DNA of 64,000 nt from assembly GCA_029262635.1 (NCBI GenBank), contig JAJCZA010000012.1, positions 62,001 to 126,000 of the forward strand, read 5' to 3'. This document shows positions 1-64,000 of the stretch, piece after piece. Source of the stretch: Vampirovibrionales bacterium (GTDB taxonomy: Bacteria; Cyanobacteriota; Vampirovibrionia; Vampirovibrionales; Vampirovibrionaceae). The notes under the pieces are model-generated. The model did no database searches. It worked only from the letters and a program-made list of their open reading frames with translations, and was not told where the DNA came from. Made by a program: the position numbers and the translations under genes. Position 1 is the first letter of the stretch. Each line of letters starts with the position of its first letter.

Positions 1-2
1 AA

Positions 3-1226
3 GCCTTAGGGGTTAATACAGTTCACGTTTTGCCTATTCATCCTGTTAGCCAGATTATGCGACTAGGGGAGGCTGGAAGCCCTTATGCGCCCTCAGATAT
101 TCTCTCTATCAACCCAGAGTATGGCACCATGGCTGATGCAAAGCGGTTTGTCCAGGAAGCACACCGGCGGGGAATCAATGTGTTGATGGATGTGCCCATG
201 TTTCCCTCTTACAAACTGGCACAAAAATACCCTGAGCTCATTGCACGAGATCCCTATGGGAATCCACTTAAGCCTAATAATTGGTTGGATGTGCTGATGT
301 TTGAGAACAATGGTGCGTTAGTGGACTATTACGAAAACTTTTTTAAACTCATGGATCACTTGGGCGTGGATGGTTATCGGGTCGATATTGCCCGGGTTCG
401 TCCGGCATGGTTTTGGGAATATTTCATTGGGCAATATCCTGATAAGGCTTGGCTAGCTGAAAGCTACAGTCACCAAGACGCCTCGCCCATACAAAACATT
501 CCACGCGATGTGCCGGAACATCTATTGAAAATTGGTTTTGATGCCATCTATGGTCAGTTTCATCGTTTTCCGGAAATGCGGAGCGCTGTGGAATATGCTA
601 ATTATCTGGTTGAGGGCCATGGTATGTTACGGCGAGCCGGGTTGGGAAAGTCGTTTATCGGCTCGTTTCTGACCCCTTATGATTACAGCCTCATGAAGCG
701 GGGTGGGGTGACCATGAATTTTCTTGCGGCCGGTCTTATGGCGACTCAACCTTGGACGAACCCGTATATTCTGGATGGATTCACAACGGGGTATGAAAAA
801 CCTTTTGATATGTTCAATTACCGGGAACGACCCACAGGAAGCTCCCCAGAGGTTGGCGATTTCCTTCAATCCATGCTGAACTTTAGAAAACGGTATGAAA
901 ATGTGATTACTCAGGGGCTTTTTATCCCTATCCCCATTGCGGAAGCCGATGAAAATACACAAATTATTGCGTTTGCCCGGCATCACAGAGGAAAAACCCT
1001 GATGGTGGTTGCCAATAAAGATGTTAATGCTGGCCATTCGGCGGAATTGACGATTCCGGGTGTAAAGGAATCTCAAAAGTTAACCGATTTAGTTCCTGCC
1101 TACGGCAGAAAAAGTACATTCATTGTGGATAACAATAAGGTCAATATAGAATTGGCCCCAGGTCGTATTCACATATTTGAAATTGATACGCCCCGACTGC
1201 CTTTAAACCTGCAATCCTATCGATAA
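3..1226 (+). CDS. GH13 alpha-amylase family protein, 5' end outside the window
   Basis: The reading frame is open from base 3 (A-L-G-V-N-T-V-H-V before the track's TTG), so the gene begins upstream and the TTG at 30 is not the real start. The strand beta-3 motif GVNTVHVLPIHP and the segment GVDGYRVDIARV, which carries the usual nucleophile Asp (D119 in track numbering), identify the (beta/alpha)8 barrel of GH13. The general acid Glu follows in AWLAES (E144). Conserved region I reads LMDVPMFPS rather than the usual DxVxNH, and region IV reads LTPYDYS rather than NHD. The C-terminal 100 residues look like the usual all-beta domain. It is probably an alpha-glucan-active hydrolase or transferase, but the altered regions make substrate and activity uncertain. 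Confidence 0.85.
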   Translation, partial: ALGVNTVHVLPIHPVSQIMRLGEAGSPYAPSDILSINPEYGTMADAKRFVQEAHRRGINVLMDVPMFPSYKLAQKYPELIARDPYGNPLKPNNWLDVLMFENNGALVDYYENFFKLMDHLGVDGYRVDIARVRPAWFWEYFIGQYPDKAWLAESYSHQDASPIQNIPRDVPEHLLKIGFDAIYGQFHRFPEMRSAVEYANYLVEGHGMLRRAGLGKSFIGSFLTPYDYSLMKRGGVTMNFLAAGLMATQPWTNPYILDGFTTGYEKPFDMFNYRERPTGSSPEVGDFLQSMLNFRKRYENVITQGLFIPIPIAEADENTQIIAFARHHRGKTLMVVANKDVNAGHSAELTIPGVKESQKLTDLVPAYGRKSTFIVDNNKVNIELAPGRIHIFEIDTPRLPLNLQSYR

Positions 1227-1333
1227 AAAACGGTAGCGAGGGTTGGATTAATGAATGTAATGAGCAGAGGCAATAAAAAATCTTGAGAGACTTTAATAAG
1301 TCGTCTTAACGTAATGAAAAGGAAACATTTGAT

Positions 1334-1672
1334 ATGAACGTAAAGACTCCTTACAGAATACATTTTTCCAGTAATTTATCAAAAGAACCATTAAATAGAG
1401 TTGTGGCGAAAGACCTGCTCTGCGGTGACCGAATTAAAATTCCTCGAGAGTTATTAGGCTACACTGATGGCGGAGAGGTGCAGGGGAGGCTGTTTAAGCG
1501 GTTTGACTCAACGAGCAATGAACTTCGAGTCGAGGTTGGTGGTGAGGAGTATTATATAAATGTTCAACCGAATGATGAATTTACACTCGTTCGGCGCCCA
1601 GAAACAGAAGAACCCGCTGGCGATGAATTCCAGCGACTTGCTCAAGTTTTGGCTAATTTGAACCGTCAATAA
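1334..1672 (+). CDS. hypothetical protein, 112 aa
   Basis: I do not recognise this protein. It is soluble, with no signal peptide or membrane segment. Residues about 25-85 look like a small beta-rich domain (phrases such as GDRIKIPRELL and VEVGGEEYYINV), followed by a short charged tail. An AAAAGGAAA ribosome-binding site lies about 10 bases before the ATG. It stands alone after the GH13 gene and converges with the permease gene, 33 bases away. Codon usage looks like its neighbours. Confidence 0.65.
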   Translation: MNVKTPYRIHFSSNLSKEPLNRVVAKDLLCGDRIKIPRELLGYTDGGEVQGRLFKRFDSTSNELRVEVGGEEYYINVQPNDEFTLVRRPETEEPAGDEFQRLAQVLANLNRQ

Positions 1673-1705
1673 ACGGAAGCATGAGCTTGTAAAATAGGTT
1701 GTCTC

Positions 1706-3313
1706 TTACTCATTTCGTTTTAGCTTACTGTGCCAAATGCCGTAAAAGGCATAAATGAGAAAGCCGATCACAAGCCACCAACCCAGGCGAAACCAGGCGG
1801 CCTGACTGAGTTGAACCATCATGAAAATCATGCAGGCCATACCGGTAATGGGCACCCACGGCACCCATGGGCACCGGAAGGTTTCGGGGAGGTTCAGGGT
1901 TTTAATTTGAAGGAGTTTCCAGGTTGGCATCGTGACCAGCAAGCTCCCCAGGAGCCAAAGCGTTATTTGAACCGGGTTGTTATCAGCCATAAAGCCAACG
2001 CTAACCAGCCCGAGCCCGATGGCAATAGCAATCACGTAACCTGTACTTTTTAGGTCGGTCTTGTTTTGCTTGTAACGGAGAATCAGGGTGCTTGCGGATA
2101 CCATGGTGAAGGCAAACAGGGTACCAATGCTGACCATGTGATGGAGATCTTCCATGGGGGCAAAGGCGGCAATCGTAGCGGCAATCAGGCCGGTTAAAAT
2201 GGTGGCGTTTACGGGGGTTCTGAATTTGGGGTGAATCCGGGCAAACCATGGAGGTAAGAGTCCGTCTCTGGCCATAGAAAAGTAGATGCGAGGCTGTGAC
2301 ATCAGTAAAATCAACACAACTGTGGTCAAACCTGCTACGCCGCCAATGCCAATCAGCGTTTTAGCCCAATCCAGATTAACCGACCCAAAGGCGGCGGCAA
2401 GTGGTGCGCCCTGATCAATTTCCTGATAAGGGACCATGCCGGTAATAACGGCAGCAACGGCAATATAAAGCAAAGTGCAAATGCCAAGGGAGGCCATAAT
2501 GCCGATGGGCATATTTTTTTGCGGGTCTTTCACTTCTTCGGCGGCGGTGGAAACGGCGTCAAACCCAATATAAGAGAAAAACACCAGTGCGGCACCTGTG
2601 AAAATCCCATCCCAGCAAAAAGCGCCTTCGGGGCAGGCGGTTCCGTTGGGGCCATAAGGGGTAAAGGGGTGCCAGTTAGCCGGATCAATGAAAAAGAGTC
2701 CGGCAAGAATAACAAATAGAACGACGCCGACTTTAACAGCGACGATAAAACTATTAAACTGGGCCGATTCCTTAATCCCAATAGCCAGCAGTGCCGTGAG
2801 GCAAAGAATCATGATGCCAGCGAGTGCGTTAATATGATAATCTCCTCCCCAGGGCATTTGAAGAGGTAAATGGATAAGCCAGTCAGGCAGGTGGACTAAT
2901 TGGCCCAAGTATTCTGCCCAGCCGACGGCTACCGCTGAGGAGCCAATGGTGTACTCTAATACTAAATCCCAGCCGATAATCCAGGCAAATAGTTCGCCGA
3001 CACTGGCATAGGAATAAGTATAGGCTGAGCCAGAGATTGGCAGGCGAGAGGCAAATTCCGCATAACACAAGGCGGCCAGGATACAGGAGATGCCCGCAAA
3101 GACATAAGATAGCATAATGGCCGGACCAGCCGCTTCTTTGGCGGCGGTGCCGGTTAAAACAAAAATCCCGGCGCCAATCATAGCGCCTACGCCGATGGCG
3201 GTTAGGTCAACAGCGTTAAGTGCCCGTTTGAGTCCTTCCTTTTTCTCTTTAGACTCCTCTAGAATAGTGGCTAGCGGTTTGGTGCGGAAATAAGGGTTCT
3301 GTTGCTCACTCAT
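1706..3313 (-). CDS. APC-superfamily amino acid permease (CAT/YfnA-like)
   Basis: A polytopic inner-membrane transporter of 535 aa with about 12-13 hydrophobic segments. The first helix carries the APC signature VGAMIGAGIFVLTG (about residues 40-55), and helix 3 has the typical SGSAYTYSY motif. The length and the early charged N-terminus followed by LKRALNAVDL fit the cationic amino acid transporter branch. It presumably imports amino acids by proton or sodium symport; the substrate cannot be read from sequence. A CGGGAG ribosome-binding site precedes the ATG. A threonine dehydratase on the same strand ends 265 bases upstream, which suggests a shared amino-acid theme but not necessarily one transcript. 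Confidence 0.9.
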   Translation of the reverse strand: MSEQQNPYFRTKPLATILEESKEKKEGLKRALNAVDLTAIGVGAMIGAGIFVLTGTAAKEAAGPAIMLSYVFAGISCILAALCYAEFASRLPISGSAYTYSYASVGELFAWIIGWDLVLEYTIGSSAVAVGWAEYLGQLVHLPDWLIHLPLQMPWGGDYHINALAGIMILCLTALLAIGIKESAQFNSFIVAVKVGVVLFVILAGLFFIDPANWHPFTPYGPNGTACPEGAFCWDGIFTGAALVFFSYIGFDAVSTAAEEVKDPQKNMPIGIMASLGICTLLYIAVAAVITGMVPYQEIDQGAPLAAAFGSVNLDWAKTLIGIGGVAGLTTVVLILLMSQPRIYFSMARDGLLPPWFARIHPKFRTPVNATILTGLIAATIAAFAPMEDLHHMVSIGTLFAFTMVSASTLILRYKQNKTDLKSTGYVIAIAIGLGLVSVGFMADNNPVQITLWLLGSLLVTMPTWKLLQIKTLNLPETFRCPWVPWVPITGMACMIFMMVQLSQAAWFRLGWWLVIGFLIYAFYGIWHSKLKRNE

Positions 3314-3470
3314 TCAAAACACTCCCGTGGTGATCTTCTTTGTTTTTTATTCTTTATTAATTGTAGGCCAAGATGTGGGATTGTGAGAGGGAAACAGATC
3401 AGAATCAGGAGAAAATCCTCTTCACAGTGGACGTCTCTGTTTTTAGGGTGCGTTAGAAGGGCTCGGAAAT

Positions 3471-3498
3471 ATCATAAATAACCGGGCATCATAAATAA
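3471..3498. repeat. short direct repeat ATCATAAATAA x2
   Basis: Two identical 11-base copies (3471-3481 and 3488-3498), 17 bases apart start to start, lie between the permease and dehydratase genes. They could be a tandem protein-binding site upstream of the permease, or chance in an AT-rich stretch. Nothing else recognisable was seen in the 265-base gap. Confidence 0.35.
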
Positions 3499-3578
3499 AA
3501 AGACCTATTCGGAGAAAATGAAAATAAGGGAATAGAAAAGGGTTGTTTCCTGGTGAGAACGTTTTAGCGTTAACTTCA

Positions 3579-4691
3579 CTATTGGTTTTCCGCTACGTTG
3601 CCACCACTGATGATGCTAACGGTTATTTTTCCGGCGGTTGGGCGGCAGTCCTCCTGGCATAAGACGGGTGAGACGGCGACACCGGCTGCACCTTCCACGT
3701 GGGTGTTGAGGTCGGATTGTACAAAATTCAGTCCTTGTTCGATATCTGCATTGGGAACCTCTCGAAGAGAAACCCTTAGATGTTCTAATCGATGACGGCT
3801 TTTTGCTTCGAGTGTCTTTACTCGAATGGCGTCACCCAATGGCGATGCCATGTCGGCCAGGCGCAAGCCAATAAAGCGGAGAGTCAGGTTTTTCAAGCCC
3901 GGAATTGTTTTTGATGCGGAACCGAGCCCATTGGCTATTCCCGTGAGTAATCCACCGCCGCCGACCGGGACAATCACATCAAGTTGGTGTGTTTCCGGCT
4001 TTAATAAAGGTAACACCTGTTGGGCCAGTTCAAGACCGATGGTACCTTGCCCTGAGATGACATCATGATCCAGAAAAGGGTCAATGTAATGCCCTTTTAG
4101 GCTTTGGGCATGGGTGCGGGCCTCCTCAAAGTTTTGGCCTTGTAAAACCAGCTGGGCATTAACGTCCTGAGCTTTTAGGTTTTCTATTTTAGCCAGCAGT
4201 TTTTCTTGTTTGGTTGGCAGTACGTTTGTCGGGATGACCAGTTGAACTTGTTTAGGGCGAAGCAACTCGGCGGCTTTTAAAACGCCCATGGCGTGATTGC
4301 CTGTTGACACCGTGACAAATGAATTTTTTCCTTGTTCCATGGCTCTCGACATCGAAACAACAGCACCACGAACCTTATAAGCGCGTGTACTGGTTAAGTC
4401 TTCTCGTTTATAAAACAGTCCGGGTTTTTTGCGGGAGGCCTGAAGGGGAGTAATGGCGCCATGGGTTTCTCGAGGCAGACCGGTTAAGCGTAACGCATCG
4501 ATATAAGGTAACAATCGTTTCTGCGCTTGAAGGCTATTGAGATAAAGAGAGTCCAAATCATGGTTGGCCGCCTGACCAAAATGCGGGAAAAAAGCTTGGG
4601 AACCCATAGAATGCGTTTGTTGAGTCAAGCGGTTATTATTTATGGTCGGAGGTCTTTGGGTTGTTACGGATTGAAATGAGAGTGTCGTCAT
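3579..4691 (-). CDS. ilvA: threonine dehydratase (threonine ammonia-lyase), PLP enzyme
   Basis: A fold-type II PLP enzyme that deaminates threonine to 2-oxobutanoate, the first step of isoleucine synthesis. The Schiff-base lysine is in TRAYKVRGA (K106). The substrate loop appears as STGNHA, the phosphate-binding glycine loop as VGGGGLLTG, and the C-terminal cofactor-ring contact as SGGNV. At 370 aa it ends after the catalytic domain, so the C-terminal ACT regulatory domain of classical biosynthetic IlvA is missing. The first 40 residues are an unusual polar extension. The isoleucine-rich leader peptide and terminator just upstream argue for a biosynthetic role controlled by attenuation. A serine or catabolic threonine dehydratase is the alternative. 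Confidence 0.88.
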   Translation of the reverse strand: MTTLSFQSVTTQRPPTINNNRLTQQTHSMGSQAFFPHFGQAANHDLDSLYLNSLQAQKRLLPYIDALRLTGLPRETHGAITPLQASRKKPGLFYKREDLTSTRAYKVRGAVVSMSRAMEQGKNSFVTVSTGNHAMGVLKAAELLRPKQVQLVIPTNVLPTKQEKLLAKIENLKAQDVNAQLVLQGQNFEEARTHAQSLKGHYIDPFLDHDVISGQGTIGLELAQQVLPLLKPETHQLDVIVPVGGGGLLTGIANGLGSASKTIPGLKNLTLRFIGLRLADMASPLGDAIRVKTLEAKSRHRLEHLRVSLREVPNADIEQGLNFVQSDLNTHVEGAAGVAVSPVLCQEDCRPTAGKITVSIISGGNVAENQ

Positions 4692-4715
4692 GGGGGAGGT
4701 GTCCTTTTCGGTTCA

Positions 4716-4755
4716 ATGAAAAAACCGCCGGTGATGTGAAGCATCCCGGCGGTTT
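4716..4755 (-). terminator. intrinsic terminator / attenuator before ilvA
   Basis: On the minus strand AAACCGCCGG pairs with CCGGCGGTTT (a perfect 10-bp stem, extended by GATG/CATC across a single bulge) and is followed by TTTTTT. The hairpin ends about 24 bases before the ilvA ATG, so it can only act as a conditional terminator in the leader. Its 3' arm contains TCACCGG, which is perfectly complementary to CCGGTGA inside the leader peptide reading frame, giving an alternative antiterminator pairing. Confidence 0.88.
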
Positions 4756-4781
4756 GTGTATGTTAAGTTCTTCTTAGCGTA

Positions 4782-4856
4782 TCAACAGCAATCAGAACTC
4801 ACCGGGGAAGCAGTGAGCATAATAATAATTTGAATGCTGTTAATCAATGTGTTCAT
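4782..4856 (-). CDS. ilv-type leader peptide, 24 aa
   Basis: A short ORF on the minus strand, MNTLINSIQIIIMLTASPVS followed by SDCC and TGA, too short for the ORF track. It has five Ile codons (three consecutive ATT), two Leu, two Val and two Thr in 24 residues, the hallmark composition of ilv leader peptides. It stops about 27 bases before the terminator hairpin. The segment CCCCGGTGA lies about 14 bases after the Ile run, so a ribosome stalled at Ile would leave it free to pair with the terminator arm. No strong Shine-Dalgarno is visible, which is the weak point. Confidence 0.8.
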   Translation of the reverse strand: MNTLINSIQIIIMLTASPVSSDCC

Positions 4857-4910
4857 AAGAATAATCGAAATAAAAATCCTGATTAAATTTAGAAAAAATG
4901 TAAGGTTTAT

Positions 4911-4940
4911 TATTTAACCAGATTTTTGAAACGAGGTCAA
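4911..4940 (-). promoter_or_regulatory. candidate sigma70 promoter for the ilv leader-ilvA transcript
   Basis: On the minus strand TTGACC (4940-4935) and TAAATA (4916-4911) are 18 bases apart, predicting a start near 4904 and a leader of about 210 bases that contains the leader peptide and attenuator. The -35 overlaps the T-rich tail of the preceding terminator. The -10 is a weak match, so the exact start is uncertain. Confidence 0.45.
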
Positions 4941-4988
4941 ATAAAAAGAAAGCCTCGTTATTGATATTAACGATCAATTGACGAGGCT
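4938..4988 (-). terminator. intrinsic terminator of the candidate sRNA
   Basis: AGCCTCGT (4951-4958) and ACGAGGCT (4981-4988) form a perfect 8-bp outer stem, continued after a small internal loop by ATTGAT/ATCAAT. On the minus strand the stem is followed by TTCTTTTTATTT. Nothing but the candidate sRNA interval lies upstream on this strand before tRNA-Asn on the opposite strand. Confidence 0.75.
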
Positions 4989-5059
4989 AAATAAAAGTGT
5001 GTCTGTATTGGAGGCTCAGCCTCCAGAAGGAAGGACTAATTGAAACTAATTCTCAATTG
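4942..5059 (-). ncRNA. candidate trans-acting small RNA, about 118 nt
   Basis: No ORF is present on the minus strand, yet the interval has everything a small RNA gene needs: a promoter with 17-base spacing ending at about 5066, a predicted start near 5059, and an intrinsic terminator at 4951-4988 with a T-rich tail. The transcript would contain the unpaired CU-rich stretch UAGUCCUUCCUUCU, complementary to Shine-Dalgarno sequences. Next comes a compact hairpin, UGGAGGCU-C-AGCCUCCA in + strand sense (5009-5025), then an A/U-rich linker and the terminator. Two inverted Fur-box-like operators overlap its promoter, which suggests iron control like that of RyhB- or FsrA-type RNAs. No family is recognised; existence and function are inference. 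Confidence 0.55.
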
Positions 5060-5095
5060 AGAGGTATCTTAGCCTAATTGAGAATTAGTTGCAAT
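5039..5095. promoter_or_regulatory. two inverted Fur-box-like operators
   Basis: The 20-mer AATTGAGAATTAGTTGCAAT (+ strand, 5076-5095) recurs inverted at 5039-5058 with a single change (T for G). The core is a perfect 15-bp inverted repeat. Each copy resembles the Fur 7-1-7 consensus TGATAATnATTATCA: TGAGAATTAGTTTCA matches 11 of 14 and TGAGAATTAGTTGCA 10 of 14. The centres are about 32 bases, or three helical turns, apart. One copy covers the -35 and the other the predicted start of the candidate sRNA promoter, an arrangement expected for repression. Confidence 0.65.
5066..5094 (-). promoter_or_regulatory. candidate sigma70 promoter of the sRNA
   Basis: On the minus strand TTGCAA (5094-5089) and TAAGAT (5071-5066) are separated by exactly 17 bases. 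Each hexamer matches its consensus at 4 of 6 positions. The two operator copies flank and overlap it. Confidence 0.5.
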
Positions 5096-5182
5096 AGTTT
5101 GTTTTTCCATGCTCTAAATATTAATCAAAGAGTTGTCTTTTCGGCTGCGATACCGCTTTTTAAATTTCCTTAATTTAAAGGG

Positions 5183-5212
5183 TTTACAGAATAGAAACCT
5201 CTCGTTTATACT
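5183..5212 (+). promoter_or_regulatory. promoter of tRNA-Asn
   Basis: TTTACA (5183-5188) and TATACT (5207-5212) are 18 bases apart, placing the start about 20 bases before the mature tRNA 5' end. This is a good sigma70 match in the position expected for a single tRNA gene. Confidence 0.65.
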
Positions 5213-5238
5213 GCTATCTATACTATTTAAAAATCTAT

Positions 5239-5310
5239 TCCTCAGTAGCTCAATGGTAGAGCATGCGGCTGTTAACCGCAGGGTTGTAAGTTCGAGTCTT
5301 ACCTGGGGAG
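5239..5310 (+). tRNA. tRNA-Asn (GTT anticodon)
   Basis: The cloverleaf folds completely. The acceptor is TCCTCAG/CTGGGGA with discriminator G, the D-stem GCTC/GAGC, the anticodon stem TGCGG/CCGCA with loop CTGTTAA, and the T-arm GTAAG-TTCGAGT-CTTAC. The anticodon GTT decodes Asn codons. CCA is not encoded. An eight-base T run follows immediately at 5312. It is the only RNA gene of a standard class seen in the window. Confidence 0.96.
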
Positions 5311-5345
5311 ATTTTTTTTGTTTTATTTACAGGGGGCGTTCTATC

Positions 5346-5897
5346 TTAGGAACGGGAAACGAGCTTGGTGAGCCCGCGAAGCATGTCGTCGAGCAAGCCG
5401 AAGTCCCAGGGAACTAATGCTTGGTCGTATTGAGCGTTTCGCTCTGTTTCGATTTGGGCTAATTGCTTTTTGAGTTCAGGTGAGGCTTGAATGCCTTTGG
5501 CTCTAAAGCGTTTGACGTAATTGGCATAGCCTTCCAGTTCGCCGGAGTCTACCCAAATACCCTGATCTTCCCGGCACCGATCAAATACAATGCCTGAGCC
5601 TAGGTTCCAATGGTATTTTTCCAGTATCGAGCCATCCCGAGGACAACAGCGTTCCCCTTCTGAAAAACTTTTATCCAGAGATTTCGTTTTGTACTCTCCC
5701 TCAAAGGCTTGATCAATGTTTTCAAGTGTGTCACTTAGCTCAACGGCACTCAATTCATGTTGATCAAACCAGATGCCGCATTGATTGACTTGGCAAATGT
5801 CCAGTTCAATGTTATGAAACCCGAACGCATGGAGAGGTTCGTTGCAGACGGGGCAGGCCATGGGCTTTCCTTGGTGAGAAGCGGCGGGATAACTCAT
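5346..5897 (-). CDS. zinc-ribbon (zf-TFIIB type) protein
   Basis: The 183-aa protein carries the zf-TFIIB pattern CPVC followed about 17 residues later by CQVNQC-GIWFD (C15, C18, C35, C40), a bacterial zinc-ribbon family of unknown function. The pattern recurs at about residues 83-120 as CPRDGS and CREDQ-GIWVD, but there two of the four cysteines are replaced (Asp and Gln). It therefore looks like a duplicated ribbon whose second copy no longer binds zinc in the same way. No membrane segment is present. The gene converges on tRNA-Asn. A nucleic-acid or metal-homeostasis role can only be guessed. Confidence 0.8.
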   Translation of the reverse strand: MSYPAASHQGKPMACPVCNEPLHAFGFHNIELDICQVNQCGIWFDQHELSAVELSDTLENIDQAFEGEYKTKSLDKSFSEGERCCPRDGSILEKYHWNLGSGIVFDRCREDQGIWVDSGELEGYANYVKRFRAKGIQASPELKKQLAQIETERNAQYDQALVPWDFGLLDDMLRGLTKLVSRS

Positions 5898-5950
5898 CGG
5901 AGGGAATCCTTTGTTTAACAGTGTTTATGTCTCTCTATTATAAACTGGAT

Positions 5951-6544
5951 TTACATAAACCCGGTTGATAATGTTTTGTGATGAGAAGAGGGTGTTTGTT
6001 GACTTCCATGGATAAAGGCATTTAGAAATGTCCGTATATCAACACCGGGTGGAAGGGGTTTTTGGGAAAGGCTTTTCAGGGGTTGCGCGGACCAGGCTTC
6101 TTGGGATAAGTCATCAATGACCTCATAATAGGGCAGAATGTCCAGGCTTTTAATAGGAATGGCTGGGTTGGGTGGTGTTTTAAAATTCAAATTACAGGTG
6201 GCAAGGGCATCGTTCAATTGAATAACAACGCCATAAGCTCGGCAAAGGGAAGGCCGGTGATCGTAAAGGGCACATTCGCCATTGACTAAAACAGGACAGG
6301 CCATTCGGCGGGAGTCGCTTAAGTTTTCCATAATCTGTTTGGCAGTTTCCGGTTTGGCTTCGGCAAATCCATTGAGCAAATTAAGCCCTTCAATATAGCG
6401 GACCTTAAACCCATTAATACAACAGCCAGAACAGCCTTTTTTACATTGAATTTCATCGGCAAACTCGTCAAACAGCTCGCCACTTTTTCTCTGAAGAGTG
6501 GCCAAAACCTGATAGTACAAATCAAAAATGCCTTGCCGATCCAA
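5951..6544 (-). CDS. YkgJ-family cysteine-cluster protein
   Basis: A 197-aa protein with the Cys cluster typical of the YkgJ/CxxCxxCC family (putative zinc- or iron-chelating domain): CKKGCSGCC near residue 34, then CPVLVNGECALYDHRPSLC with the conserved CR-YG that follows. The family is widespread and its biochemical role is not settled; metal binding is expected from the cysteines. The gene lies head-to-tail before the zinc-ribbon gene (54 bases between them), so the two metal-binding proteins may be co-transcribed. Confidence 0.82.
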   Translation of the reverse strand: MDRQGIFDLYYQVLATLQRKSGELFDEFADEIQCKKGCSGCCINGFKVRYIEGLNLLNGFAEAKPETAKQIMENLSDSRRMACPVLVNGECALYDHRPSLCRAYGVVIQLNDALATCNLNFKTPPNPAIPIKSLDILPYYEVIDDLSQEAWSAQPLKSLSQKPLPPGVDIRTFLNAFIHGSQQTPSSHHKTLSTGFM

Positions 6545-6673
6545 TGGGTCCGATACCTTCTGTTAATCCCTGTTGATCACAGAATAAAGGGTTTTTTCAG
6601 AAAATCCATCCTCTGTTTTAGGGACGTGTCACTTCTCCAGAGTCCCATGATTATTTGAGACACCCGAAGACGG

Positions 6674-6702
6674 TTGTCTTCGCATCGGATCCTCGGTATG
6701 AT
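6674..6702 (+). promoter_or_regulatory. sigma70 promoter of the epimerase gene
   Basis: TTGTCT (6674-6679) and TATGAT (6697-6702) are exactly 17 bases apart, giving a start near 6709 and a leader of about 50 bases. An AGGAG ribosome-binding site follows shortly before the ATG at 6761. Confidence 0.65.
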
Positions 6703-6760
6703 AGTAAACTTACGATGATTGGTATTCATACGGATAGTGTTCTAAATAGGAGTTCAAGGA

Positions 6761-7732
6761 ATGAAAGTTCTCGTCAGTGGATCGTCCGGGTTGGTCGGGT
6801 CAGCGTTGTGTGAATTTTTAACTCAGTCGGGTCATGATGTTTATCATTTGGTTCGCAGAAAGCCACGCAATGAGCTGGAAATTCAATGGAGTCCTGAGAA
6901 AAACACCATTGATCGTAATGCATTAGAAGGGTTTGATGCGGTTATTAACTTGGCGGGTGAGAGTGTTCTGGGTGTTTGGACGAAGCAAAAAAAGGCCGCT
7001 ATTCAGGAGAGTCGGGTGGATGGTACGAAGCTACTGGCTGTAGCCTTAGCTAGCCTGAAAAATAAACCCAAAGTCCTTATTAATGCTTCGGCTATTGGCT
7101 ATTACGGCAGTCGAGGAGATGAGGTTCTTACAGAATTGAGCTTGCCGGCTTCATCGGCTCAACTGCAACAACGAAAAGCCCCGGTTTTTCTGTTTGATCC
7201 GGCATGGGGGGCTGGTTTTCTCTCTGAAGTCTGTCGTCGATGGGAAGAGGCAACGAGTCCGGCTTTAGAGTCGGGTATCCGAGTGGTCCAGCTTCGTACC
7301 GGTGTGGTTCTCAGCGAAAAAGGAGGGGCTCTGTCCAAGATGCTCCCTGCTTTTAAATTAGGCATTGCGGGCCCGCTGGGTAATGGAAAACAGTATATGA
7401 GCTGGGTAACGCTGGATGATCTGGTGGGCATGGTTAACCATGCTTTAGTTCATGACGAGATTAAAGGGCCCATTAATGCGGTGGCTCCCAATCCGGTGAC
7501 GAATGGGGAATTTACAAGCGCCCTGAAGGAACGGGCGTTTCTGATCCCGGGTTTGGGTAGCATGACCAATTTTATTCCGGCACCAGCTTTGGCGATTAAG
7601 TTGGGAACGGGCGAAATGGGCAATGCCCTGTTGCTCTCCAGCACTCGGGTTGAACCGTCTCGCCTGAAAGCCACAGGTTATAAATTTCTCCATCCCGAAA
7701 TCAAGGGTGCGCTTCGCCACGTCCTAAATTAA
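6761..7732 (+). CDS. TIGR01777-family NAD(P)-dependent epimerase (YfcH/SDR39U1-like)
   Basis: An extended short-chain dehydrogenase: the N-terminal GSSGLVGSALCEFL is the glycine-rich Rossmann motif. The family phrases NLAGESV, NASAIGYYG and RTGVVLS are all present, and the C-terminal domain ends with the DUF1731-like KATGYKFLHPEI. At 323 aa it is slightly longer than usual because of an insertion of about 20 residues around 125-145 (between LTELS and the FLSEVCRRWE helix). The substrate of this family is unknown. It stands alone behind its own promoter and an AGGAG ribosome-binding site. Confidence 0.88.
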   Translation: MKVLVSGSSGLVGSALCEFLTQSGHDVYHLVRRKPRNELEIQWSPEKNTIDRNALEGFDAVINLAGESVLGVWTKQKKAAIQESRVDGTKLLAVALASLKNKPKVLINASAIGYYGSRGDEVLTELSLPASSAQLQQRKAPVFLFDPAWGAGFLSEVCRRWEEATSPALESGIRVVQLRTGVVLSEKGGALSKMLPAFKLGIAGPLGNGKQYMSWVTLDDLVGMVNHALVHDEIKGPINAVAPNPVTNGEFTSALKERAFLIPGLGSMTNFIPAPALAIKLGTGEMGNALLLSSTRVEPSRLKATGYKFLHPEIKGALRHVLN

Positions 7733-7814
7733 ATAAAACGGGCAACTTTTTTGTGTTTTTCGGTTTTATGCTACCAATAAGGTCATTACAAGACATTAGA
7801 GGGGCTCTTTCAGC

Positions 7815-9020
7815 ATGGCGGCACCGATCAGCTATATCACCAAACGCCTTTTGGTCGAGGGTGAAAAAAACCTAAAGCAACTCAGTGACGAAGGGTTTAT
7901 GGGGGTTTGGCGCACCTTGACAGAGATGGCTAAAAAACCGACTGAGGCCGACTCATTCATTAAGCTTAATGTCAAAAGTCAAGCGAAAGCGACAGATTTC
8001 AAAGGGATTTTCGGGTTTTTTAACAAATTTGCTGAATCCGCCAAAGTCCTATGGAATAAATGGACAGGGCACTTATCTCAACTCATTGAAAACGTGAAAT
8101 CATTGGCCAAACGAAAAGCAGAAAGAGAAGCAGTACGTTCGGTCAAGGAAGTACTGCCGCCCAAAGAAATTCTTGAAAATATAAAAAACAGTTTGTCCCC
8201 TCAAGCGAGGCAAACCCTTAGCCAGGATGTCTACAAAATTCTAAAAGAAACAAAGAGTGAGAATCTCCCCAAAGACTTTGTGGCTATGGGCCTTAATATC
8301 TTGAAGAATAATGGCCCTGACGCCATGGCGTTAACCGACTCTCAAGTTCATCTCCTGCTCAAGAATTACAACAAATTACCCAAGGAAGGTGCTTTGGCTT
8401 CTCTGAAGGACTCGCTTGCGGCGGTGATTAAGAAGTCGGGTATTCAGTCGAGGGTACTGCCTTTAGGACAGCCCGTAAAAGAGCTTTTTGACCAAAAACT
8501 GGCAGAAGAAATCACTCGGGTCGGGAAAACCAATATTAAGGCTTTATCCAAAGCGGTAAATGAGCCTGCAATGGCATTTGTAAATAAAGAGGGGCGCGTA
8601 CTTTTTAAGCCCAAAGTGTCGGTTCCGAGACATGTATCTGCTCAAGGGGTTAGCTTAACCTCAGAGCAGGATCGGCGTTTATTGGCGCTCTATTTGGCCT
8701 CAAAAAACAAAGATTTGGGGACAATCCAAGGATATGCTAAGACGTTGGTAAACCATATGAAGCAAAAGCCCGATGAGTTTTTGAAAGACTATCTGGCCAT
8801 GGCAAAAGGCCCCGGTAGTCACGGTGAAGCGCTGAATCTTGGGCTGTTGCCCAATAAGCCTTCCGGTCGTGTTATTGCCGAAAATGCTAAAGAGATTATT
8901 CAAAAACTGAACCCGAATGATGCGAGTGAAATGGGGAAACTGGCTCAAGGGCTAGTCAGCTTACTGGAAGACCCCATGTTATTGTCTAAAATGCCAAAGA
9001 CGCTTCAAGCGACCCTCTAA
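7815..9020 (+). CDS. hypothetical protein, 401 aa, helical
   Basis: I do not recognise this protein. It is lysine-rich and apparently almost entirely alpha-helical, without a signal peptide or membrane segment. The middle third (about residues 115-215) has heptad-like leucine spacing that suggests helical bundles, and no catalytic motif was seen. It lies 83 bases after the epimerase gene and before the exchanger gene. It is probably lineage-specific; a cytosolic structural or effector-like protein is possible, but there is no direct evidence. Confidence 0.7.
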   Translation: MAAPISYITKRLLVEGEKNLKQLSDEGFMGVWRTLTEMAKKPTEADSFIKLNVKSQAKATDFKGIFGFFNKFAESAKVLWNKWTGHLSQLIENVKSLAKRKAEREAVRSVKEVLPPKEILENIKNSLSPQARQTLSQDVYKILKETKSENLPKDFVAMGLNILKNNGPDAMALTDSQVHLLLKNYNKLPKEGALASLKDSLAAVIKKSGIQSRVLPLGQPVKELFDQKLAEEITRVGKTNIKALSKAVNEPAMAFVNKEGRVLFKPKVSVPRHVSAQGVSLTSEQDRRLLALYLASKNKDLGTIQGYAKTLVNHMKQKPDEFLKDYLAMAKGPGSHGEALNLGLLPNKPSGRVIAENAKEIIQKLNPNDASEMGKLAQGLVSLLEDPMLLSKMPKTLQATL

Positions 9021-9076
9021 ACGGTGTCTTGACGAAAGACTAAAATTTAATCGCTTAATTCCCCAACTTAAAGCGG

Positions 9077-9082
9077 TACAAT
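9077..9082 (+). promoter_or_regulatory. -10 element placing transcription start at the exchanger ATG
   Basis: TACAAT (within CGGTACAATAG) ends seven bases before the ATG at 9090, so the predicted transcription start coincides with the start codon, as in a leaderless mRNA. No clear -35 is seen. The alternative is translation from the second ATG at 9102. Confidence 0.4.
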
Positions 9083-9089
9083 AGCGTGT

Positions 9090-9950
9090 ATGAAACAAAT
9101 CATGAAAGTGCTGTTGAAGTTCGATCTGGACGAGCTGGATTTTATTTCCTGGTTTCTCGTGTTGGCGTTTTTCTGCGTGTCCGCCTTCTTTTATCAAGGC
9201 GATATTCAGCAAACCTTCTTTGGGGCCTGTGCCATTATTGTGCTGATGCTGTTTGTCTCTCACAGCATCGCTTTGATTCTGGGTGTGCTGAAAAACCATC
9301 CTCGCATGGGGGAGTTGACCGGCTATATTACGAATGGCCCGGAAGCGCTGGTGATTATGGTGGGGCTGTTCCATAACAAGCTCTATTTCGCCATGGGGGT
9401 TCCGCTGGGATCTAATTTTGCCAACCCCATCTTGTTTACGGTGGCGGCTTTGATTACCGGTATGTTTTTGATGCTGTTCAAGGAAAATATGATCCGAATC
9501 GGGACCATTCTACTGGGCACTATGGGGCTAGCCGCCAGCTTCTTTCTGCTGCCGGAGAGTCGAGATTCTCTGTTATGGGGGTGGGCCGGGATCGCGCTAG
9601 CCTTGAGCACCACATTTTATTTCATGAAAATTGATGAGGCGGTTGAGGAGGAGATTGAGGATGCTATTCCACCACTGTATATTATTCCTGCGATTCTCTT
9701 TCTGATAACCGCAGGCTATTTCCTGGATCCGGCAGTGAGCTTTACCGCAATAAACAGTCGAGTGCCCGAAGGCGTGATTAGCTTTTGTATCTTGAGTTTC
9801 ATCACGTCATGGCCTGAGTTTCGGACCGCGACCAGCTTGCTGAAGCGGAAAAAAATGAAAGCAGCTGTGCTGAATATTCTAATCAGCAACATTACTAACC
9901 TATGGCTGGCCATTCTGGGTGTGGTTATTTATCTATTACTACCGCATTAA
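9090..9950 (+). CDS. Na+/Ca2+ exchanger-superfamily (CaCA) membrane protein
   Basis: The 286-aa protein has about 9-10 hydrophobic helices. Two inverted alpha-repeats of the cation/Ca2+ antiporter superfamily are visible: residues about 75-110 with NGPEALV and PLGSNFANPILF, and about 235-275 with TSWPEFRTA and NILISNITNLW. The ion-binding Glu of each repeat (in PE) is retained. It presumably exchanges Ca2+ or another cation for Na+ or H+ across the inner membrane. The length is a little short for the family, and the acidic cytoplasmic loop between the halves is brief (VEEEIEDAI). The next gene, on the opposite strand, is a K+ channel-like protein. Confidence 0.82.
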   Translation: MKQIMKVLLKFDLDELDFISWFLVLAFFCVSAFFYQGDIQQTFFGACAIIVLMLFVSHSIALILGVLKNHPRMGELTGYITNGPEALVIMVGLFHNKLYFAMGVPLGSNFANPILFTVAALITGMFLMLFKENMIRIGTILLGTMGLAASFFLLPESRDSLLWGWAGIALALSTTFYFMKIDEAVEEEIEDAIPPLYIIPAILFLITAGYFLDPAVSFTAINSRVPEGVISFCILSFITSWPEFRTATSLLKRKKMKAAVLNILISNITNLWLAILGVVIYLLLPH

Positions 9951-9975
9951 AGGCAGACTTACTTGAAGATAACGA

Positions 9976-10653
9976 TTAAAGATGCTGGCGCTGGTCGAGT
10001 AAATAGATCCCAATGAGTCGGGCAACGAGGATAGTCGTATAAAGAATACCGGCAATGGCTTCAAGTAGAGAGAGAGACTGGGCCTGTAAGGTGACAGGCA
10101 GAATATCGCCATAGCCCAGTGTGGTGAGGGTGATAAAACTGTAATAAATAAAATTAGGAAAATCCAGAATACTATCGGTGGGGTTGATATAGGTTGAAAT
10201 GAAAGAACCTGGCGCGACGCCCTCAAGAAAGGCATAAGCCATGGCCCAGGTGAGTCCCATGAGCAAGTACACACAGACGGCGCCTTGAAGGGTGTAGTGG
10301 GTGACCCGCTCACACCGGATAAAAATAAAGACGAGAAAGGTATATAGGGTGTAGATGCTGAATAGAACGGAAAGAGCCAGCCGAAGGGATTCCATAAAGC
10401 CGACCTGATAGAAAATACCAGCGATGTTTAAAATCATAATGGGTAGAAACAAACAAGAACCGATGATAAGGTGTTGCCGTGTGTCGCTCAAGGCATATAC
10501 GGCTGAGGCAAAGACGCCGATATAGAGAAATCGGATAAATTCCCCTTCAATGGAACGGGTATTTTCAGACACGTAGGGATAAATGACGAGAATAGCCAGT
10601 AAGAAAATCAATAAAAACGTAAACCGATGAAGGACAAGTTTGGCGTTTGGCAT
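9976..10653 (-). CDS. two-pore-domain-type K+ channel protein
   Basis: The 225-aa membrane protein has about six hydrophobic segments. Between the last two lies the pore helix and selectivity filter TLTTLGYGDILPVT, the K+ channel signature GYGD. No C-terminal RCK/TrkA domain is present; the protein ends 35 residues after the filter with QRQHL. The N-terminal four helices are not a charged voltage sensor. It would conduct K+ across the inner membrane. It converges with the exchanger gene (25 bases between stops). Confidence 0.85.
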   Translation of the reverse strand: MPNAKLVLHRFTFLLIFLLAILVIYPYVSENTRSIEGEFIRFLYIGVFASAVYALSDTRQHLIIGSCLFLPIMILNIAGIFYQVGFMESLRLALSVLFSIYTLYTFLVFIFIRCERVTHYTLQGAVCVYLLMGLTWAMAYAFLEGVAPGSFISTYINPTDSILDFPNFIYYSFITLTTLGYGDILPVTLQAQSLSLLEAIAGILYTTILVARLIGIYLLDQRQHL

Positions 10654-10675
10654 TGAAATAGGATTCCTGCTGTTT

Positions 10676-11218
10676 TTAGTGATTATTGGTATCCGTTAAT
10701 CGAAGGTCTTTCGCGACCTCTTCAAGGGATTCTCCAGAATTTTGGGGAAGGGTAAGGCGGGCGATAATGCTTTCAAGCATAGATTCAGCCTCAGTGCTGT
10801 TTTTAAAAACGTAGGTACTGACGACTTCACGAACATCATCGAGTTGTGACGGGTAGTCATTTTTTTGACAGGCCTCTAAATACGTTTGAACCAGTCTAAT
10901 CAGGGTGAGCAGGTGGTGGGCCATAAATTGCCGGTTTTCATCAGTGAGTTGATACAGGTAATTGACCATTTTATGCACGGTCGGGTTTTTGTCGTAGTTT
11001 CGATTCCGTTGTTTGGACTTATAAAGCGCTAATACTTTTTCGCTTCCCAGGCTACGGTAACTTCTAAGGTCTTCTTTTTCCTTCAGATCTCGCTCAACTA
11101 GATGAATGATGCCGTCACAAACAATCACCATCATGCCGTCGGGCAGTTCAAACATAAAACTGAGCGCTTTAGAAGTTGCTGGGTTTTTATCGTACCAACG
11201 CTTAAATGAATCGGCCAT
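10676..11218 (-). CDS. hypothetical protein with an internal repeat
   Basis: The ORF track begins at 11311, but the first 31 residues overlap pseG and look unlike coding sequence; the ATG at 11218 (MADSFKRWYDK) gives 180 aa and is the more likely start. The protein is unrecognised, soluble and helical. The motif YDKNPxxxKxxxxxxxLxD occurs twice, near residues 9 and 68, so the N-terminal two thirds seem to be two related units of about 60 residues. It follows pseG on the same strand by 44 bases and precedes the K+ channel gene by 22 bases, so the three may share a transcript. Confidence 0.68.
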   Translation of the reverse strand: MADSFKRWYDKNPATSKALSFMFELPDGMMVIVCDGIIHLVERDLKEKEDLRSYRSLGSEKVLALYKSKQRNRNYDKNPTVHKMVNYLYQLTDENRQFMAHHLLTLIRLVQTYLEACQKNDYPSQLDDVREVVSTYVFKNSTEAESMLESIIARLTLPQNSGESLEEVAKDLRLTDTNNH

Positions 11219-11262
11219 GGCTGTTTTATTCTGTTCTCCGGCGCTATTCTCGTATAACCCAT

Positions 11263-12336
11263 TTATCGTAACATAGATGCAGGAATTGTAGCGGATTGGA
11301 GCTGTTGGCAAACGCGTGCTGTCCCTTGAGCATCAACAAGTGTCATGCCCCGCTGTCGGATAAACGAAACCCACTCTGGACAATGGCATAGAGTCTGAAT
11401 GATATGAGCGAGTACGTCGGGTTTCAGGGTGTCAATCTCCCCCGCGTACACCTGATAACCGCATTCGGCCAGATAGCGGCTGAGTTCCCGGTGGTTTTCC
11501 GCGATGGAAATCACAAGCCCCGGCAGGCCAAGGGCAAATCGTTCCCACGTGGTGGTGCCGCCGGCACCGATGAATAGATCTGAATCCATCATCTTTTTTG
11601 CCATGTCGGGAATGTTGGTCAGATACTCAAATCCGTGTTGTTTCGCAAAGGCTTGAATCAGAGACGGGTTTGGGTTGGCAGCGCCAACGATGACACTGAC
11701 CTCTAGCGATGGGGCGCTTTCAAATCGAGCCAGCTGGCTAAGGGCTTCCAGAACTTTCAGCGTGGCGTTGTTGGGATCCGCTCCGCCTAACGACACCATA
11801 ATCCGATGAACAGGTTTGACAGCCATAAGCTTTTCCCCCTGAGCGTCGAGTACCTTTCTGGACGCTAAAAACTCTGGGCGAAGCAAGGTATATTCCGTCC
11901 CCAGTAGGCATTTGCATGTTTTCGGAACAAGACCATGGTAGCGAGTCGGCTGATGGGGCATGAAATTTTGATCCAGTAAGATGTCACAGTCATGCGGGCG
12001 ATCAGCTAAATCGTCGATCACTAAAATTTGTTTGACCCATGGTCGACATGTGGATTCCCACTGACGATCCAATTTGTAATGATCCACAATCAGCCAATCC
12101 GCTTTAGATCCGTTTTTAAACAGAGGAAGCTCTGATATGTCAGGTTCAGTAGAAGAGCAGGGAATAACGGGAAACCCTTCCTCTTCAATGCGGGTGTTTA
12201 GGTTGCCTTGAAGCGGTTGGCAAATGAAGACGATTTCATGCCCTTTTTTCCGAAGGGCATTGGCCAGCGTCAGGCAACGAATCACATGACCGGTGCCGAT
12301 GGCGCTGGAGGCATCCGTACGAAAGGCAATGTTCAT
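11263..12336 (-). CDS. pseG: PseG-type UDP-sugar hydrolase (pseudaminic acid pathway)
   Basis: A GT-B-fold hydrolase that removes UDP from UDP-2,4-diacetamido-2,4,6-trideoxy-beta-L-altropyranose, the fourth step of CMP-pseudaminic acid synthesis. The family start RTDASSAIGTGHVIRCL is present with the catalytic His (H17), and the C-terminal donor-binding GAGGTTTWERFALGLP is intact. The 357-aa length is normal. It overlaps the sulfatase-superfamily gene by four bases (12333-12336), so the two are translationally coupled. PseB and PseC are encoded 7 kb away on the other strand, while PseF, PseH and PseI are not in the window. Confidence 0.9.
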   Translation of the reverse strand: MNIAFRTDASSAIGTGHVIRCLTLANALRKKGHEIVFICQPLQGNLNTRIEEEGFPVIPCSSTEPDISELPLFKNGSKADWLIVDHYKLDRQWESTCRPWVKQILVIDDLADRPHDCDILLDQNFMPHQPTRYHGLVPKTCKCLLGTEYTLLRPEFLASRKVLDAQGEKLMAVKPVHRIMVSLGGADPNNATLKVLEALSQLARFESAPSLEVSVIVGAANPNPSLIQAFAKQHGFEYLTNIPDMAKKMMDSDLFIGAGGTTTWERFALGLPGLVISIAENHRELSRYLAECGYQVYAGEIDTLKPDVLAHIIQTLCHCPEWVSFIRQRGMTLVDAQGTARVCQQLQSATIPASMLR

Positions 12337-14603
12337 AGGGAACGGATTTCCCGTAATATCTCGTCCCCGTTTGCTGAACCGGTTTCAATGGAAAAGATCT
12401 GGATACTGTTTTGACCGGCTTTAAAGCTGGATTCAGGAACGAGTCCGCCAAACAAGAATCGATTACCGTCGCTGGTAATAATCCGTGGCATCGTACACTG
12501 AATAACCCCATTAACCGAAATGGCCAGCCGTTTAGGGAAGGAAGATTTTGATTTCCCGGTGATAGAAACCACTTCACCTTCAATTAATGCTGGAATAAAG
12601 TCGTCGTCTAGTTCAACGGCTTCGTAGGCATCGGGTGAATGAAGCTGGAATGCCCAAGGTGACTCTTTTGGAGGAATAATCGTTAGGTTCTGGAGAGACT
12701 GTCCGACCCAAGGCTTGTTTTTTCCTGACGAAAATACGTTGCCCCAATCGCCGGTTCCAAACCAGGCAAGCTTGTTTTTTAGGCTGGGCGATTGGGTAAT
12801 GTCCAGATTGGTTGCAAACGTGTAACGTTTTTCGCCTTGATTATCCACCACTTCTACCGAGGTAATTTCAGGGTAATCGTCCCGAAGCATGGAGTGGCCG
12901 TCAAATGATGCGGTGTCCAGAGGAATGCGTGTTATATCTGCGATGGTTGGAAGAATGTCCAGTAGGCGAACCGGCTTTTTGACGGTTTGCCCCTGAGTCT
13001 GGTGAGGGGCTTTAATAAACAAAGGAACCTGGATTAAATCGGCATAGTTTGTCGAGGTTAATTTACGCCGTTCTTCACCAATACCACTCCAGTTAGCCCC
13101 GTGATCGGCGACCACGATAATCAGGGTGTCATTATATAGACCGAGTGTTTCCAGTCGTTGAATCATGTCACCGAGGAGGGCGTCTGTTGCGCCCACCTGA
13201 AGGAGATGGCGCTGGTAGTCAAAGAAAATATCCTGCTCGTGTTCCCATTTTGTAAAATATCGATAAGGCCCGATTCGATAGTGTTTTCCGGAGGGGGTAT
13301 AGTTGTAAGGAACGTGGGGCATTAAAATATGCATGAAATTCAACGTCGGTTTTTCGCCGGGGCGGTGGGGCTGAATGCGGCGGATAAATTTTTGGAATAA
13401 ACCCCGTTTATGATTGGCCACGGCTTTTTTACCCGGGCGAGTGGTTTTGGGATCAATGCTCATCCGTTTGGGCGTTTGTGTTTTAGGCGCTGAAATGTTG
13501 GCTTGCACAGGGTTTGTTTGATGAATCTGTGGGACTTCAGGTGCTTTAGAAGAGTTCCAACTAAAATCGCCCCAGTTGTTGCTTACATCAGGCAGGTGTT
13601 TTGCCCATTTTGGTGGGGTGATAATGTGCAGGTACACAACCGCTAAATCGGACACCGAAGACTTAAGCCGTTTAAACCGTTTCTTTTTTCGGGCTTTGCA
13701 GAGTGTTTCAGGACAAAGAGCCGTGTGCTTCTCGCTAATATTTTTCAATTGGTGGGTGGTGCCGAATAGGGTAAACAGGTTATGTGTCAGCTCGCCATTG
13801 GAATGTTTTTCCTCATCCGATGGGCTCTGGCCGGAGACAATAGCCGGAACGGCCCAAAGGGTAGAGGCCCCCACCGTATAGGTGTTTTTATACCATGTGC
13901 CCTCGTGGGCCAAACGGGCAAAATTAGGGAAGCGGGTTGCGTCAATTTCACCATGGGCATCCACCAGAGAGGCTAAGGGCAGTTCGTCTAAAACGACCAT
14001 GACAATAGGAGGTAAGTTTTGGGGCGTGCTAAGACCTGCCGTGGCAGCGGTGTTTTCTGGGGTCTTGCTAATAGGGGCTTCAAAGATAAGGGCGGTGGCA
14101 TCGCTAAAGCAGATAAAAAGCAAGGGGAAAATAACAACAACCGGCGACAAAAACGTGAGCAGTGACCGGGCAGTGGCTTTTTGTAAATATAAAAAAGTGC
14201 TGATTCCAGCCAATAGTAAAGCAATTGCTAGTAATAGCCCTGCGGGAACACCCCCAATTACTGGATTCAAGCTGTTAACCAGCGGGAGAAAAATGGCCGT
14301 GAGTAATATGACGATTATTCCAGCCAACAAACCGGTACGTACTTGTTTGTGAATCAAACCTGCCAATTCTCGAATAAAAATCAGGGGCAAGGCGAGGCCC
14401 AGACTAAGCGTCAGGGTAATGAGCAGAACATCAACCCCATCCATTTGATTGGCCGTAAAAAAACCGGTTTGGGAACCCAGTAAGCTGTATAAGGGTTGAG
14501 CAACGGCAAAGGCGAACAACGTTAAAATATGCAGTCCCTCAATGCTTCGGGTTTTTAAGGTGAGGCTTGGCGGGAGGGGAGAAGGGGTTGAAGAACGTTC
14601 CAT
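12333..14603 (-). CDS. membrane-anchored sulfatase/alkaline-phosphatase-superfamily enzyme
   Basis: The 756-aa protein has five hydrophobic helices in the first 170 residues, then a periplasmic catalytic domain. The metal-binding start VMVVLDEL, a likely nucleophile region GASTLWAVPAIVSG and the late metal site VVADHGANW are those of the sulfatase/LtaS/phosphoethanolamine transferase superfamily; MPHVPY is also typical. An acidic/basic linker of about 100 residues (about 320-420) interrupts the domain. The C-terminal 130 residues form a beta-rich module. It may transfer or remove a phosphate- or sulfate-linked group on surface glycans. Its coupling to pseG suggests a role in the same glycan system; the exact reaction is unknown. 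Confidence 0.82.
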   Translation of the reverse strand: MERSSTPSPLPPSLTLKTRSIEGLHILTLFAFAVAQPLYSLLGSQTGFFTANQMDGVDVLLITLTLSLGLALPLIFIRELAGLIHKQVRTGLLAGIIVILLTAIFLPLVNSLNPVIGGVPAGLLLAIALLLAGISTFLYLQKATARSLLTFLSPVVVIFPLLFICFSDATALIFEAPISKTPENTAATAGLSTPQNLPPIVMVVLDELPLASLVDAHGEIDATRFPNFARLAHEGTWYKNTYTVGASTLWAVPAIVSGQSPSDEEKHSNGELTHNLFTLFGTTHQLKNISEKHTALCPETLCKARKKKRFKRLKSSVSDLAVVYLHIITPPKWAKHLPDVSNNWGDFSWNSSKAPEVPQIHQTNPVQANISAPKTQTPKRMSIDPKTTRPGKKAVANHKRGLFQKFIRRIQPHRPGEKPTLNFMHILMPHVPYNYTPSGKHYRIGPYRYFTKWEHEQDIFFDYQRHLLQVGATDALLGDMIQRLETLGLYNDTLIIVVADHGANWSGIGEERRKLTSTNYADLIQVPLFIKAPHQTQGQTVKKPVRLLDILPTIADITRIPLDTASFDGHSMLRDDYPEITSVEVVDNQGEKRYTFATNLDITQSPSLKNKLAWFGTGDWGNVFSSGKNKPWVGQSLQNLTIIPPKESPWAFQLHSPDAYEAVELDDDFIPALIEGEVVSITGKSKSSFPKRLAISVNGVIQCTMPRIITSDGNRFLFGGLVPESSFKAGQNSIQIFSIETGSANGDEILREIRSL

Positions 14604-14968
14604 GAAGAGGGTCCTGCTTTATTTTAGGATTTGTTTAAAAGGGAAAATCCTGTTGATTATACCCTAATCTCATTGGGAATCGCCACCCGACCCCTCTAAT
14701 TAGCAACAAACCGGTGGGCACAGTTGGCTTACTTATGAGTTGGATTTGTAAACACCAAAGTATAGGTTGTAACCTTACCCTATGCCTTGGCTCTATTGGA
14801 TTCTCGCTTTTATGGGAATGACAAGGGAATAAGAAAATCTCGAACTGACCCACTATCAACGGGCTTGTTTTCTTGACCCGCTCAATGAGACGGTGCTATG
14901 ATGAGCAAAATTTTCAGCCTTCTATATTTTTACCGAAATGCCTGTAATTTAAGGATTTCCACCTTACG
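14604..14968. promoter_or_regulatory. 365-base divergent intergenic region
   Basis: This region separates the sulfatase-superfamily gene (minus) from the small membrane protein gene (plus). A good -10 (TATAAT on the minus strand, 14661-14656, within GGGTATAAT) serves the former, with a leader of about 45 bases, and a full sigma70 promoter serves the latter. The 74-aa minus-strand ORF in the track (14635-14859) covers these promoters and is not convincing. I see nothing else in the region. Confidence 0.5.
14873..14902 (+). promoter_or_regulatory. sigma70 promoter upstream of the small membrane protein gene
   Basis: TTGACC (14873-14878) and TATGAT (14897-14902) are separated by 18 bases, with a predicted start near 14909 and a 60-base leader. 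It is one of the best promoter matches in the window. Confidence 0.68.
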
Positions 14969-15241
14969 ATGAGCCTGCTTCCTTCGACGCTTTTTTCGCC
15001 TAAAACTTCATTGAGTCTTTTCTTTGGGGCACTGTTCTGGCTGTTTTCACCTCTCAGTGCATCGGCCTATCTTGATCCGGGAAGTGGTAGCTTTGTGGTT
15101 CAGGTGGTTGTGGCATCGTTTTTGGGGATTGCCTTTACGCTGAAAACTTTTTGGCATTCCATTACCTATAAGGTAGCTCAGTTATTTTCTGCCACACCAA
15201 AGAAGAATGCCCATGATCCAGACTCTTCACAAAACGTCTAA
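14969..15241 (+). CDS. small membrane protein with YLDPGSGS motif
   Basis: The 90-aa protein has a signal-like hydrophobic helix (about residues 12-32), the motif AYLDPGSGSFVVQ, a second hydrophobic helix and a basic tail. Short proteins with this Y-[LI]-D-P-G-[ST]-G-S motif followed by a membrane helix are common next to surface-glycan and methyltransferase genes; no biochemical function is known to me. The end overlaps the start of the next methyltransferase gene, suggesting coupled translation. Confidence 0.75.
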   Translation: MSLLPSTLFSPKTSLSLFFGALFWLFSPLSASAYLDPGSGSFVVQVVVASFLGIAFTLKTFWHSITYKVAQLFSATPKKNAHDPDSSQNV

Positions 15242-16664
15242 TTCGACTCAGGGGCAATTGGCCAGTTCGTTTCGAGATCCAGATGGATTTCTTTTTTATG
15301 CGGACGGGGTGTTGTATCGACAAATTAATGAAACGTATCGAAGCGACTATGAATGCCTTGAAGCTTCCGGGTTAATGAATGCGCTGACTTCGCAAGAACA
15401 GTTGATTCCGCATGCCGAAGTTGATAAGCAGGTGCTTTTCAATCAGCTGCGGGATGGAGATAGCTTAAAACTTCAGCTAGAGCAAGCTTACCGGATTATT
15501 CAGCCAGAGCCCATCCCGTTTATTTCATATCCGTATGAGTGGTCGTTTAGTCAGTTGAAAGACGCGGCGTTATTGACGCTGGATATTCAAAAACAGGCAT
15601 TGGCCAAAGGAATGAGTTTAAAAGACGCAACGGCGTATAATGTCCAGTTTTTGAATCATCGGCCCGTGTTTATTGATACGCTTTCGTTTGAGGCTTATAG
15701 AGAAGGACAGCCCTGGGTTGCGTACCAGCAATTTTGTCAGCATTTCCTGGCACCGTTGGCGTTAATGGCCATTAAAGATATTCGTTTGAACCAACTGTTG
15801 AAGGTCTATATAGATGGAATTCCGCTGGATTTGGCCAGCGCCCTACTCCCCACCAAAACCCGACTCAACCTTTCTCTGTTGACGCATATTCATTTCCACG
15901 CTAACACGCAGAAACAGTATGAATCCAAAGAAAAGCGTACTTCGACAACGGCTAAGGTCTCTAAGACTGGCTTGTTAGGCATTATCGATAACCTAGAATC
16001 CACCATTAAAAACCTGGAGTGGACGCCTAAAGGGACCGAATGGGGTGATTACTATAGTGCAACTAACTATTCTTCGGATGCGTTTGAGCGGAAAAAGGCA
16101 TTGGTCAACGATTATATTCAGTTACTAAGCCCCAAAACCCTTTGGGATTTAGGAGCGAATACGGGTGAGTTCAGCCGTATTGCTAGTGAACAAGGTATTC
16201 ATACGGTAGCGTTTGATATTGATCCGGCGGCGGTGGAGAAAAATTATCGGACTCTGAAAAGCCATCAGGAAAGTCACTTACTTCCGCTTTTGTTAGACTT
16301 AACCAACCCCAGTCCAGGTTTGGGCTGGGATAATACAGAGCGTGACGCTTTTGCTCAGCGAGGGCCGGTGGATACGGCCATGGCTTTGGCGTTGATTCAT
16401 CACCTGGCGATTTCTAATAATCTTCCGCTGGAGCGAATCGCCCGGTTCTTTAGTCGGGTTGCCCGTTCGCTGATTATTGAATTTGTTCCAAAGAGTGACT
16501 CGCAGGTTAAGCGCCTATTAAGTACTCGGGAAGATATTTTCCCTGAGTATGTTCAGCCTATGTTTGAACACGAGTTCGGACGGTATTTTGATATCAAAGC
16601 CAGTCAGCCGGTGGACGGTTCGGAGCGGACCTTGTATGCCATGATAATTAAAAACAAAGGGTAA
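15213..16664 (+). CDS. SAM-dependent methyltransferase, two-part, about 483 aa
   Basis: The first 240 residues are an uncharacterised domain (NVQFLNHRPVFIDTLSFE, then a helical part). The C-terminal half is a class I methyltransferase: TLWDLGANTGEFSRIA is motif I, VAFDIDPAAVE ends strand beta-2, and ALALIHHLAISN is the post-beta-4 motif. The track starts at 15207; the second ATG at 15213 is equally placed, and both overlap the small membrane protein gene by about 30 bases. The operon context with a YLDPGSGS protein and pse genes suggests methylation of a surface sugar or lipid, but the substrate is unknown. Confidence 0.82.
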   Translation: MIQTLHKTSNSTQGQLASSFRDPDGFLFYADGVLYRQINETYRSDYECLEASGLMNALTSQEQLIPHAEVDKQVLFNQLRDGDSLKLQLEQAYRIIQPEPIPFISYPYEWSFSQLKDAALLTLDIQKQALAKGMSLKDATAYNVQFLNHRPVFIDTLSFEAYREGQPWVAYQQFCQHFLAPLALMAIKDIRLNQLLKVYIDGIPLDLASALLPTKTRLNLSLLTHIHFHANTQKQYESKEKRTSTTAKVSKTGLLGIIDNLESTIKNLEWTPKGTEWGDYYSATNYSSDAFERKKALVNDYIQLLSPKTLWDLGANTGEFSRIASEQGIHTVAFDIDPAAVEKNYRTLKSHQESHLLPLLLDLTNPSPGLGWDNTERDAFAQRGPVDTAMALALIHHLAISNNLPLERIARFFSRVARSLIIEFVPKSDSQVKRLLSTREDIFPEYVQPMFEHEFGRYFDIKASQPVDGSERTLYAMIIKNKG

Positions 16665-16679
16665 AGCGAAAGTGAACGC

Positions 16680-17516
16680 CTAGCGTTTTTTGTAGAGGGC
16701 ACCGGGTAGCTGGAGTGTCGTGGCGGGTTTAAAATGGGACTGAACGAAACCGTAAGCCTCCATGCGCTGTTCGGCGGCTTCAATTAAATGGTCGCCTCCG
16801 ACTTCTCGCTGGTGATCCGGATAGCCGGAATACCAGAGCAAGCCCCCTTTGGGCAAACATTGATGGATATTTTTTAAAACCTGTAAAGGCGCTCGAACAT
16901 GTTCGAGTACTTCGCCTGCCAAAACCACATGGTGTTGGCCTAAATTTGGATAAAGATTGCTTTCGGTGACGGATAAAACTTCAAACGGATAAGGGCGTTG
17001 TTCAAAGCGCCAGCGGGCAAAGTCTAAATTCCCCCCTTCAATATCGCATAGAGTAACCGGATAGTTGTGGGTGGCAAAGGCCAATGCGTAGTCGCCCACA
17101 CCACAACCGTAATCCAACACCTTAATATTTTTTCGTTGCCAAGGCAGGTAAAGGCTGTTTAGGTGACGCAACAGTTTGAGTGCCGAAGGAAAACGGGTGT
17201 AGGCTAGCTGAAGTCGAGCTGTGTATAAGATACGGGCATCCTGGTAGTTTTGGGTGAGCCCACTATCCGTTTCAACGGCATTAAACATATTTTCCAACGC
17301 GTCTTTGTCTTTAATGCTCTGGACGTTCTGGGCTTCTTCCTCGCTCATGCCATAAAATTCGGCGAACTCCTGAAGTCGATCCGCTTCCAGTGACAGTGCC
17401 GGGTTGCGTTGAGTGAGGTAAGCCAATCGGGCTTCTGTCAGAGAGAGGTTCTCCCGATCAAACAACAGGGAGCGGAATTTAAGGCGACGTTTTTCGTAGG
17501 AGCGAACGAGATTCAT
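16680..17516 (-). CDS. class I SAM-dependent methyltransferase
   Basis: The 278-aa protein has an N-terminal helical region of about 120 residues, then a standard methyltransferase fold: KVLDYGCGVGDYALAFA (motif I), VTLCDIEGGNLDFA (strand beta-2 acidic residue) and VLAGEVLEHVRAPLQVL (post-beta-4 motif of the Methyltransf_11/23 group). No membrane segment is present. It converges with the preceding methyltransferase gene (15 bases between stops) and follows the GT-C glycosyltransferase gene on the same strand by 90 bases, so it probably belongs to the surface-glycan region. Confidence 0.83.
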   Translation of the reverse strand: MNLVRSYEKRRLKFRSLLFDRENLSLTEARLAYLTQRNPALSLEADRLQEFAEFYGMSEEEAQNVQSIKDKDALENMFNAVETDSGLTQNYQDARILYTARLQLAYTRFPSALKLLRHLNSLYLPWQRKNIKVLDYGCGVGDYALAFATHNYPVTLCDIEGGNLDFARWRFEQRPYPFEVLSVTESNLYPNLGQHHVVLAGEVLEHVRAPLQVLKNIHQCLPKGGLLWYSGYPDHQREVGGDHLIEAAEQRMEAYGFVQSHFKPATTLQLPGALYKKR

Positions 17517-17606
17517 GAAGCGCGTATCCTTTGGTGTTCAGGGACAGTGACGAAATCATAGTATAAATAGGGCAAAAACGGTGGTTTTTTCTGGCTTTAT
17601 TACAAA

Positions 17607-19355
17607 TTATGATTTTTTTAGCAGGAGTAATACCGGCCCAGGATTGGTCGGGATACTCTTGTGATGTTTGCCGTATTGAGCCACGGCTTGATAGAGAGCC
17701 AGGTAGTCTTCTGCGTCAGAGGGGTAGTCGATGATGGCTTGTGTGCCGTAGGGCGTAAAAATACCCACGGTTTCAAAGTGTTGGCGAAGGTAAGCGTAGT
17801 AGTCGGGCGGAAACCTCAGGATGTTATGCCCTTCGCCATCCCGGATGGTTTGTGGGTTGATCAGGACGTAGTCGGGTTGAAAACTTTTGACCGTTCCAAC
17901 CGTGGTTTCGGGTTGACCCATTTGTAAAAGCGTGATTCCCGGTAAGCTGTTTTGAAGCACTGGCAAACTTCGAGCCGGGAATGTGTGTTTTTCAATGAGG
18001 AGCCGTTGACCAAGTGTCAGTTGGAGGACAAGTTTTTTTTGAGTTAGAGGTAATAGATGGGTGGCGTTCAGGTGCCCTTGACTCGATGCCAGGGCTTTAC
18101 TCCAGAGAGGCTGTGAAACGGTTAGCAATAAAAAGCTAAGTAGAACCGGCGTGAGCCAAGCGGCAGGTGCTTTGACTCTTGAAACCAGCTGGTGAGTTAA
18201 CCCACTCAGTAAGGCCATGCCAGAGAGAAGGAGAAAAGGCGTTAGGGGGAGCAGATATTTGGCGTTCACCAGACGAAACTGGGCGATGACCAAAAAGAAT
18301 ATCAGGGGAAAAGCCAGCAGAATCCATCCTTTTTTCCAGTCATATTCAGCTGGAAAGAGCTTTTTAAAAAAACGGTTGACGGGTGTTAGTCCAAGAGCCA
18401 ACATGCCCAGCAGATTCAAAACATGGAGGCCCCAGCTGGCGTCCCTTGGCATAATTTTAAACAAGAGTTTAGGGAGGCTGACAAACGCTTTAGCGCTTCG
18501 CTTTAGTCCCATAGTACGTTGAAGCACATGATCCCGCTCAAACGCAAAGTGTTCATAGAATTGTCCGAAGTTTAGTAAAACATAGGGTGAGAGCGTTACA
18601 AACACGAGGCCAGCACCTAAAAAAGCGATCCATAGCTTTCGATCCAGCACCACCTTTTTTAATGCCGGTAACAAAGGTGAACCTTTGGGCCAGCAACGCA
18701 AACTATGAGCGGCCACGAGAAATCCGGCAGAAAAGAAGTTGTACTTGAATGACATGGTCAAGCCAATGGCGACAGCGCAGGCTAGATAATCTCTCCAGCG
18801 GCCCTTATCGTAGATGTTTAGAGCAAACCAGCAGGCCAGCAGAATAAAAAAGAGAGCAGGAATATCTGAGATTAAAATAGGTGTTAATTTGATATGGGTT
18901 GGGTACATTGCCAGTAAGAAAGCGGCACTCAAGCCAACGGTTGCTGAAAAAACCCGTTTGCCAATGGCGTAAACCAGTCCAATGGAAGCGGTGGAAAAAA
19001 GTAAGCTCAAACTTCGGGCACAAATTACGGGGGCAGAGGGCTCTTGCCAGAACACGTTTTCAAATTCGGCCCAAGAAGTTAATGTTCCGCTCAGTAGAGC
19101 GAACAGATAGTGTAAATAGAAAAAGGCAAAGTGGAAGTAGAGAAAAAACGTGGGTTTTTTAAAGTAATGCGGGTTAAAATCCCCATAGCCAAAAGCCATT
19201 ATTTTAGTGAGGTAAATGGATTCGTCTTCATACAAGAGAAAAGGTAAGCCAGAGGGTACGAGAACCGCTCGAAGGCCAAGCCCGAGAAGGAGAATGAATC
19301 CTAGGATAATCCAACTCTTAGGAAGGGGGGAGGGCAAGCGTGTGTTGTGCATCAT
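17607..19355 (-). CDS. GT-C (PMT/ArnT-like, GT39-type) membrane glycosyltransferase
   Basis: A protein of about 582 aa with 11-13 predicted membrane helices. The acidic motif YEDESIY sits in the first extracytoplasmic loop (about residue 45 from the chosen start), as in dolichyl- or polyprenyl-phosphate-dependent GT-C enzymes. The last 150 residues form the usual soluble periplasmic tail (DYVLINPQTI). The track's first 16 residues overlap the pseB promoter, so I prefer the ATG at 19355 (MMHNTRLPS). It would transfer a sugar from a lipid carrier to a protein or glycan on the periplasmic side. Confidence 0.8.
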   Translation of the reverse strand: MMHNTRLPSPLPKSWIILGFILLLGLGLRAVLVPSGLPFLLYEDESIYLTKIMAFGYGDFNPHYFKKPTFFLYFHFAFFYLHYLFALLSGTLTSWAEFENVFWQEPSAPVICARSLSLLFSTASIGLVYAIGKRVFSATVGLSAAFLLAMYPTHIKLTPILISDIPALFFILLACWFALNIYDKGRWRDYLACAVAIGLTMSFKYNFFSAGFLVAAHSLRCWPKGSPLLPALKKVVLDRKLWIAFLGAGLVFVTLSPYVLLNFGQFYEHFAFERDHVLQRTMGLKRSAKAFVSLPKLLFKIMPRDASWGLHVLNLLGMLALGLTPVNRFFKKLFPAEYDWKKGWILLAFPLIFFLVIAQFRLVNAKYLLPLTPFLLLSGMALLSGLTHQLVSRVKAPAAWLTPVLLSFLLLTVSQPLWSKALASSQGHLNATHLLPLTQKKLVLQLTLGQRLLIEKHTFPARSLPVLQNSLPGITLLQMGQPETTVGTVKSFQPDYVLINPQTIRDGEGHNILRFPPDYYAYLRQHFETVGIFTPYGTQAIIDYPSDAEDYLALYQAVAQYGKHHKSIPTNPGPVLLLLKKS

Positions 19356-19367
19356 AATGCATTTTAG

Positions 19368-21645
<2,278 letters not shown>

Positions 21646-21658
<13 letters not shown>

Positions 21659-22632
21659 CTAAAAATCAACCTGCTTCTGTATTGAGAATGAAACCGGTTA
21701 ACGGAGTTCCGCCGATGACGTTAGGAACGGTGCAACTCGGGTTAACCTACGGGGCGGCGAATCAAACGGGTCAGCCTTCGGAATCGCAGGCCATCTCGTT
21801 GATCTGTCAGGCTGTCGAAGGCGGAATCACTCATTTAGATTGCGCACAAGCTTATGGTGATGCGGAACGAGTGGTGGGGCAAGCGATGGATTCTCTTGCC
21901 AACCAGGACGTTGCGGTTATTACGAAGCTCTCTCCACTGGATCAGCTTGGGTCGGATACGCTAATAACGCAAGTTATTCAAGTGGTGGACGAGTCGATTA
22001 TCCAATCGTGCGAACGTTTAAAGCGTCCGGTGCTGGATGTATTGATGTTGCACCGCTGGCAACACTACACGGCCTATGAAGGGCAAATTTGGGAACGATT
22101 ACGTTGGCATCAGGAGCAAAGTCGGATTATCCGGTTGGGTGTTTCGGTCCAGTCTCCTGAGGAAGCGCTTGAAGCTTTAAAGGAGCCTCTGGTTTCCTGC
22201 CTTCAACTGCCTTTTAATTTGCTAGATCATCGTTGGAAGTCGGCAGGAGTGCATCACGTTTTATTAGAAAAGCGCCCTGATGTGATGGTTTACGCTCGGA
22301 GCGCATTGCTTCAGGGGATTTTAGCGGCGGACGCTTCGTGCTGGCCGAAAGGTTCCGAGATTCGATCAGACGACTGGGTTCAGCGATTGACGCAATTGCG
22401 AACCGAGTTGAACCGGGAAAGTCGGGTTGATTTATGTCTGGCTTATGTGCGTTCTCAGCACTGGATTCATAGTATCGTGGTGGGTGTAGAAACCCCGACA
22501 CAGTTGGCGGAAAATCTGGCGTTATTTCAGCGCTCTGCCTTAACGCCAATGGAAGTTGAACTCGTGGAAACTCGATTAACCGGTGCCCCAGAAGCCTTGT
22601 TGAACCCCACTTTATGGAGACTATCTGAATGA
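21646..22632 (+). CDS. aldo/keto reductase
   Basis: The 328-aa NAD(P)H-dependent oxidoreductase has a TIM-barrel fold. The early LGTVQLGLTYGAAN, the catalytic Asp-Tyr pair in THLDCAQAYGDAE, the lysine in VITKLS and the histidine-containing LMLHRW mark the AKR family. Translation overlaps pseC by 13 bases and the SDR gene by four, so all four genes from pseB form one operon. Such reductases accompany nonulosonic-acid and flagellin-modification genes in other bacteria. The substrate here is probably a modified sugar, but this rests on context alone. Confidence 0.83.
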
Positions 22633-23459
22633 CGACCGAAACGTTGACCGGACTCTCTAAGCAGCCCTTGTTTTCTCTGAAGAATCGGGTGGCTTTGCTC
22701 ACGGGAGCGGCAGGGCATCTCGGCCAGGTGATGGCGGAAGGACTTTGTCAGGCGGGCGCGCATGTGATTCTCAATGGACGTACACCAGAAAAAATTAACG
22801 CACTGGCCGACCGTTTAACTGGGAAAGGCTATTTAGCGACGGCCTGCGTTTTTGATATGGAAGATGAGCCCGGTCTATTGGAAGCTGTTGAGCAGATGGG
22901 CCGTGAGTTTGGTCAGATCGATGTGTTGGTGAATAACGCTTATCATGGTGTGGCTGCTCAGGTGGAAAGCGATACGGTGGAGAATTTTAACTCGGCGTAT
23001 CACCTGACGGTGAGCATGCCGTTTCGATTGATTCAGGCGGCATTGCCGTATCTGGAAAAAGCGGCGAAAAAAAATTCAGGCGGCGCGTCGGTGATTAACA
23101 TGGGTTCTATGTATGGCATGGTGAGCCCGGATCCAAGTATTTATGGGGATAGTGGGCAAAATAACCCCCCCCATTACGGTGCGGCAAAAGCCGGGTTGAT
23201 TCAGTTGACCCGCTATCTGGCTTGCCACCTAGCACCGAAAAAAATCCGGGTCAACGCCCTAAGTCCGGGGCCATTTCCACAACCCTCTGTGGCGAAGACC
23301 AATCCGCCGTTTCATCAGGCGTTGTGCGATAAAAATCCCATGGGACGCATTGGCATCTCTGAAGAGCTTATTGGCCCACTCGTGTTTCTCGCTTCTGACG
23401 CCGCTTCTTATGTTACGGGCATTAATCTGCCCGTTGATGGCGGTTGGACGAGTTGGTAG
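22629..23459 (+). CDS. short-chain dehydrogenase/reductase, PtmA-like
   Basis: A classical SDR of 276 aa: LLTGAAGHLGQV (cofactor loop), VLVNNAYHG (NNAG-like), active-site Ser in NMGSMYG, YGAAKAGL (Tyr-x3-Lys) and the C-terminal LPVDGGWTSW. The SMYG-to-HYGAAKAG spacing is lengthened by about 10 residues, as I recall for the flagellin-modification protein PtmA, though that resemblance is from memory. It is the last gene of the pseB operon, coupled to the reductase by an ATGA overlap. It probably makes or modifies a nonulosonic acid or its side chain. Confidence 0.8.
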   Translation: MTTETLTGLSKQPLFSLKNRVALLTGAAGHLGQVMAEGLCQAGAHVILNGRTPEKINALADRLTGKGYLATACVFDMEDEPGLLEAVEQMGREFGQIDVLVNNAYHGVAAQVESDTVENFNSAYHLTVSMPFRLIQAALPYLEKAAKKNSGGASVINMGSMYGMVSPDPSIYGDSGQNNPPHYGAAKAGLIQLTRYLACHLAPKKIRVNALSPGPFPQPSVAKTNPPFHQALCDKNPMGRIGISEELIGPLVFLASDAASYVTGINLPVDGGWTSW

Positions 23460-23487
23460 TCTGAAAAAGTTAAAAAGTTACGTTAAA

Positions 23488-23715
23488 TTAGAGGTAATAG
23501 CCCAACGCAAAGGATAGAGCGAAAAAAGTACCGGCGATCCAGGCGGTGATTTTATTCAGAGTGGCTTCGGCCCCTTTTTGGCTTGAAAAAACCTGGGCGG
23601 CACCACCAATAGAACCGATTCCATCGCCTTTAGGGGAATGGAGCATGACCATGACGATGAGTAATAAGGCGGAGAGAATTTGGAGAACTTCAAGAATGAG
23701 TTTAAAAACGTCCAT
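23488..23715 (-). CDS. secG: protein-export membrane protein SecG
   Basis: The 75-aa protein has two membrane helices (residues about 5-25 and 52-73) flanking the conserved cytoplasmic loop that reads MLHSPKGDGIGSIGGAAQVF. It is the small accessory subunit of the SecYEG translocon in the inner membrane. Its size is normal for the family. It converges with the SDR gene and is preceded by its own short intergenic region. Confidence 0.92.
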   Translation of the reverse strand: MDVFKLILEVLQILSALLLIVMVMLHSPKGDGIGSIGGAAQVFSSQKGAEATLNKITAWIAGTFFALSFALGYYL

Positions 23716-23770
23716 AAAACAGAGCTTCCATCGAAATTGATTTTGTTGATGACTTATTTAATCACAATCC

Positions 23771-23799
23771 TTGGCGCTTGCAAATACTTTCGGTACAAT
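23771..23799 (+). promoter_or_regulatory. sigma70 promoter for the secreted hypothetical gene
   Basis: TTGGCG (23771-23776) and TACAAT (23794-23799) are exactly 17 bases apart. The -10 lies in the sequence CGGTACAATAG, which also occurs upstream of the exchanger gene at 9074. Confidence 0.55.
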
Positions 23800-23845
23800 A
23801 GGGAGACGATGCGTTATTCGTTAATAATATGGGGAAATCACCATC

Positions 23846-24568
23846 ATGAATTTTAACAGAATACAAACCGGTCGGATGCCTTGGGTTTCGATGATATTGG
23901 GACTGTTGTTTCTGAGTTGGGTGATGGCGGTTGAGCTCCCTTTGGCGTCCGATGCGGCCCCCCCTCGGAAAAGTCGGCTGAGTCAGTTGATTAAAAATAA
24001 ATCAAGTTTGTATTTGCCGACCCGCCTGCTGATTGGGGCGGATAACAAGTTTGTGGTGCGTGTTCCAGCGGGTAATACCGTGGTTCTCTATTTATCCCCT
24101 TTACCTGCGGGGATGAGTACCCCCAATGGCTTACCCCTACGAGTGGGTAAAGAACATCAAGTGCTTGAGGCCATTGCTTCGGAAAAAGGGGTTGCCACCC
24201 TGACGGTTCCTATTCCTGATGAAGTTTCATTAGTCGGACAGCCGGTCTATGTCGAAGCGTATACGTATGGCGCTTCTGACTATTCAGATTTAGAAGTGCT
24301 GGAGCTTCTTGGCGCTGCGGGGCATCGTGTGAAAGAGAACCGATTGGCCATTCAAGAGCCTTCAGATGGCCGGGGGGCAATGGTTCTTCCAGGCTTGCCG
24401 GGGGTTGGATCCGATATGCTTCGGCGCTTATCGACCATGGGGGATATTTATAATTCCGACGATAAGGAACGGATGGAACAGCTGAAAGACGATGGCAACC
24501 TAGATAGAGAGACCCTGCGAGATCAGAATATTTTTATTCCCCGATCGGATGGTGCGGGAGGATTATAA
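23846..24568 (+). CDS. secreted or periplasmic hypothetical protein, 240 aa
   Basis: I do not recognise this protein. A signal peptide is clear: positive start, hydrophobic stretch GLLFLSWVMAV, and a probable cleavage after the Ala-containing SDAAPP around residue 35. The mature part begins basic, continues with a beta-rich domain of about 90 residues (residues about 60-150: VRVPAGNTVVLYLSPLP, VYVEAYTYG) and ends in a charged, glycine-containing tail. It is followed by a perfect 20-base palindrome and a convergent gene. An extracytoplasmic location is the only supported statement. Confidence 0.7.
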   Translation: MNFNRIQTGRMPWVSMILGLLFLSWVMAVELPLASDAAPPRKSRLSQLIKNKSSLYLPTRLLIGADNKFVVRVPAGNTVVLYLSPLPAGMSTPNGLPLRVGKEHQVLEAIASEKGVATLTVPIPDEVSLVGQPVYVEAYTYGASDYSDLEVLELLGAAGHRVKENRLAIQEPSDGRGAMVLPGLPGVGSDMLRRLSTMGDIYNSDDKERMEQLKDDGNLDRETLRDQNIFIPRSDGAGGL

Positions 24569-24569
24569 G

Positions 24570-24589
24570 CGGTTATTAATTAATAACCG
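24570..24589. repeat. perfect 20-base palindrome at a convergent gene junction
   Basis: CGGTTATTAATTAATAACCG is a perfect inverted repeat, lying just after the stop codon at 24568 and containing the stop of the opposing gene. It could form a hairpin in transcripts from either side and so act as a bidirectional 3' end, though no T run follows. Confidence 0.6.
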
Positions 24590-26403
24590 TATCCTGATGG
24601 GTAGTAATGGGGTTGAGGGGTTGATGCCATGGCGGGGTATGTGTAAGCGGCAGGGTTGTAATAAGGCATGGGTTGCATCGTATAGACTGGAACATATTCG
24701 ACATAAGGAGCTGAAGTAACACGGGTTTCAGGCGTGTTGACAGGCTGGAATCCTTCTATCGGTTCTTGTGTTGGGGAGGCCTGCACGTCTTCTAGAGTGG
24801 TAAAGGCATCGGCTGGCAGTGGATCCTGAGTGCGTTGGATGGGGTTGTAGAATGTTTGGTCGCTTGCCGTCGGAATAAAGTACCCCGTGTTTTTATCAAT
24901 CTCGGTCTGAATACGCTGAGCAAGCTTTAAGGGCATCCCCGCATGGTGGATGCGTGGAATGAGCTCTCGAGCGCTACGAACAACCGGTGTGGGGATCGTA
25001 TCATCGCTATCGACTACTTTAAACTTAATTTCGCCGTCTTTCTCATCCACAAAAACGGTGGTAATCGTGATTTCATGGCCACCAACAATGGCCCCGTTAT
25101 TGTCCGTATCGGTGATACCGATAGTCACAGGCTCATCCATTTTTATGGACTCAGCAATATCGGCGGTGGTTTGTTCGAAGGAACGCGTGTAGCCATAGAG
25201 AAAGGGCAGGCCCTCTTCATCGGGTTGGGGGTTGGTTTTGCCTGTGGCAAGCTGATAGGTAATAGACATAACGCCGCCATTATCCTTGATAATGGTTTCC
25301 ATTAATGTTTTTTCTTGTTCGGTGAGTCCCTTGCTCATTTCACCAGGAATTTCGGAGTCCCGGTAATCCGTGGCTGGGTCATAGGTTCGTCGGGTGGCCA
25401 TAAACGATAGCGCCGACTGATAAGCAGCTTCCACACCCGAGCGAGCCTCTCCCTTTTTTCGTCGGTTGCTGGCGTTAACGGTTCGAATATAGCCGGCTGG
25501 CGGGAGTTCGACTTTGATCATCAGCTCGTCCGGGTTTTCTGTTCGAGTGTATTTGATTTTTGCCTGATCCAGAATAGCGAAAGCCTGTTGTGGGTCACTT
25601 GGCGAAATTTCACTGAGCTTGGCTTTCTCGTAAAAAGCTTGCATGGGGCTGGTGATTTCATTAAGGTGTCGTGCGAGTTCGCTGGGACTTTTATCCGCCA
25701 TGTAGTACATGACGCTAGAAGAGACACAGGTCGCACTATTTTTAACCTTAATGTCATTCCACCCTAATGGCCTAACAGCTGGTGTTACACCCGTTCGGTT
25801 AAGAGGGAGCGGGTTATTTCTGACCTGCAAGATCTGCTGGGCGGCGATCTCGCTGAGCGGAGCAAATTTTTGAGTGATGGTGTAGGGTCTGTTCAGGATT
25901 TTAATAACTTCTTCAAGAATCTTTTCGTTTTTGAGTCCTGGAGTTCGCCGGGTTTTAAGAATAGAATAGAGCTGGAACAGAGTAGAGTGCCCGTTTTCAG
26001 CGCTATTATCGCTTAATACGTTTGATTTTAAGAGGGCACTGAGTTCTTTCCTGCCTTTTCTATTTAGGCTGGCTCGTATGTCTCGATACATTTTGATGCG
26101 TCCAAAAAGCCCTTCCTGTGAGTCTTGACTCCCTTTCGAAAGGTAGCGAGTTAGATGGAATGTCTGAAACGGGTGAAACAGGGCCTGTATCAGGCGACTG
26201 CCCATAGAGGTCTCTAGAGCGGGTTGGGCCTGAGCCCGCTGGAAAGAGTCGAAGGTTTTGGAAACAGTATAAATCTCTTGTCGACCGGATTCGGGTGACA
26301 AGAGAGGTGTCGGCTGGTATTGTGGGTTAATTCCTTGAACGCCCATGTGTGCAATAGAACCCAGAATTAAGTGACGTAAGCTTACATCTGCATGAAACCC
26401 CAA
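24580..26403 (-). CDS. hypothetical protein, 607 aa, possible papain-like fold
   Basis: I do not recognise this family. The N-terminal 200 residues are helical and basic. The central part has a Cys in NSATCVSSSVM (C226), a His in AIVGGHEITITTV (H443) and an Asp in FKVVDSDD (D465), in the order and local context of papain-like/C39 peptidases, where Cys begins a helix and His and Asp lie on adjacent strands. The last 45 residues are rich in Pro and Tyr (PMPYYNPAAYTYP). No signal peptide is visible. The track start is TTG at 26403; an ATG at 26346 would shorten it by 19 residues and neither has a strong ribosome-binding site. Peptidase activity is a hypothesis. Confidence 0.65.
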   Translation of the reverse strand: MGFHADVSLRHLILGSIAHMGVQGINPQYQPTPLLSPESGRQEIYTVSKTFDSFQRAQAQPALETSMGSRLIQALFHPFQTFHLTRYLSKGSQDSQEGLFGRIKMYRDIRASLNRKGRKELSALLKSNVLSDNSAENGHSTLFQLYSILKTRRTPGLKNEKILEEVIKILNRPYTITQKFAPLSEIAAQQILQVRNNPLPLNRTGVTPAVRPLGWNDIKVKNSATCVSSSVMYYMADKSPSELARHLNEITSPMQAFYEKAKLSEISPSDPQQAFAILDQAKIKYTRTENPDELMIKVELPPAGYIRTVNASNRRKKGEARSGVEAAYQSALSFMATRRTYDPATDYRDSEIPGEMSKGLTEQEKTLMETIIKDNGGVMSITYQLATGKTNPQPDEEGLPFLYGYTRSFEQTTADIAESIKMDEPVTIGITDTDNNGAIVGGHEITITTVFVDEKDGEIKFKVVDSDDTIPTPVVRSARELIPRIHHAGMPLKLAQRIQTEIDKNTGYFIPTASDQTFYNPIQRTQDPLPADAFTTLEDVQASPTQEPIEGFQPVNTPETRVTSAPYVEYVPVYTMQPMPYYNPAAYTYPAMASTPQPHYYPSGYGY

Positions 26404-26437
26404 CGATAGAAAATGTTGCGGTTAATCTATATGAAGA

Positions 26438-27097
26438 TTAAAAATCCGTTTCCGCGTAGTGTTCGGCTTCTTTTTTCAGAGTTTTGATTCGTTCCATGAC
26501 CAACTGGGTGAATTCATCTACCGACTGGCTTTCATAAGGAATAAGTGGGCCAAAGACAATGGTAATTTTTCGATTATTTTTCCCGAAAAGGTGAATTGCG
26601 GCAGGTAAAACCGGGGCTTTGGTACTTTTGGCAAAAAAGCCGACGCCGTTTTTGACTTCAATGACTTCTCCGCCTTTGTTGCGGGTGCCTTCTGGAAAAA
26701 TACCAAGGCACCAGTTTTTAGATTTTAGTGCCGCCTTACACGAGCGAATACTAGAGATGCCAATCTTTTCCCGGTTTAAAGCAATAACCCCGCAAAGATC
26801 CATAATAAGCCGAGTGCGAGGGTCTTCAAGGAGTTCTTTTTTCGCGAGAAAGGACGTATTGGTGTAGGGAATAGAACTGCCGACCAAGAAGGGATCATAG
26901 TTCGACGCATGATTAGAAGCCACAATAAAATGGGTATGGTCTTTCGGGATATTCTCCAGCCCATAGACTTTCGTTTTGGCGATCACATGCATGTAAACTT
27001 GACTGAGCCATTTAAAAAAACGGAAACCATAGATGCGGGAAGGATGGTTAAAATCTGCTTCGGTTCGGGTAGTGTAAGTACTCAGATCAAAGGCCAT
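26438..27097 (-). CDS. plsC: 1-acyl-sn-glycerol-3-phosphate acyltransferase, PlsC-like
   Basis: The enzyme transfers a fatty acyl group to lysophosphatidic acid, making phosphatidic acid at the inner membrane. The catalytic HxxxxD motif is in ASNHASNYDPFL and the glycerol-phosphate-binding motif is FPEGTRNKGGE. The 219 aa fit the family. It overlaps the aroA stop region by 11 bases, with aroA upstream on the same strand, so the two are probably co-transcribed. Acyl-donor preference cannot be read from sequence. Confidence 0.87.
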   Translation of the reverse strand: MAFDLSTYTTRTEADFNHPSRIYGFRFFKWLSQVYMHVIAKTKVYGLENIPKDHTHFIVASNHASNYDPFLVGSSIPYTNTSFLAKKELLEDPRTRLIMDLCGVIALNREKIGISSIRSCKAALKSKNWCLGIFPEGTRNKGGEVIEVKNGVGFFAKSTKAPVLPAAIHLFGKNNRKITIVFGPLIPYESQSVDEFTQLVMERIKTLKKEAEHYAETDF

Positions 27098-28430
27098 GGG
27101 TTGGCTCCTCCTTGGATATTAGTTGTTGGAAAGAGTCGTAAAAATGGGGAAAAGACACTTGAGCCCATTCCCGTCCCTCAATAGGCCAGGGCGTTTTTTG
27201 CCAGTTTTTGAGAGAGGCAATGGCGTTTAGCACGGTCAGAGCCATGGCAATGCGGTGGTCATGGTGAGCAAATAAAGGTATTCCCGGGGATAAAATCTGA
27301 CGGTGTGGCTGTCCTGTAATGCAAAAACCATCAGAGAATTCGTCGATGGCAATGCCCAATTTGTTAAACTCTTGTATAATCGCTTTAATGCGGTCGGATT
27401 CTTTCTTTCGAAGCTCTTCAGCCCCTCTAACTTCCAGCGTTCCGTCCAGAAAACAGCCCATAATCGCTAAAATAGGAATTTCGTCTATCAGGCTAGGTAG
27501 GCTAGGGTTCGATGACTCATGAATGAGTAAGTCACCCTTTAGTGGAGCGGAACGGATGGTCAGGTCGCCTACCGGCTCGCCGCAAAGCGTTTTTTGGTTG
27601 GATAGTTCAATAGAAGCACCCACGTGCCTTAAGGCATTAATAATACCGGTTCGTTGAGGATTTAGGCCCACATGGGGCAGTGTCACATGTGAGTCGGGAA
27701 TGAGTGATGCCGCCACCATGAAGAAAGCGGCTGACGAGATATCGCCTGGAATTTGCCAGGTGACAGGCGAGAGTGTACGCTGAAGTGAACCGGGGACGGT
27801 GATGGTATTGTCAGTTGAGGTGATGGGGACGCCTAGAAATCGAAGCATGCGCTCCGTGTGATCTCGTGTTGGGCTCGGCTCGATTATTTCGCTTGCTCCG
27901 TCCGCAAAGAGTCCAGCTAGAATCAAAGCGGACTTCACCTGGGCAGAAGCAATAGGTAAAGTGTACCGGAGCCCCTTCAGGCTGTTTGTACAAGGGGAAA
28001 TGGTGATGGGTGCCGTGGTGTTATTGTTTGCCCCGGTGATTTGAGCGCCCATTTCCTGAAGCGGTTTTAGCACTCGTCTCATGGGACGCTTGGACAAAGC
28101 GGCATCTCCGGTCAGCTGGACGTGAACACCGAGGGGAGAAAGGAGTCCCGAGAGAAGCCGCATGGTGGTACCTGAATTCATAGCGTCAAGAATAACAGGT
28201 TTTTCTTTTGGTTGTGTAAGCTTATGGGGAACGTGAACCAGTGTTTCATCGGGTTTTATTTGTTTAAACTTTACACCGAGCCGTTCAAGATTATGTTGGG
28301 TGGCCTCGACGTCCTTATTGGGTGGCAGGTTAATAATATGGCTTGTCCCAGGGCACAGTAAGCTCAGCATGAGCGCACGGTGGCCAATGGATTTATCTCC
28401 AGGAAGTTGGAGGGTGCCAAGGAGTGCCAT
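27087..28430 (-). CDS. aroA: 3-phosphoshikimate 1-carboxyvinyltransferase (EPSP synthase)
   Basis: The enzyme joins shikimate-3-phosphate with phosphoenolpyruvate in the shikimate pathway. The N-terminal LPGDKSIGHRAL holds the substrate Lys and Arg; NSGTTMRLLSG and the KESDRIKAI active-site segment are intact. At 447 aa with two pseudo-symmetric domains it is full length. It is followed by plsC with an 11-base overlap. Together with pheA in this window it indicates endogenous phenylalanine synthesis. Confidence 0.93.
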   Translation of the reverse strand: MALLGTLQLPGDKSIGHRALMLSLLCPGTSHIINLPPNKDVEATQHNLERLGVKFKQIKPDETLVHVPHKLTQPKEKPVILDAMNSGTTMRLLSGLLSPLGVHVQLTGDAALSKRPMRRVLKPLQEMGAQITGANNNTTAPITISPCTNSLKGLRYTLPIASAQVKSALILAGLFADGASEIIEPSPTRDHTERMLRFLGVPITSTDNTITVPGSLQRTLSPVTWQIPGDISSAAFFMVAASLIPDSHVTLPHVGLNPQRTGIINALRHVGASIELSNQKTLCGEPVGDLTIRSAPLKGDLLIHESSNPSLPSLIDEIPILAIMGCFLDGTLEVRGAEELRKKESDRIKAIIQEFNKLGIAIDEFSDGFCITGQPHRQILSPGIPLFAHHDHRIAMALTVLNAIASLKNWQKTPWPIEGREWAQVSFPHFYDSFQQLISKEEPTHGL

Positions 28431-28469
28431 GAAAAATACCTGAAGCGTTACTTATGCTAAATTAGGAGA

Positions 28470-29798
28470 ATGGTTGATTTCTTCAAGAATGCGCCGGTCC
28501 ATGAGAGCTTTCAGAAGAAGTTCTTTGAGTCTATTTTCCACAAACATAATATTGTGGGAAGTTTTCCCATGGGGTACACGACCCGATCGCTTTATGCGCT
28601 TCCGGCGATGACAGGGCAGGGGATGGCCATTGTGGTTTGTCCAGACGCTTACACTATTTATCGCAACCGGGTTGCGTTGCAACAAGCCGGGTATGGCTCC
28701 CCTCAGGTTATGGCCTTGGACGGTGCCCAGATGCCTCATGAGGAGCGGGCAATTCTATCGCAAGTGAACCACAATCGAGTACAGTTACTGTTTGTGACCC
28801 CGGAAAAATTTTCGTCGATTAGGTTTATTCAGGTCATGGTGCATGCACAGGTTAGCTTTCTGGCCATTGAAGAGGCACACTATTTACTCGATGGGTTTTC
28901 GGGGTCTTACCGGTACTGGAAATTGTGGGAAGGGCTGGAGAACCTGAAGAGAAAACCACCGATTATTTTATTTTCAAGCTTACTTCCACCGGCCCGACAG
29001 CAGGAATTAGTTCGCCGGCTACGATTTTCATCGTATGAGACCTTCCAGAAAGAGCCGGCGCTGGAACAAACTCGAATTCGGGTTAAGTTGCTGATGACAG
29101 AGAACGAAAAATTCCGGTATTTGTGCTCTCAACTGGCCGGACGGCCAGAAGACGGGGCCATTGGAAATGTGTTAAAGCCGGGGTCGGTGGTTATTCGAAC
29201 CAATGGTCGAAAGGTGTGCCAGAAAGTCTCGGCGGCCCTCGTGCAATTCGGTTTTGATCCGGTTTACGTCTATCATCCGGGTTTGGAACCAGCGGATAGG
29301 GAGCGGGTTGAGCAGGCGTTTCTGACTCAAAATAACGCAATTGTGGTGATGTTTGGCTATGGGGGACGGTTTTTAGTTCCGCCTTCCAAACAAAAGCTTC
29401 GGCTATTCTTTTGGGAACTTCCTACTAGCTTGGAGGCTCTTTTTATCAATCTGTTTCAGGTTCCATCAGATGGTTTGGATAGTGAGGTGAGGGCCGTTGA
29501 TGGGCACGTTATTTATACAAAAGAAGACTATGAAAGGATTGCGTCTCGGGTTCGGTATGAGTGGGATAATAATTTGGGAACAAAGCATTCGCAAAAACGT
29601 CAGATTGAAGCATTAAAAACCTTACGGAAATGGGTTCTTTCTACCCGATGCCGTTATGAAACGTTGCTCTCTTTTTGGCGTGGGGATGTGGTGGGTATTT
29701 CACCTGACTTAATGATGGGATGTGGCTATTGTGATTGTTGTCGAGCTACATCAAATGGAGGATTTTTAAGAAAACTCCTCCGGTATTGGCTTTATTAG
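28470..29798 (+). CDS. RecQ-like protein with lost ATPase motifs (pseudo-helicase)
   Basis: The 442-aa protein aligns by eye with RecQ from the Q-region to the zinc-binding domain. However, Walker A is FPMGYTTRSLYALPAM in place of the PTGxGKS pattern, the DEAH box is EEAH, motif III reads FSSLLPPA, and motif VI reads NLFQVPSDGL without the two arginine-bearing GR elements. The spacing of LLFVTPEKF, YHPGLEPADRERVEQAF and the zinc ligands (CRYETLL ... CGYCDCC) is kept. It should therefore be folded and able to bind zinc and possibly DNA, but not hydrolyse ATP. It is divergent from aroA, with 39 bases between starts, and precedes motA. Confidence 0.8.
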   Translation: MVDFFKNAPVHESFQKKFFESIFHKHNIVGSFPMGYTTRSLYALPAMTGQGMAIVVCPDAYTIYRNRVALQQAGYGSPQVMALDGAQMPHEERAILSQVNHNRVQLLFVTPEKFSSIRFIQVMVHAQVSFLAIEEAHYLLDGFSGSYRYWKLWEGLENLKRKPPIILFSSLLPPARQQELVRRLRFSSYETFQKEPALEQTRIRVKLLMTENEKFRYLCSQLAGRPEDGAIGNVLKPGSVVIRTNGRKVCQKVSAALVQFGFDPVYVYHPGLEPADRERVEQAFLTQNNAIVVMFGYGGRFLVPPSKQKLRLFFWELPTSLEALFINLFQVPSDGLDSEVRAVDGHVIYTKEDYERIASRVRYEWDNNLGTKHSQKRQIEALKTLRKWVLSTRCRYETLLSFWRGDVVGISPDLMMGCGYCDCCRATSNGGFLRKLLRYWLY

Positions 29799-29824
29799 AC
29801 CGGTTTTTAACGGTTAAATCGAGC

Positions 29825-29830
29825 TATAAT
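29825..29830 (+). promoter_or_regulatory. -10 element upstream of motA
   Basis: A perfect TATAAT lies 101 bases before the motA ATG and just after the RecQ-like stop codon. No good -35 is present at the usual distance. A sigma28-like element was looked for and not convincingly found. Confidence 0.4.
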
Positions 29831-29931
29831 AAAAACTCATTATTGTGTTCAATAAGCGACGAATAAACGCTAAAAACAAGTTTTCAGTTGGACTCAATCG
29901 CCGCCGGCAATAGGGAGTGTAAATTTTAACC

Positions 29932-30717
29932 ATGGATTTAACATCCGTTATCGGAATCATCGTTGCTTTTGGTGCTGTACTTGTCGGGGCCATGATGGAA
30001 GGCTTGGGGCCAGAGTCCCTTTTACAGTTTACGGCGGCGTTGATTGTTATTGGGGGAACGATTGGCGCTACCATGTTAAGCCATCCGGCGAATGAGTTGA
30101 CTGATTTCGCTAAATATTTTGTGAGTATTTTTCTACCCCAGAAGGAAAAGCCGGTTGAGATTATTGAATTTTTAGTTGGCCTCGCCTTAAAAGCCCGTAA
30201 AGAAGGCATATTAGCACTTCAAAATGACATTAAAAGTATTGAAGACCCGTTCTTAAGAAAAGGGTTAGAGCTAATGACTGATGGAACCGACCCTCAATTG
30301 CTTCGAGAGTTATTGGAGACGGAGTTGGGTATGTTTGAGGAAGAAATTGGTCATAGTGCGAAGGTTGGCGAATCTTTTGGCGCCCTAGCACCAACCATTG
30401 GTATTATTGGTGCGGTTCTGGGCTTGATTCATGTTATGCAGAACCTGAATGACCCGGAAAAATTGGGTGGCGGGATTGCGGTTGCGTTTGTTGCCACCGT
30501 TTACGGGGTTGGCGCGGCGAACCTGCTTTTTTTACCGGTGGCCAGTAAAATTAAGTTCAAGGGCAAGGCTTCGGTGGTGGCTCGAGAGATGATGATTGAA
30601 GGGATTCTTTCGATTCAAGCCGGTGAGAGCCCGAACTTTATCAAGGAAAAACTGAAGGTCTTCTTGCCGGCTTCGGTGGCTCGGAAATTAACCGAGGATG
30701 AAGCCGCTAATGCATAG
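29932..30717 (+). CDS. motA: flagellar motor stator protein MotA
   Basis: The 261-aa inner-membrane protein of the proton-driven stator has two N-terminal helices (residues about 5-55 with FGAVLVGAMMEG and IVIGGTIGATML), a large charged cytoplasmic loop (RKEGILALQ ... RKGLELMTDG) that contacts the rotor, and two late helices with the family sequence APTIGIIGAVLGLI and AVAFVATVYGVGAANL. It is directly followed by motB (60 bases), forming the stator operon. Confidence 0.93.
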   Translation: MDLTSVIGIIVAFGAVLVGAMMEGLGPESLLQFTAALIVIGGTIGATMLSHPANELTDFAKYFVSIFLPQKEKPVEIIEFLVGLALKARKEGILALQNDIKSIEDPFLRKGLELMTDGTDPQLLRELLETELGMFEEEIGHSAKVGESFGALAPTIGIIGAVLGLIHVMQNLNDPEKLGGGIAVAFVATVYGVGAANLLFLPVASKIKFKGKASVVAREMMIEGILSIQAGESPNFIKEKLKVFLPASVARKLTEDEAANA

Positions 30718-30777
30718 AAGCGTCGGTTGCTTTTAGCGAGAAATTAATGCTCGTATCAAGAGAAAGAGAAAGGGTCG

Positions 30778-31929
30778 ATGGGTAAGAAGCATAAACATCC
30801 CGAACATGAGAATCTGGAACGTTGGGTGGTTTCTTATGCGGATTTTATGACCCTGTTGTTTGCGACGTTTACAGCACTTTTTGCTTTGGCGAAGGCTGAG
30901 AATCAGGCAGAGCAAGAAAAAATACTAGAACAATTGCGAACAGGCTTCAAAAATGTGGACCAGTCGGTCATTCAGGGTGTAAAATCGGTTCTGTCGGGAC
31001 AAGCGGCTGGGGATAGTTCATCTGCCATCGATCAAAACTCAGGTGCCAGTGACGGAGTGATGGGCGATTTTAAAAGCATGATGTGGACCCCAGGCGAGGT
31101 GGAAGCTTTTGAAAACGCTGTTCGGAAAATGATGACGGATTTAGAGGATATTAATGCGGACATTGAGAAAGAAAACCAGAATCAAAAGACGGCTCCCCCT
31201 GATGTTGGTGAGCCGGCAAAAAAATCGGTAACCATTCGTCCGGTAGAAGTAACGGCTCAAACACGAGGGATTAAAGTCAGTTTTGATAGCCGGTTCCTGT
31301 TCTACTCAGGTAGCGCGGCCTTGAAACCAGAGGCGGCTAAGGAGCTGGCCAAGGTTGCTGAGCGACTAAGAAAACTGAATGAAACAAATTTAATTCAAGT
31401 GGAGGGGCACACGGACAACATGCCCATTTCCACTGCGGTATACCCGTCAAATTGGGAGCTTTCAACCGCGAGAGCCAGTGCGGTGGTTCGGTATCTTATT
31501 AAAAAAGAGAAGTTTAATCCAGTGAACATGTCGGCTGTGGGCTTTGCGGATAGTCGACCCATTGATACCAATAAAACCAAGGCCGGGCGGGAAAAAAACC
31601 GGCGGATTGATATTATTGTTTATAGCAAACACGCTTCCACGGAAACCGATCCCAAAACACAGCAAGAAAAAAAGTTCCGGCCTCATCTTAAGAAGCCATT
31701 GAAAAACCAACCCCCATCGCTGGACTCTCAGTTAATTGATAGTTTTTCCTTCGATGGGAACAATCAGCCGATTCAGATTAAGTATGTGGATTCTGGCGAG
31801 CCAAACGCATTGGTGCCCCAGATTATTCAACCCATTCCTCCATCCTCTGAGGAGCCTGGACAAGTGGTAAAGCCCATTGAGCTAATTTCTAAACCCAAAC
31901 CTCCTTCAGAATCAAAGGAGCATCATTAG
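30778..31929 (+). CDS. motB: flagellar motor stator protein MotB
   Basis: The 383-aa protein has a single membrane helix near the N-terminus with the proton-carrying Asp in SYADFMTLLFA (D22). A plug/linker region follows, then a periplasmic OmpA/MotB peptidoglycan-binding domain (about residues 165-285: VEGHTDNMPIS, NWELSTARASAVVRYL, GREKNRRIDIIV). The C-terminal 95 residues are an extra proline-rich tail not needed for the core fold. It anchors the stator to peptidoglycan. Confidence 0.93.
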   Translation: MGKKHKHPEHENLERWVVSYADFMTLLFATFTALFALAKAENQAEQEKILEQLRTGFKNVDQSVIQGVKSVLSGQAAGDSSSAIDQNSGASDGVMGDFKSMMWTPGEVEAFENAVRKMMTDLEDINADIEKENQNQKTAPPDVGEPAKKSVTIRPVEVTAQTRGIKVSFDSRFLFYSGSAALKPEAAKELAKVAERLRKLNETNLIQVEGHTDNMPISTAVYPSNWELSTARASAVVRYLIKKEKFNPVNMSAVGFADSRPIDTNKTKAGREKNRRIDIIVYSKHASTETDPKTQQEKKFRPHLKKPLKNQPPSLDSQLIDSFSFDGNNQPIQIKYVDSGEPNALVPQIIQPIPPSSEEPGQVVKPIELISKPKPPSESKEHH

Positions 31930-32026
31930 AAACTTCTAAAGCTTGCCGAAGCTCAAATAGAGAAAACATGACGTATGAGGAAAAACTAAACAAAATCCTC
32001 AAATAGCTTACCGGCAGTTCTGATAT

Positions 32027-33847
32027 TTACCGTTTGGCTTTTTTTGCTTCGAGTTTTCGGGTCTTTTTTTCAAGTTTCTTGTATTTTTTAGTAAACCCTT
32101 TGCTGTCCAACAGGGTTGGATTGATTTGGATGGCCTGTTGATAAGCGTAAAAAGCGCTGGCCTTTTGTTTTAACTGCTCATAAGTATCGGCTAGCCTTAG
32201 AAGCGGGGTTTCCCAGCCCGGAACAATTTTTTTAGCGTCCCCGTAAGGGCGAAGGGCCTCTAAGTATTCTTTTTTATTAAAGTGGTTGTTGCCTTCAGCG
32301 ATTCGTCGATCGGCCAGTTGACGTTTGGCTTCAATGCGTTGAAGTCCCTGTTTGATCTCCGGTAGAGGACTTAACTGAAAGCCACGCTGATACATAGCTG
32401 TTGCAGGTATCAATGCCTGAAGTATAAGAAGACGATCCCCCAATCGAAGATACCCCCGAGCGGTTTCGCCATCCAAACGGTCCAATTGCTCATTTGCCTT
32501 TGTGTAGTCGCCAAGAAGGAACAGGGCTTCCCCTGAAACTAGAGGGTCATTGGCTTGGCTCAGGAGCGTTAATTCGTTTTTCAATCCAGAGGGTACAAAA
32601 CCCGCCTTGGCGATACGAGCTTTAAGAAAGGCTAGCTGAAGTTGCGCTTTTTTGTGGACCTGAGGCTCCAGGGCTTTTAAAACATGTTCTAAAAGTGATG
32701 AATCGGTTTGACGATAGTAAGCATCCAGATAGACGGCACTGGCTAACCCCTGAAGCGCATCCTCCTGAATCGTCGGATCGTCGCTAAGCATAAGGGTTTT
32801 GAAAAAGAGGCGACAAGCAGGCTTTGTGTTTTCTGTTCGCAAGTGTTGTTGGGCATTGTCCATCATGTGAGTCAAAATACTCGGATCGTTGGCAATGGCC
32901 TTTTTATAGAAATGCTTGCTTTGCTTTTCGTCACCGTTTTGTTCGTGGAGTTCGGCCATGCGGAGAAGGGTTTGGTTGTGTTGAGGAGCGTCTTTGGCTA
33001 CTTCGGTGTAATATTCAAGAGCTTGTGTGGTGTTGCCCAGTTTTTCAAATTGTTTAGCCAAAAACAGGTTGCGTTCTGGATTACGGCCAAAGTCTAATTG
33101 CTCGGATTTCAGGGCATATTGAATGGCTTTATCCGGGTGTTCGGCATAAGCCAAGAGTTGAGCCACCAGGAAATGGCTCCGACTGTTATCGGGATCCAGC
33201 TCAATAGCATGAAGAGCCGTCTCTTTTGCTCGGGGCAGGTCCTTTACCTGAAGGTAGTACCGGGTGAGCCCTTGAAACGCGGGCACACATTTTGGGTTGA
33301 GTCGAATGGCTCGCTGTAAATTGCGTTGTGCAGAAACCAGATCGTTTTGATCCAGATACCATTCGCCTCGGTAAGCGATGAGGAGAGGGTGATCTAGATT
33401 GAGTGCTTCTCCTTGAACGAAATATTCGTTAGCCCGATCGGTGTATTTTTCTTGAGGGCCGAAGGGATTGGTTGACCATAAGTGGTACAGTCGAGCGAGA
33501 GTGGCGATGACCTCCACGTTTTCGGGGTCGGTGGTTAAAGCGTTTTCCAGATAGACACGTGCCTGAGGATAATCGGTATAGCGTTGGGCGATTTGAGCCA
33601 GTCCTAAAAAAGCGGTAACCTCTTGTGGGTGGCTTTTTAAGTATGCTTCGTAGACGGCCTTGGCATGGTTTCCTCTTCCTGTTTTCAGAAGGCGATCGGC
33701 CTCAAGCAAGATGGGGGAAGGGGCGGTAAAACGAACGGGTTGAGCGCCGGAAAGAAGGAGTGAGCTTGAAACAAGAGATGTCAAGAGAATAAAAAGAGTA
33801 AACAAGCTGGATTGAACGGGTTTTAGGTTTAAGTAAAAGAAAGGCAT
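32027..33847 (-). CDS. secreted TPR-repeat protein, 606 aa
   Basis: A signal peptide (FTLFILLTSLVSSSLLLSG) is followed by at least ten tetratricopeptide repeats covering most of the protein, for example AKAVYEAYLKSHPQEVTAFLGLA and ALEYYTEVAKDAPQHNQTLLRMA. A lysine-rich tail closes the chain. TPR arrays mediate protein-protein contacts; here they would act in the periplasm or on the surface. The binding partner is unknown. It is divergent from the nuo operon. Confidence 0.85.
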   Translation of the reverse strand: MPFFYLNLKPVQSSLFTLFILLTSLVSSSLLLSGAQPVRFTAPSPILLEADRLLKTGRGNHAKAVYEAYLKSHPQEVTAFLGLAQIAQRYTDYPQARVYLENALTTDPENVEVIATLARLYHLWSTNPFGPQEKYTDRANEYFVQGEALNLDHPLLIAYRGEWYLDQNDLVSAQRNLQRAIRLNPKCVPAFQGLTRYYLQVKDLPRAKETALHAIELDPDNSRSHFLVAQLLAYAEHPDKAIQYALKSEQLDFGRNPERNLFLAKQFEKLGNTTQALEYYTEVAKDAPQHNQTLLRMAELHEQNGDEKQSKHFYKKAIANDPSILTHMMDNAQQHLRTENTKPACRLFFKTLMLSDDPTIQEDALQGLASAVYLDAYYRQTDSSLLEHVLKALEPQVHKKAQLQLAFLKARIAKAGFVPSGLKNELTLLSQANDPLVSGEALFLLGDYTKANEQLDRLDGETARGYLRLGDRLLILQALIPATAMYQRGFQLSPLPEIKQGLQRIEAKRQLADRRIAEGNNHFNKKEYLEALRPYGDAKKIVPGWETPLLRLADTYEQLKQKASAFYAYQQAIQINPTLLDSKGFTKKYKKLEKKTRKLEAKKAKR

Positions 33848-33938
33848 GAGGGCGGGTCTCGTTTAACAATTGAATACGAAGGGGTCTTTTCTATTTTAGG
33901 CGATTTTTTATAAAAGAAAAAAGGCTTTCTCAAAGGAT

Positions 33939-33967
33939 TTGACCTCATTGATCATTTACTCTATCCT
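33939..33967 (+). promoter_or_regulatory. candidate promoter of the nuo operon
   Basis: TTGACC (33939-33944) and TATCCT (33962-33967) are exactly 17 bases apart, with a predicted start about 65 bases before nuoA. It is the only promoter-like signal found upstream of the 11-gene operon. Confidence 0.55.
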
Positions 33968-34038
33968 GTAGTTTAATCAATAGAAAATGGCGTTTATCAA
34001 TCTTTTAAATCATATCTGCAGAGGCGATTGACCCTACT

Positions 34039-34416
34039 ATGGAAGCTGAGAGTTATTTTCATTTAAATGGTTTTCCCTTACTGTTTATTCTCTTGTTAGG
34101 TGGACTACTTATGCCGTTGACCCTGTTGGGTATCGCTCAGGTGGTTCAGTTTAAGAATCCGACCGATTTGAAGTACACGACATACGAATCTGGAATGGAT
34201 ACGTTTGGTGACGCCAAGATTCAGTTTGACGTTAAATTTTACCTGTTTGCCCTGTTGTTTATTTTGTTTGATATCGAGACGGTGTTCTTGTTTCCGTGGG
34301 CCGTTAGTTTTGAGTCATTAGGACTCCGAGGCCTGGTTATTATGTACTTGTTTCTTGATATTTTACTTTTGGGCTTGATTTACGCCTGGAAAAAAGATGC
34401 GTTGAGATGGCAGTAG
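34039..34416 (+). CDS. nuoA: NADH-quinone oxidoreductase subunit A
   Basis: The 125-aa membrane subunit at the junction of complex I arms has three helices. The conserved first-loop sequence KYTTYESGMDTFGDA and the second helix FDIETVFLFPWAV are characteristic. It is the first gene of the 11-gene operon; nuoB begins 51 bases later. Confidence 0.93.
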   Translation: MEAESYFHLNGFPLLFILLLGGLLMPLTLLGIAQVVQFKNPTDLKYTTYESGMDTFGDAKIQFDVKFYLFALLFILFDIETVFLFPWAVSFESLGLRGLVIMYLFLDILLLGLIYAWKKDALRWQ

Positions 34417-34467
34417 TGACGAGCGACGTAGCGTAAAGGAGCGCCGATAATTGGAGAGTATGACCCG

Positions 34468-35184
34468 ATGACTATTAAACAGTCCAAACCGCAGAATCAG
34501 GTGCTTGTTTCGCTTCAGAACATGTTGGAAAGCGCAGGCGTTTTAACCACGACCATTGATTCGGTCTATAACTGGGCGCGCTCCAATTCGGTTTGGCCGA
34601 TGGTGTTTGCCACCTCCTGTTGCGGTATCGAAATGATGTCAGCGTCGGCGTCGGACTTTGATTTGGCTCGTTTTGGGTCGGAAGTGTTTCGGGCAACCCC
34701 GAGACAGTCGGATCTGATGATTACCGCTGGAACGATTACTCATAAGATGGCGCCAGCCCTCGTTAAGCTTTATGAGCAGATGCCGGAGCCCAAGTACGTT
34801 ATCGCTATGGGGGCGTGTACTGTAACGGGCGGCATGTATGAAAACGACTCGTATTCTGTTGTTCGGGGTGTGGATCGTCTGGTGCCGGTGGATGTTTACG
34901 TGCCAGGGTGTCCGCCTCGTCCTGAGGCGTTGATTGATGCCCTGATTCAACTTCAGAAGAAAATTCGAATGGAATCCATTGCGCATCGTCGTGAGCGAGC
35001 TTTGGAGCATCACCCCCGGGTTCGACTTGGGGATGGAGATGTGCTGTTACCCTTGGAAGGTTATGAGGAGCATATCCGGTGGGGTGTTCAGGAAGAAGCG
35101 TATCCTGAAAATTGGATCAAAGAACAAGGTCAGTTAGTCAGAGGAAATATTAAGACCCGTCATGAGCGAAGAGAAACAGTCTGA
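34468..35184 (+). CDS. nuoB: NADH-quinone oxidoreductase subunit B
   Basis: The subunit carries the terminal [4Fe-4S] cluster N2 next to the quinone site. The ligand cysteines are in [20 protein letters not shown] and [11 protein letters not shown]. At 238 aa it is longer than many NuoB proteins, with a C-terminal extension of about 70 residues after the last cluster ligand. It overlaps nuoC by 23 bases. Confidence 0.94.
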
Positions 35185-35689
35185 AAGCAAAGAAGCTGCA
35201 AAAGATGACCTGCCCCCCGTTATTGAACCGGGTGTGTACGGTGAGCTTCTTGAAAAAAAGAAATTTAAAGTCCAGCATTTGGGAATGGACGCTATGGGCG
35301 TTGAAATGATTGAGGTGGCTGCTGAGTCTTTATTAAGAGTTGCGGAATACTTGCGAGATAATAAAAAGTGTCAATTTGATCTGCTGGTCTCTGTTTCAGG
35401 TGTGGACATGGTGGATTACCGCCTTTCAGTGGTTCATCTGTATTCGCTTTCTTCTAATGAATCCCTGTGTATTAAGGTTCGGGCGGATGAAAAAGAGGCA
35501 GTTCCTAGTTTGATGCCGATTTGGCCTGCGGTGGATTGGCATGAGCGGGAAACGTACGATCTGATGGGCATTATTTATGAAGGACATCCGGACTTGCGGC
35601 GGATTTTAATGCCAACAGACTGGATTGGGCATCCGCTAAGAAAAGACTATGTAGAAAATGATCCGCGACTAGTATGGAATAGACGATAA
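35162..35689 (+). CDS. nuoC: NADH-quinone oxidoreductase subunit C
   Basis: The 175-aa peripheral-arm subunit has the family signature [25 protein letters not shown] in two overlapping motifs ([10 protein letters not shown] and [10 protein letters not shown]), followed by HPLRKDY. It is a separate gene, not fused to nuoD. It overlaps nuoB by 23 bases and nuoD by one base. Confidence 0.93.
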
Positions 35690-36993
35690 TGAGTGATATT
35701 CAAGGCATTACAATTGAGCGAGACATTCAATCTGAAGATATGGTGGTTAATATCGGCCCTCAGCATCCGAGTACCCACGGTGTCTTGCGTTTAGTGACCA
35801 CGCTAAACGGTGAGGTGGTTAAAAATATGGAGCCGGTGGTGGGTTACTTGCACCGAAGTAAGGAAAAAATGGGCGAAAATCGCACGTTTTTCCAGTATCA
35901 ACCCATGATTGATCGGGTGGAATACCTGAGTGCTTTTTATGACCATTATGTGTACTGTACGGCATTGGAAACGCTGGCAGGGCTGGATATTCCAAAACGA
36001 GTCCAGTACATACGCATGATCACTATGGAGTTAAACCGGATTTCTTCTCACTTGCTTTGGTTTGGAACGTTTTTACTGGATTTGGGCGCTACGAGTCCTT
36101 TCTTTTATGCGTTTCGAGATCGAGAGAAAATCCTGAAACTTTTTGAAGATATTTCGGGCGCACGAATGATGTACAACTACTACCGAATTGGTGGACTTAA
36201 TGCCGACATTCCTGATGGATGGATTGAGGATGTGCGTAGAGTGATTAATGAATTGCCCAAGCGTTTTGCCGAGTATGAAGCCATTGTCAACAAAAACCCC
36301 ATTGTCATGGATCGGTGCATTGGTATTGGTATTATTAATACGGAAGACTGCTTGAAGTATGGGGTGACCGGTCCGGCCCTTAGGGCTTGCGGTGTGGCTC
36401 AGGATTTACGGAAAACGAATCCTTATTGCAGTTATGATGAAGTCGATTTTGATGTGCCCACGTCAACGGACGGGGATGTCTATGCTCGCTATCAGGTTCG
36501 AATTCAAGAGATGTATGAGTCGCTTCGAATTGTGCACCAGGCTTTGGATAACCTGCCTGGCGGTGAACCGGCAGACATTCGAAAGCTTCAGGCCGAATAT
36601 GATGCGGTAGCGACTGAAATTAAAGAAGCGAAAAAACGCGTGATTGTGGCCCAGAAGCAGGAAACAGAACCAGAGCCGGCGGATGTAAAAAAGATGGAAG
36701 AGGAACCGCCAGAGTTAGACAAAGATTGGCGGATTCAGGGTAAGAAAAAAGTTAATATGGTTAGCTTTAAGCCACCTGTTGGTGAGTGTATGTCTTTGGT
36801 GGAATCGCCTCGTGGCTTTCTGGGATGCTATTTAATTAGTGATGGCTCGCCTAAGGCGCTACGAATCAAGTGGCGGGGCGCCTCTTATTCAAACCTCTCT
36901 ATTCTGCCATCGATGATGATTGGCAACCTGTACCCTGACCTGATGGCTGTGTTTGGAAGCTTGGATGTAATTTTACCGGAGGTGGATCGCTAG
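35689..36993 (+). CDS. nuoD: NADH-quinone oxidoreductase subunit D, with a charged insertion
   Basis: The subunit holds the quinone-binding 49-kDa-like core. GPQHPSTHGVLRL and VGYLHRSKEKM lie at the N-terminus, and ESPRGFLGCYLISDGS and the end PEVDR at the C-terminus. Between the helix ending ALDNLPGG and the KPPVGECMSLVESPRG region there are about 60 extra residues (about 292-352) that are strongly charged and probably helical. The corresponding segment is about 15 residues in most NuoD proteins. The length of 434 aa is otherwise usual. Confidence 0.93.
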   Translation: MSDIQGITIERDIQSEDMVVNIGPQHPSTHGVLRLVTTLNGEVVKNMEPVVGYLHRSKEKMGENRTFFQYQPMIDRVEYLSAFYDHYVYCTALETLAGLDIPKRVQYIRMITMELNRISSHLLWFGTFLLDLGATSPFFYAFRDREKILKLFEDISGARMMYNYYRIGGLNADIPDGWIEDVRRVINELPKRFAEYEAIVNKNPIVMDRCIGIGIINTEDCLKYGVTGPALRACGVAQDLRKTNPYCSYDEVDFDVPTSTDGDVYARYQVRIQEMYESLRIVHQALDNLPGGEPADIRKLQAEYDAVATEIKEAKKRVIVAQKQETEPEPADVKKMEEEPPELDKDWRIQGKKKVNMVSFKPPVGECMSLVESPRGFLGCYLISDGSPKALRIKWRGASYSNLSILPSMMIGNLYPDLMAVFGSLDVILPEVDR

Positions 36994-36996
36994 AAA

Positions 36997-38430
36997 ATGA
37001 CTGTTGGACTGAATGTGATGAATCCCTACCAATTGCCCGACTGGTTTATCCAGCTTCACGTCTGGGTTAGTGAGAATATTCCCGGCTTATCTTTTATTGA
37101 TATTATGGATCCGTGGCAACAGGCACTGATGCTTTTTGTGTGGGGTGTGGTGTTGTTTGTGCTCATCTCTTTTGGGGTGGCCAAGCCGTCGGTTGTGTTT
37201 ATGGTCTTGATGGAACGGAAAGTCTTGGCGTGGGTTACCCAACGGAAAGGCCCGAACCGGGTTGGGCCTTGGGGCTTGCTTCAGACTATCGCTGATGGAG
37301 TAAAGCTCTTATTTAAAGAAGATGTGATGACTCCTGGACAGGATAAATTGCTGTTTACGCTTGGGCCGGTGATTTTCTTTTTGCCCGTGTTTGTTCTGTT
37401 TGCCTTGGTGCCGTTTACGGGTGCGATTGCTCAGGATGGTGAAATTGTCTTTGGAGGGCTCCTCGGTATTGGGTTGCCGGTGGGAGCCCTTTTGCTGTTT
37501 GCTTTATCCTCGATTTCAGTGATTGGCATGGTACTGGCGGGCTGGGCGAGCAACAATAAATATTCGCTTATTGGCGGAATGCGAAGTGCGGCGCAGGCGA
37601 TTAGTTATGAAATTCCATTAGTTTTGGCCGTGCTAGCGGTTGTGCTGTATGCGGGTTCCATGAATTTGATGGATATTGTGGAAGCTCAGCGAGGCCCGCT
37701 TGGGATGTTTTCCTGGTTTGGCATTTTTCTGATGCCTTTGTCTTTTCTAATTTTCTTGATCTCGTCCATTGCCGAAGTGAATCGGATTCCGTTCGATTTG
37801 CCGGAAGCGGAAAGCGAGCTGGTAAGTGGTTATAATACAGAATATAGTGGCATGAAATTTGCGATGTTTTTTTTAGCTGAGTATGCGGCTTTGTTTGTTA
37901 TGTGTGCCTTGACGGTTGTTTTCTTCTTTGGCGGGTTTATGTCGCCACTGGCGGGCGCAACACTCGGTGGTATCCACTGGACCTCTACGTTGGTAGGAAC
38001 TCCAGGCTTGATTGCAGGTTTGAGTCTTGCTTCTGCGCTTGAAAATATGTTGGGAGTGGCATCTGGCAGTGTGGCACCGTGGATAATTCAGTTGGAGATG
38101 GTGAGCTGGATGGTCTTGAAAATCTATTTCTTTATTTTCTTTGCCATGTGGATTCGAGGAACCCTGCCTCGATTGAAGCCAGATCAATTAATGGGCTTTA
38201 GCTGGAAATTCCTGATTCCTCTCAGTTTACTTAATATCTTTATGGTGTCGTTCTGGCGAATGTGGTTACCCCCGGTGAAAGACCTAGAGTCTATGGTCGC
38301 CAATTTTACCCAGAACATGCCTTTTGGTATTGTGTGGGCATTGGTTTTGGTAGTTGGTATTGGCGGGTTTTGCTGGTTTATGAGTGAACTTCAGACCCGT
38401 AAATTAAAAGCGAGGTTTACCCAATCATGA
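36997..38430 (+). CDS. nuoH: NADH-quinone oxidoreductase subunit H
   Basis: The membrane subunit forms the quinone cavity: MERKVLAWVTQRKGPNRVGPWGLLQ and the acidic loop IPFDLPEAESELVSGYNTEYSG are conserved (given here as separate motifs ERKVLAWVQ-type and PEAESELVSG). At 477 aa it exceeds the usual 320-400, because of longer loops after the sixth helix and a longer C-terminal part. It starts four bases after nuoD and overlaps nuoI by four. Confidence 0.93.
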   Translation: MTVGLNVMNPYQLPDWFIQLHVWVSENIPGLSFIDIMDPWQQALMLFVWGVVLFVLISFGVAKPSVVFMVLMERKVLAWVTQRKGPNRVGPWGLLQTIADGVKLLFKEDVMTPGQDKLLFTLGPVIFFLPVFVLFALVPFTGAIAQDGEIVFGGLLGIGLPVGALLLFALSSISVIGMVLAGWASNNKYSLIGGMRSAAQAISYEIPLVLAVLAVVLYAGSMNLMDIVEAQRGPLGMFSWFGIFLMPLSFLIFLISSIAEVNRIPFDLPEAESELVSGYNTEYSGMKFAMFFLAEYAALFVMCALTVVFFFGGFMSPLAGATLGGIHWTSTLVGTPGLIAGLSLASALENMLGVASGSVAPWIIQLEMVSWMVLKIYFFIFFAMWIRGTLPRLKPDQLMGFSWKFLIPLSLLNIFMVSFWRMWLPPVKDLESMVANFTQNMPFGIVWALVLVVGIGGFCWFMSELQTRKLKARFTQS

Positions 38431-38918
38431 GTCCTGTTGGTAATGAAAATAGAGTGCTAAGCGGTCTGGTTGAAATCGGTCGAGGCTTGGCTACTGTCAT
38501 GAGCCATTTTGGGCGTGAGCCGGTGACCCTGGAATACCCGGAAGTGATGCCGGACTTAAGTACCCGCTTTCATGGACGGCTGTGTTTGCTCACCAAATCG
38601 GATAGTACGGATTTGTGCATTGGCTGTAAGGCGTGTGCACGGGTTTGTCCGTGTGATGATTTGATTCAGATTGAAATGCACCGGGACGAAAATAAAAAAC
38701 CGGTGATTGATCGTTTTACCATTGATATAGGTCGATGTATTTTTTGTGGTAACTGTACCGAAGTCTGTCCGGTGGATTGCATCAAAATGTTATCGGATTT
38801 TGAACTGGCGGATTATAGCCGTGAAGCGCTGGTGTTGGATAAATTCGATCTGAACCTTCCGGGTGAGGCGTCGGACCAGTGGCGTGTGGAGCACGGGCTG
38901 GAAAAAACCGTAAAATAA
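38427..38918 (+). CDS. nuoI: NADH-quinone oxidoreductase subunit I, ferredoxin-like
   Basis: The 163-aa subunit carries two [4Fe-4S] clusters: CIGCKACARVCP and CIFCGNCTEVCP are the two ligand sets. It passes electrons toward cluster N2 in NuoB. In an enzyme without NuoEFG it would be the likely entry point for an external donor such as ferredoxin. It overlaps nuoH by four bases. Confidence 0.94.
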   Translation: MSPVGNENRVLSGLVEIGRGLATVMSHFGREPVTLEYPEVMPDLSTRFHGRLCLLTKSDSTDLCIGCKACARVCPCDDLIQIEMHRDENKKPVIDRFTIDIGRCIFCGNCTEVCPVDCIKMLSDFELADYSREALVLDKFDLNLPGEASDQWRVEHGLEKTVK

Positions 38919-38948
38919 TGAATACGAATTATTGGAAGAGAACGAACC

Positions 38949-39629
38949 ATGATTGTTGAGAACATACTATTCTGGATTTTTGCCCCGCTAGCGGTGACCG
39001 CCGCTTTGGGTGTTGTGTTTCATCGCAGCTTGATTTATTCTGCGCTGTTTCTCATTGTTGTGTTTCTATCTATTGCTGGTGTTTTTGTCCTGAATAATGC
39101 CGACTTTTTAGCGGTGGCTCAAACCATTGTTTACGGTGTGGGCCTAACCATTGTTATTTTATTTGGAATTATGTTTACTGGCGATCGCCCCTTTGATGAT
39201 CGCTTGGCTTCACCGGGCAAACGGCTTGCTTACCTGATTGTAGGGGCCATGTTATTGGCCATGTTGATTCCCGCTGCGGTTTATCAATACAATATTCATC
39301 CGGCTTCCGAAGCTTTGATTGCTACGTATATGACCGAGGGTAGTACGGGTTTACTGGGTTTAGCCTTGTTTACACAATATGCCTTGCCTTTTGAAGTGGC
39401 TTCCGTACTCTTGTTACTTGCCATGGTGGGCGCGATTATTCTTTCTAAAAAACAGATGGTTCCCACCGAAAAAACCTCGGTTAAATATGCGTTACCTTCG
39501 ACAACCCTGGGAAGCACAGCGGAAGAAATTTATGAGAAAGCCCCGTTTCATGGGCACTTGCCCAAGGAGCAACCGGCCTCTGAAGCGGAAACAAATGGCG
39601 CTGAAACACAAGAAATGATAGGAGTTTAG
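38949..39629 (+). CDS. nuoJ: NADH-quinone oxidoreductase subunit J
   Basis: The 226-aa membrane subunit has five helices: ALFLIVVFLSIAGVFVLNNADFLAVAQTIVYG contains the third-helix signature (ADFLAVAQTIVYGVG), and a C-terminal soluble tail of about 55 residues follows the last helix. It belongs to the proton-translocating E-channel region of complex I. Confidence 0.92.
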   Translation: MIVENILFWIFAPLAVTAALGVVFHRSLIYSALFLIVVFLSIAGVFVLNNADFLAVAQTIVYGVGLTIVILFGIMFTGDRPFDDRLASPGKRLAYLIVGAMLLAMLIPAAVYQYNIHPASEALIATYMTEGSTGLLGLALFTQYALPFEVASVLLLLAMVGAIILSKKQMVPTEKTSVKYALPSTTLGSTAEEIYEKAPFHGHLPKEQPASEAETNGAETQEMIGV

Positions 39630-39633
39630 CAGG

Positions 39634-39978
39634 ATGCTGGATACGGTTTTCAATGTGACACTGACCCATTATTTGGTTTTGGCATCGGTTCTTTTTATTA
39701 TTGGTCTTGTGGGTGTTATGACCTGTCGTAATGTGATTCGGGTGCTGATGTCTCTGGAGTTGATGCTTAATGCGGTTAACATTAATATGGTGGCATTTAA
39801 TAATTATCTGAATCCAGAGATGGCAGATGGAACCCCTTTACTTTCCGGTCATGTGTTTTCGATTTTTATTTTAACCATTGCGGCGGCTGAGGCGGCGGTG
39901 GGTCTGGCTATTGTCATTGCCCTGTATCGTCAACGCGCAACCGTGGATATGGAAACGTTTAACCTGCTTAAAGGTTAA
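39634..39978 (+). CDS. nuoK: NADH-quinone oxidoreductase subunit K
   Basis: The 114-aa subunit has three helices, with the conserved acidic residues in LMSLELMLNAVNIN and the late EAAVGLAIVIALYR. It is an antiporter-like (MrpC-type) proton-channel subunit. It starts four bases after nuoJ. The next gene, nuoL, follows after a longer gap of 77 bases. Confidence 0.94.
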   Translation: MLDTVFNVTLTHYLVLASVLFIIGLVGVMTCRNVIRVLMSLELMLNAVNINMVAFNNYLNPEMADGTPLLSGHVFSIFILTIAAAEAAVGLAIVIALYRQRATVDMETFNLLKG

Positions 39979-40055
39979 AAGGTACAGAAAGTAAAAATAA
40001 GAAGTAACAGGCATTTAAAACACGACATTTTTAACGAAAGAGGTCTTCTCAAACA

Positions 40056-42068
40056 ATGGAACAACTGACACATTGGCTTATCGAAAACGTTTGGATGATT
40101 CCTGTTTATCCACTGTTGGGGTTTTTCCTGATCCTGCTGATTCGAGTGGTCGGGGGTGTGACCAATGACAGCACCAAAAAATTCTGTATGGCGACAACCG
40201 TTTTAGCTACGTTTATGGGCCTAATGCATACGTTGCCCTTTGTTTCCCAGTTGTTAGCGGGCCAACTGCAAGATATTCAGGTGAATGTACCGTGGCTCAA
40301 AGCGGGTAATTTTGTTCTGTCCATGGGTTATCTGATTGATCCCATGTCTGTCATGATGCTGTTTGTGGTGACCTTTATCAGTCTGTTTATTCAGATTTAT
40401 ACCCACGGCTATATGGAAAAGGATCCGGGCTATTCCAAGTTTTATGCCTATTTAGCGTTGTTTAATTTTTCCATGTTAGGTTTGGTCTTGAGTACAAACC
40501 TGTTCCAGATGTATATTTTCTGGGAACTTGTTGGTGTGTCTAGCTATTTGTTAATTGGCTTTTGGTTTACTCGTCCGGATGCGGCAGCGGCTTCGGTGAA
40601 AGCTTTTTTAATGAATCGGGTGGGCGACTTTGGCCTTTTAATTGGCATTTTGCTCTTCCTGTTTATGACTTTCAACTGGTGGATGACCTCTGCAGGTAAT
40701 GAGGTTCTGTTGTCCTTTACTGGCATGACCCAGTTTGCCCAAGCGGCTCATTTGAATCCAGGGCTTTTGCCGCCTGCAGGCGTCATGACTCTGATTGCGA
40801 TATTAATTTTTATGGGACCTATGGCAAAAAGCGCTCAGGTTCCTCTTCATACCTGGTTACCTGATGCAATGGCCGGCCCCACACCGATTAGTGCCCTGAT
40901 TCATGCGGCAACTATGGTGGCGGCTGGTGTCTACTTGGTGGGTCGGGTGTTTCCGGTGTTCCAGTTATCGCCTTCGGCAATGATTTTTGTAGCGGTTATT
41001 GGAACCATTACGGCGGTTATTGCGGCGACCATTGCTTTGACTCAGACGGATATCAAAAAGGCACTGGCCTACTCAACCTGTTCCCAGTTAGGGTTTATGG
41101 TGGCGGCTATGGGATGCGGTGCTTTCGCGGCAGGACTATTCCATTTGTTTACCCATGCGTTCTTTAAGGCCATGTTGTTTCTTTGTTCGGGTAGCGTGAT
41201 CCATGCCTGTGAAGACGAACAGGATATGACGAAGATGGGTGGTCTGCTGAAAAAATTGCCCATTACAGGCTGGACTTACTTGATTGGAACCCTGTCTATT
41301 TCTGGTATGTTATGGACCAGCGGGTTTTGGTCAAAAGATGAAATTTTAGTCGGTGCCCAGTCGTTTAATATGGTTATTTTTTGGATTCTTGCTATAACGG
41401 CTGGGGTGACTGCTTTTTACATGTTTAGAACCTTCTATATGACCTTTTTGGGTGAATATCGAGGGGAAGCGCATGTCCATCATGAGTCGTCCGCTATGGT
41501 ACTTCCGTTAGTGGTTTTAGCAGTGCCGTCCTTGATTATTGGCTTTTTGCTTTCTGGTAAATCAGGGCTGGTTGGTCTGCAACTCCCCTCGTTTTCGGAT
41601 ATGATTGTTCTAACAGGCATGAATCATGGGCATGAAGTGGCACACGGGGCCACTCATGGCGCCGCACATCATGGGCCTTTTTCCCATGACCAAATCGGGT
41701 ATTTATCCATGGGGTTGGGGCTGGCTGGTTTTGCGCTGGCAACACTCATGTATTGGAAACCCCTGAATGACCTGCCTGGCAAGTTACGCTCCTCGTTTTC
41801 TCCCCTCTATCAACTGTTTTTAAATAAATGGTACTTTGATACGATGTATGGTGCCTTTGTGGATAAAGTTTATCTGGTATTTGCCGAAGCGTCGGCTCGA
41901 TTTGATAAGGGCTTTATTGACGGCATTGTTAACTGGACGGGCACTTCGGTTATGGGGACCGGTGGCGCGTTACGTAAATTACAGACCGGTAAAGTCCAGA
42001 CATACGTTGCGGTAGTGGCTTTCTCGGTTGTTATTCTGACCCTGTTATTAATGTATTGGTTTCTATAG
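40056..42068 (+). CDS. nuoL: NADH-quinone oxidoreductase subunit L
   Basis: The large antiporter-like proton-pumping subunit has 670 aa and about 16 helices. The family signature FWELVGVSSYLLIGFW and the Lys-containing MGPMAKSAQVPLHTWLPDAM are intact. A His-rich periplasmic or cytoplasmic loop, HGHEVAHGATHGAAHHGPF (about residues 528-546), is unusual and could bind metal. The long lateral helix follows at the C-terminus. Confidence 0.93.
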   Translation: MEQLTHWLIENVWMIPVYPLLGFFLILLIRVVGGVTNDSTKKFCMATTVLATFMGLMHTLPFVSQLLAGQLQDIQVNVPWLKAGNFVLSMGYLIDPMSVMMLFVVTFISLFIQIYTHGYMEKDPGYSKFYAYLALFNFSMLGLVLSTNLFQMYIFWELVGVSSYLLIGFWFTRPDAAAASVKAFLMNRVGDFGLLIGILLFLFMTFNWWMTSAGNEVLLSFTGMTQFAQAAHLNPGLLPPAGVMTLIAILIFMGPMAKSAQVPLHTWLPDAMAGPTPISALIHAATMVAAGVYLVGRVFPVFQLSPSAMIFVAVIGTITAVIAATIALTQTDIKKALAYSTCSQLGFMVAAMGCGAFAAGLFHLFTHAFFKAMLFLCSGSVIHACEDEQDMTKMGGLLKKLPITGWTYLIGTLSISGMLWTSGFWSKDEILVGAQSFNMVIFWILAITAGVTAFYMFRTFYMTFLGEYRGEAHVHHESSAMVLPLVVLAVPSLIIGFLLSGKSGLVGLQLPSFSDMIVLTGMNHGHEVAHGATHGAAHHGPFSHDQIGYLSMGLGLAGFALATLMYWKPLNDLPGKLRSSFSPLYQLFLNKWYFDTMYGAFVDKVYLVFAEASARFDKGFIDGIVNWTGTSVMGTGGALRKLQTGKVQTYVAVVAFSVVILTLLLMYWFL

Positions 42069-42074
42069 GAGCGT

Positions 42075-43814
42075 TTGAACCTCGTGTCTGAAAACTTTTT
42101 GCCTCAAAACTACCTTACTTGCCTGCTTGCGCTGCCTATTGTTTTTGCGTTGGCTCTTCCCTTCCTTAAACCCAACGAAGGGAGTAAGAATATCCATTTT
42201 TATGGTGTAGGCGCTTCGGTTGTCCTTTTTCTGTTTTCGTCACTTGCCTGGCTGGTAACGGGGCGTTTAAAAGGTGATGGACTGAATCTTTTATACAATT
42301 CGTTAACGGAAGTTCATCCGTGGTTTCCTAATTTGGGGATTCACTATGCTGTCGGGGCTGATGGCCTGTCATTGACCATGATGATTTTAACCACGTTTCT
42401 GTTGGTGATGGCGTCAGTGGCCAGTATTACCAACATTAAAAAACGAGTTAAGCTTTACTATGGCATGTTGTTTATTCTTACCACGGCGGTGATGGGTGTT
42501 TTTCTGGCGCGGGACTCTTTCCTCTTTTTCCTTTTCTATGAGTTAGAACTGATTCCCATGTACTTGCTGATTGCCATTTGGGGCGGTCCGAATCGTAAAT
42601 ATGCATCGTTGAAATTTGTCTTGTACACGCTGTTTGGCTCGGTCTTTTTACTGGCTGGAATTTTAGGGCTTTATTTTCACATCAGTAGTACCGGTGGTAT
42701 CGCGGTGCAGGGACAAGAATTTCTGTTCCCGATTATTCAGGCCCATGCGGCGACGTTGGCACCGACGGCCCAGTTGTTAATCTTTTTGGCGTTTTTTATT
42801 GGTTTTGGCGTGAAATTGCCTATGGTGCCGTTTCATACTTGGTTACCGGATGCCCATGTTGAGGCGCCGACGCCGGTTAGTATGCTGTTAGCCGGGATTC
42901 TTTTGAAAATGGGCGCTTATGGGATGATGCGCTTTTGTTGGGAGTATTTGCCCGAAGCGGCTTACGAGCTTGCTCCATGGGTGGCGGCACTGGCGGTGAT
43001 TAACATTGTTTATACGGCTGGCGTTGCGCTGGTTCAAAAAGACTTAAAAAAACTGATTGCCTATAGTAGTGTCAGCCACATGGGCTTTGTCCTGTTGGGG
43101 CTAGCGGCCATGAATGAGCTTGGTTTTAATGGCGCCGTGTTTGTAATGTTTGCTCATGGAATCGTTAGTGCGGCGCTCTTTATGTGTGTGGGCACCCTGT
43201 ACACCCGAACCCATACTCGAATGATTGCGGATTTTGGTGGTCTGGGCAAGCAGGTACCGGTGATTTTCTACTTCTTTATGTTTATGTCCATGGCCAGTTT
43301 AGGTTTGCCCCTGTTAATCAGCTTTGCCAGTGAGACGCTGGTGTTTTATGGGGCGTTTTTGTCCGATTTCTTTCACCATACGATTCCTTTTTTCGGGTTG
43401 AAGCTCTTCTGGCATATGCGTTTAGCGACCTTGTTATCGGCGTTGGGTATTATTATTGGTGCCGCTTACCTGCTCTGGATGTTAAAGCGAGTCTTTTTTG
43501 GTGAGATGCCTAAAAAATGGAATCAGTTGGCCGACGCAAGCCGAAGCGAGGTCTTTGTGTTGGCGACGCTGGCTCTTTTGGTGATGGGTTATGGATTTCA
43601 ACCGGCGTTGATTACGCACCATTTTGAAGCGGAAGTGTCTAATGTGGCCCGAATGTATCCGATGATTCATGCGCGAAAGCAAATGGAAGCGTCGGCGGCG
43701 CGTCAAATAAAAGGACCAAAATCAACGATAAAACAGTTATCCAGTGCCGAATCAATATCTGGCGCACAAGTAGAAGACACTGTCGAACAACAGGAGTTGG
43801 TTACCTATGAATGA
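42075..43814 (+). CDS. nuoM: NADH-quinone oxidoreductase subunit M
   Basis: The 579-aa antiporter-like subunit has the signature FYELELIPMYLLIAIWGG and the Lys-bearing VPFHTWLPDAHVEAPTPVS. The track start is TTG at 42075, only three bases from AGGAG; the GTG at 42084 is 12 bases from the same site and may be the real start. The C-terminal 60 residues after the last helix are hydrophilic. It overlaps nuoN by eight bases. Confidence 0.93.
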   Translation: MNLVSENFLPQNYLTCLLALPIVFALALPFLKPNEGSKNIHFYGVGASVVLFLFSSLAWLVTGRLKGDGLNLLYNSLTEVHPWFPNLGIHYAVGADGLSLTMMILTTFLLVMASVASITNIKKRVKLYYGMLFILTTAVMGVFLARDSFLFFLFYELELIPMYLLIAIWGGPNRKYASLKFVLYTLFGSVFLLAGILGLYFHISSTGGIAVQGQEFLFPIIQAHAATLAPTAQLLIFLAFFIGFGVKLPMVPFHTWLPDAHVEAPTPVSMLLAGILLKMGAYGMMRFCWEYLPEAAYELAPWVAALAVINIVYTAGVALVQKDLKKLIAYSSVSHMGFVLLGLAAMNELGFNGAVFVMFAHGIVSAALFMCVGTLYTRTHTRMIADFGGLGKQVPVIFYFFMFMSMASLGLPLLISFASETLVFYGAFLSDFFHHTIPFFGLKLFWHMRLATLLSALGIIIGAAYLLWMLKRVFFGEMPKKWNQLADASRSEVFVLATLALLVMGYGFQPALITHHFEAEVSNVARMYPMIHARKQMEASAARQIKGPKSTIKQLSSAESISGAQVEDTVEQQELVTYE

Positions 43815-45453
43815 TTTGATTCAATCCATATTTGGTTGGGTTGTTGAAAGCCCGTTTGGGCAATTTGTCAGTGCAGAGAACCTGTTGTTACTGACTCCCG
43901 AATTCTTATTGCTGGTGGTGATTTCTGTGGGCCTGTTTCAAACCATGAGTGATCGTTTGGATGATCAGAAAGAAACCTGGAAGCTTTCTGTTCTCGGCGT
44001 GTTTTTGGCATTGTTTAGTCTGGTTTCAATTTTTCTCATTGTGGATCCAGCCGATGGAGTGTCTTATCTTTTTATGGACTCGTCGACTTTAATGCCATCG
44101 ACACTTGGCTTGCCTGTGTTCTATGACATGTTTCGGGCGGACCTGTTTTCTGTTACGGTTCGCTTTTTCCTTCTCCTGGGCACGTTGTTGGTCTTGCTCT
44201 TTTCCCGTCGTTATATTGAAACCCGCTCCTCAGTGCCCGGCGAGTTTTATATTCTGATGCTAGGCGCTACGCTAGGCGCTATGCTCATGGCGGGCGCTAA
44301 TGATCTCATCATGCTGTTTGTGGCGTTGGAAACCCTGGGGATTTCCTCTTTTATTCTGGCGGGCTACTTACGTGGGGAGCCAAAAAGTACAGAAGCCTCT
44401 CTGAAGTATCTGGTGTTTGGTGGAACCGCTACGGCTGTTCTGCTGTTTGGTTTTTCGCTATTGTATGGTCTTTCAGGTGGACAAACCGGCTTTCAGGAAA
44501 TTGTCCAGGGACTTCAACAGGCCAATAGCTCTGGCCTAAATTTTGCCGTGGTGTCACTCATGTTTATCATGATTTTAGGTGGGTTTGCGTTTAAATTATC
44601 GGCAGCGCCTTTTCATATGTGGACACCGGATATCTATGAAGGTGCGCCCACTCCGGTGACCGCGTTTTTATCCGTGGTGTCCAAAATGGGTGCTTTTGCG
44701 ATGGTAATCCGCTTCCTTTTTGTTGTGTTGAGTGTGGCACCGGCGCAAGAGATACTGATGCCTCTTTACATGATTTTTGGCGTACTGGCGTTGATTTCGA
44801 TGACGCTGGGCAACGTGGCGGCGCTTAAGCAAACCACCATTAAGCGCATGCTGGCTTACAGTACCATTGCCCATGTTGGGTATCTTTTCCTCGGCTTTCT
44901 GGTGATGGGTGTGGATTCCATTTCCAGTATCCTGTTTTACCTAATGACCTATGTATTTATGAATCTCGGCGCCTTTGCCGTGGCGGTTCAGTTTACCAAT
45001 GAAACGGGACGGGATGATATTGCCGCCTATGCCGGGCTGGTTCAGAAAAAACCGTTCCTTGCTTTCTATATGACTTTTTTCTTGCTTTCGCTGGCTGGAA
45101 TTCCCATTACGGCTGGCTTTTTCGCTAAATTTTTCCTTTTTCAAACCGTTGCGGCGGCTGGTAGTGGCTATATCTGGTTTGTTGTTATCGCTTTGTTAAA
45201 TAGTACCATTTCACTCTATTACTATATCAATGTGATTCGACTGATGTTGGTAGCCGAGCCGTCAGACACGGTAATCGCTATGTCACGACGGGTGGAATTT
45301 GCCACCGCTCTTCCGGTTACGTTGGCGTTGATGATTTGTTTCTTGGGAACACTACTTCTTGGTGTGTATGCGGATCCCTTGATGGCCCTATCACGTGATG
45401 CCGTAAGTCAACTTAAGGTGACGGATTCGCAAATGCTGTCTCAGTCAAAATAG
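43807..45453 (+). CDS. nuoN: NADH-quinone oxidoreductase subunit N
   Basis: The third antiporter-like subunit, 548 aa with about 14 helices: the LFVALETLGISSFILAGYLRG signature (LFVALETLGISSFILAG) and the KLSAAPFHMWTPDIYEGAP proton-path Lys region are present. It is the last gene of the operon, and its last 41 bases overlap the end of trmFO on the opposite strand. Confidence 0.93.
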   Translation: MNDLIQSIFGWVVESPFGQFVSAENLLLLTPEFLLLVVISVGLFQTMSDRLDDQKETWKLSVLGVFLALFSLVSIFLIVDPADGVSYLFMDSSTLMPSTLGLPVFYDMFRADLFSVTVRFFLLLGTLLVLLFSRRYIETRSSVPGEFYILMLGATLGAMLMAGANDLIMLFVALETLGISSFILAGYLRGEPKSTEASLKYLVFGGTATAVLLFGFSLLYGLSGGQTGFQEIVQGLQQANSSGLNFAVVSLMFIMILGGFAFKLSAAPFHMWTPDIYEGAPTPVTAFLSVVSKMGAFAMVIRFLFVVLSVAPAQEILMPLYMIFGVLALISMTLGNVAALKQTTIKRMLAYSTIAHVGYLFLGFLVMGVDSISSILFYLMTYVFMNLGAFAVAVQFTNETGRDDIAAYAGLVQKKPFLAFYMTFFLLSLAGIPITAGFFAKFFLFQTVAAAGSGYIWFVVIALLNSTISLYYYINVIRLMLVAEPSDTVIAMSRRVEFATALPVTLALMICFLGTLLLGVYADPLMALSRDAVSQLKVTDSQMLSQSK

Positions 45454-46861
45454 GCGGTGTCGGGACAGTAACTTCATGTTGAACGGGCATGTGATGTTGG
45501 GCCATTAACATCTGGAGTTGCTTTAATGATCGCTGACTTAGTAATGTGTTGCGATAAGCTTTCCACTCCTGCTTTTTTTTAAATTTTCGTTTCCCTGGGA
45601 GTAAACCATTGGCCAGTTCGGGTAAAATGCCCCAGTTGCTGTTAATGGGCTGAAAATTTTTGCCGACAGCTTCGTCTCGGGTAATGTAATGGAGAAGGGA
45701 GCCGAGCATGGTTTCTCGTGGCAGGATCAAGAGAGGTTTGTTTTCTACCCGCTGGCGGATATTGAGAGCTGCTATTAAGCCAGTGGCAATGGACTCCGTG
45801 TAACCTTCAGTTCCCGTGAGTTGTCCTCCGATGAAGATGTGAGGGTCGGTTTTGAGCTGAAGCGTGGATTGAAGAACCTCTGGGCTATGAAGGTAGGTGT
45901 TTCGATGCATTACCCCGTAGCGAACCACATCGGCGGACTCCAGGCCCGGAATCATTTGGATCATGGCTTTTTGGTCGCCCCATTTAATGTTGGTTTGGAA
46001 ACCAACCATGTTATAGAGGGTGCCTTCCCGGTTATCCTGTCGGAGCTGTACTACCGCATAGGGCCAGCGTCCTGTTTTTGGGTCGGTTAGCCCCACCGGT
46101 TTCATCGGGCCATAACGCAGGGTATCAATACCCCGTGAAGCAATGACTTCCACGGGGAGACAATTTTCAAAGTAGTTGGCTTTCTCGTCTTTTTCAAAGG
46201 TTTTCAATTCTATTTTTTCCGATGCCAGAATAAATTGAACCAGCGCCTCGTATTGGACCTGATCCAGTGGGCAGTTGATATAGCTTTGGGGTTCTTCGGA
46301 AATCTTTTCATCCCCGTAGCGATCCAGCACAAAGGCCGTATCGAAATTGATTGATTCTTTCGTTATGATGGGCGAAGCGGCATCAAAGAAAAAGAGTTGT
46401 TGTCGGTTGACCTTTTGGGCGAGCGCTTCGGTGAGCTTGGGAGAGGTCATAGGACCGGTGGCGATGAGAATAAAGTCGGCGTCTTCAGGTAGGGTGTCGA
46501 TTTCTTCGCCCTTAAAATCAATGTTTGGATGGGCCATAATACGATCCGTGACTCGTTGAGCAAACTCGTCCCGATCCACGGCCAAGGCTTTGCCCGCCGG
46601 GACTGAAATTTCCTGGGCAATGGCCAAAAGCTGACAATTTAAAGTGTCCAACTCTAGTTTGAGCAAGCCGCTGGCAGTAGTCGGGCCTTGAGAGCCAAAG
46701 CTATTACTGCATACGATTTCAGCTAAATTGGTATTATGGTGGGCCGGGGATTTTTTTTGAGGTTTCATGTCATATAAGGTGACCGGAATCCCTTGTTCGG
46801 CGAGTTGAAGCGCGGCTTCCGAGCCGGCGAGTCCGCCGCCGATAATCACAATATAGGCCAT
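45413..46861 (-). CDS. trmFO: TrmFO, folate/FAD-dependent tRNA m5U54 methyltransferase
   Basis: The enzyme methylates U54 in the T-loop of tRNA using methylenetetrahydrofolate and FADH2. The dinucleotide-binding start VIIGGGLAGSEAAL, the strand end VTLYDMKP and the catalytic cysteine segment AEIVCSNSFGS (C51) are intact, as is the second active-site Cys in YINCPLDQ. The 482 aa exceed the usual 430-450 by a C-terminal extension of about 30 residues, which runs into the nuoN coding region. It is divergent from pheA. Confidence 0.93.
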   Translation of the reverse strand: MAYIVIIGGGLAGSEAALQLAEQGIPVTLYDMKPQKKSPAHHNTNLAEIVCSNSFGSQGPTTASGLLKLELDTLNCQLLAIAQEISVPAGKALAVDRDEFAQRVTDRIMAHPNIDFKGEEIDTLPEDADFILIATGPMTSPKLTEALAQKVNRQQLFFFDAASPIITKESINFDTAFVLDRYGDEKISEEPQSYINCPLDQVQYEALVQFILASEKIELKTFEKDEKANYFENCLPVEVIASRGIDTLRYGPMKPVGLTDPKTGRWPYAVVQLRQDNREGTLYNMVGFQTNIKWGDQKAMIQMIPGLESADVVRYGVMHRNTYLHSPEVLQSTLQLKTDPHIFIGGQLTGTEGYTESIATGLIAALNIRQRVENKPLLILPRETMLGSLLHYITRDEAVGKNFQPINSNWGILPELANGLLPGKRKFKKKQEWKAYRNTLLSQRSLKQLQMLMAQHHMPVQHEVTVPTPPILTETAFANPSP

Positions 46862-47028
46862 TAGGTTTGAATCCTTTGTTTTGGGGCGTGTTAAAGGGTC
46901 GATTGCTTTTGTATTGTATCTAAAACAGGGTTTATTTTATGTTTTCGATTTTTCGCATCCTTCTGCCATAATAGAAAATATCATTCCGTCGATGGTACCG
47001 ATTGACGATAAACCGGGAGTTTTTCTTT

Positions 47029-47934
47029 TTGACAAAATCCATACCGAAATTGGCTTATTTAGGTCCGGAAGGTTCCCATTCCCATCAGGCGGCTTTACGT
47101 TTGGTCGCGGATGAACGTCTTAAAGGTGCCTTAGTCGATTATGAACTGGTGTCGTACGCCTCGCTAAACACGTTGATTGAGGCGGTGAGTGCCGGAAAGG
47201 TTCAATTCGGCATGATGCCGGTGGAAAACGCTTTGGAAGGATCCGTTATCGAATCCATTGAAGCTTTGGGCGGCGAGTCGTATTCGTTGGATATTGTGCT
47301 GGAATGTTCTTATCCTGTGATTCATTGCTTAATTCAGAAAGGAGGGAAGGAACGGCCTATTTTATCGGTCATGTCTCATCCTCAGGCATTAGGACAATGT
47401 CGAGAAACCCTAAAGACGCTTTTTGGTAACACGTTGGAAAAAGAGGCCATGTCGTCCACATCAGAAGCAGTTCAGCAGTTGGCTGACGCAGAACCCTCCT
47501 GTGCGGCCATTGGAACGGAACGAGCGGCTCAACTGTATGGAATGACTGTGGTTCGCCGTGATATGAGTGATTCGCCTGATAACGTTACCCGGTTTATGCT
47601 GATCACGTCGGCAAAGTCGTCCGGGGAGAAACAGCGGTTTTCCTTTCTCTCAAAGACGGAGTCGGTTAAAACGTTCCTCTGCATGGGGCTGGAGGAGCGA
47701 CCGGGTGTATTGGTCGATATGTTACTGGTATTAAAGGCCTATGGGATTAATATGACCCGAATTGAGTCTCGTCCCAATCGGCAAGATGTGGGTACGTATC
47801 GTTTTTTTATTGACGTGGAAAAGGATTTGAAGCAACCGGAATACGAACGGGTCAACATGTATCTGGAAGCCGATACAACTTATCTTAAAACGTTAGGGCC
47901 TTATTATGCGTTGGGACACCTGCAATCAAGCTGA
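47029..47934 (+). CDS. pheA: prephenate dehydratase
   Basis: The enzyme converts prephenate to phenylpyruvate in phenylalanine synthesis. It has the substrate-binding start YLGPEGSHSHQAA, VENALEGSV and the catalytic DNVTRFML (TRF motif). A C-terminal ACT domain (about residues 215-290: ERPGVLVDMLLVLK, RIESRPNRQD) should sense phenylalanine. The TTG at 47029 has a GGGAG ribosome-binding site nine bases upstream and is preferred over the track's TTG at 47002, giving 301 aa. It has no chorismate mutase domain. Confidence 0.9.
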   Translation: MTKSIPKLAYLGPEGSHSHQAALRLVADERLKGALVDYELVSYASLNTLIEAVSAGKVQFGMMPVENALEGSVIESIEALGGESYSLDIVLECSYPVIHCLIQKGGKERPILSVMSHPQALGQCRETLKTLFGNTLEKEAMSSTSEAVQQLADAEPSCAAIGTERAAQLYGMTVVRRDMSDSPDNVTRFMLITSAKSSGEKQRFSFLSKTESVKTFLCMGLEERPGVLVDMLLVLKAYGINMTRIESRPNRQDVGTYRFFIDVEKDLKQPEYERVNMYLEADTTYLKTLGPYYALGHLQSS

Positions 47935-48627
47935 TTTATCACCCTTCTTTTGGGCTAACTGGCCACGGTCAATTAAATCTTGAAAATACTTTCTTTCTTT
48001 TTCTTTATACTTGTCATCCTCTTTTCGCTTTTGAACCCCCACATGTGAAAGAACACCCATTGTCATTGAGATGTCATTAGGGCCTTTTATTGTAATATTA
48101 AGAGGGTCTAATTTTTTTCGATAACTATGATGAAGGATTTTTCGACCGATCATAAGATGATTGGAAGTGAGGACTAATTTGGATTCTCCCAGAATGTCAC
48201 CGATTGTCGCGGCTGGCATCTTATCTTCAATGCTTAATAAATTTTCATTTTCTCTTAGTGTCACCATGACGTCGGTTAGTTCTCCGACAGAAGGGTGCTG
48301 ATATTTTATAGGTAGATATCCTTCGCCCTTTAGAAGAATTTCATCCTTTTTCAGTGGTTTCATTATTTCTTTAAACAGGGCTCGTTCCTTAAAAAAGGAT
48401 TGTACGAGCAAGCTAAAGCTATATTTCTTTTTAGAATGTATCATCTCGTCCAAAATTACTTTAAAGTGATTGGCTCGCTCTTTTGGGATCGATTCAACAG
48501 GGATAGTATACCCTTCCTCAACGAGGCTAACCTTATAGCGGGTGTCCATATAACGTTCATCGAAGACTCTTTTATCCGTTCTGGAAATAACCAAGCCCCG
48601 AAACTGAGGTTGTGCGAATAGACGCAT
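47926..48627 (-). CDS. hypothetical protein, about 233 aa
   Basis: I do not recognise this protein. It is basic, soluble, and lacks a signal peptide or membrane segment. The track's first 10 residues are unlikely, because an AAGGGGAA ribosome-binding site lies just before the MM pair (ATG at 48630 or 48627). The C-terminus is strongly charged and probably coiled (KEDDKYKEKERKYFQD). It converges with pheA, overlapping by nine bases. Similar basic helical hypothetical proteins occur elsewhere in this window, but no sequence relation is evident. Confidence 0.68.
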   Translation of the reverse strand: MRLFAQPQFRGLVISRTDKRVFDERYMDTRYKVSLVEEGYTIPVESIPKERANHFKVILDEMIHSKKKYSFSLLVQSFFKERALFKEIMKPLKKDEILLKGEGYLPIKYQHPSVGELTDVMVTLRENENLLSIEDKMPAATIGDILGESKLVLTSNHLMIGRKILHHSYRKKLDPLNITIKGPNDISMTMGVLSHVGVQKRKEDDKYKEKERKYFQDLIDRGQLAQKKGDKSA

Positions 48628-48842
48628 CATTTCCCCTTTCTTATTTGAGGTTAAAACCACCGTCGCTTATTGATTGTAGTTTAATTAAAAAAGAAAAAAG
48701 CGCAAATTTTCTAAAATAACGATTTTCAAGCCTTCTCACTCGATTTAACTTGATCTTAGTCCTCGGTTTAAGCGAGAATAAAAGGATTAGGATATTTTAC
48801 ATATAAACCACAACCTGTTACGTATCTTGTTGAAAGCCTCTT

Positions 48843-49133
48843 ATGACTGTAATAGATCAAGAAACAATAGATCATGTGGCCAAGCTGGCTCGGTTAGACT
48901 TGACCGATGCTGAAAAAGAGCAATATACTCAGGAATTGACCAATATTATTCAACTGATTGAGTCGCTCAACACCATGGATGTCAGTCAAGTGACCCTTGA
49001 ACTGGATGCTTCTCAAGAGGTCCCCTTTCGGGAGGATCTCCCTCAACAACGGTTTGACCGGAAAGATCTCTTGAAGATTGCACCGGAGCCCGAAGAAGGG
49101 TTTTTCCGGGTTCCTAAAATTCTTGAGAACTAA
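48843..49133 (+). CDS. gatC: Asp-tRNA(Asn)/Glu-tRNA(Gln) amidotransferase subunit C
   Basis: The 96-aa GatC belt subunit stabilises GatA and GatB in the transamidation of Glu-tRNA(Gln) or Asp-tRNA(Asn). The phrases VAKLARLDLTDAEKEQYTQEL (given as KLARLDLTDAE) and the C-terminal APEPEEGFFRVPKIL are typical. gatA and gatB are not next to it; the following gene, 45 bases on, is pyrG. Confidence 0.92.
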   Translation: MTVIDQETIDHVAKLARLDLTDAEKEQYTQELTNIIQLIESLNTMDVSQVTLELDASQEVPFREDLPQQRFDRKDLLKIAPEPEEGFFRVPKILEN

Positions 49134-49145
49134 ACCATTCAATGA

Positions 49146-50816
<1,671 letters not shown>

Positions 50817-51057
50817 AAACTTTCGACGATAAGAAACAATCCGTACAACCGAGAGAATGACGTAACTCAAGGGGGCATCAGCCTTCTTGTCAATGAACGG
50901 ACTTAACTGTAACGATAAGTTAAGATTGTTCGCGACATCCCTTCATGAAAACCCAATTAGGCCGATAGCATTAATAGAGCGGCAGAAAAGGTTTGTCCGC
51001 CTTTTTACGCATGCGAAGAACGTACAAGCGAACAAAAAAGAGAGTGTGTTGTTTTTT

Positions 51058-51987
51058 ATGGTGCTTTTAAGAGGGTTGAAAAGAACTCGGATTAAGCAGA
51101 TTCGGTGGGTGGGCATTTTGCTTGTGCTTATTGCTTACTTTAGTTTCTTAGAGCTTAAAATTCCTCTGACACCTGAGGGGTCGTCTGCTCAGGCGACTTT
51201 TCTAGGAGCATCAACCGCTTCTGCGGATTCGAAGGTGTCGCCAGACGAACAGCGAGAGATGAAAAAAGAGGCAGTGGTCATTCGCCCCCGGTTTTTTATT
51301 AATAATAACGACTATCAACCTTCTTGGACGACCTTACCGCTGGATCAATCCATTCAAATGGAACTTCTGGATGAGTCGTTCACGTTAAAGCAAACCCAAA
51401 ATCATTTGGGCACGGAATATTTTAGCTACGCAGGCTATTTATTTTCCCAGATTGCCAATCAGACGAATGACCCTGAAGCCACTGTCGCTCTTCAGAATCT
51501 GGTTAAAAGTACTCATGAACTAAAAACCTATATGAATAATAGCGGAAAAACCTGGTTTGATGGTACGCCTACCGCTAACATGGATCACCTTCAAATCCGT
51601 TCTTATATCATGGGTAATTTGAACCAGCTTAACGCCAGCGCCATCCATCGAACAGATTACTATTCAAATGGTTCGTTTCAAGATTATTCGACGAACAATC
51701 AACAGAAAAAGCCAGGGCCGTCGCTTCAGCGTTTTCAAGAGAGTTTTAAAACAGTGCGCCAAACCCGGTTTATGCAAAACCATCCAGAAACCATGGCTCT
51801 GATTAAGAAACAGGTTGCCCTGCTGGATGCACTGGCCATGAATCTTGAACTCCGCTGGGAAAGTCGTCTTGTTTCCAAAAATCCACAGGCCAAAGTGACC
51901 CGGATGCGCATTTTCGCTGAACAGACCTTGCTCATTGAGCCTGAATACATGGTCACAGCGACCAGTCCTTTTATGGCAACCCAGTAA
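51058..51987 (+). CDS. membrane-anchored hypothetical protein
   Basis: The track ORF starts at 50887, but its first 57 residues have no ribosome-binding site and no recognisable character. The ATG at 51058 begins just before a basic stretch and one membrane helix (WVGILLVLIAYFSFLEL), giving about 309 aa. The rest is probably periplasmic, with no known motif. The following TPR gene starts 21 bases after the stop. Together with the GT2-like gene they form a three-gene cluster. Confidence 0.65.
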   Translation: MVLLRGLKRTRIKQIRWVGILLVLIAYFSFLELKIPLTPEGSSAQATFLGASTASADSKVSPDEQREMKKEAVVIRPRFFINNNDYQPSWTTLPLDQSIQMELLDESFTLKQTQNHLGTEYFSYAGYLFSQIANQTNDPEATVALQNLVKSTHELKTYMNNSGKTWFDGTPTANMDHLQIRSYIMGNLNQLNASAIHRTDYYSNGSFQDYSTNNQQKKPGPSLQRFQESFKTVRQTRFMQNHPETMALIKKQVALLDALAMNLELRWESRLVSKNPQAKVTRMRIFAEQTLLIEPEYMVTATSPFMATQ

Positions 51988-51995
51988 AAGTGCGC

Positions 51996-52001
51996 TACAA
52001 T
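51996..52001 (+). promoter_or_regulatory. -10 element seven bases before the TPR gene ATG
   Basis: TACAAT ends seven bases before the ATG at 52009, so a transcript from it would start at the start codon (leaderless). The same arrangement occurs at 9077-9090. No clear -35 is present, and no Shine-Dalgarno precedes this ATG. Confidence 0.35.
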
Positions 52002-52008
52002 AAAAATA

Positions 52009-52581
52009 ATGAAGCGATGTATGACTGGATTCCAGACGGCTCTGAAGAGGCCATGGCCAAAGGCTCTGACTGTCTTGATTCTATTGATTTTCTTTTCGCC
52101 CTCAGCGTATAGCTATCATATTGAGGATAATGTGATAGTTCACGCCCAACAGGGAGGGAAACTTATGGTGCTTCAACGATATAATGAAGCCATTGAGGAG
52201 TTTAAAATCGGACTTCGCCTCAATCCATACTCCTCTTTATCCGCCTCGCTCTATAATAATCTGGGCATTGCTTACCAAAAGACCAGAAACTTCCCCATGG
52301 CGATTTCTTCTTACCAGCGAGCCATCCGAATTCATCCTAATTTTGAACTCTATTACAAAAATTTAATTCAAACTTATGCTGATGCCCGTAAGCTTTCCAG
52401 CGCTCGAAACACGATGCGCCATATTCTAAGCATTAATCCAGAGGATAGTGAGGCGTGGTATTTGATGGGCTTGATTTTCGATAAAATGGGAGAAAAACAA
52501 GACGCAAGAGATGCGTTTTCCAGATTTTTGAAACTGGAACCTGAATCACGTCTTGCTCAAAGCGCAAGACGTTATCTGTAA
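52009..52581 (+). CDS. exported TPR-repeat protein, 190 aa
   Basis: A signal peptide (TVLILLIFFSPSAYS, cleaved near residue 35) is followed by three to four tetratricopeptide repeats, for example NEAIEEFKIGLRLNP and AISSYQRAIRIHPNF. A second ATG at 52021 would also give a good signal peptide. It probably acts as a periplasmic scaffold. Its neighbours are an anchored protein and a GT2-like membrane protein. Confidence 0.8.
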   Translation: MKRCMTGFQTALKRPWPKALTVLILLIFFSPSAYSYHIEDNVIVHAQQGGKLMVLQRYNEAIEEFKIGLRLNPYSSLSASLYNNLGIAYQKTRNFPMAISSYQRAIRIHPNFELYYKNLIQTYADARKLSSARNTMRHILSINPEDSEAWYLMGLIFDKMGEKQDARDAFSRFLKLEPESRLAQSARRYL

Positions 52582-52659
52582 TCCCGTTTCTGTTTCGGTT
52601 AAAATAGTAGAATCAGGTATGAAGGAACTCGATTATTATAGAGAAGGGAATCAACACGC

Positions 52660-54588
52660 GTGGATAATTGGCTGAATCTATTAACCCAATTTGATACATG
52701 GCTTATTGTCGTTGGAGCGGTTCTCGTTGTTCGTCAATTGTTTGTTCTCTTTTCAGCGGAACAGGGACGTAAGCAGGATTTAGTCAAAAAGCTGTACAAA
52801 GCCCGTACGGATTTTAACATTGCTATTCTTGTTCCCTATCTCGATTCGGGTGATCTAACTCACTTGCTTCAGCTCTTGCAGGCCATCAAGGATCAGGAGT
52901 ATCCGTCCAGTAGAATCACCGTTAATGTGGTATGTACTCAGGAAACTGTTCAAGACCTAAGCCCGGACATGGTTAACGTGAATGTAAAGCTTTGGACGTA
53001 TCCAAACCATCGTGCTAGTCATGGGCAAGCTATTTCCTGGCTGATCGAACGCTGTCTCGCCGCAGGGGGTAATCAGATGTTTGCTTTTCTAAAAGCCACT
53101 GATATTGTTAAACCCGACTTTCTTCAGAATGTTGTGGCCGGTGGATTTGAGCATTCTGTTATGCAAGGCTATGTGGCGACGAAGCGCTTGCCCTTCACAC
53201 CGCTCGCTCAGGTGGTTGCCCTCTCCAAACGCCTGATTAATCGAATTAGCAACGCAGGCCGGTATCATTTGGGCCTTAGCTGTCGTTTGCAAGATTCTGG
53301 TTGGGTGATTAAGCAGGAAGTACTGGAAATGATCCCTTACCGCCGAGGGTTTGACCTGGATAACTTGGAGTACTCCCTTCGACTTAATCTTTCTAATTTT
53401 AGGGTTAGCTGGGCACCCAACATGGTGGTTTACAGTGACGAAGACTATCAATTTTTGCCTTTTGTTACCGATTGCATCGGTTCCTTTTTTAATCGAATCC
53501 AGATTTTTATCCGCTATGGCCTGCCGCTTCTTTTTCGTTCCTTAATCCGGCTGGATTTTACTTATTTTGAAGAGTTTGTCACGGTTCTTAAGCCGCCCCA
53601 TTTTATGACAGGCAGTTTATTTGCGCTTTTCGCTTTTCTGGCTTATACCTATCCAGCGCTCTTTCTCGGCGAACCCATTATCTGGGCTTCGTTTGCAGGT
53701 AGCGTTTTCGTTTTGCACCTTTTCAGCATGATGGTTGCTCGAGGCAAGACGGTGGACTACGTTACCAGTATTCTATGGACGCCGCTTCTTTATATCGCTG
53801 GCCTGGTTTCGATGCCGGTGGCCTTTGTTAACTTTCTTGTGGCTCTCACCTTGGGTAGCGGGTCGCTTGAAGGCACCAAAAGCTACAAAAGTGAGTTTAG
53901 AACCCGTTTTAATGAAACCATTGATCCTGAACCATCGATGTTTGATACGGCCCATCAGCAAGAAGCTATTATCCGGGATATGCTGGTGGAAAATGCTCCT
54001 AATGAAGCAGAAATGCGTCGTTTAAAGCGAAATAGAGAACAAGGACACCAACAACAGATCAAGCCCTATGCTCATTCACTTTCTCCTTCCAGTATGTCCC
54101 CGGCGCCTACGCCCAAGCATACTCGGGTGATTGAAAAAAACGTGCCCATCTCCAATGGAAAGCGTCAGGTTGATGCCATCCTGAAAACAAAAACCAGTCA
54201 TGATGAAGCCAATGAAGCGTTGTATCAGATGACGCTGGAATATAAAACGGTTTCCTTCTCCAGCCAGACTTACCGTATTCTTGATCAGGCCTTTTACGAG
54301 TTGGAGTCCAAAATGCTTAGTAAAGGTTTAACCATTGTTTCTTGCGGTAGTTGCGGCTATTTTTACAACCCAACTGCCGATGTGCCGGGGGCGGTTAAAA
54401 ATGCGGGTGTCTGCCTGTTCGGTAAAAAAGGGCGGGATGTGAATCTGAATACGGATGCAGTGACGGTTATTAGCCCTTCGTGCCCTTATCATGCTTCGTT
54501 GGATCGCCGGGAAGCGATTGTTCGGGAATGGCAAGAGAGTTTGGTTCCCGTTGGTTCCCATACGGCCAGCATACTGCCGTCCTCTTAA
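52660..54588 (+). CDS. GT2-like membrane protein with degenerate active site and C-terminal Cys module
   Basis: A 642-aa protein starting at GTG, with an AAGGGA ribosome-binding site 10 bases upstream. A first membrane helix (LIVVGAVLVVRQLFVLF) is followed by a glycosyltransferase-2/cellulose-synthase-like domain. The usual DxD position reads FLKATDIVKPDFL and the TED position reads FDLDNLEYSLRL, so the expected catalytic acidic residues are changed; only the fold pattern (LQDSGWVIKQEVLE) is kept. Three to four helices follow, then a disordered linker. A C-terminal Cys module, SCGSCGYFYNP ... VCLFGKKG ... SPSCPYHA, looks metal-binding. It may be an inactive regulatory or scaffold relative of a polysaccharide synthase. 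Confidence 0.72.
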   Translation: MDNWLNLLTQFDTWLIVVGAVLVVRQLFVLFSAEQGRKQDLVKKLYKARTDFNIAILVPYLDSGDLTHLLQLLQAIKDQEYPSSRITVNVVCTQETVQDLSPDMVNVNVKLWTYPNHRASHGQAISWLIERCLAAGGNQMFAFLKATDIVKPDFLQNVVAGGFEHSVMQGYVATKRLPFTPLAQVVALSKRLINRISNAGRYHLGLSCRLQDSGWVIKQEVLEMIPYRRGFDLDNLEYSLRLNLSNFRVSWAPNMVVYSDEDYQFLPFVTDCIGSFFNRIQIFIRYGLPLLFRSLIRLDFTYFEEFVTVLKPPHFMTGSLFALFAFLAYTYPALFLGEPIIWASFAGSVFVLHLFSMMVARGKTVDYVTSILWTPLLYIAGLVSMPVAFVNFLVALTLGSGSLEGTKSYKSEFRTRFNETIDPEPSMFDTAHQQEAIIRDMLVENAPNEAEMRRLKRNREQGHQQQIKPYAHSLSPSSMSPAPTPKHTRVIEKNVPISNGKRQVDAILKTKTSHDEANEALYQMTLEYKTVSFSSQTYRILDQAFYELESKMLSKGLTIVSCGSCGYFYNPTADVPGAVKNAGVCLFGKKGRDVNLNTDAVTVISPSCPYHASLDRREAIVREWQESLVPVGSHTASILPSS

Positions 54589-54640
54589 GAAAATGTTTCG
54601 ATTCATTCATATTTTGGCACAAAACCTTAAGAAAGTGTTT
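54584..54640 (+). repeat. direct repeat CTTAAGAAA(A/G)TGTTT x2
   Basis: Two 15-base copies, 54584-54598 and 54626-54640, differ at one position and are 42 bases apart (four helical turns). The first overlaps the stop of the GT2-like gene. A short stem TAGGG-TAT-CCCTA follows at about 54653. This may be a regulatory site for the small gene at 54826, but that is only a position-based suggestion. Confidence 0.4.
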
Positions 54641-54825
54641 TTATGCCACTGTAGGGTATCCCTATGGGGGATTCTACAATAAAATAAACTCAAAATGGAA
54701 TAGACACACAGGGAACAGGTAAACCGATTTAAAACGGATTTCAACGGGAACCTAAACACGTTACAAAGAACAAGTCACACAAGGGAATCAACGAGATACT
54801 CTATTGGTTATAGGGGAAGAACACT

Positions 54826-55071
54826 ATGTCTCCAGTTACAAATAATATTTCATCCAATGCAGCAAGCTTTTTTAGCAGTGGTTTGTCACCAAATAGTAGT
54901 AAGCCCAAGTTCGGCAAGAGCGATGACGCAAACAGGATTGCTAAAGCACTACCAAAGGCAGGTTTTGGCAATAATACAGTAAGCTCTAAAACCGGTTCGC
55001 TTCAATCTGGTAACGATTTTCAGCGTATTTTGGAAAATAACTACCCAGGCAGAACACTTGGCGTGGGCTAA
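54826..55071 (+). CDS. small hypothetical protein, 81 aa
   Basis: I do not recognise this protein. It is Ser/Asn/Lys-rich, polar and probably disordered, without a membrane segment. A GGGGAAG ribosome-binding site lies eight bases before the ATG, which supports translation. It is monocistronic, with 238 bases upstream, and converges with purH. The composition resembles small secreted or surface-associated proteins, but no signal peptide is visible. Confidence 0.6.
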   Translation: MSPVTNNISSNAASFFSSGLSPNSSKPKFGKSDDANRIAKALPKAGFGNNTVSSKTGSLQSGNDFQRILENNYPGRTLGVG

Positions 55072-55095
55072 CAGAATACTCTGACAAGCTTCGTT

Positions 55096-56742
55096 TTAGT
55101 GCCGGAACTCACGGACACCGGTGGTGACCATGGGGAGCTGATGCTGATTTGCCACGGCAATCACGTCTTTATCCTTAATGCTGCCACCGGGCTGAATAAT
55201 GGCCGCGACACGAGCCTGAACAACAGCCTCCACGTTGTCTACTGCGGGAAGAAAGCCATCGGAGGCCATTACAGCGCCTTTTGCCTCATCACAAGCTTGC
55301 CTTAATGCTATTTCCAGCGCACCGATTCGACTGGTTTGTCCTACGCCAATGCCCACGGTTCGTTTACCTTTGGCCAGTACAATAGCATTGGATTTCACGT
55401 GTTTGCAGACTTTCCACGCAAATACCATGTCTTCCATCTGGCTGGGATCCGGACGGGTTTCAGTCACCACACCCAGCGTACCTTCGTGGAGCAATTGATC
55501 AATGCCTGTCGTCTGGGCGGGGTCATCCGCTTGAACCAGAAAGAGATCGTCGGAAGCCTGCTTAAAGAGGAAATTCGGTGTTTTAGCCTGTTCATCATCT
55601 TGAACCGGCAACGGTCGCTGAATCACCCGAAGGTTTTTCTTCGTTTGGAGTAATTCCAGTGCCGCCGGTTCATAGCCCGGTGCGACGATAACTTCCAGAA
55701 ACACGTCTTTCATCTGTTCTGCCGCCGCCACATTCACCATGCCATTAAAAGCAACGACGCCTCCAAAAGCACTTAGGGAGTCCGCAAAAAAGGCGGTGTG
55801 ATACGCATCGTCAATGGTATGACCCAATGCCACGCCACATGGGTTGTTGTGTTTAATCACAGCACAGGCCGGTTCTGAGGTGAATTCAGTGGCAATAGCC
55901 CAGGCGGATTCCATGTCAACAATGTTATTAAACGATAAGGGCTTCCCATTAAGGAGTTCAAACCCTTCCCCCGTTTCTGCGGGCTGGCCGGGTTGCGTGA
56001 GACGGTATAGTGCCGCTTTCTGGTGTGGGTTTTCGCCATAGCGCATATCCCGAATCTTATTTAGGTTCAATGTCATGTGAGTGTCCAGCGTAGCCTCTGA
56101 AGTCCCCATTGATGTTTCTGCGGAAGCCGTTGAACAATTAGGGTTAGCCGATTGTCCCAGAAAGTAGCGCTGAATGTGGCCGTCGTAGTCTGCTGAATGA
56201 GTAAACGCGTCCGAAGCGAGTTTTTTTCTAAACGGGACACTCGTTTTACCGTCGCCGAGTTTTAGTTCTTGTAAAAAGCTGTCGTACTGTGTCGCGTCGC
56301 AGAGTACATTGACCGAGGCATAATTTTTGGCGGCCGCGCGAATCAGGGAGGAACCTCCAATATCAATATACTCCACCATTTTCGCCTCATCGTTGGCTAG
56401 GGTGGTATCGGCTAAGGCGGCTTCAAACGGATAGAGATTCACAATGACCGTCTCAATATAAAACGGGACGGTATGCGAGGCGTCGTCTCGTTTGGCGAGA
56501 ATACCGGCAAAAATTTCCGGGTGAAGGCTCTTAACTCGTCCACCAATGAGTTCGCCGAATCCGGTAATCTCGGAACTTTCGATGGAAGGAATGCCCTGTT
56601 CTTCTAAAAATTTTCGAGTGCCTCCAGTGGAGATCAATTCATAACCATACACATCAACCAGCGCTTTTGCCAGAGGTGCCAGGCCGGATTTATCATATAC
56701 GCTGATAAAAGCCCGAGGACTATTGGACGAGGATAAACTCAT
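55096..56742 (-). CDS. purH: bifunctional AICAR transformylase / IMP cyclohydrolase
   Basis: The enzyme performs the last two steps of IMP synthesis. The N-terminal cyclohydrolase (MGS-like) domain carries FISVYDKSGLAPLAKALV, ISTGGTRKFLE and KSLHPEIFAGIL; the AICAR transformylase domain carries RYGENPHQKAALY, the catalytic KHNNPCG and SDGFLPAVDNVE near the end. At 548 aa it is slightly longer than usual because of a Ser/Thr-rich insertion near residue 215. It stands alone. Confidence 0.94.
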   Translation of the reverse strand: MSLSSSNSPRAFISVYDKSGLAPLAKALVDVYGYELISTGGTRKFLEEQGIPSIESSEITGFGELIGGRVKSLHPEIFAGILAKRDDASHTVPFYIETVIVNLYPFEAALADTTLANDEAKMVEYIDIGGSSLIRAAAKNYASVNVLCDATQYDSFLQELKLGDGKTSVPFRKKLASDAFTHSADYDGHIQRYFLGQSANPNCSTASAETSMGTSEATLDTHMTLNLNKIRDMRYGENPHQKAALYRLTQPGQPAETGEGFELLNGKPLSFNNIVDMESAWAIATEFTSEPACAVIKHNNPCGVALGHTIDDAYHTAFFADSLSAFGGVVAFNGMVNVAAAEQMKDVFLEVIVAPGYEPAALELLQTKKNLRVIQRPLPVQDDEQAKTPNFLFKQASDDLFLVQADDPAQTTGIDQLLHEGTLGVVTETRPDPSQMEDMVFAWKVCKHVKSNAIVLAKGKRTVGIGVGQTSRIGALEIALRQACDEAKGAVMASDGFLPAVDNVEAVVQARVAAIIQPGGSIKDKDVIAVANQHQLPMVTTGVREFRH

Positions 56743-56882
56743 GGGATAATTCCTTCTGTTGTTTGGAGTATGGGTGAATTCAGCCTTGAACTCAGCTCCA
56801 TTGTACGGGAAAACCGCTTTAGTCCCAACCCATTAAATGGTAAAGTTTAAGGGATGTTATAAAAAGAAAGCTTTTTTACCGT

Positions 56883-57155
56883 ATGTTTGCAACGTCCGCT
56901 GATTTTTTCCACTATACGTGCGATGGTTGCGGAGCCTTATTTTGCGAGCGGGTTAACCTGATGAATTTAGCTCTGGGTCTTGTCGATGACGCGTTTTGCC
57001 TTGCTTGTCTTGCCAGGGAGCACCAACAAAGCGAACAAGCTATGGCCGAATTCTGTTGGGGTTATGTTCAGGCTCGAGATTGTTTTAAGACTCCTTGGCT
57101 TAAATTTGACGCGACCGCCTGCCCCAAACAGGAAACCTCTACCTGTTACTGTTAG
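56883..57155 (+). CDS. cysteine-rich small protein
   Basis: A 90-aa protein with nine cysteines: CDGC near residue 14, CLAC near residue 39, and further single and paired Cys toward the end (TCYC). The two CxxC pairs would suit a zinc ribbon. The family is unknown to me. It lies 30 bases before the TusA-family gene on the same strand, so a thiol- or metal-related role alongside it is likely. The overlapping 83-aa minus-strand ORF is a shadow. Confidence 0.58.
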   Translation: MFATSADFFHYTCDGCGALFCERVNLMNLALGLVDDAFCLACLAREHQQSEQAMAEFCWGYVQARDCFKTPWLKFDATACPKQETSTCYC

Positions 57156-57185
57156 CGGACTTAAAATAAGACCGGAGTTGACTCC

Positions 57186-57443
57186 ATGACCAATTTTTCT
57201 GAAAAAAAAACGCCGCAAACCACGCTGGATTTAAGGACGACGAAATGCCCTCTAAATTTTGTTCAGACTAAATTAGCGTTGGAGAAACTGGCCGTTGGCG
57301 AGATTTTGGAAATCCTGATTTTGATCGATGGTGAATCTGCCATTAACATCCCCAACAGCATCCGTCAGGAAGGCCATCAAATCGTAAAAACGACTCATCA
57401 AGCCGATCATTGTCAGACTTTATGGATTCAGAAGTGTTCATAA
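57186..57443 (+). CDS. TusA-family sulfur carrier protein
   Basis: The 85-aa protein has the TusA/SirA fold signature: the strand DLRTTKCPLNFVQTKLALE has the sulfur-accepting Cys in the CPxN position, and GEILEILILIDGES follows. TusA-type proteins pass persulfide sulfur from cysteine desulfurases to tRNA thiolation or other targets. It is co-directional with the Cys-rich gene upstream and lies 71 bases before dps. Confidence 0.83.
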   Translation: MTNFSEKKTPQTTLDLRTTKCPLNFVQTKLALEKLAVGEILEILILIDGESAINIPNSIRQEGHQIVKTTHQADHCQTLWIQKCS

Positions 57444-57514
57444 TTAATAATAGACTTGCCTGTCTGTGGTAAGCTAACCCGGTGAAACAGCCCAAATGAA
57501 AAGGAGTAAAAGTA

Positions 57515-57997
57515 ATGACCACCGCTATTAAAGAAATTAATATTGGTATCCCCACCGCTCAGCGTGAAGCCGTTGCACATGGATTGGCCAAATTACTGGC
57601 TGATAGCTATACTCTCTATTTAACCACCCACAACTTTCATTGGAATATCACGGGTCCCATGTTTCAACCGCTTCATCAGGTTTTTGAGGAGCATTACCTG
57701 GAGCTTGCCGAGGCGGTGGATACGGTTGCAGAGCGAATCCGGGCACTCGGATTTCCGGCTCCGGCAACCTACCGGGAGTTTTCTCAACTTACTCGTATCA
57801 AAGAACCAGAAGGTGTCCCCGAGGCCAAAGCCATGATTCGACATCTGGTTGAAGCTCATGAAAGCGTTGTTCGCACAGCACGAGAAATACTCCCATCGGC
57901 TCAGGAAGCTAATGATGAAGTGACCATCGGCTTGCTTACGGATCGAATGACCATTCATGAGAAAACCGCCTGGATGCTCCGAAGTTTCGAAGCCTAA
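57515..57997 (+). CDS. dps: Dps-family DNA-binding ferritin
   Basis: The 160-aa mini-ferritin oxidises and stores iron as a dodecamer and protects DNA. The ferroxidase ligands are in THNFHWNITGP (His) and EHYLELAEAVDTVAERIRALG (given as HYLELAEAVDTVAER, with Asp and Glu). The N-terminus lacks a long lysine tail, so direct DNA binding may be weak. An AAGGAG ribosome-binding site precedes the ATG. The next gene is a globin. Confidence 0.92.
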   Translation: MTTAIKEINIGIPTAQREAVAHGLAKLLADSYTLYLTTHNFHWNITGPMFQPLHQVFEEHYLELAEAVDTVAERIRALGFPAPATYREFSQLTRIKEPEGVPEAKAMIRHLVEAHESVVRTAREILPSAQEANDEVTIGLLTDRMTIHEKTAWMLRSFEA

Positions 57998-58088
57998 GGA
58001 CTTAACCTGCCATCCCTCCATAGGGTGATGGGTATGTATCATCTTATGGCTTTTATTGGGGGTATTATGCTGTTCAATTTTTTAAGAC

Positions 58089-58150
58089 ATTAGCCAAATG
58101 GCTAATACACGGAGAGCGATCCTTATTTTATGCTAAATGATAATCGCTCT
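58089..58150. promoter_or_regulatory. two hairpins upstream of the globin gene
   Basis: ATTAGCC-AAAT-GGCTAAT (58089-58106) is a perfect 7-bp stem. AGAGCGAT (58113-58120) and ATCGCTCT (58143-58150) form an 8-bp stem with a 22-base loop that contains TGATAAT. They lie 50-110 bases before the globin ATG, where an operator or leader structure would be expected. Neither has a T run. Confidence 0.45.
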
Positions 58151-58201
58151 ATCAACTGACACTGAATCAAAGACTTACAATCAAGTAAAGGACTTTAACC
58201 C

Positions 58202-58726
58202 ATGAACCCACAAGTACTCAAAGACACATTAAAACGAATTAAAGTAGAGAATGGAGGCATTACCGCTTTTGGTCTTCGGTTTTATGAACGGCTGTTTGAA
58301 AAATACCCCCAGGTAAAACCACTGTTTACAACGCCCCCAGAAGACCAACATAAAAAACTGGTTTCTTCAGTTGCTGCCATCGTGGCATTGGTTCAAAGCC
58401 CGGATAAGTTGATGCCGTTTCTTCATGCGATGGGTATTCGGCATAAGGCTTATAAAACATTGAACAGCCACTATCCTGCGGTGGGTGAAAACTTGTTAGC
58501 GGTCATGAATGAGCACCTCTCCAAGGAAGGCCAATGGACGGACGAAATGCAGGAAAACTGGAGTGAGGCGATGAAAACAGTGAGCAGTGTTATGATTGAA
58601 GCGGCCGATAACCCGGACAAATTTAAAGACGAAATGGCCGCCGCTGGCTTTGAACCCGATGGTTTCCGGAAAGACACGAAAAAACCTTGGGAACTTGAAG
58701 CCATTAGCATTGCCTACTTAAAGTAA
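58202..58726 (+). CDS. bacterial globin, flavohemoglobin-type globin domain only
   Basis: A heme protein of 174 aa. The proximal histidine is in HYPAVGENLL, preceded by RHKAYKTLN, as in Vitreoscilla-type and flavohemoglobin globin domains. The N-terminal GLRFYERLFEKYPQVKPLF is helix A/B with the conserved Phe. It lacks the FAD/NAD reductase domain but has a C-terminal extension of about 35 residues (PDKFKDEMAAAGFEPDG). It presumably binds O2 or NO. It is monocistronic and ends at a strong terminator. Confidence 0.9.
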   Translation: MNPQVLKDTLKRIKVENGGITAFGLRFYERLFEKYPQVKPLFTTPPEDQHKKLVSSVAAIVALVQSPDKLMPFLHAMGIRHKAYKTLNSHYPAVGENLLAVMNEHLSKEGQWTDEMQENWSEAMKTVSSVMIEAADNPDKFKDEMAAAGFEPDGFRKDTKKPWELEAISIAYLK

Positions 58727-58748
58727 GCGCTATTTGCTTAACACTTAA

Positions 58749-58785
58749 TAATCCCCTACCCGTCAGGTGTTAGGGGATTATTTTT
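58749..58785 (+). terminator. intrinsic terminator of the globin gene
   Basis: TAATCCCCTA and TAGGGGATTA form a perfect 10-bp stem with a 12-base loop, directly followed by TTTTTAT. It lies 22 bases after the globin stop. Confidence 0.88.
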
Positions 58786-58861
58786 ATGAGGCCGGTGGGC
58801 TTATACTATTGAATGGTTAAGGCCCTTTATTCTAATGACTAAGCGAACCCTATTCAATGTT

Positions 58862-59785
58862 TTAAGTTTCGGCTCCATCCACCACCACCACGGTGCCCGC
58901 CTCATCTCGGTCAAGAGCTAAAAAGGTCATATCAGGAGCTTGCGTGGCTTTAAATGTTTCCAAAGCCGTCATCAGTGCGTTTTTTTTGTAGGCTTCATGG
59001 AAAATCGCCAGGGTAGAGCCGGCACCGCTAATAACCACTCCCAACGCACCAGCGGTTTCGGCCAATTGTTTTAAGAAAGCGAATTCAGGAATCAGATTCC
59101 CTCGGTAAGGATGATGAAGACGGTCGTCTAATGCGGAGCGAAAGGCCTCTGCATCCTCTTTAAGTAGACTGTAGGTCAATAGGCTGGCTTTACGCAGATT
59201 AAAAATAGCATCACTTAATACATAATGTTCGGGCATCGCTTTTCGGGCGGTTTCGGTGAGCAGGGGATGTGCCGGTACAGCGAGTAAAACCTTCCACTGG
59301 CTTGGCCATGGGAGCGGATAACTCTGGGTACCATCACAGAGTAAAGTCCCTCCAAGCAGAGCGGGAGCAATGTTATCGGGATGTCCTTCCAGCAGAGTAC
59401 CCAGTTCAACGAGTTGACTCGGTTTCAAAATCCTGTCATTCCAGTAATTTCCGGCACACAGGCCAGCAGCAATCGCTGTCGAACTACTACCCAGTCCTCG
59501 AGCCATTGGGATATGGGCCTGAAGGGTCACATGGAAAGCCGGACGCTCCTTCCTGAAGTGATGATAGACCGTATCAAGTGCTCGGAAGAGAAGGTTGTCT
59601 TTGACCTTTAGATCACTTAAGGGCACGCTGGACTCAGGGTGAACGATGATTTGATCGGTTTCTGCTTCCTGAAAAGTAAACGTGTTATATAAAGTCAGGG
59701 CCATACCAAAACTATCAAAGCCGGGGCCCAGGTTCGCTGTGGTCGCAGGGGTGCGTACGGTGAGGGTTCTTAACGGTGTTGTCAT
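58862..59785 (-). CDS. thrB: homoserine kinase
   Basis: A GHMP-family kinase of 307 aa that phosphorylates homoserine in threonine synthesis. The ATP-loop PMARGLGSSSTAIAAGL is characteristic, as are the N-terminal TTANLGPGFDSFG and the late ISGAGSTLAIF. Its start overlaps the stop of the M16 peptidase gene by four bases, so the two are coupled although functionally unrelated. Together with the ilvA-like gene it points to a complete threonine-isoleucine route. Confidence 0.93.
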   Translation of the reverse strand: MTTPLRTLTVRTPATTANLGPGFDSFGMALTLYNTFTFQEAETDQIIVHPESSVPLSDLKVKDNLLFRALDTVYHHFRKERPAFHVTLQAHIPMARGLGSSSTAIAAGLCAGNYWNDRILKPSQLVELGTLLEGHPDNIAPALLGGTLLCDGTQSYPLPWPSQWKVLLAVPAHPLLTETARKAMPEHYVLSDAIFNLRKASLLTYSLLKEDAEAFRSALDDRLHHPYRGNLIPEFAFLKQLAETAGALGVVISGAGSTLAIFHEAYKKNALMTALETFKATQAPDMTFLALDRDEAGTVVVVDGAET

Positions 59786-62589
59786 GGTTGATTTGTTTGG
59801 GTTGACGTTGGTTGTGGCGAGGCTTGAACAGAAACATCTTGTGGCGGGGCCACAATGGAAAGGACCATGGGCTGAGAAAAGTATTTTTGAGCTACTTGCT
59901 GTACATCAGCCGCAGTGACTTTCTGAATGTGTTCGGGATAGCATTGATCAAACTCATAGCCCATACCCATGAGTTCATAAAAGCCCAAATAAAAGCTTTG
60001 ATTGCTGTTAGTTTCATGCGCCAACGCAAACCCGCCGCTCAGTTTGTTCTTTGCTTCCTGAAGCTCTTTTTCTGGGACGGGCGTGTCTTTCAGGCTGTTA
60101 ATTTCTCGCTGGAATTCCTGAATTACTTTTTTTTGATTCTTGGGATCCGTTCCAATATATAGGACAAACCGGCTTTTATCCTTAACGCTGGGAAGGGAGC
60201 TAGAAACCACATAGGCAAGCCCCTGCTTTTCCCGTAAGTTTACAAATAAACGAGAGCTTAGTCCGGAGCCAAGAAGTGAGTTTATTACTTTTAAAGTGGC
60301 GTAATCCTCCGATGTGGCTTCGGTTCCTAGCCAACCTTGGGCAATCCATGTCGCCGACTGTTTGCTTTTCCCGTCTCGGATAATAACATCTTCTTTTAAC
60401 GGCGGAACCACTGGGGTTTCCATCGGATCTTTGACTAGGCTCGAATCTTTATTAAGAGTTTCAGGAAAAGCTGAAAGGAGGTAGTTTTTAAGAACCTCGG
60501 GCTGGAATTGTCCAACCGCACTAACCACCATATTGGTGGGAACAAAATAATCATCAAAATAGGCTTGAATCGCTGGAGCATCAATAAGCTTCAGATGACT
60601 TTCAACGCGGCGGCCAATATTGCCGTAAGGATGATAAGGGTAAAGTGCCAGATTCAGGTTTTCCATAGCCACAGAGGCAGGCTGATCCCGACTGGACTGG
60701 ATGGACAAAGCGAGATGCTCTTTTGCTTTGGTGATTTCGTCTGTAGGAAAAGTAGGATGACGCATAATGTCCTGAAGAACAAGAAACAGCTCACCTAGAT
60801 CTTCGTAAACCGCGTCAGCGCTAATCTCAATATAATCATCATGATTGCTGATACTCAAATTCATACCACGGGACTCCAACTCCCGGTTGATGGCTTCAGT
60901 GTTTCGAGCCAGAGTTCCTTTTTTGAGAAGCTGAGTCAGAAGCTGAGATGTTCCGGGTAATGTTTCGCCTGCTTTACCGCCACGGATAAAAATCCGAAGT
61001 GCCACAGTTTCGGACTCTTTTCTCGGTTTTGAAATCAGCGTCATCCCATTGGGTAAAACCTCTTTGGTAACTTTAGGGGCTGACATACTATTTGCTGTAG
61101 GCTGAAAGTGGGTATTTGGATTTGCGGCAGCCAACAGTTGTTGTTTTAACCGGGCCTCTTCCTCTGAGAGTGAGGTAAACGTACCCTCCGGGACCACTTC
61201 GACCAAAACCGCCCGATCCAGAGTCAAGTAACGATTCAGGGCTTTCTTTGCATCCGTTAAAGTAACCTTCTGAAGGTTGGGCACATAATCTGTATAGTCG
61301 CTCAGGTCACCGATAATAACATTGTAGCCAATAGAACTGGCGACGCCATCCGTGGTTTCATTGAGGAACACAAAGTCCTTAATGGTTTGAGTTTTTGACT
61401 TCTCAAGTTCTTCAAGGGTTATACCGGTTTGTTTAAGGCGATTTAGGGTGTCAAAAACTGCCTGCTTCGCCTCATCGAGATTCTCTGGTTTGAGTTCGGC
61501 AAGCACATAGACCAGTCCGGCATATTTTTGCGTCCAGTTACCGGCGCTGATGCTTTTGACCAAGTTTGTTTCCTCTTTAAGCCGTCGGTATAAACGAGAG
61601 CTTTGACCGGTTCCAAGTGCCATCATGGCTGTATCTAACGCATAGGTGTCTTTTTTATCCTCCACATTGGGACCAATAAAGGCCAGTGCCAGATAAGCCT
61701 GTGAGACGTTCGGGTCTTCGATTACCCGGGTTTTCACCTCCGTTAGCGCCGGAACACGGTCGTTTTTAGGTGGGATATATGCATGAGTGCCTTGAGTAAC
61801 GGGTGGAAAATCTGATGCGGGGAACGCTTTTTTCACCAGCTCTACCACGTCGGCAGTGTTAACATCACCCACAATAACCGTTTGAAAGTTCTTCGGCTGA
61901 TACCAGTAGTGGTAGTAGTTTAGAATGCGTTCTCGGGGCACAGAACCAATCAGTTCTTTAGGGCCGAGCGTATCGTATGTGTATCCATGACCTTTAAAGA
62001 GTAGTTCAGAAAGGGATACCAGAAGTCGCCGTTTAGGGTTGTCATTGGCTCGGTTAATTTCCTCCTGAACCACTTTACGTTCTCGCTTTAGCTCTTCTGC
62101 CGGTATGGTGGCTTGCAGGAGCATGTTGGCATGGAGATCCAAGGCTTCCTTAAAAAACGGGGTTGCCGTGGTGATGTAGTAATGGGTAAAGTCATCACTG
62201 GTGGCAGCGTTAAAATTACCCCCTTTTGATTCAATCAGACGATCAATTTCACCGACCTGGAAGCGGTCGGTCCCTTTAAAAAGTAAATGTTCGAGAAAAT
62301 GAGATACGCCGTTGGTGTTTTCTGTTTCATTAACCGAACCGGTGGCCACCCAGGTGTCAATGGTAACAATGGGTTGATCATGGGCCTCTTTAATATACAG
62401 CCTCTGCCCAGAGGGGAGCTGGATTTGGTAAATACCACGATCATTGTTTATGTCTTGAGCGGCTTTTATCGTTTTCGGCGTCGGAGAAGAGGGGGGTTCA
62501 AAGGGCTTGGCCAAGGACACAGGGGATAAAATCAGACTGCCCAACAGAGTAATCGAAAGTAGTGCGGTCAGCCAGCGCTTTAATAACAT
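59782..62589 (-). CDS. periplasmic M16-family zinc peptidase, two-domain
   Basis: A 935-aa exported protein with a signal peptide (LTALLSITLLGSLILSPVSLA). The N-terminal half carries the zinc motif HFLEH in GVSHFLEHLLFKGT and the downstream Glu in ERKVVQEEINRANDNP. The C-terminal half repeats the fold without zinc ligands (AGETLPGTSQLLTQLLKKGT as HxxEH equivalent). This one-chain arrangement is that of bacterial M16B/pitrilysin-like processing peptidases. The substrate is unknown. It is coupled to thrB. Confidence 0.92.
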   Translation of the reverse strand: MLLKRWLTALLSITLLGSLILSPVSLAKPFEPPSSPTPKTIKAAQDINNDRGIYQIQLPSGQRLYIKEAHDQPIVTIDTWVATGSVNETENTNGVSHFLEHLLFKGTDRFQVGEIDRLIESKGGNFNAATSDDFTHYYITTATPFFKEALDLHANMLLQATIPAEELKRERKVVQEEINRANDNPKRRLLVSLSELLFKGHGYTYDTLGPKELIGSVPRERILNYYHYWYQPKNFQTVIVGDVNTADVVELVKKAFPASDFPPVTQGTHAYIPPKNDRVPALTEVKTRVIEDPNVSQAYLALAFIGPNVEDKKDTYALDTAMMALGTGQSSRLYRRLKEETNLVKSISAGNWTQKYAGLVYVLAELKPENLDEAKQAVFDTLNRLKQTGITLEELEKSKTQTIKDFVFLNETTDGVASSIGYNVIIGDLSDYTDYVPNLQKVTLTDAKKALNRYLTLDRAVLVEVVPEGTFTSLSEEEARLKQQLLAAANPNTHFQPTANSMSAPKVTKEVLPNGMTLISKPRKESETVALRIFIRGGKAGETLPGTSQLLTQLLKKGTLARNTEAINRELESRGMNLSISNHDDYIEISADAVYEDLGELFLVLQDIMRHPTFPTDEITKAKEHLALSIQSSRDQPASVAMENLNLALYPYHPYGNIGRRVESHLKLIDAPAIQAYFDDYFVPTNMVVSAVGQFQPEVLKNYLLSAFPETLNKDSSLVKDPMETPVVPPLKEDVIIRDGKSKQSATWIAQGWLGTEATSEDYATLKVINSLLGSGLSSRLFVNLREKQGLAYVVSSSLPSVKDKSRFVLYIGTDPKNQKKVIQEFQREINSLKDTPVPEKELQEAKNKLSGGFALAHETNSNQSFYLGFYELMGMGYEFDQCYPEHIQKVTAADVQQVAQKYFSQPMVLSIVAPPQDVSVQASPQPTSTQTNQP

Positions 62590-62672
62590 GGGGGAACCCT
62601 CTCAAGATTGACGGTGAATCATATAAACAGTTAAGCTTTCTTTTGTGCTTATGGCTGAATTATAACAGAAAA

Positions 62673-62709
62673 CCCCGATTCCTTTTGTATGGGGGAGAAG
62701 GAATCGGGG
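62673..62709 (-). terminator. intrinsic terminator downstream of the XRE gene
   Basis: CCCCGATTCCTT and AAGGAATCGGGG form a perfect 12-bp stem. Read on the minus strand it follows the XRE gene and runs into TTTT; read on the plus strand it is followed by CTTTTTATTTT. It separates the XRE gene from the M16-thrB unit. Confidence 0.85.
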
Positions 62710-62735
62710 CTTTTTATTTTGGCAATGCCTAAAAA

Positions 62736-63302
62736 TTAGCTGATTTTTAAATAGTTTTTAACACCTTGAAACATAGCATTAATTAACCCAATATTGGTCA
62801 GCGGATCAATGCCGCCTGTCGTTAGGAATTGTTGCAAGCGGGCCTGCCAATAAGGGTGAACCTCGTCTTTTTGGACGCCAAGAACCGAAGCAATGGTACA
62901 AAGTTGAGACCAATCCAACGGAAGGGGTAACGAGCCACGCCACATATCCACAATGTCGACCCGCTGATTTCGTGAAAACTTTTTTAGAAACTGAACATTG
63001 GTTAGTCCCAATGCGGCTTGCTGTTGTTTAAGAAACTCAATGCCCGGATCTAAGACCCGCGGTTCTTCAGGAAGGCGGTATTCTGGAAAAGATTCCGGCT
63101 CAACTCCCATGACAACCGCAATACGCTCTAAGGTGGTAATTCGGGTTGAAAAGGCAATATCCCTGTCGATCAAACTATAAACATAGGATAAGGTAACCCC
63201 GATCATTTCAGCGAAATCTTTTTTATGCAGATTTGCGCCCTCTAAAAACTGAATTAAGCGTTCACTACTGGTTTGCTGCGAAACGCTAGTTGTAGATACC
63301 AT
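62736..63302 (-). CDS. XRE-family helix-turn-helix regulator
   Basis: A 188-aa protein with an HTH_3 domain at about residues 15-75 (HKKDFAEMIGVTLSYVYSLI, recognition helix). The second half (about residues 85-175) looks like a related second HTH-like repeat (NVQFLKKFSRNQRVDIVDMWRG). The track's TTG at 63320 lies inside the ribosome-binding site; the ATG at 63302 has GGGGGAGG eight bases upstream and is the true start. The targets are unknown. Confidence 0.83.
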   Translation of the reverse strand: MVSTTSVSQQTSSERLIQFLEGANLHKKDFAEMIGVTLSYVYSLIDRDIAFSTRITTLERIAVVMGVEPESFPEYRLPEEPRVLDPGIEFLKQQQAALGLTNVQFLKKFSRNQRVDIVDMWRGSLPLPLDWSQLCTIASVLGVQKDEVHPYWQARLQQFLTTGGIDPLTNIGLINAMFQGVKNYLKIS

Positions 63303-63622
63303 TTGACTTGCCTCCCCCAATATAATTGGTATTAACCTTTACGTCAGCCATTTAATTTAATACTAACTTAGCCCTTATTCTATAATAAAAAAACTTAAAG
63401 AAACGAGAAAAAGGAAAATTATGAGGAATTCTTAGAATCAGCAGAATGATTTCTAAGGTGCGAAATATTTGTAATGAAGTCAGTTTAAAGGGTTTGCTCT
63501 TGTTTTACTTTATTCTCGCAGTGTAAATACTTGTAAATCCTTGAGTAAGCCTTCTTTTTTTACGTTTGAGTAAGGTTTACACTCCTCAAAGGCAACATTG
63601 ATAAAATAGAGAAAAACTAAGC
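63303..63622. other. 320-base intergenic region with repeats
   Basis: The region lies between the XRE gene (minus) and a small plus-strand ORF. It holds an imperfect hairpin (CTTAGAATC 63431-63439 with GATTTCTAAG 63448-63457), a 7-bp inverted repeat (GTGTAAA 63521-63527 with TTTACAC 63576-63582) and the direct repeat TTGAGTAAG at 63541 and 63566. Its base composition is AT-rich. No convincing promoter or RNA gene was identified. Confidence 0.5.
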
Positions 63623-63811
63623 ATGACGAAAGAGACAATCTTAAGCGTGACCCCTGCATTTTTGGAAAAACGAAAGTCTTATGATGACTTTTCAGAAACA
63701 GTTGGGGTGTCAAAGCCTTCTTTTTATCCATTGGCACAGGAGCAACAAAAGGATGACGTTCTTAAAAAAAGGCAAGAGCGCTGGCATCGTGCGGCGGTAA
63801 CCCTTTTATAA
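63623..63811 (+). CDS. small hypothetical protein, 62 aa
   Basis: A short, basic, polar protein with no known motif (VGVSKPSFYPLAQEQQ). There is only a weak ribosome-binding site (AGAGAAA about 12 bases before the ATG). Its position 22 bases before the lipoate-ligase-like gene and on the same strand gives some support. It may be spurious. Confidence 0.4.
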   Translation: MTKETILSVTPAFLEKRKSYDDFSETVGVSKPSFYPLAQEQQKDDVLKKRQERWHRAAVTLL

Positions 63812-63833
63812 CCATTGAGCTATTAGAATTGAC

Positions 63834-64000
63834 ATGGATACACCGAAATTATACCAATGGGTATCGGGCGCTGAAACGGGTGCGTTTAACATGGCGCTCG
63901 ATGAAACCTTGTTAGAGTGGGCTAGAAGTCTTCCGACACCGGCTCTTATTGTTCGAACCTATGGCTGGTGTGCACCCACACTATCCTATGGAGTACATCA
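63834..64000 (+). CDS. lipoate-protein ligase / octanoyltransferase family, truncated by window end
   Basis: The first 55 residues, with the family start GAETGAFNMALDETLLEW and the downstream RTYGW-C-PTLSYG, match the N-terminus of the LplA/LipM/biotin-ligase-like family. These attach lipoate or octanoate to E2 and GcvH proteins. The frame stays open to base 64000. LplA and LipM cannot be told apart from this part. Confidence 0.82.
   Translation, partial: MDTPKLYQWVSGAETGAFNMALDETLLEWARSLPTPALIVRTYGWCAPTLSYGVH

Follow-up and report, generated by a model that had tools for sequence, protein, structure and literature searches.

A candidate Fur-controlled small RNA in Vampirovibrionales with a ferredoxin mRNA as its predicted target

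A predicted RNA gene between tRNA-Asn and an ilvA-like gene

The window, the whole 64,000-nt stretch of DNA that was analysed (G000:C12:62001-126000), belongs to a 2.99 Mb genome (G000) that is the sole member of its genus among the genomes compared. Another genome of the same family, G005, carries a locus identical letter for letter to that of Vampirovibrio chlorellavorus NCIMB 11383 (contig LAPX01000003.1), so the family of the window is that of Vampirovibrio, in the order Vampirovibrionales. The V. chlorellavorus family consists of non-photosynthetic relatives of cyanobacteria, and Vampirovibrio itself is predatory. The locus comprises the following features (window coordinates):

5238-5311, plus strand: tRNA-Asn (GTT), divergent neighbour of the predicted small RNA
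5066-5094, minus strand: promoter, with -35 TTGCAA (5094-5089), a 17-nt spacer and -10 TAAGAT (5071-5066)
5078-5094: upstream Fur-like operator, TTGAGAATTAGTTGCAA on the plus strand, 10/14, overlapping the -35 hexamer and the spacer
5040-5056: downstream Fur-like operator, TTGAGAATTAGTTTCAA on the minus strand, 11/14, at about +4 to +20 of the transcript
4939-5059, minus strand: predicted small RNA of ~120 nt, from the inferred start (~5059) to the end of the T-tract
5025-5034, minus strand: CU-rich stretch CCTTCCTTCT
5010-5024, minus strand: palindromic hairpin GGAGGCTGAGCCTCC, covering the CCUCC end of the pairing segment
4990-5014, minus strand: pairing segment CCTCCAATACAGACACACTTTTATT, complementary to positions -32 to -8 of a ferredoxin mRNA at 23/25 positions
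4939-4988, minus strand: intrinsic terminator, stem AGCCTCGT (4988-4981) and ACGAGGCT (4958-4951), T-rich tail TTCTTTTTATTT to ~4939
3579-4691, minus strand: PLP-dependent enzyme (ilvA-like), the downstream neighbour in the window genome

All of the parts named by an earlier, sequence-only reading of this DNA were confirmed at their places: the minus-strand promoter with 17-base spacing and a start near 5059, the two Fur-like operators at 11 and 10 of 14 positions, the CU-rich stretch, the compact palindromic hairpin and the intrinsic terminator with its T-rich tail. Its description of the transcript as ORF-free also holds, as no ORF of at least 20 aa lies within the transcript on its own strand; the only listed minus-strand ORF (4840-4977) starts inside the terminator and then extends out of it. 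The predicted fold of the RNA beats 200/200 shuffles (z -4.6). Neither the promoter nor the terminator was listed by a simple scan, since the promoter scores just 8/12 and the terminator loop measures 22 nt.

Searching the window and five homologous loci with the Rfam 15 covariance models at gathering score matched tRNA alone; no Rfam riboswitch matched at the locus, and a permissive scan of positions 4900-5130 gave sub-threshold matches alone. The suggestion that the sequence has no named family is thus upheld as far as Rfam is concerned, and has to be qualified in that the RNA has relatives in other genomes. Two more Fur-like matches (at least 10/14), ~39 bp apart, lie at window positions 4813-4866, in an AT-rich region preceding the ilvA-like gene, and may be due to chance.

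Conservation of the promoter, operators and terminator across the order

Conservation in relatives, on which the sequence-only reading had made its proposal depend, was found throughout the order: a homologous promoter, Fur-like operators and a terminator-ended, ORF-free RNA are present in 13 of 18 genomes (G000-G007, G010-G013 and G016), each accepted by reading the DNA downstream of the model match. Two of these (G003 and G016) have the upstream box alone. The predicted homologues measure 79-161 nt, except that of G011, which was counted even though its assigned terminator is far (227 nt). G011, G012 and G003 are the weaker cases; the G012 sRNA is the second-best model match in its genome and that of G003 a weak one (E 0.001), and both were chosen by reading downstream, which is partly a matter of judgement.

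Searched at the DNA level, the 10 genomes of the family gave a match in one other genus, G001, at the same place beside tRNA-Asn, and reading upstream of tRNA-Asn placed the locus also in G002, G005, G006 and G007, so that tRNA-Asn is a neighbour common to these five. In the alignment, TTGCAA is invariant in 6/6 loci, the upstream box is kept and a second box lies past the -10. A 62-position promoter model matched 17 of the 18 order genomes at E <= 0.01. The locus often stands beside tRNA-Asn and/or an MTAP gene, the latter lying downstream instead of the ilvA-like gene in five relatives and also in G003 and G014. Reading the tRNA-Asn neighbourhood and applying the promoter/operator model succeeded in finding the RNA, unlike a search by its 14-mer alone, which gave mostly unrelated matches; a contig scan with the ilvA-like protein as query returned no relatives.

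By the promoter model and downstream reading, G008, G009, G015 and G017 yielded no sRNA. A tRNA-Asn match is absent from G008 and G009 too, and the locus may therefore be missing from these two assemblies. G014 (Vampirovibrio sp. DET50b) was left out of the 13, as repeat-like sequence follows its conserved promoter, as if a repeat element had interrupted the sRNA. Across the class, the model matched 17/240 genomes at E <= 1e-4, 11 within the order and 6 outside it. Eight sites outside the order were read and rejected: in seven an ORF starts within the first ~115 nt of the stretch, so that they resemble promoters of protein genes, and the eighth is close to the end of a contig. Double Fur-like promoters in other families of the class (G019, G021, G026, G029, G045 and G052) stand mostly before protein genes.

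Judged from the window by itself, a Fur assignment would be no better than chance (42 sites at 10/14 and 8 at 11/14 among 63,986 positions scanned), and it is the conservation in relatives that lifts the predicted operators above it. The downstream operator scores 12-13 of 14 in G002, G005, G006 and G007. A 13/14 box is positioned 41 nt before feoA in G001, and a promoter-model match also precedes feoA in G012. Sites at 13/14 number three in all in ~829 kb of Vampirovibrionales DNA, namely before feoA in G001, before the gene of a 468-aa protein in G000 and in the sRNA operator of G007; 12/14 sites are numerous, several of them at meaningless places. A palindrome search of the G000 genome with one mismatch allowed gave 9 places against 7 for a reversed control pattern, so the motif by itself is not specific in G000.

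The Fur family (PF01475) is encoded in 10/10 family genomes. G000 has five matches, of which one falls below the curated cut-off; among solved chains, its best Fur-type protein most resembles ferric uptake regulators. The operator at the promoter that characterizes Fur-regulated iron-sparing sRNAs takes the form here of two conserved predicted boxes, with a similar box at feoA. The earlier proposal of an iron-regulated sRNA gains support from this feoA box and from the order-wide conservation of promoter, operators and terminator.

Comparable boxes occur at protein genes as well. A double Fur-like promoter precedes a 494-aa porin-like protein without a Pfam match at G000:C29:100914-100969, next to a gene whose product resembles aconitase by eye, and another, in G012:C15, precedes a porin-like protein with a weak BBP2 match below cut-off. 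Boxes scoring 13 or 12 of 14 lie before ~400-470-aa proteins alike at the N-terminus in G000 (C22:22336), G016 and G017; the G000 member has no Pfam match, and these are possibly a conserved iron-regulated protein.

Complementarity to ferredoxin leaders

The DNA search of the family also returned, in G000 itself, the ribosome-binding region of an 82-aa dicluster ferredoxin. The sRNA segment at 5014-4990 is complementary at 23/25 positions to -32 to -8 of this mRNA (G000:C17:72427-72451, outside the window), and in 2.99 Mb an exact match to the core 12-mer CTGTATTGGAGG occurs just twice, in the sRNA and at the ferredoxin ribosome-binding site. In the predicted complex the hairpin GGAGGCTGAGCCTCC, which partly hides the pairing segment in the free predicted RNA, is rearranged, and 13 continuous pairs form over -20 to -8, extended upstream after single mismatches. 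The sequence-only reading had proposed pairing with ribosome-binding sites through the CU-rich stretch. The pairing now has a concrete predicted target in ferredoxin; the stretch CCTTCCTTCT, present as described, is not conserved in the homologue alignment and is ruled out as the seed. The segment involved is CCUCCAAUACAGACAC(AC), on the immediate 3' side of the CU-rich stretch, and the seed is CCUCCAAUACAGACAC rather than CCUUCCUUCU.

The G000 ferredoxin was picked because it matches the sRNA, and the independent test is therefore provided by the other genomes alone. Ferredoxin gave one match at E <= 1e-10 in each of the 10 family genomes, and at least one in 7/8 genomes of other families. 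The G001 sRNA shares TGTATTGGAGGAAC (14 bases) with its own ferredoxin leader; that of G003 can form 12 Watson-Crick pairs at a site preceding the Shine-Dalgarno of the leader; G013 has 11 bases of a different sequence, GGTATAGGAGG; and G016 a 13-pair helix of yet another sequence. The pairing would fall on the Shine-Dalgarno in G000, G001, G005-G007 and G013 and upstream of it in G003 and G004, with a different sequence in G016. Complementarity near the ribosome-binding site of an iron-protein mRNA, a hallmark of iron-sparing sRNAs, is thus predicted here and follows the changes between genomes, and the sRNA gene and its ferredoxin target appear to have evolved in concert.

For each genome, the contiguous-helix energy with its own ferredoxin was compared with that of gene starts of the same genome, counting those as good or better (the background comprised 588 gene starts from 11 genomes in all, crudely called in the window and in 20 stretches). 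None was as good in G000 (0/60), G001 (0/36), G003 (0/49), G006 (0/69), G013 (0/43) and the second ferredoxin of G010 (0/66), and few were in G005 (1/58), G012 (1/37), G007 (3/70) and G004 (4/48). Ranks were ordinary for G002 (7/52) and the first ferredoxin of G010 (13/66), and, against the pool, for G011 (228/588) and G014 (403/588). Reshuffling sRNA-ferredoxin partners gave sets as good in 32/20,000 cases for six genera of one family and in 0/20,000 for 11 genera, likewise 0 for 12 with G014 included, figures that overstate significance because the genomes are related.

Cofolding, which counts self-structure, found no gene start as good or better in G000 (0/60), G002 (0/52), G003 (0/49), G012 (0/37), G010 (0/66 for both ferredoxins) or G016 (0/150 of a pooled sample), and few in G004 (1/48) and G006 (2/69). 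It lent no support in G001 (25/36), G005 (17/58), G007 (24/70) and G013 (9/43), which by our own explanation is because the segment there lies in the terminator loop, where nested cofolding cannot score it. G011 (121/150 of the pool) and G014 (24/150) received no support for ferredoxin pairing by either measure. These two measures took the place of plain duplex folding, whose long gapped duplexes were not comparable.

A predicted iron-sparing RNA and its alternatives

From the parts, their conservation, the box shared with feoA and the complementarity that tracks the ferredoxin leader from genus to genus, all of which can be read in the sequences, we infer transcription, Fur binding, the direction of regulation and a translational block. 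Very probably, the locus encodes a Fur-repressed trans-acting sRNA that would reduce ferredoxin synthesis when iron is scarce, most likely an iron-sparing sRNA of the RyhB/IsaR1/IsrR type. When iron is replete, Fur (a Fur-type protein lies at G000:C24) would occupy both operators, at the -35/spacer and just past the start, keeping the gene off. In iron starvation the ~120-nt RNA would be transcribed, ending at the intrinsic terminator, and its segment 5'-CCUCCAAUACAGACACAC-3' would pair with the Shine-Dalgarno region of the 82-aa dicluster ferredoxin mRNA, blocking ribosome loading; ferredoxin synthesis would be repressed and iron saved. Repression of ferredoxin in iron starvation is the simplest reading, given the predicted complex covering the ribosome-binding site and the two-operator layout, which matches that of IsrR. 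A Fur-controlled pairing sRNA, as the sequence-only reading interpreted its parts, is the interpretation that the comparison supports.

IsaR1, of Synechocystis and other photosynthetic cyanobacteria, is described in the available parts of the reports as an iron-stress sRNA with ferredoxin among its repressed targets (PMC6202907, PMC7247011). By published description alone it resembles the predicted RNA as an iron-stress sRNA of the same broad lineage with a ferredoxin target, and in its small size, 68 nt as against a predicted 79-161 nt in the homologues here (G011 excepted). It differs in that its reported targets, in those same parts, centre on the photosynthetic apparatus, and in that the ferredoxin here is of the bacterial dicluster type. 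To our knowledge, the Vampirovibrio lineage has no photosynthetic apparatus.

IsrR of Staphylococcus is reported, in the portion of the paper available, to carry one Fur box within the promoter region and a second directly after the start, to have C-rich segments with an implied role in binding iron-enzyme mRNAs, Shine-Dalgarno region included, and to possess a poorly conserved terminator (PMC9410917). The two-operator layout, compared as published, is that of the sRNA here; IsrR belongs to a different phylum, differs in sequence, is described with other targets, including nitrate respiration enzymes, and has three C-rich regions as against one main segment here. RyhB, PrrF and FsrA are Fur-repressed iron-sparing sRNAs, as proposed here, and RyhB-like sRNAs, according to the part of the review available, recur in bacteria with little or no shared sequence while controlling similar transcripts (PMC9294342). 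The present sRNA would on that account be a new family of a known kind; it is set apart from RyhB and other Rfam families by the tRNA-only Rfam result, and is most likely a new family.

A literature search on sRNAs in Vampirovibrionales returned nothing relevant, and no paper combining 'Vampirovibrio' and 'sRNA'. If real, this would be the first sRNA proposed for the order as far as the literature searched shows, and predatory relatives of cyanobacteria would gain an RNA-target pair open to checking. From genus to genus the pairing appears to move, always with the same partner, which makes a natural series for studying sRNA-target co-change. It is also conceivable, though we hold it unlikely, that one ancestral Fur-controlled RNA has been paired with ferredoxin order-wide, its segment rewritten several times, perhaps as a non-photosynthetic counterpart of IsaR1. 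The locus gives a way to ask whether iron-sparing through ferredoxin control predates photosynthesis in the lineage; were the RNA indeed such a counterpart, ferredoxin control by an iron-stress sRNA would be older there than oxygenic photosynthesis.

Several other explanations bear on the same features. The window has many Fur-like sites at 10-11 of 14 and the promoter reaches just 8/12, so one could suppose a chance promoter, no sRNA, and a hairpin that terminates, at a distance, the zinc-ribbon gene at 5897-5346. We give this almost no credence: promoter and both operators are kept between genera, and the zinc-ribbon gene ends ~290 nt upstream of the predicted start, past a tRNA on the other strand. 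The MTAP gene found downstream in five relatives, G003 and G014, ~100-300 nt past the terminator where measured, would suit a transcript that acts in cis, as an attenuator or riboswitch in the leader of that gene. Such a leader is very improbable, however, as the gene downstream is an ilvA-like enzyme in the window genome and, among the loci shown, other genes are the neighbours in family f2; the RNA stops at its own terminator, Rfam riboswitches do not match it, and the ferredoxin complementarity would be left unexplained. Boxes of Fur superfamily regulators are alike, and with five PF01475 matches in G000 (one below cut-off) the operators could serve a zinc, manganese or peroxide regulator instead, which we regard as improbable: in G001 and G012 such a box stands before the ferrous-iron uptake gene feoA, and the predicted target is an iron-sulphur protein.

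Whether the sRNA would regulate many iron-protein mRNAs besides that of ferredoxin, as RyhB and IsaR1 do, is an evenly balanced question, and a wider regulon would be compatible with the Fur-repressed sRNA preferred here. Known iron-sparing sRNAs are described, in the parts of the reports available, as having many targets (PMC6202907, PMC7247011, PMC9410917), and an anti-Shine-Dalgarno seed fits many mRNAs. The long, changing match suggests, on the other hand, that ferredoxin is the main target, and the best of 60 window gene starts reaches -17.7 kcal/mol against -20.9 for ferredoxin, a comparison that covered in G000 these 60 starts and one near-exact motif search of its own genome. That search gave 11 one-mismatch sites of the 12-mer beyond the two exact ones, most of them overlapping ORFs (contexts read quickly). 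One of these sites, at G000:C2:216141, is located just before a possible start codon.
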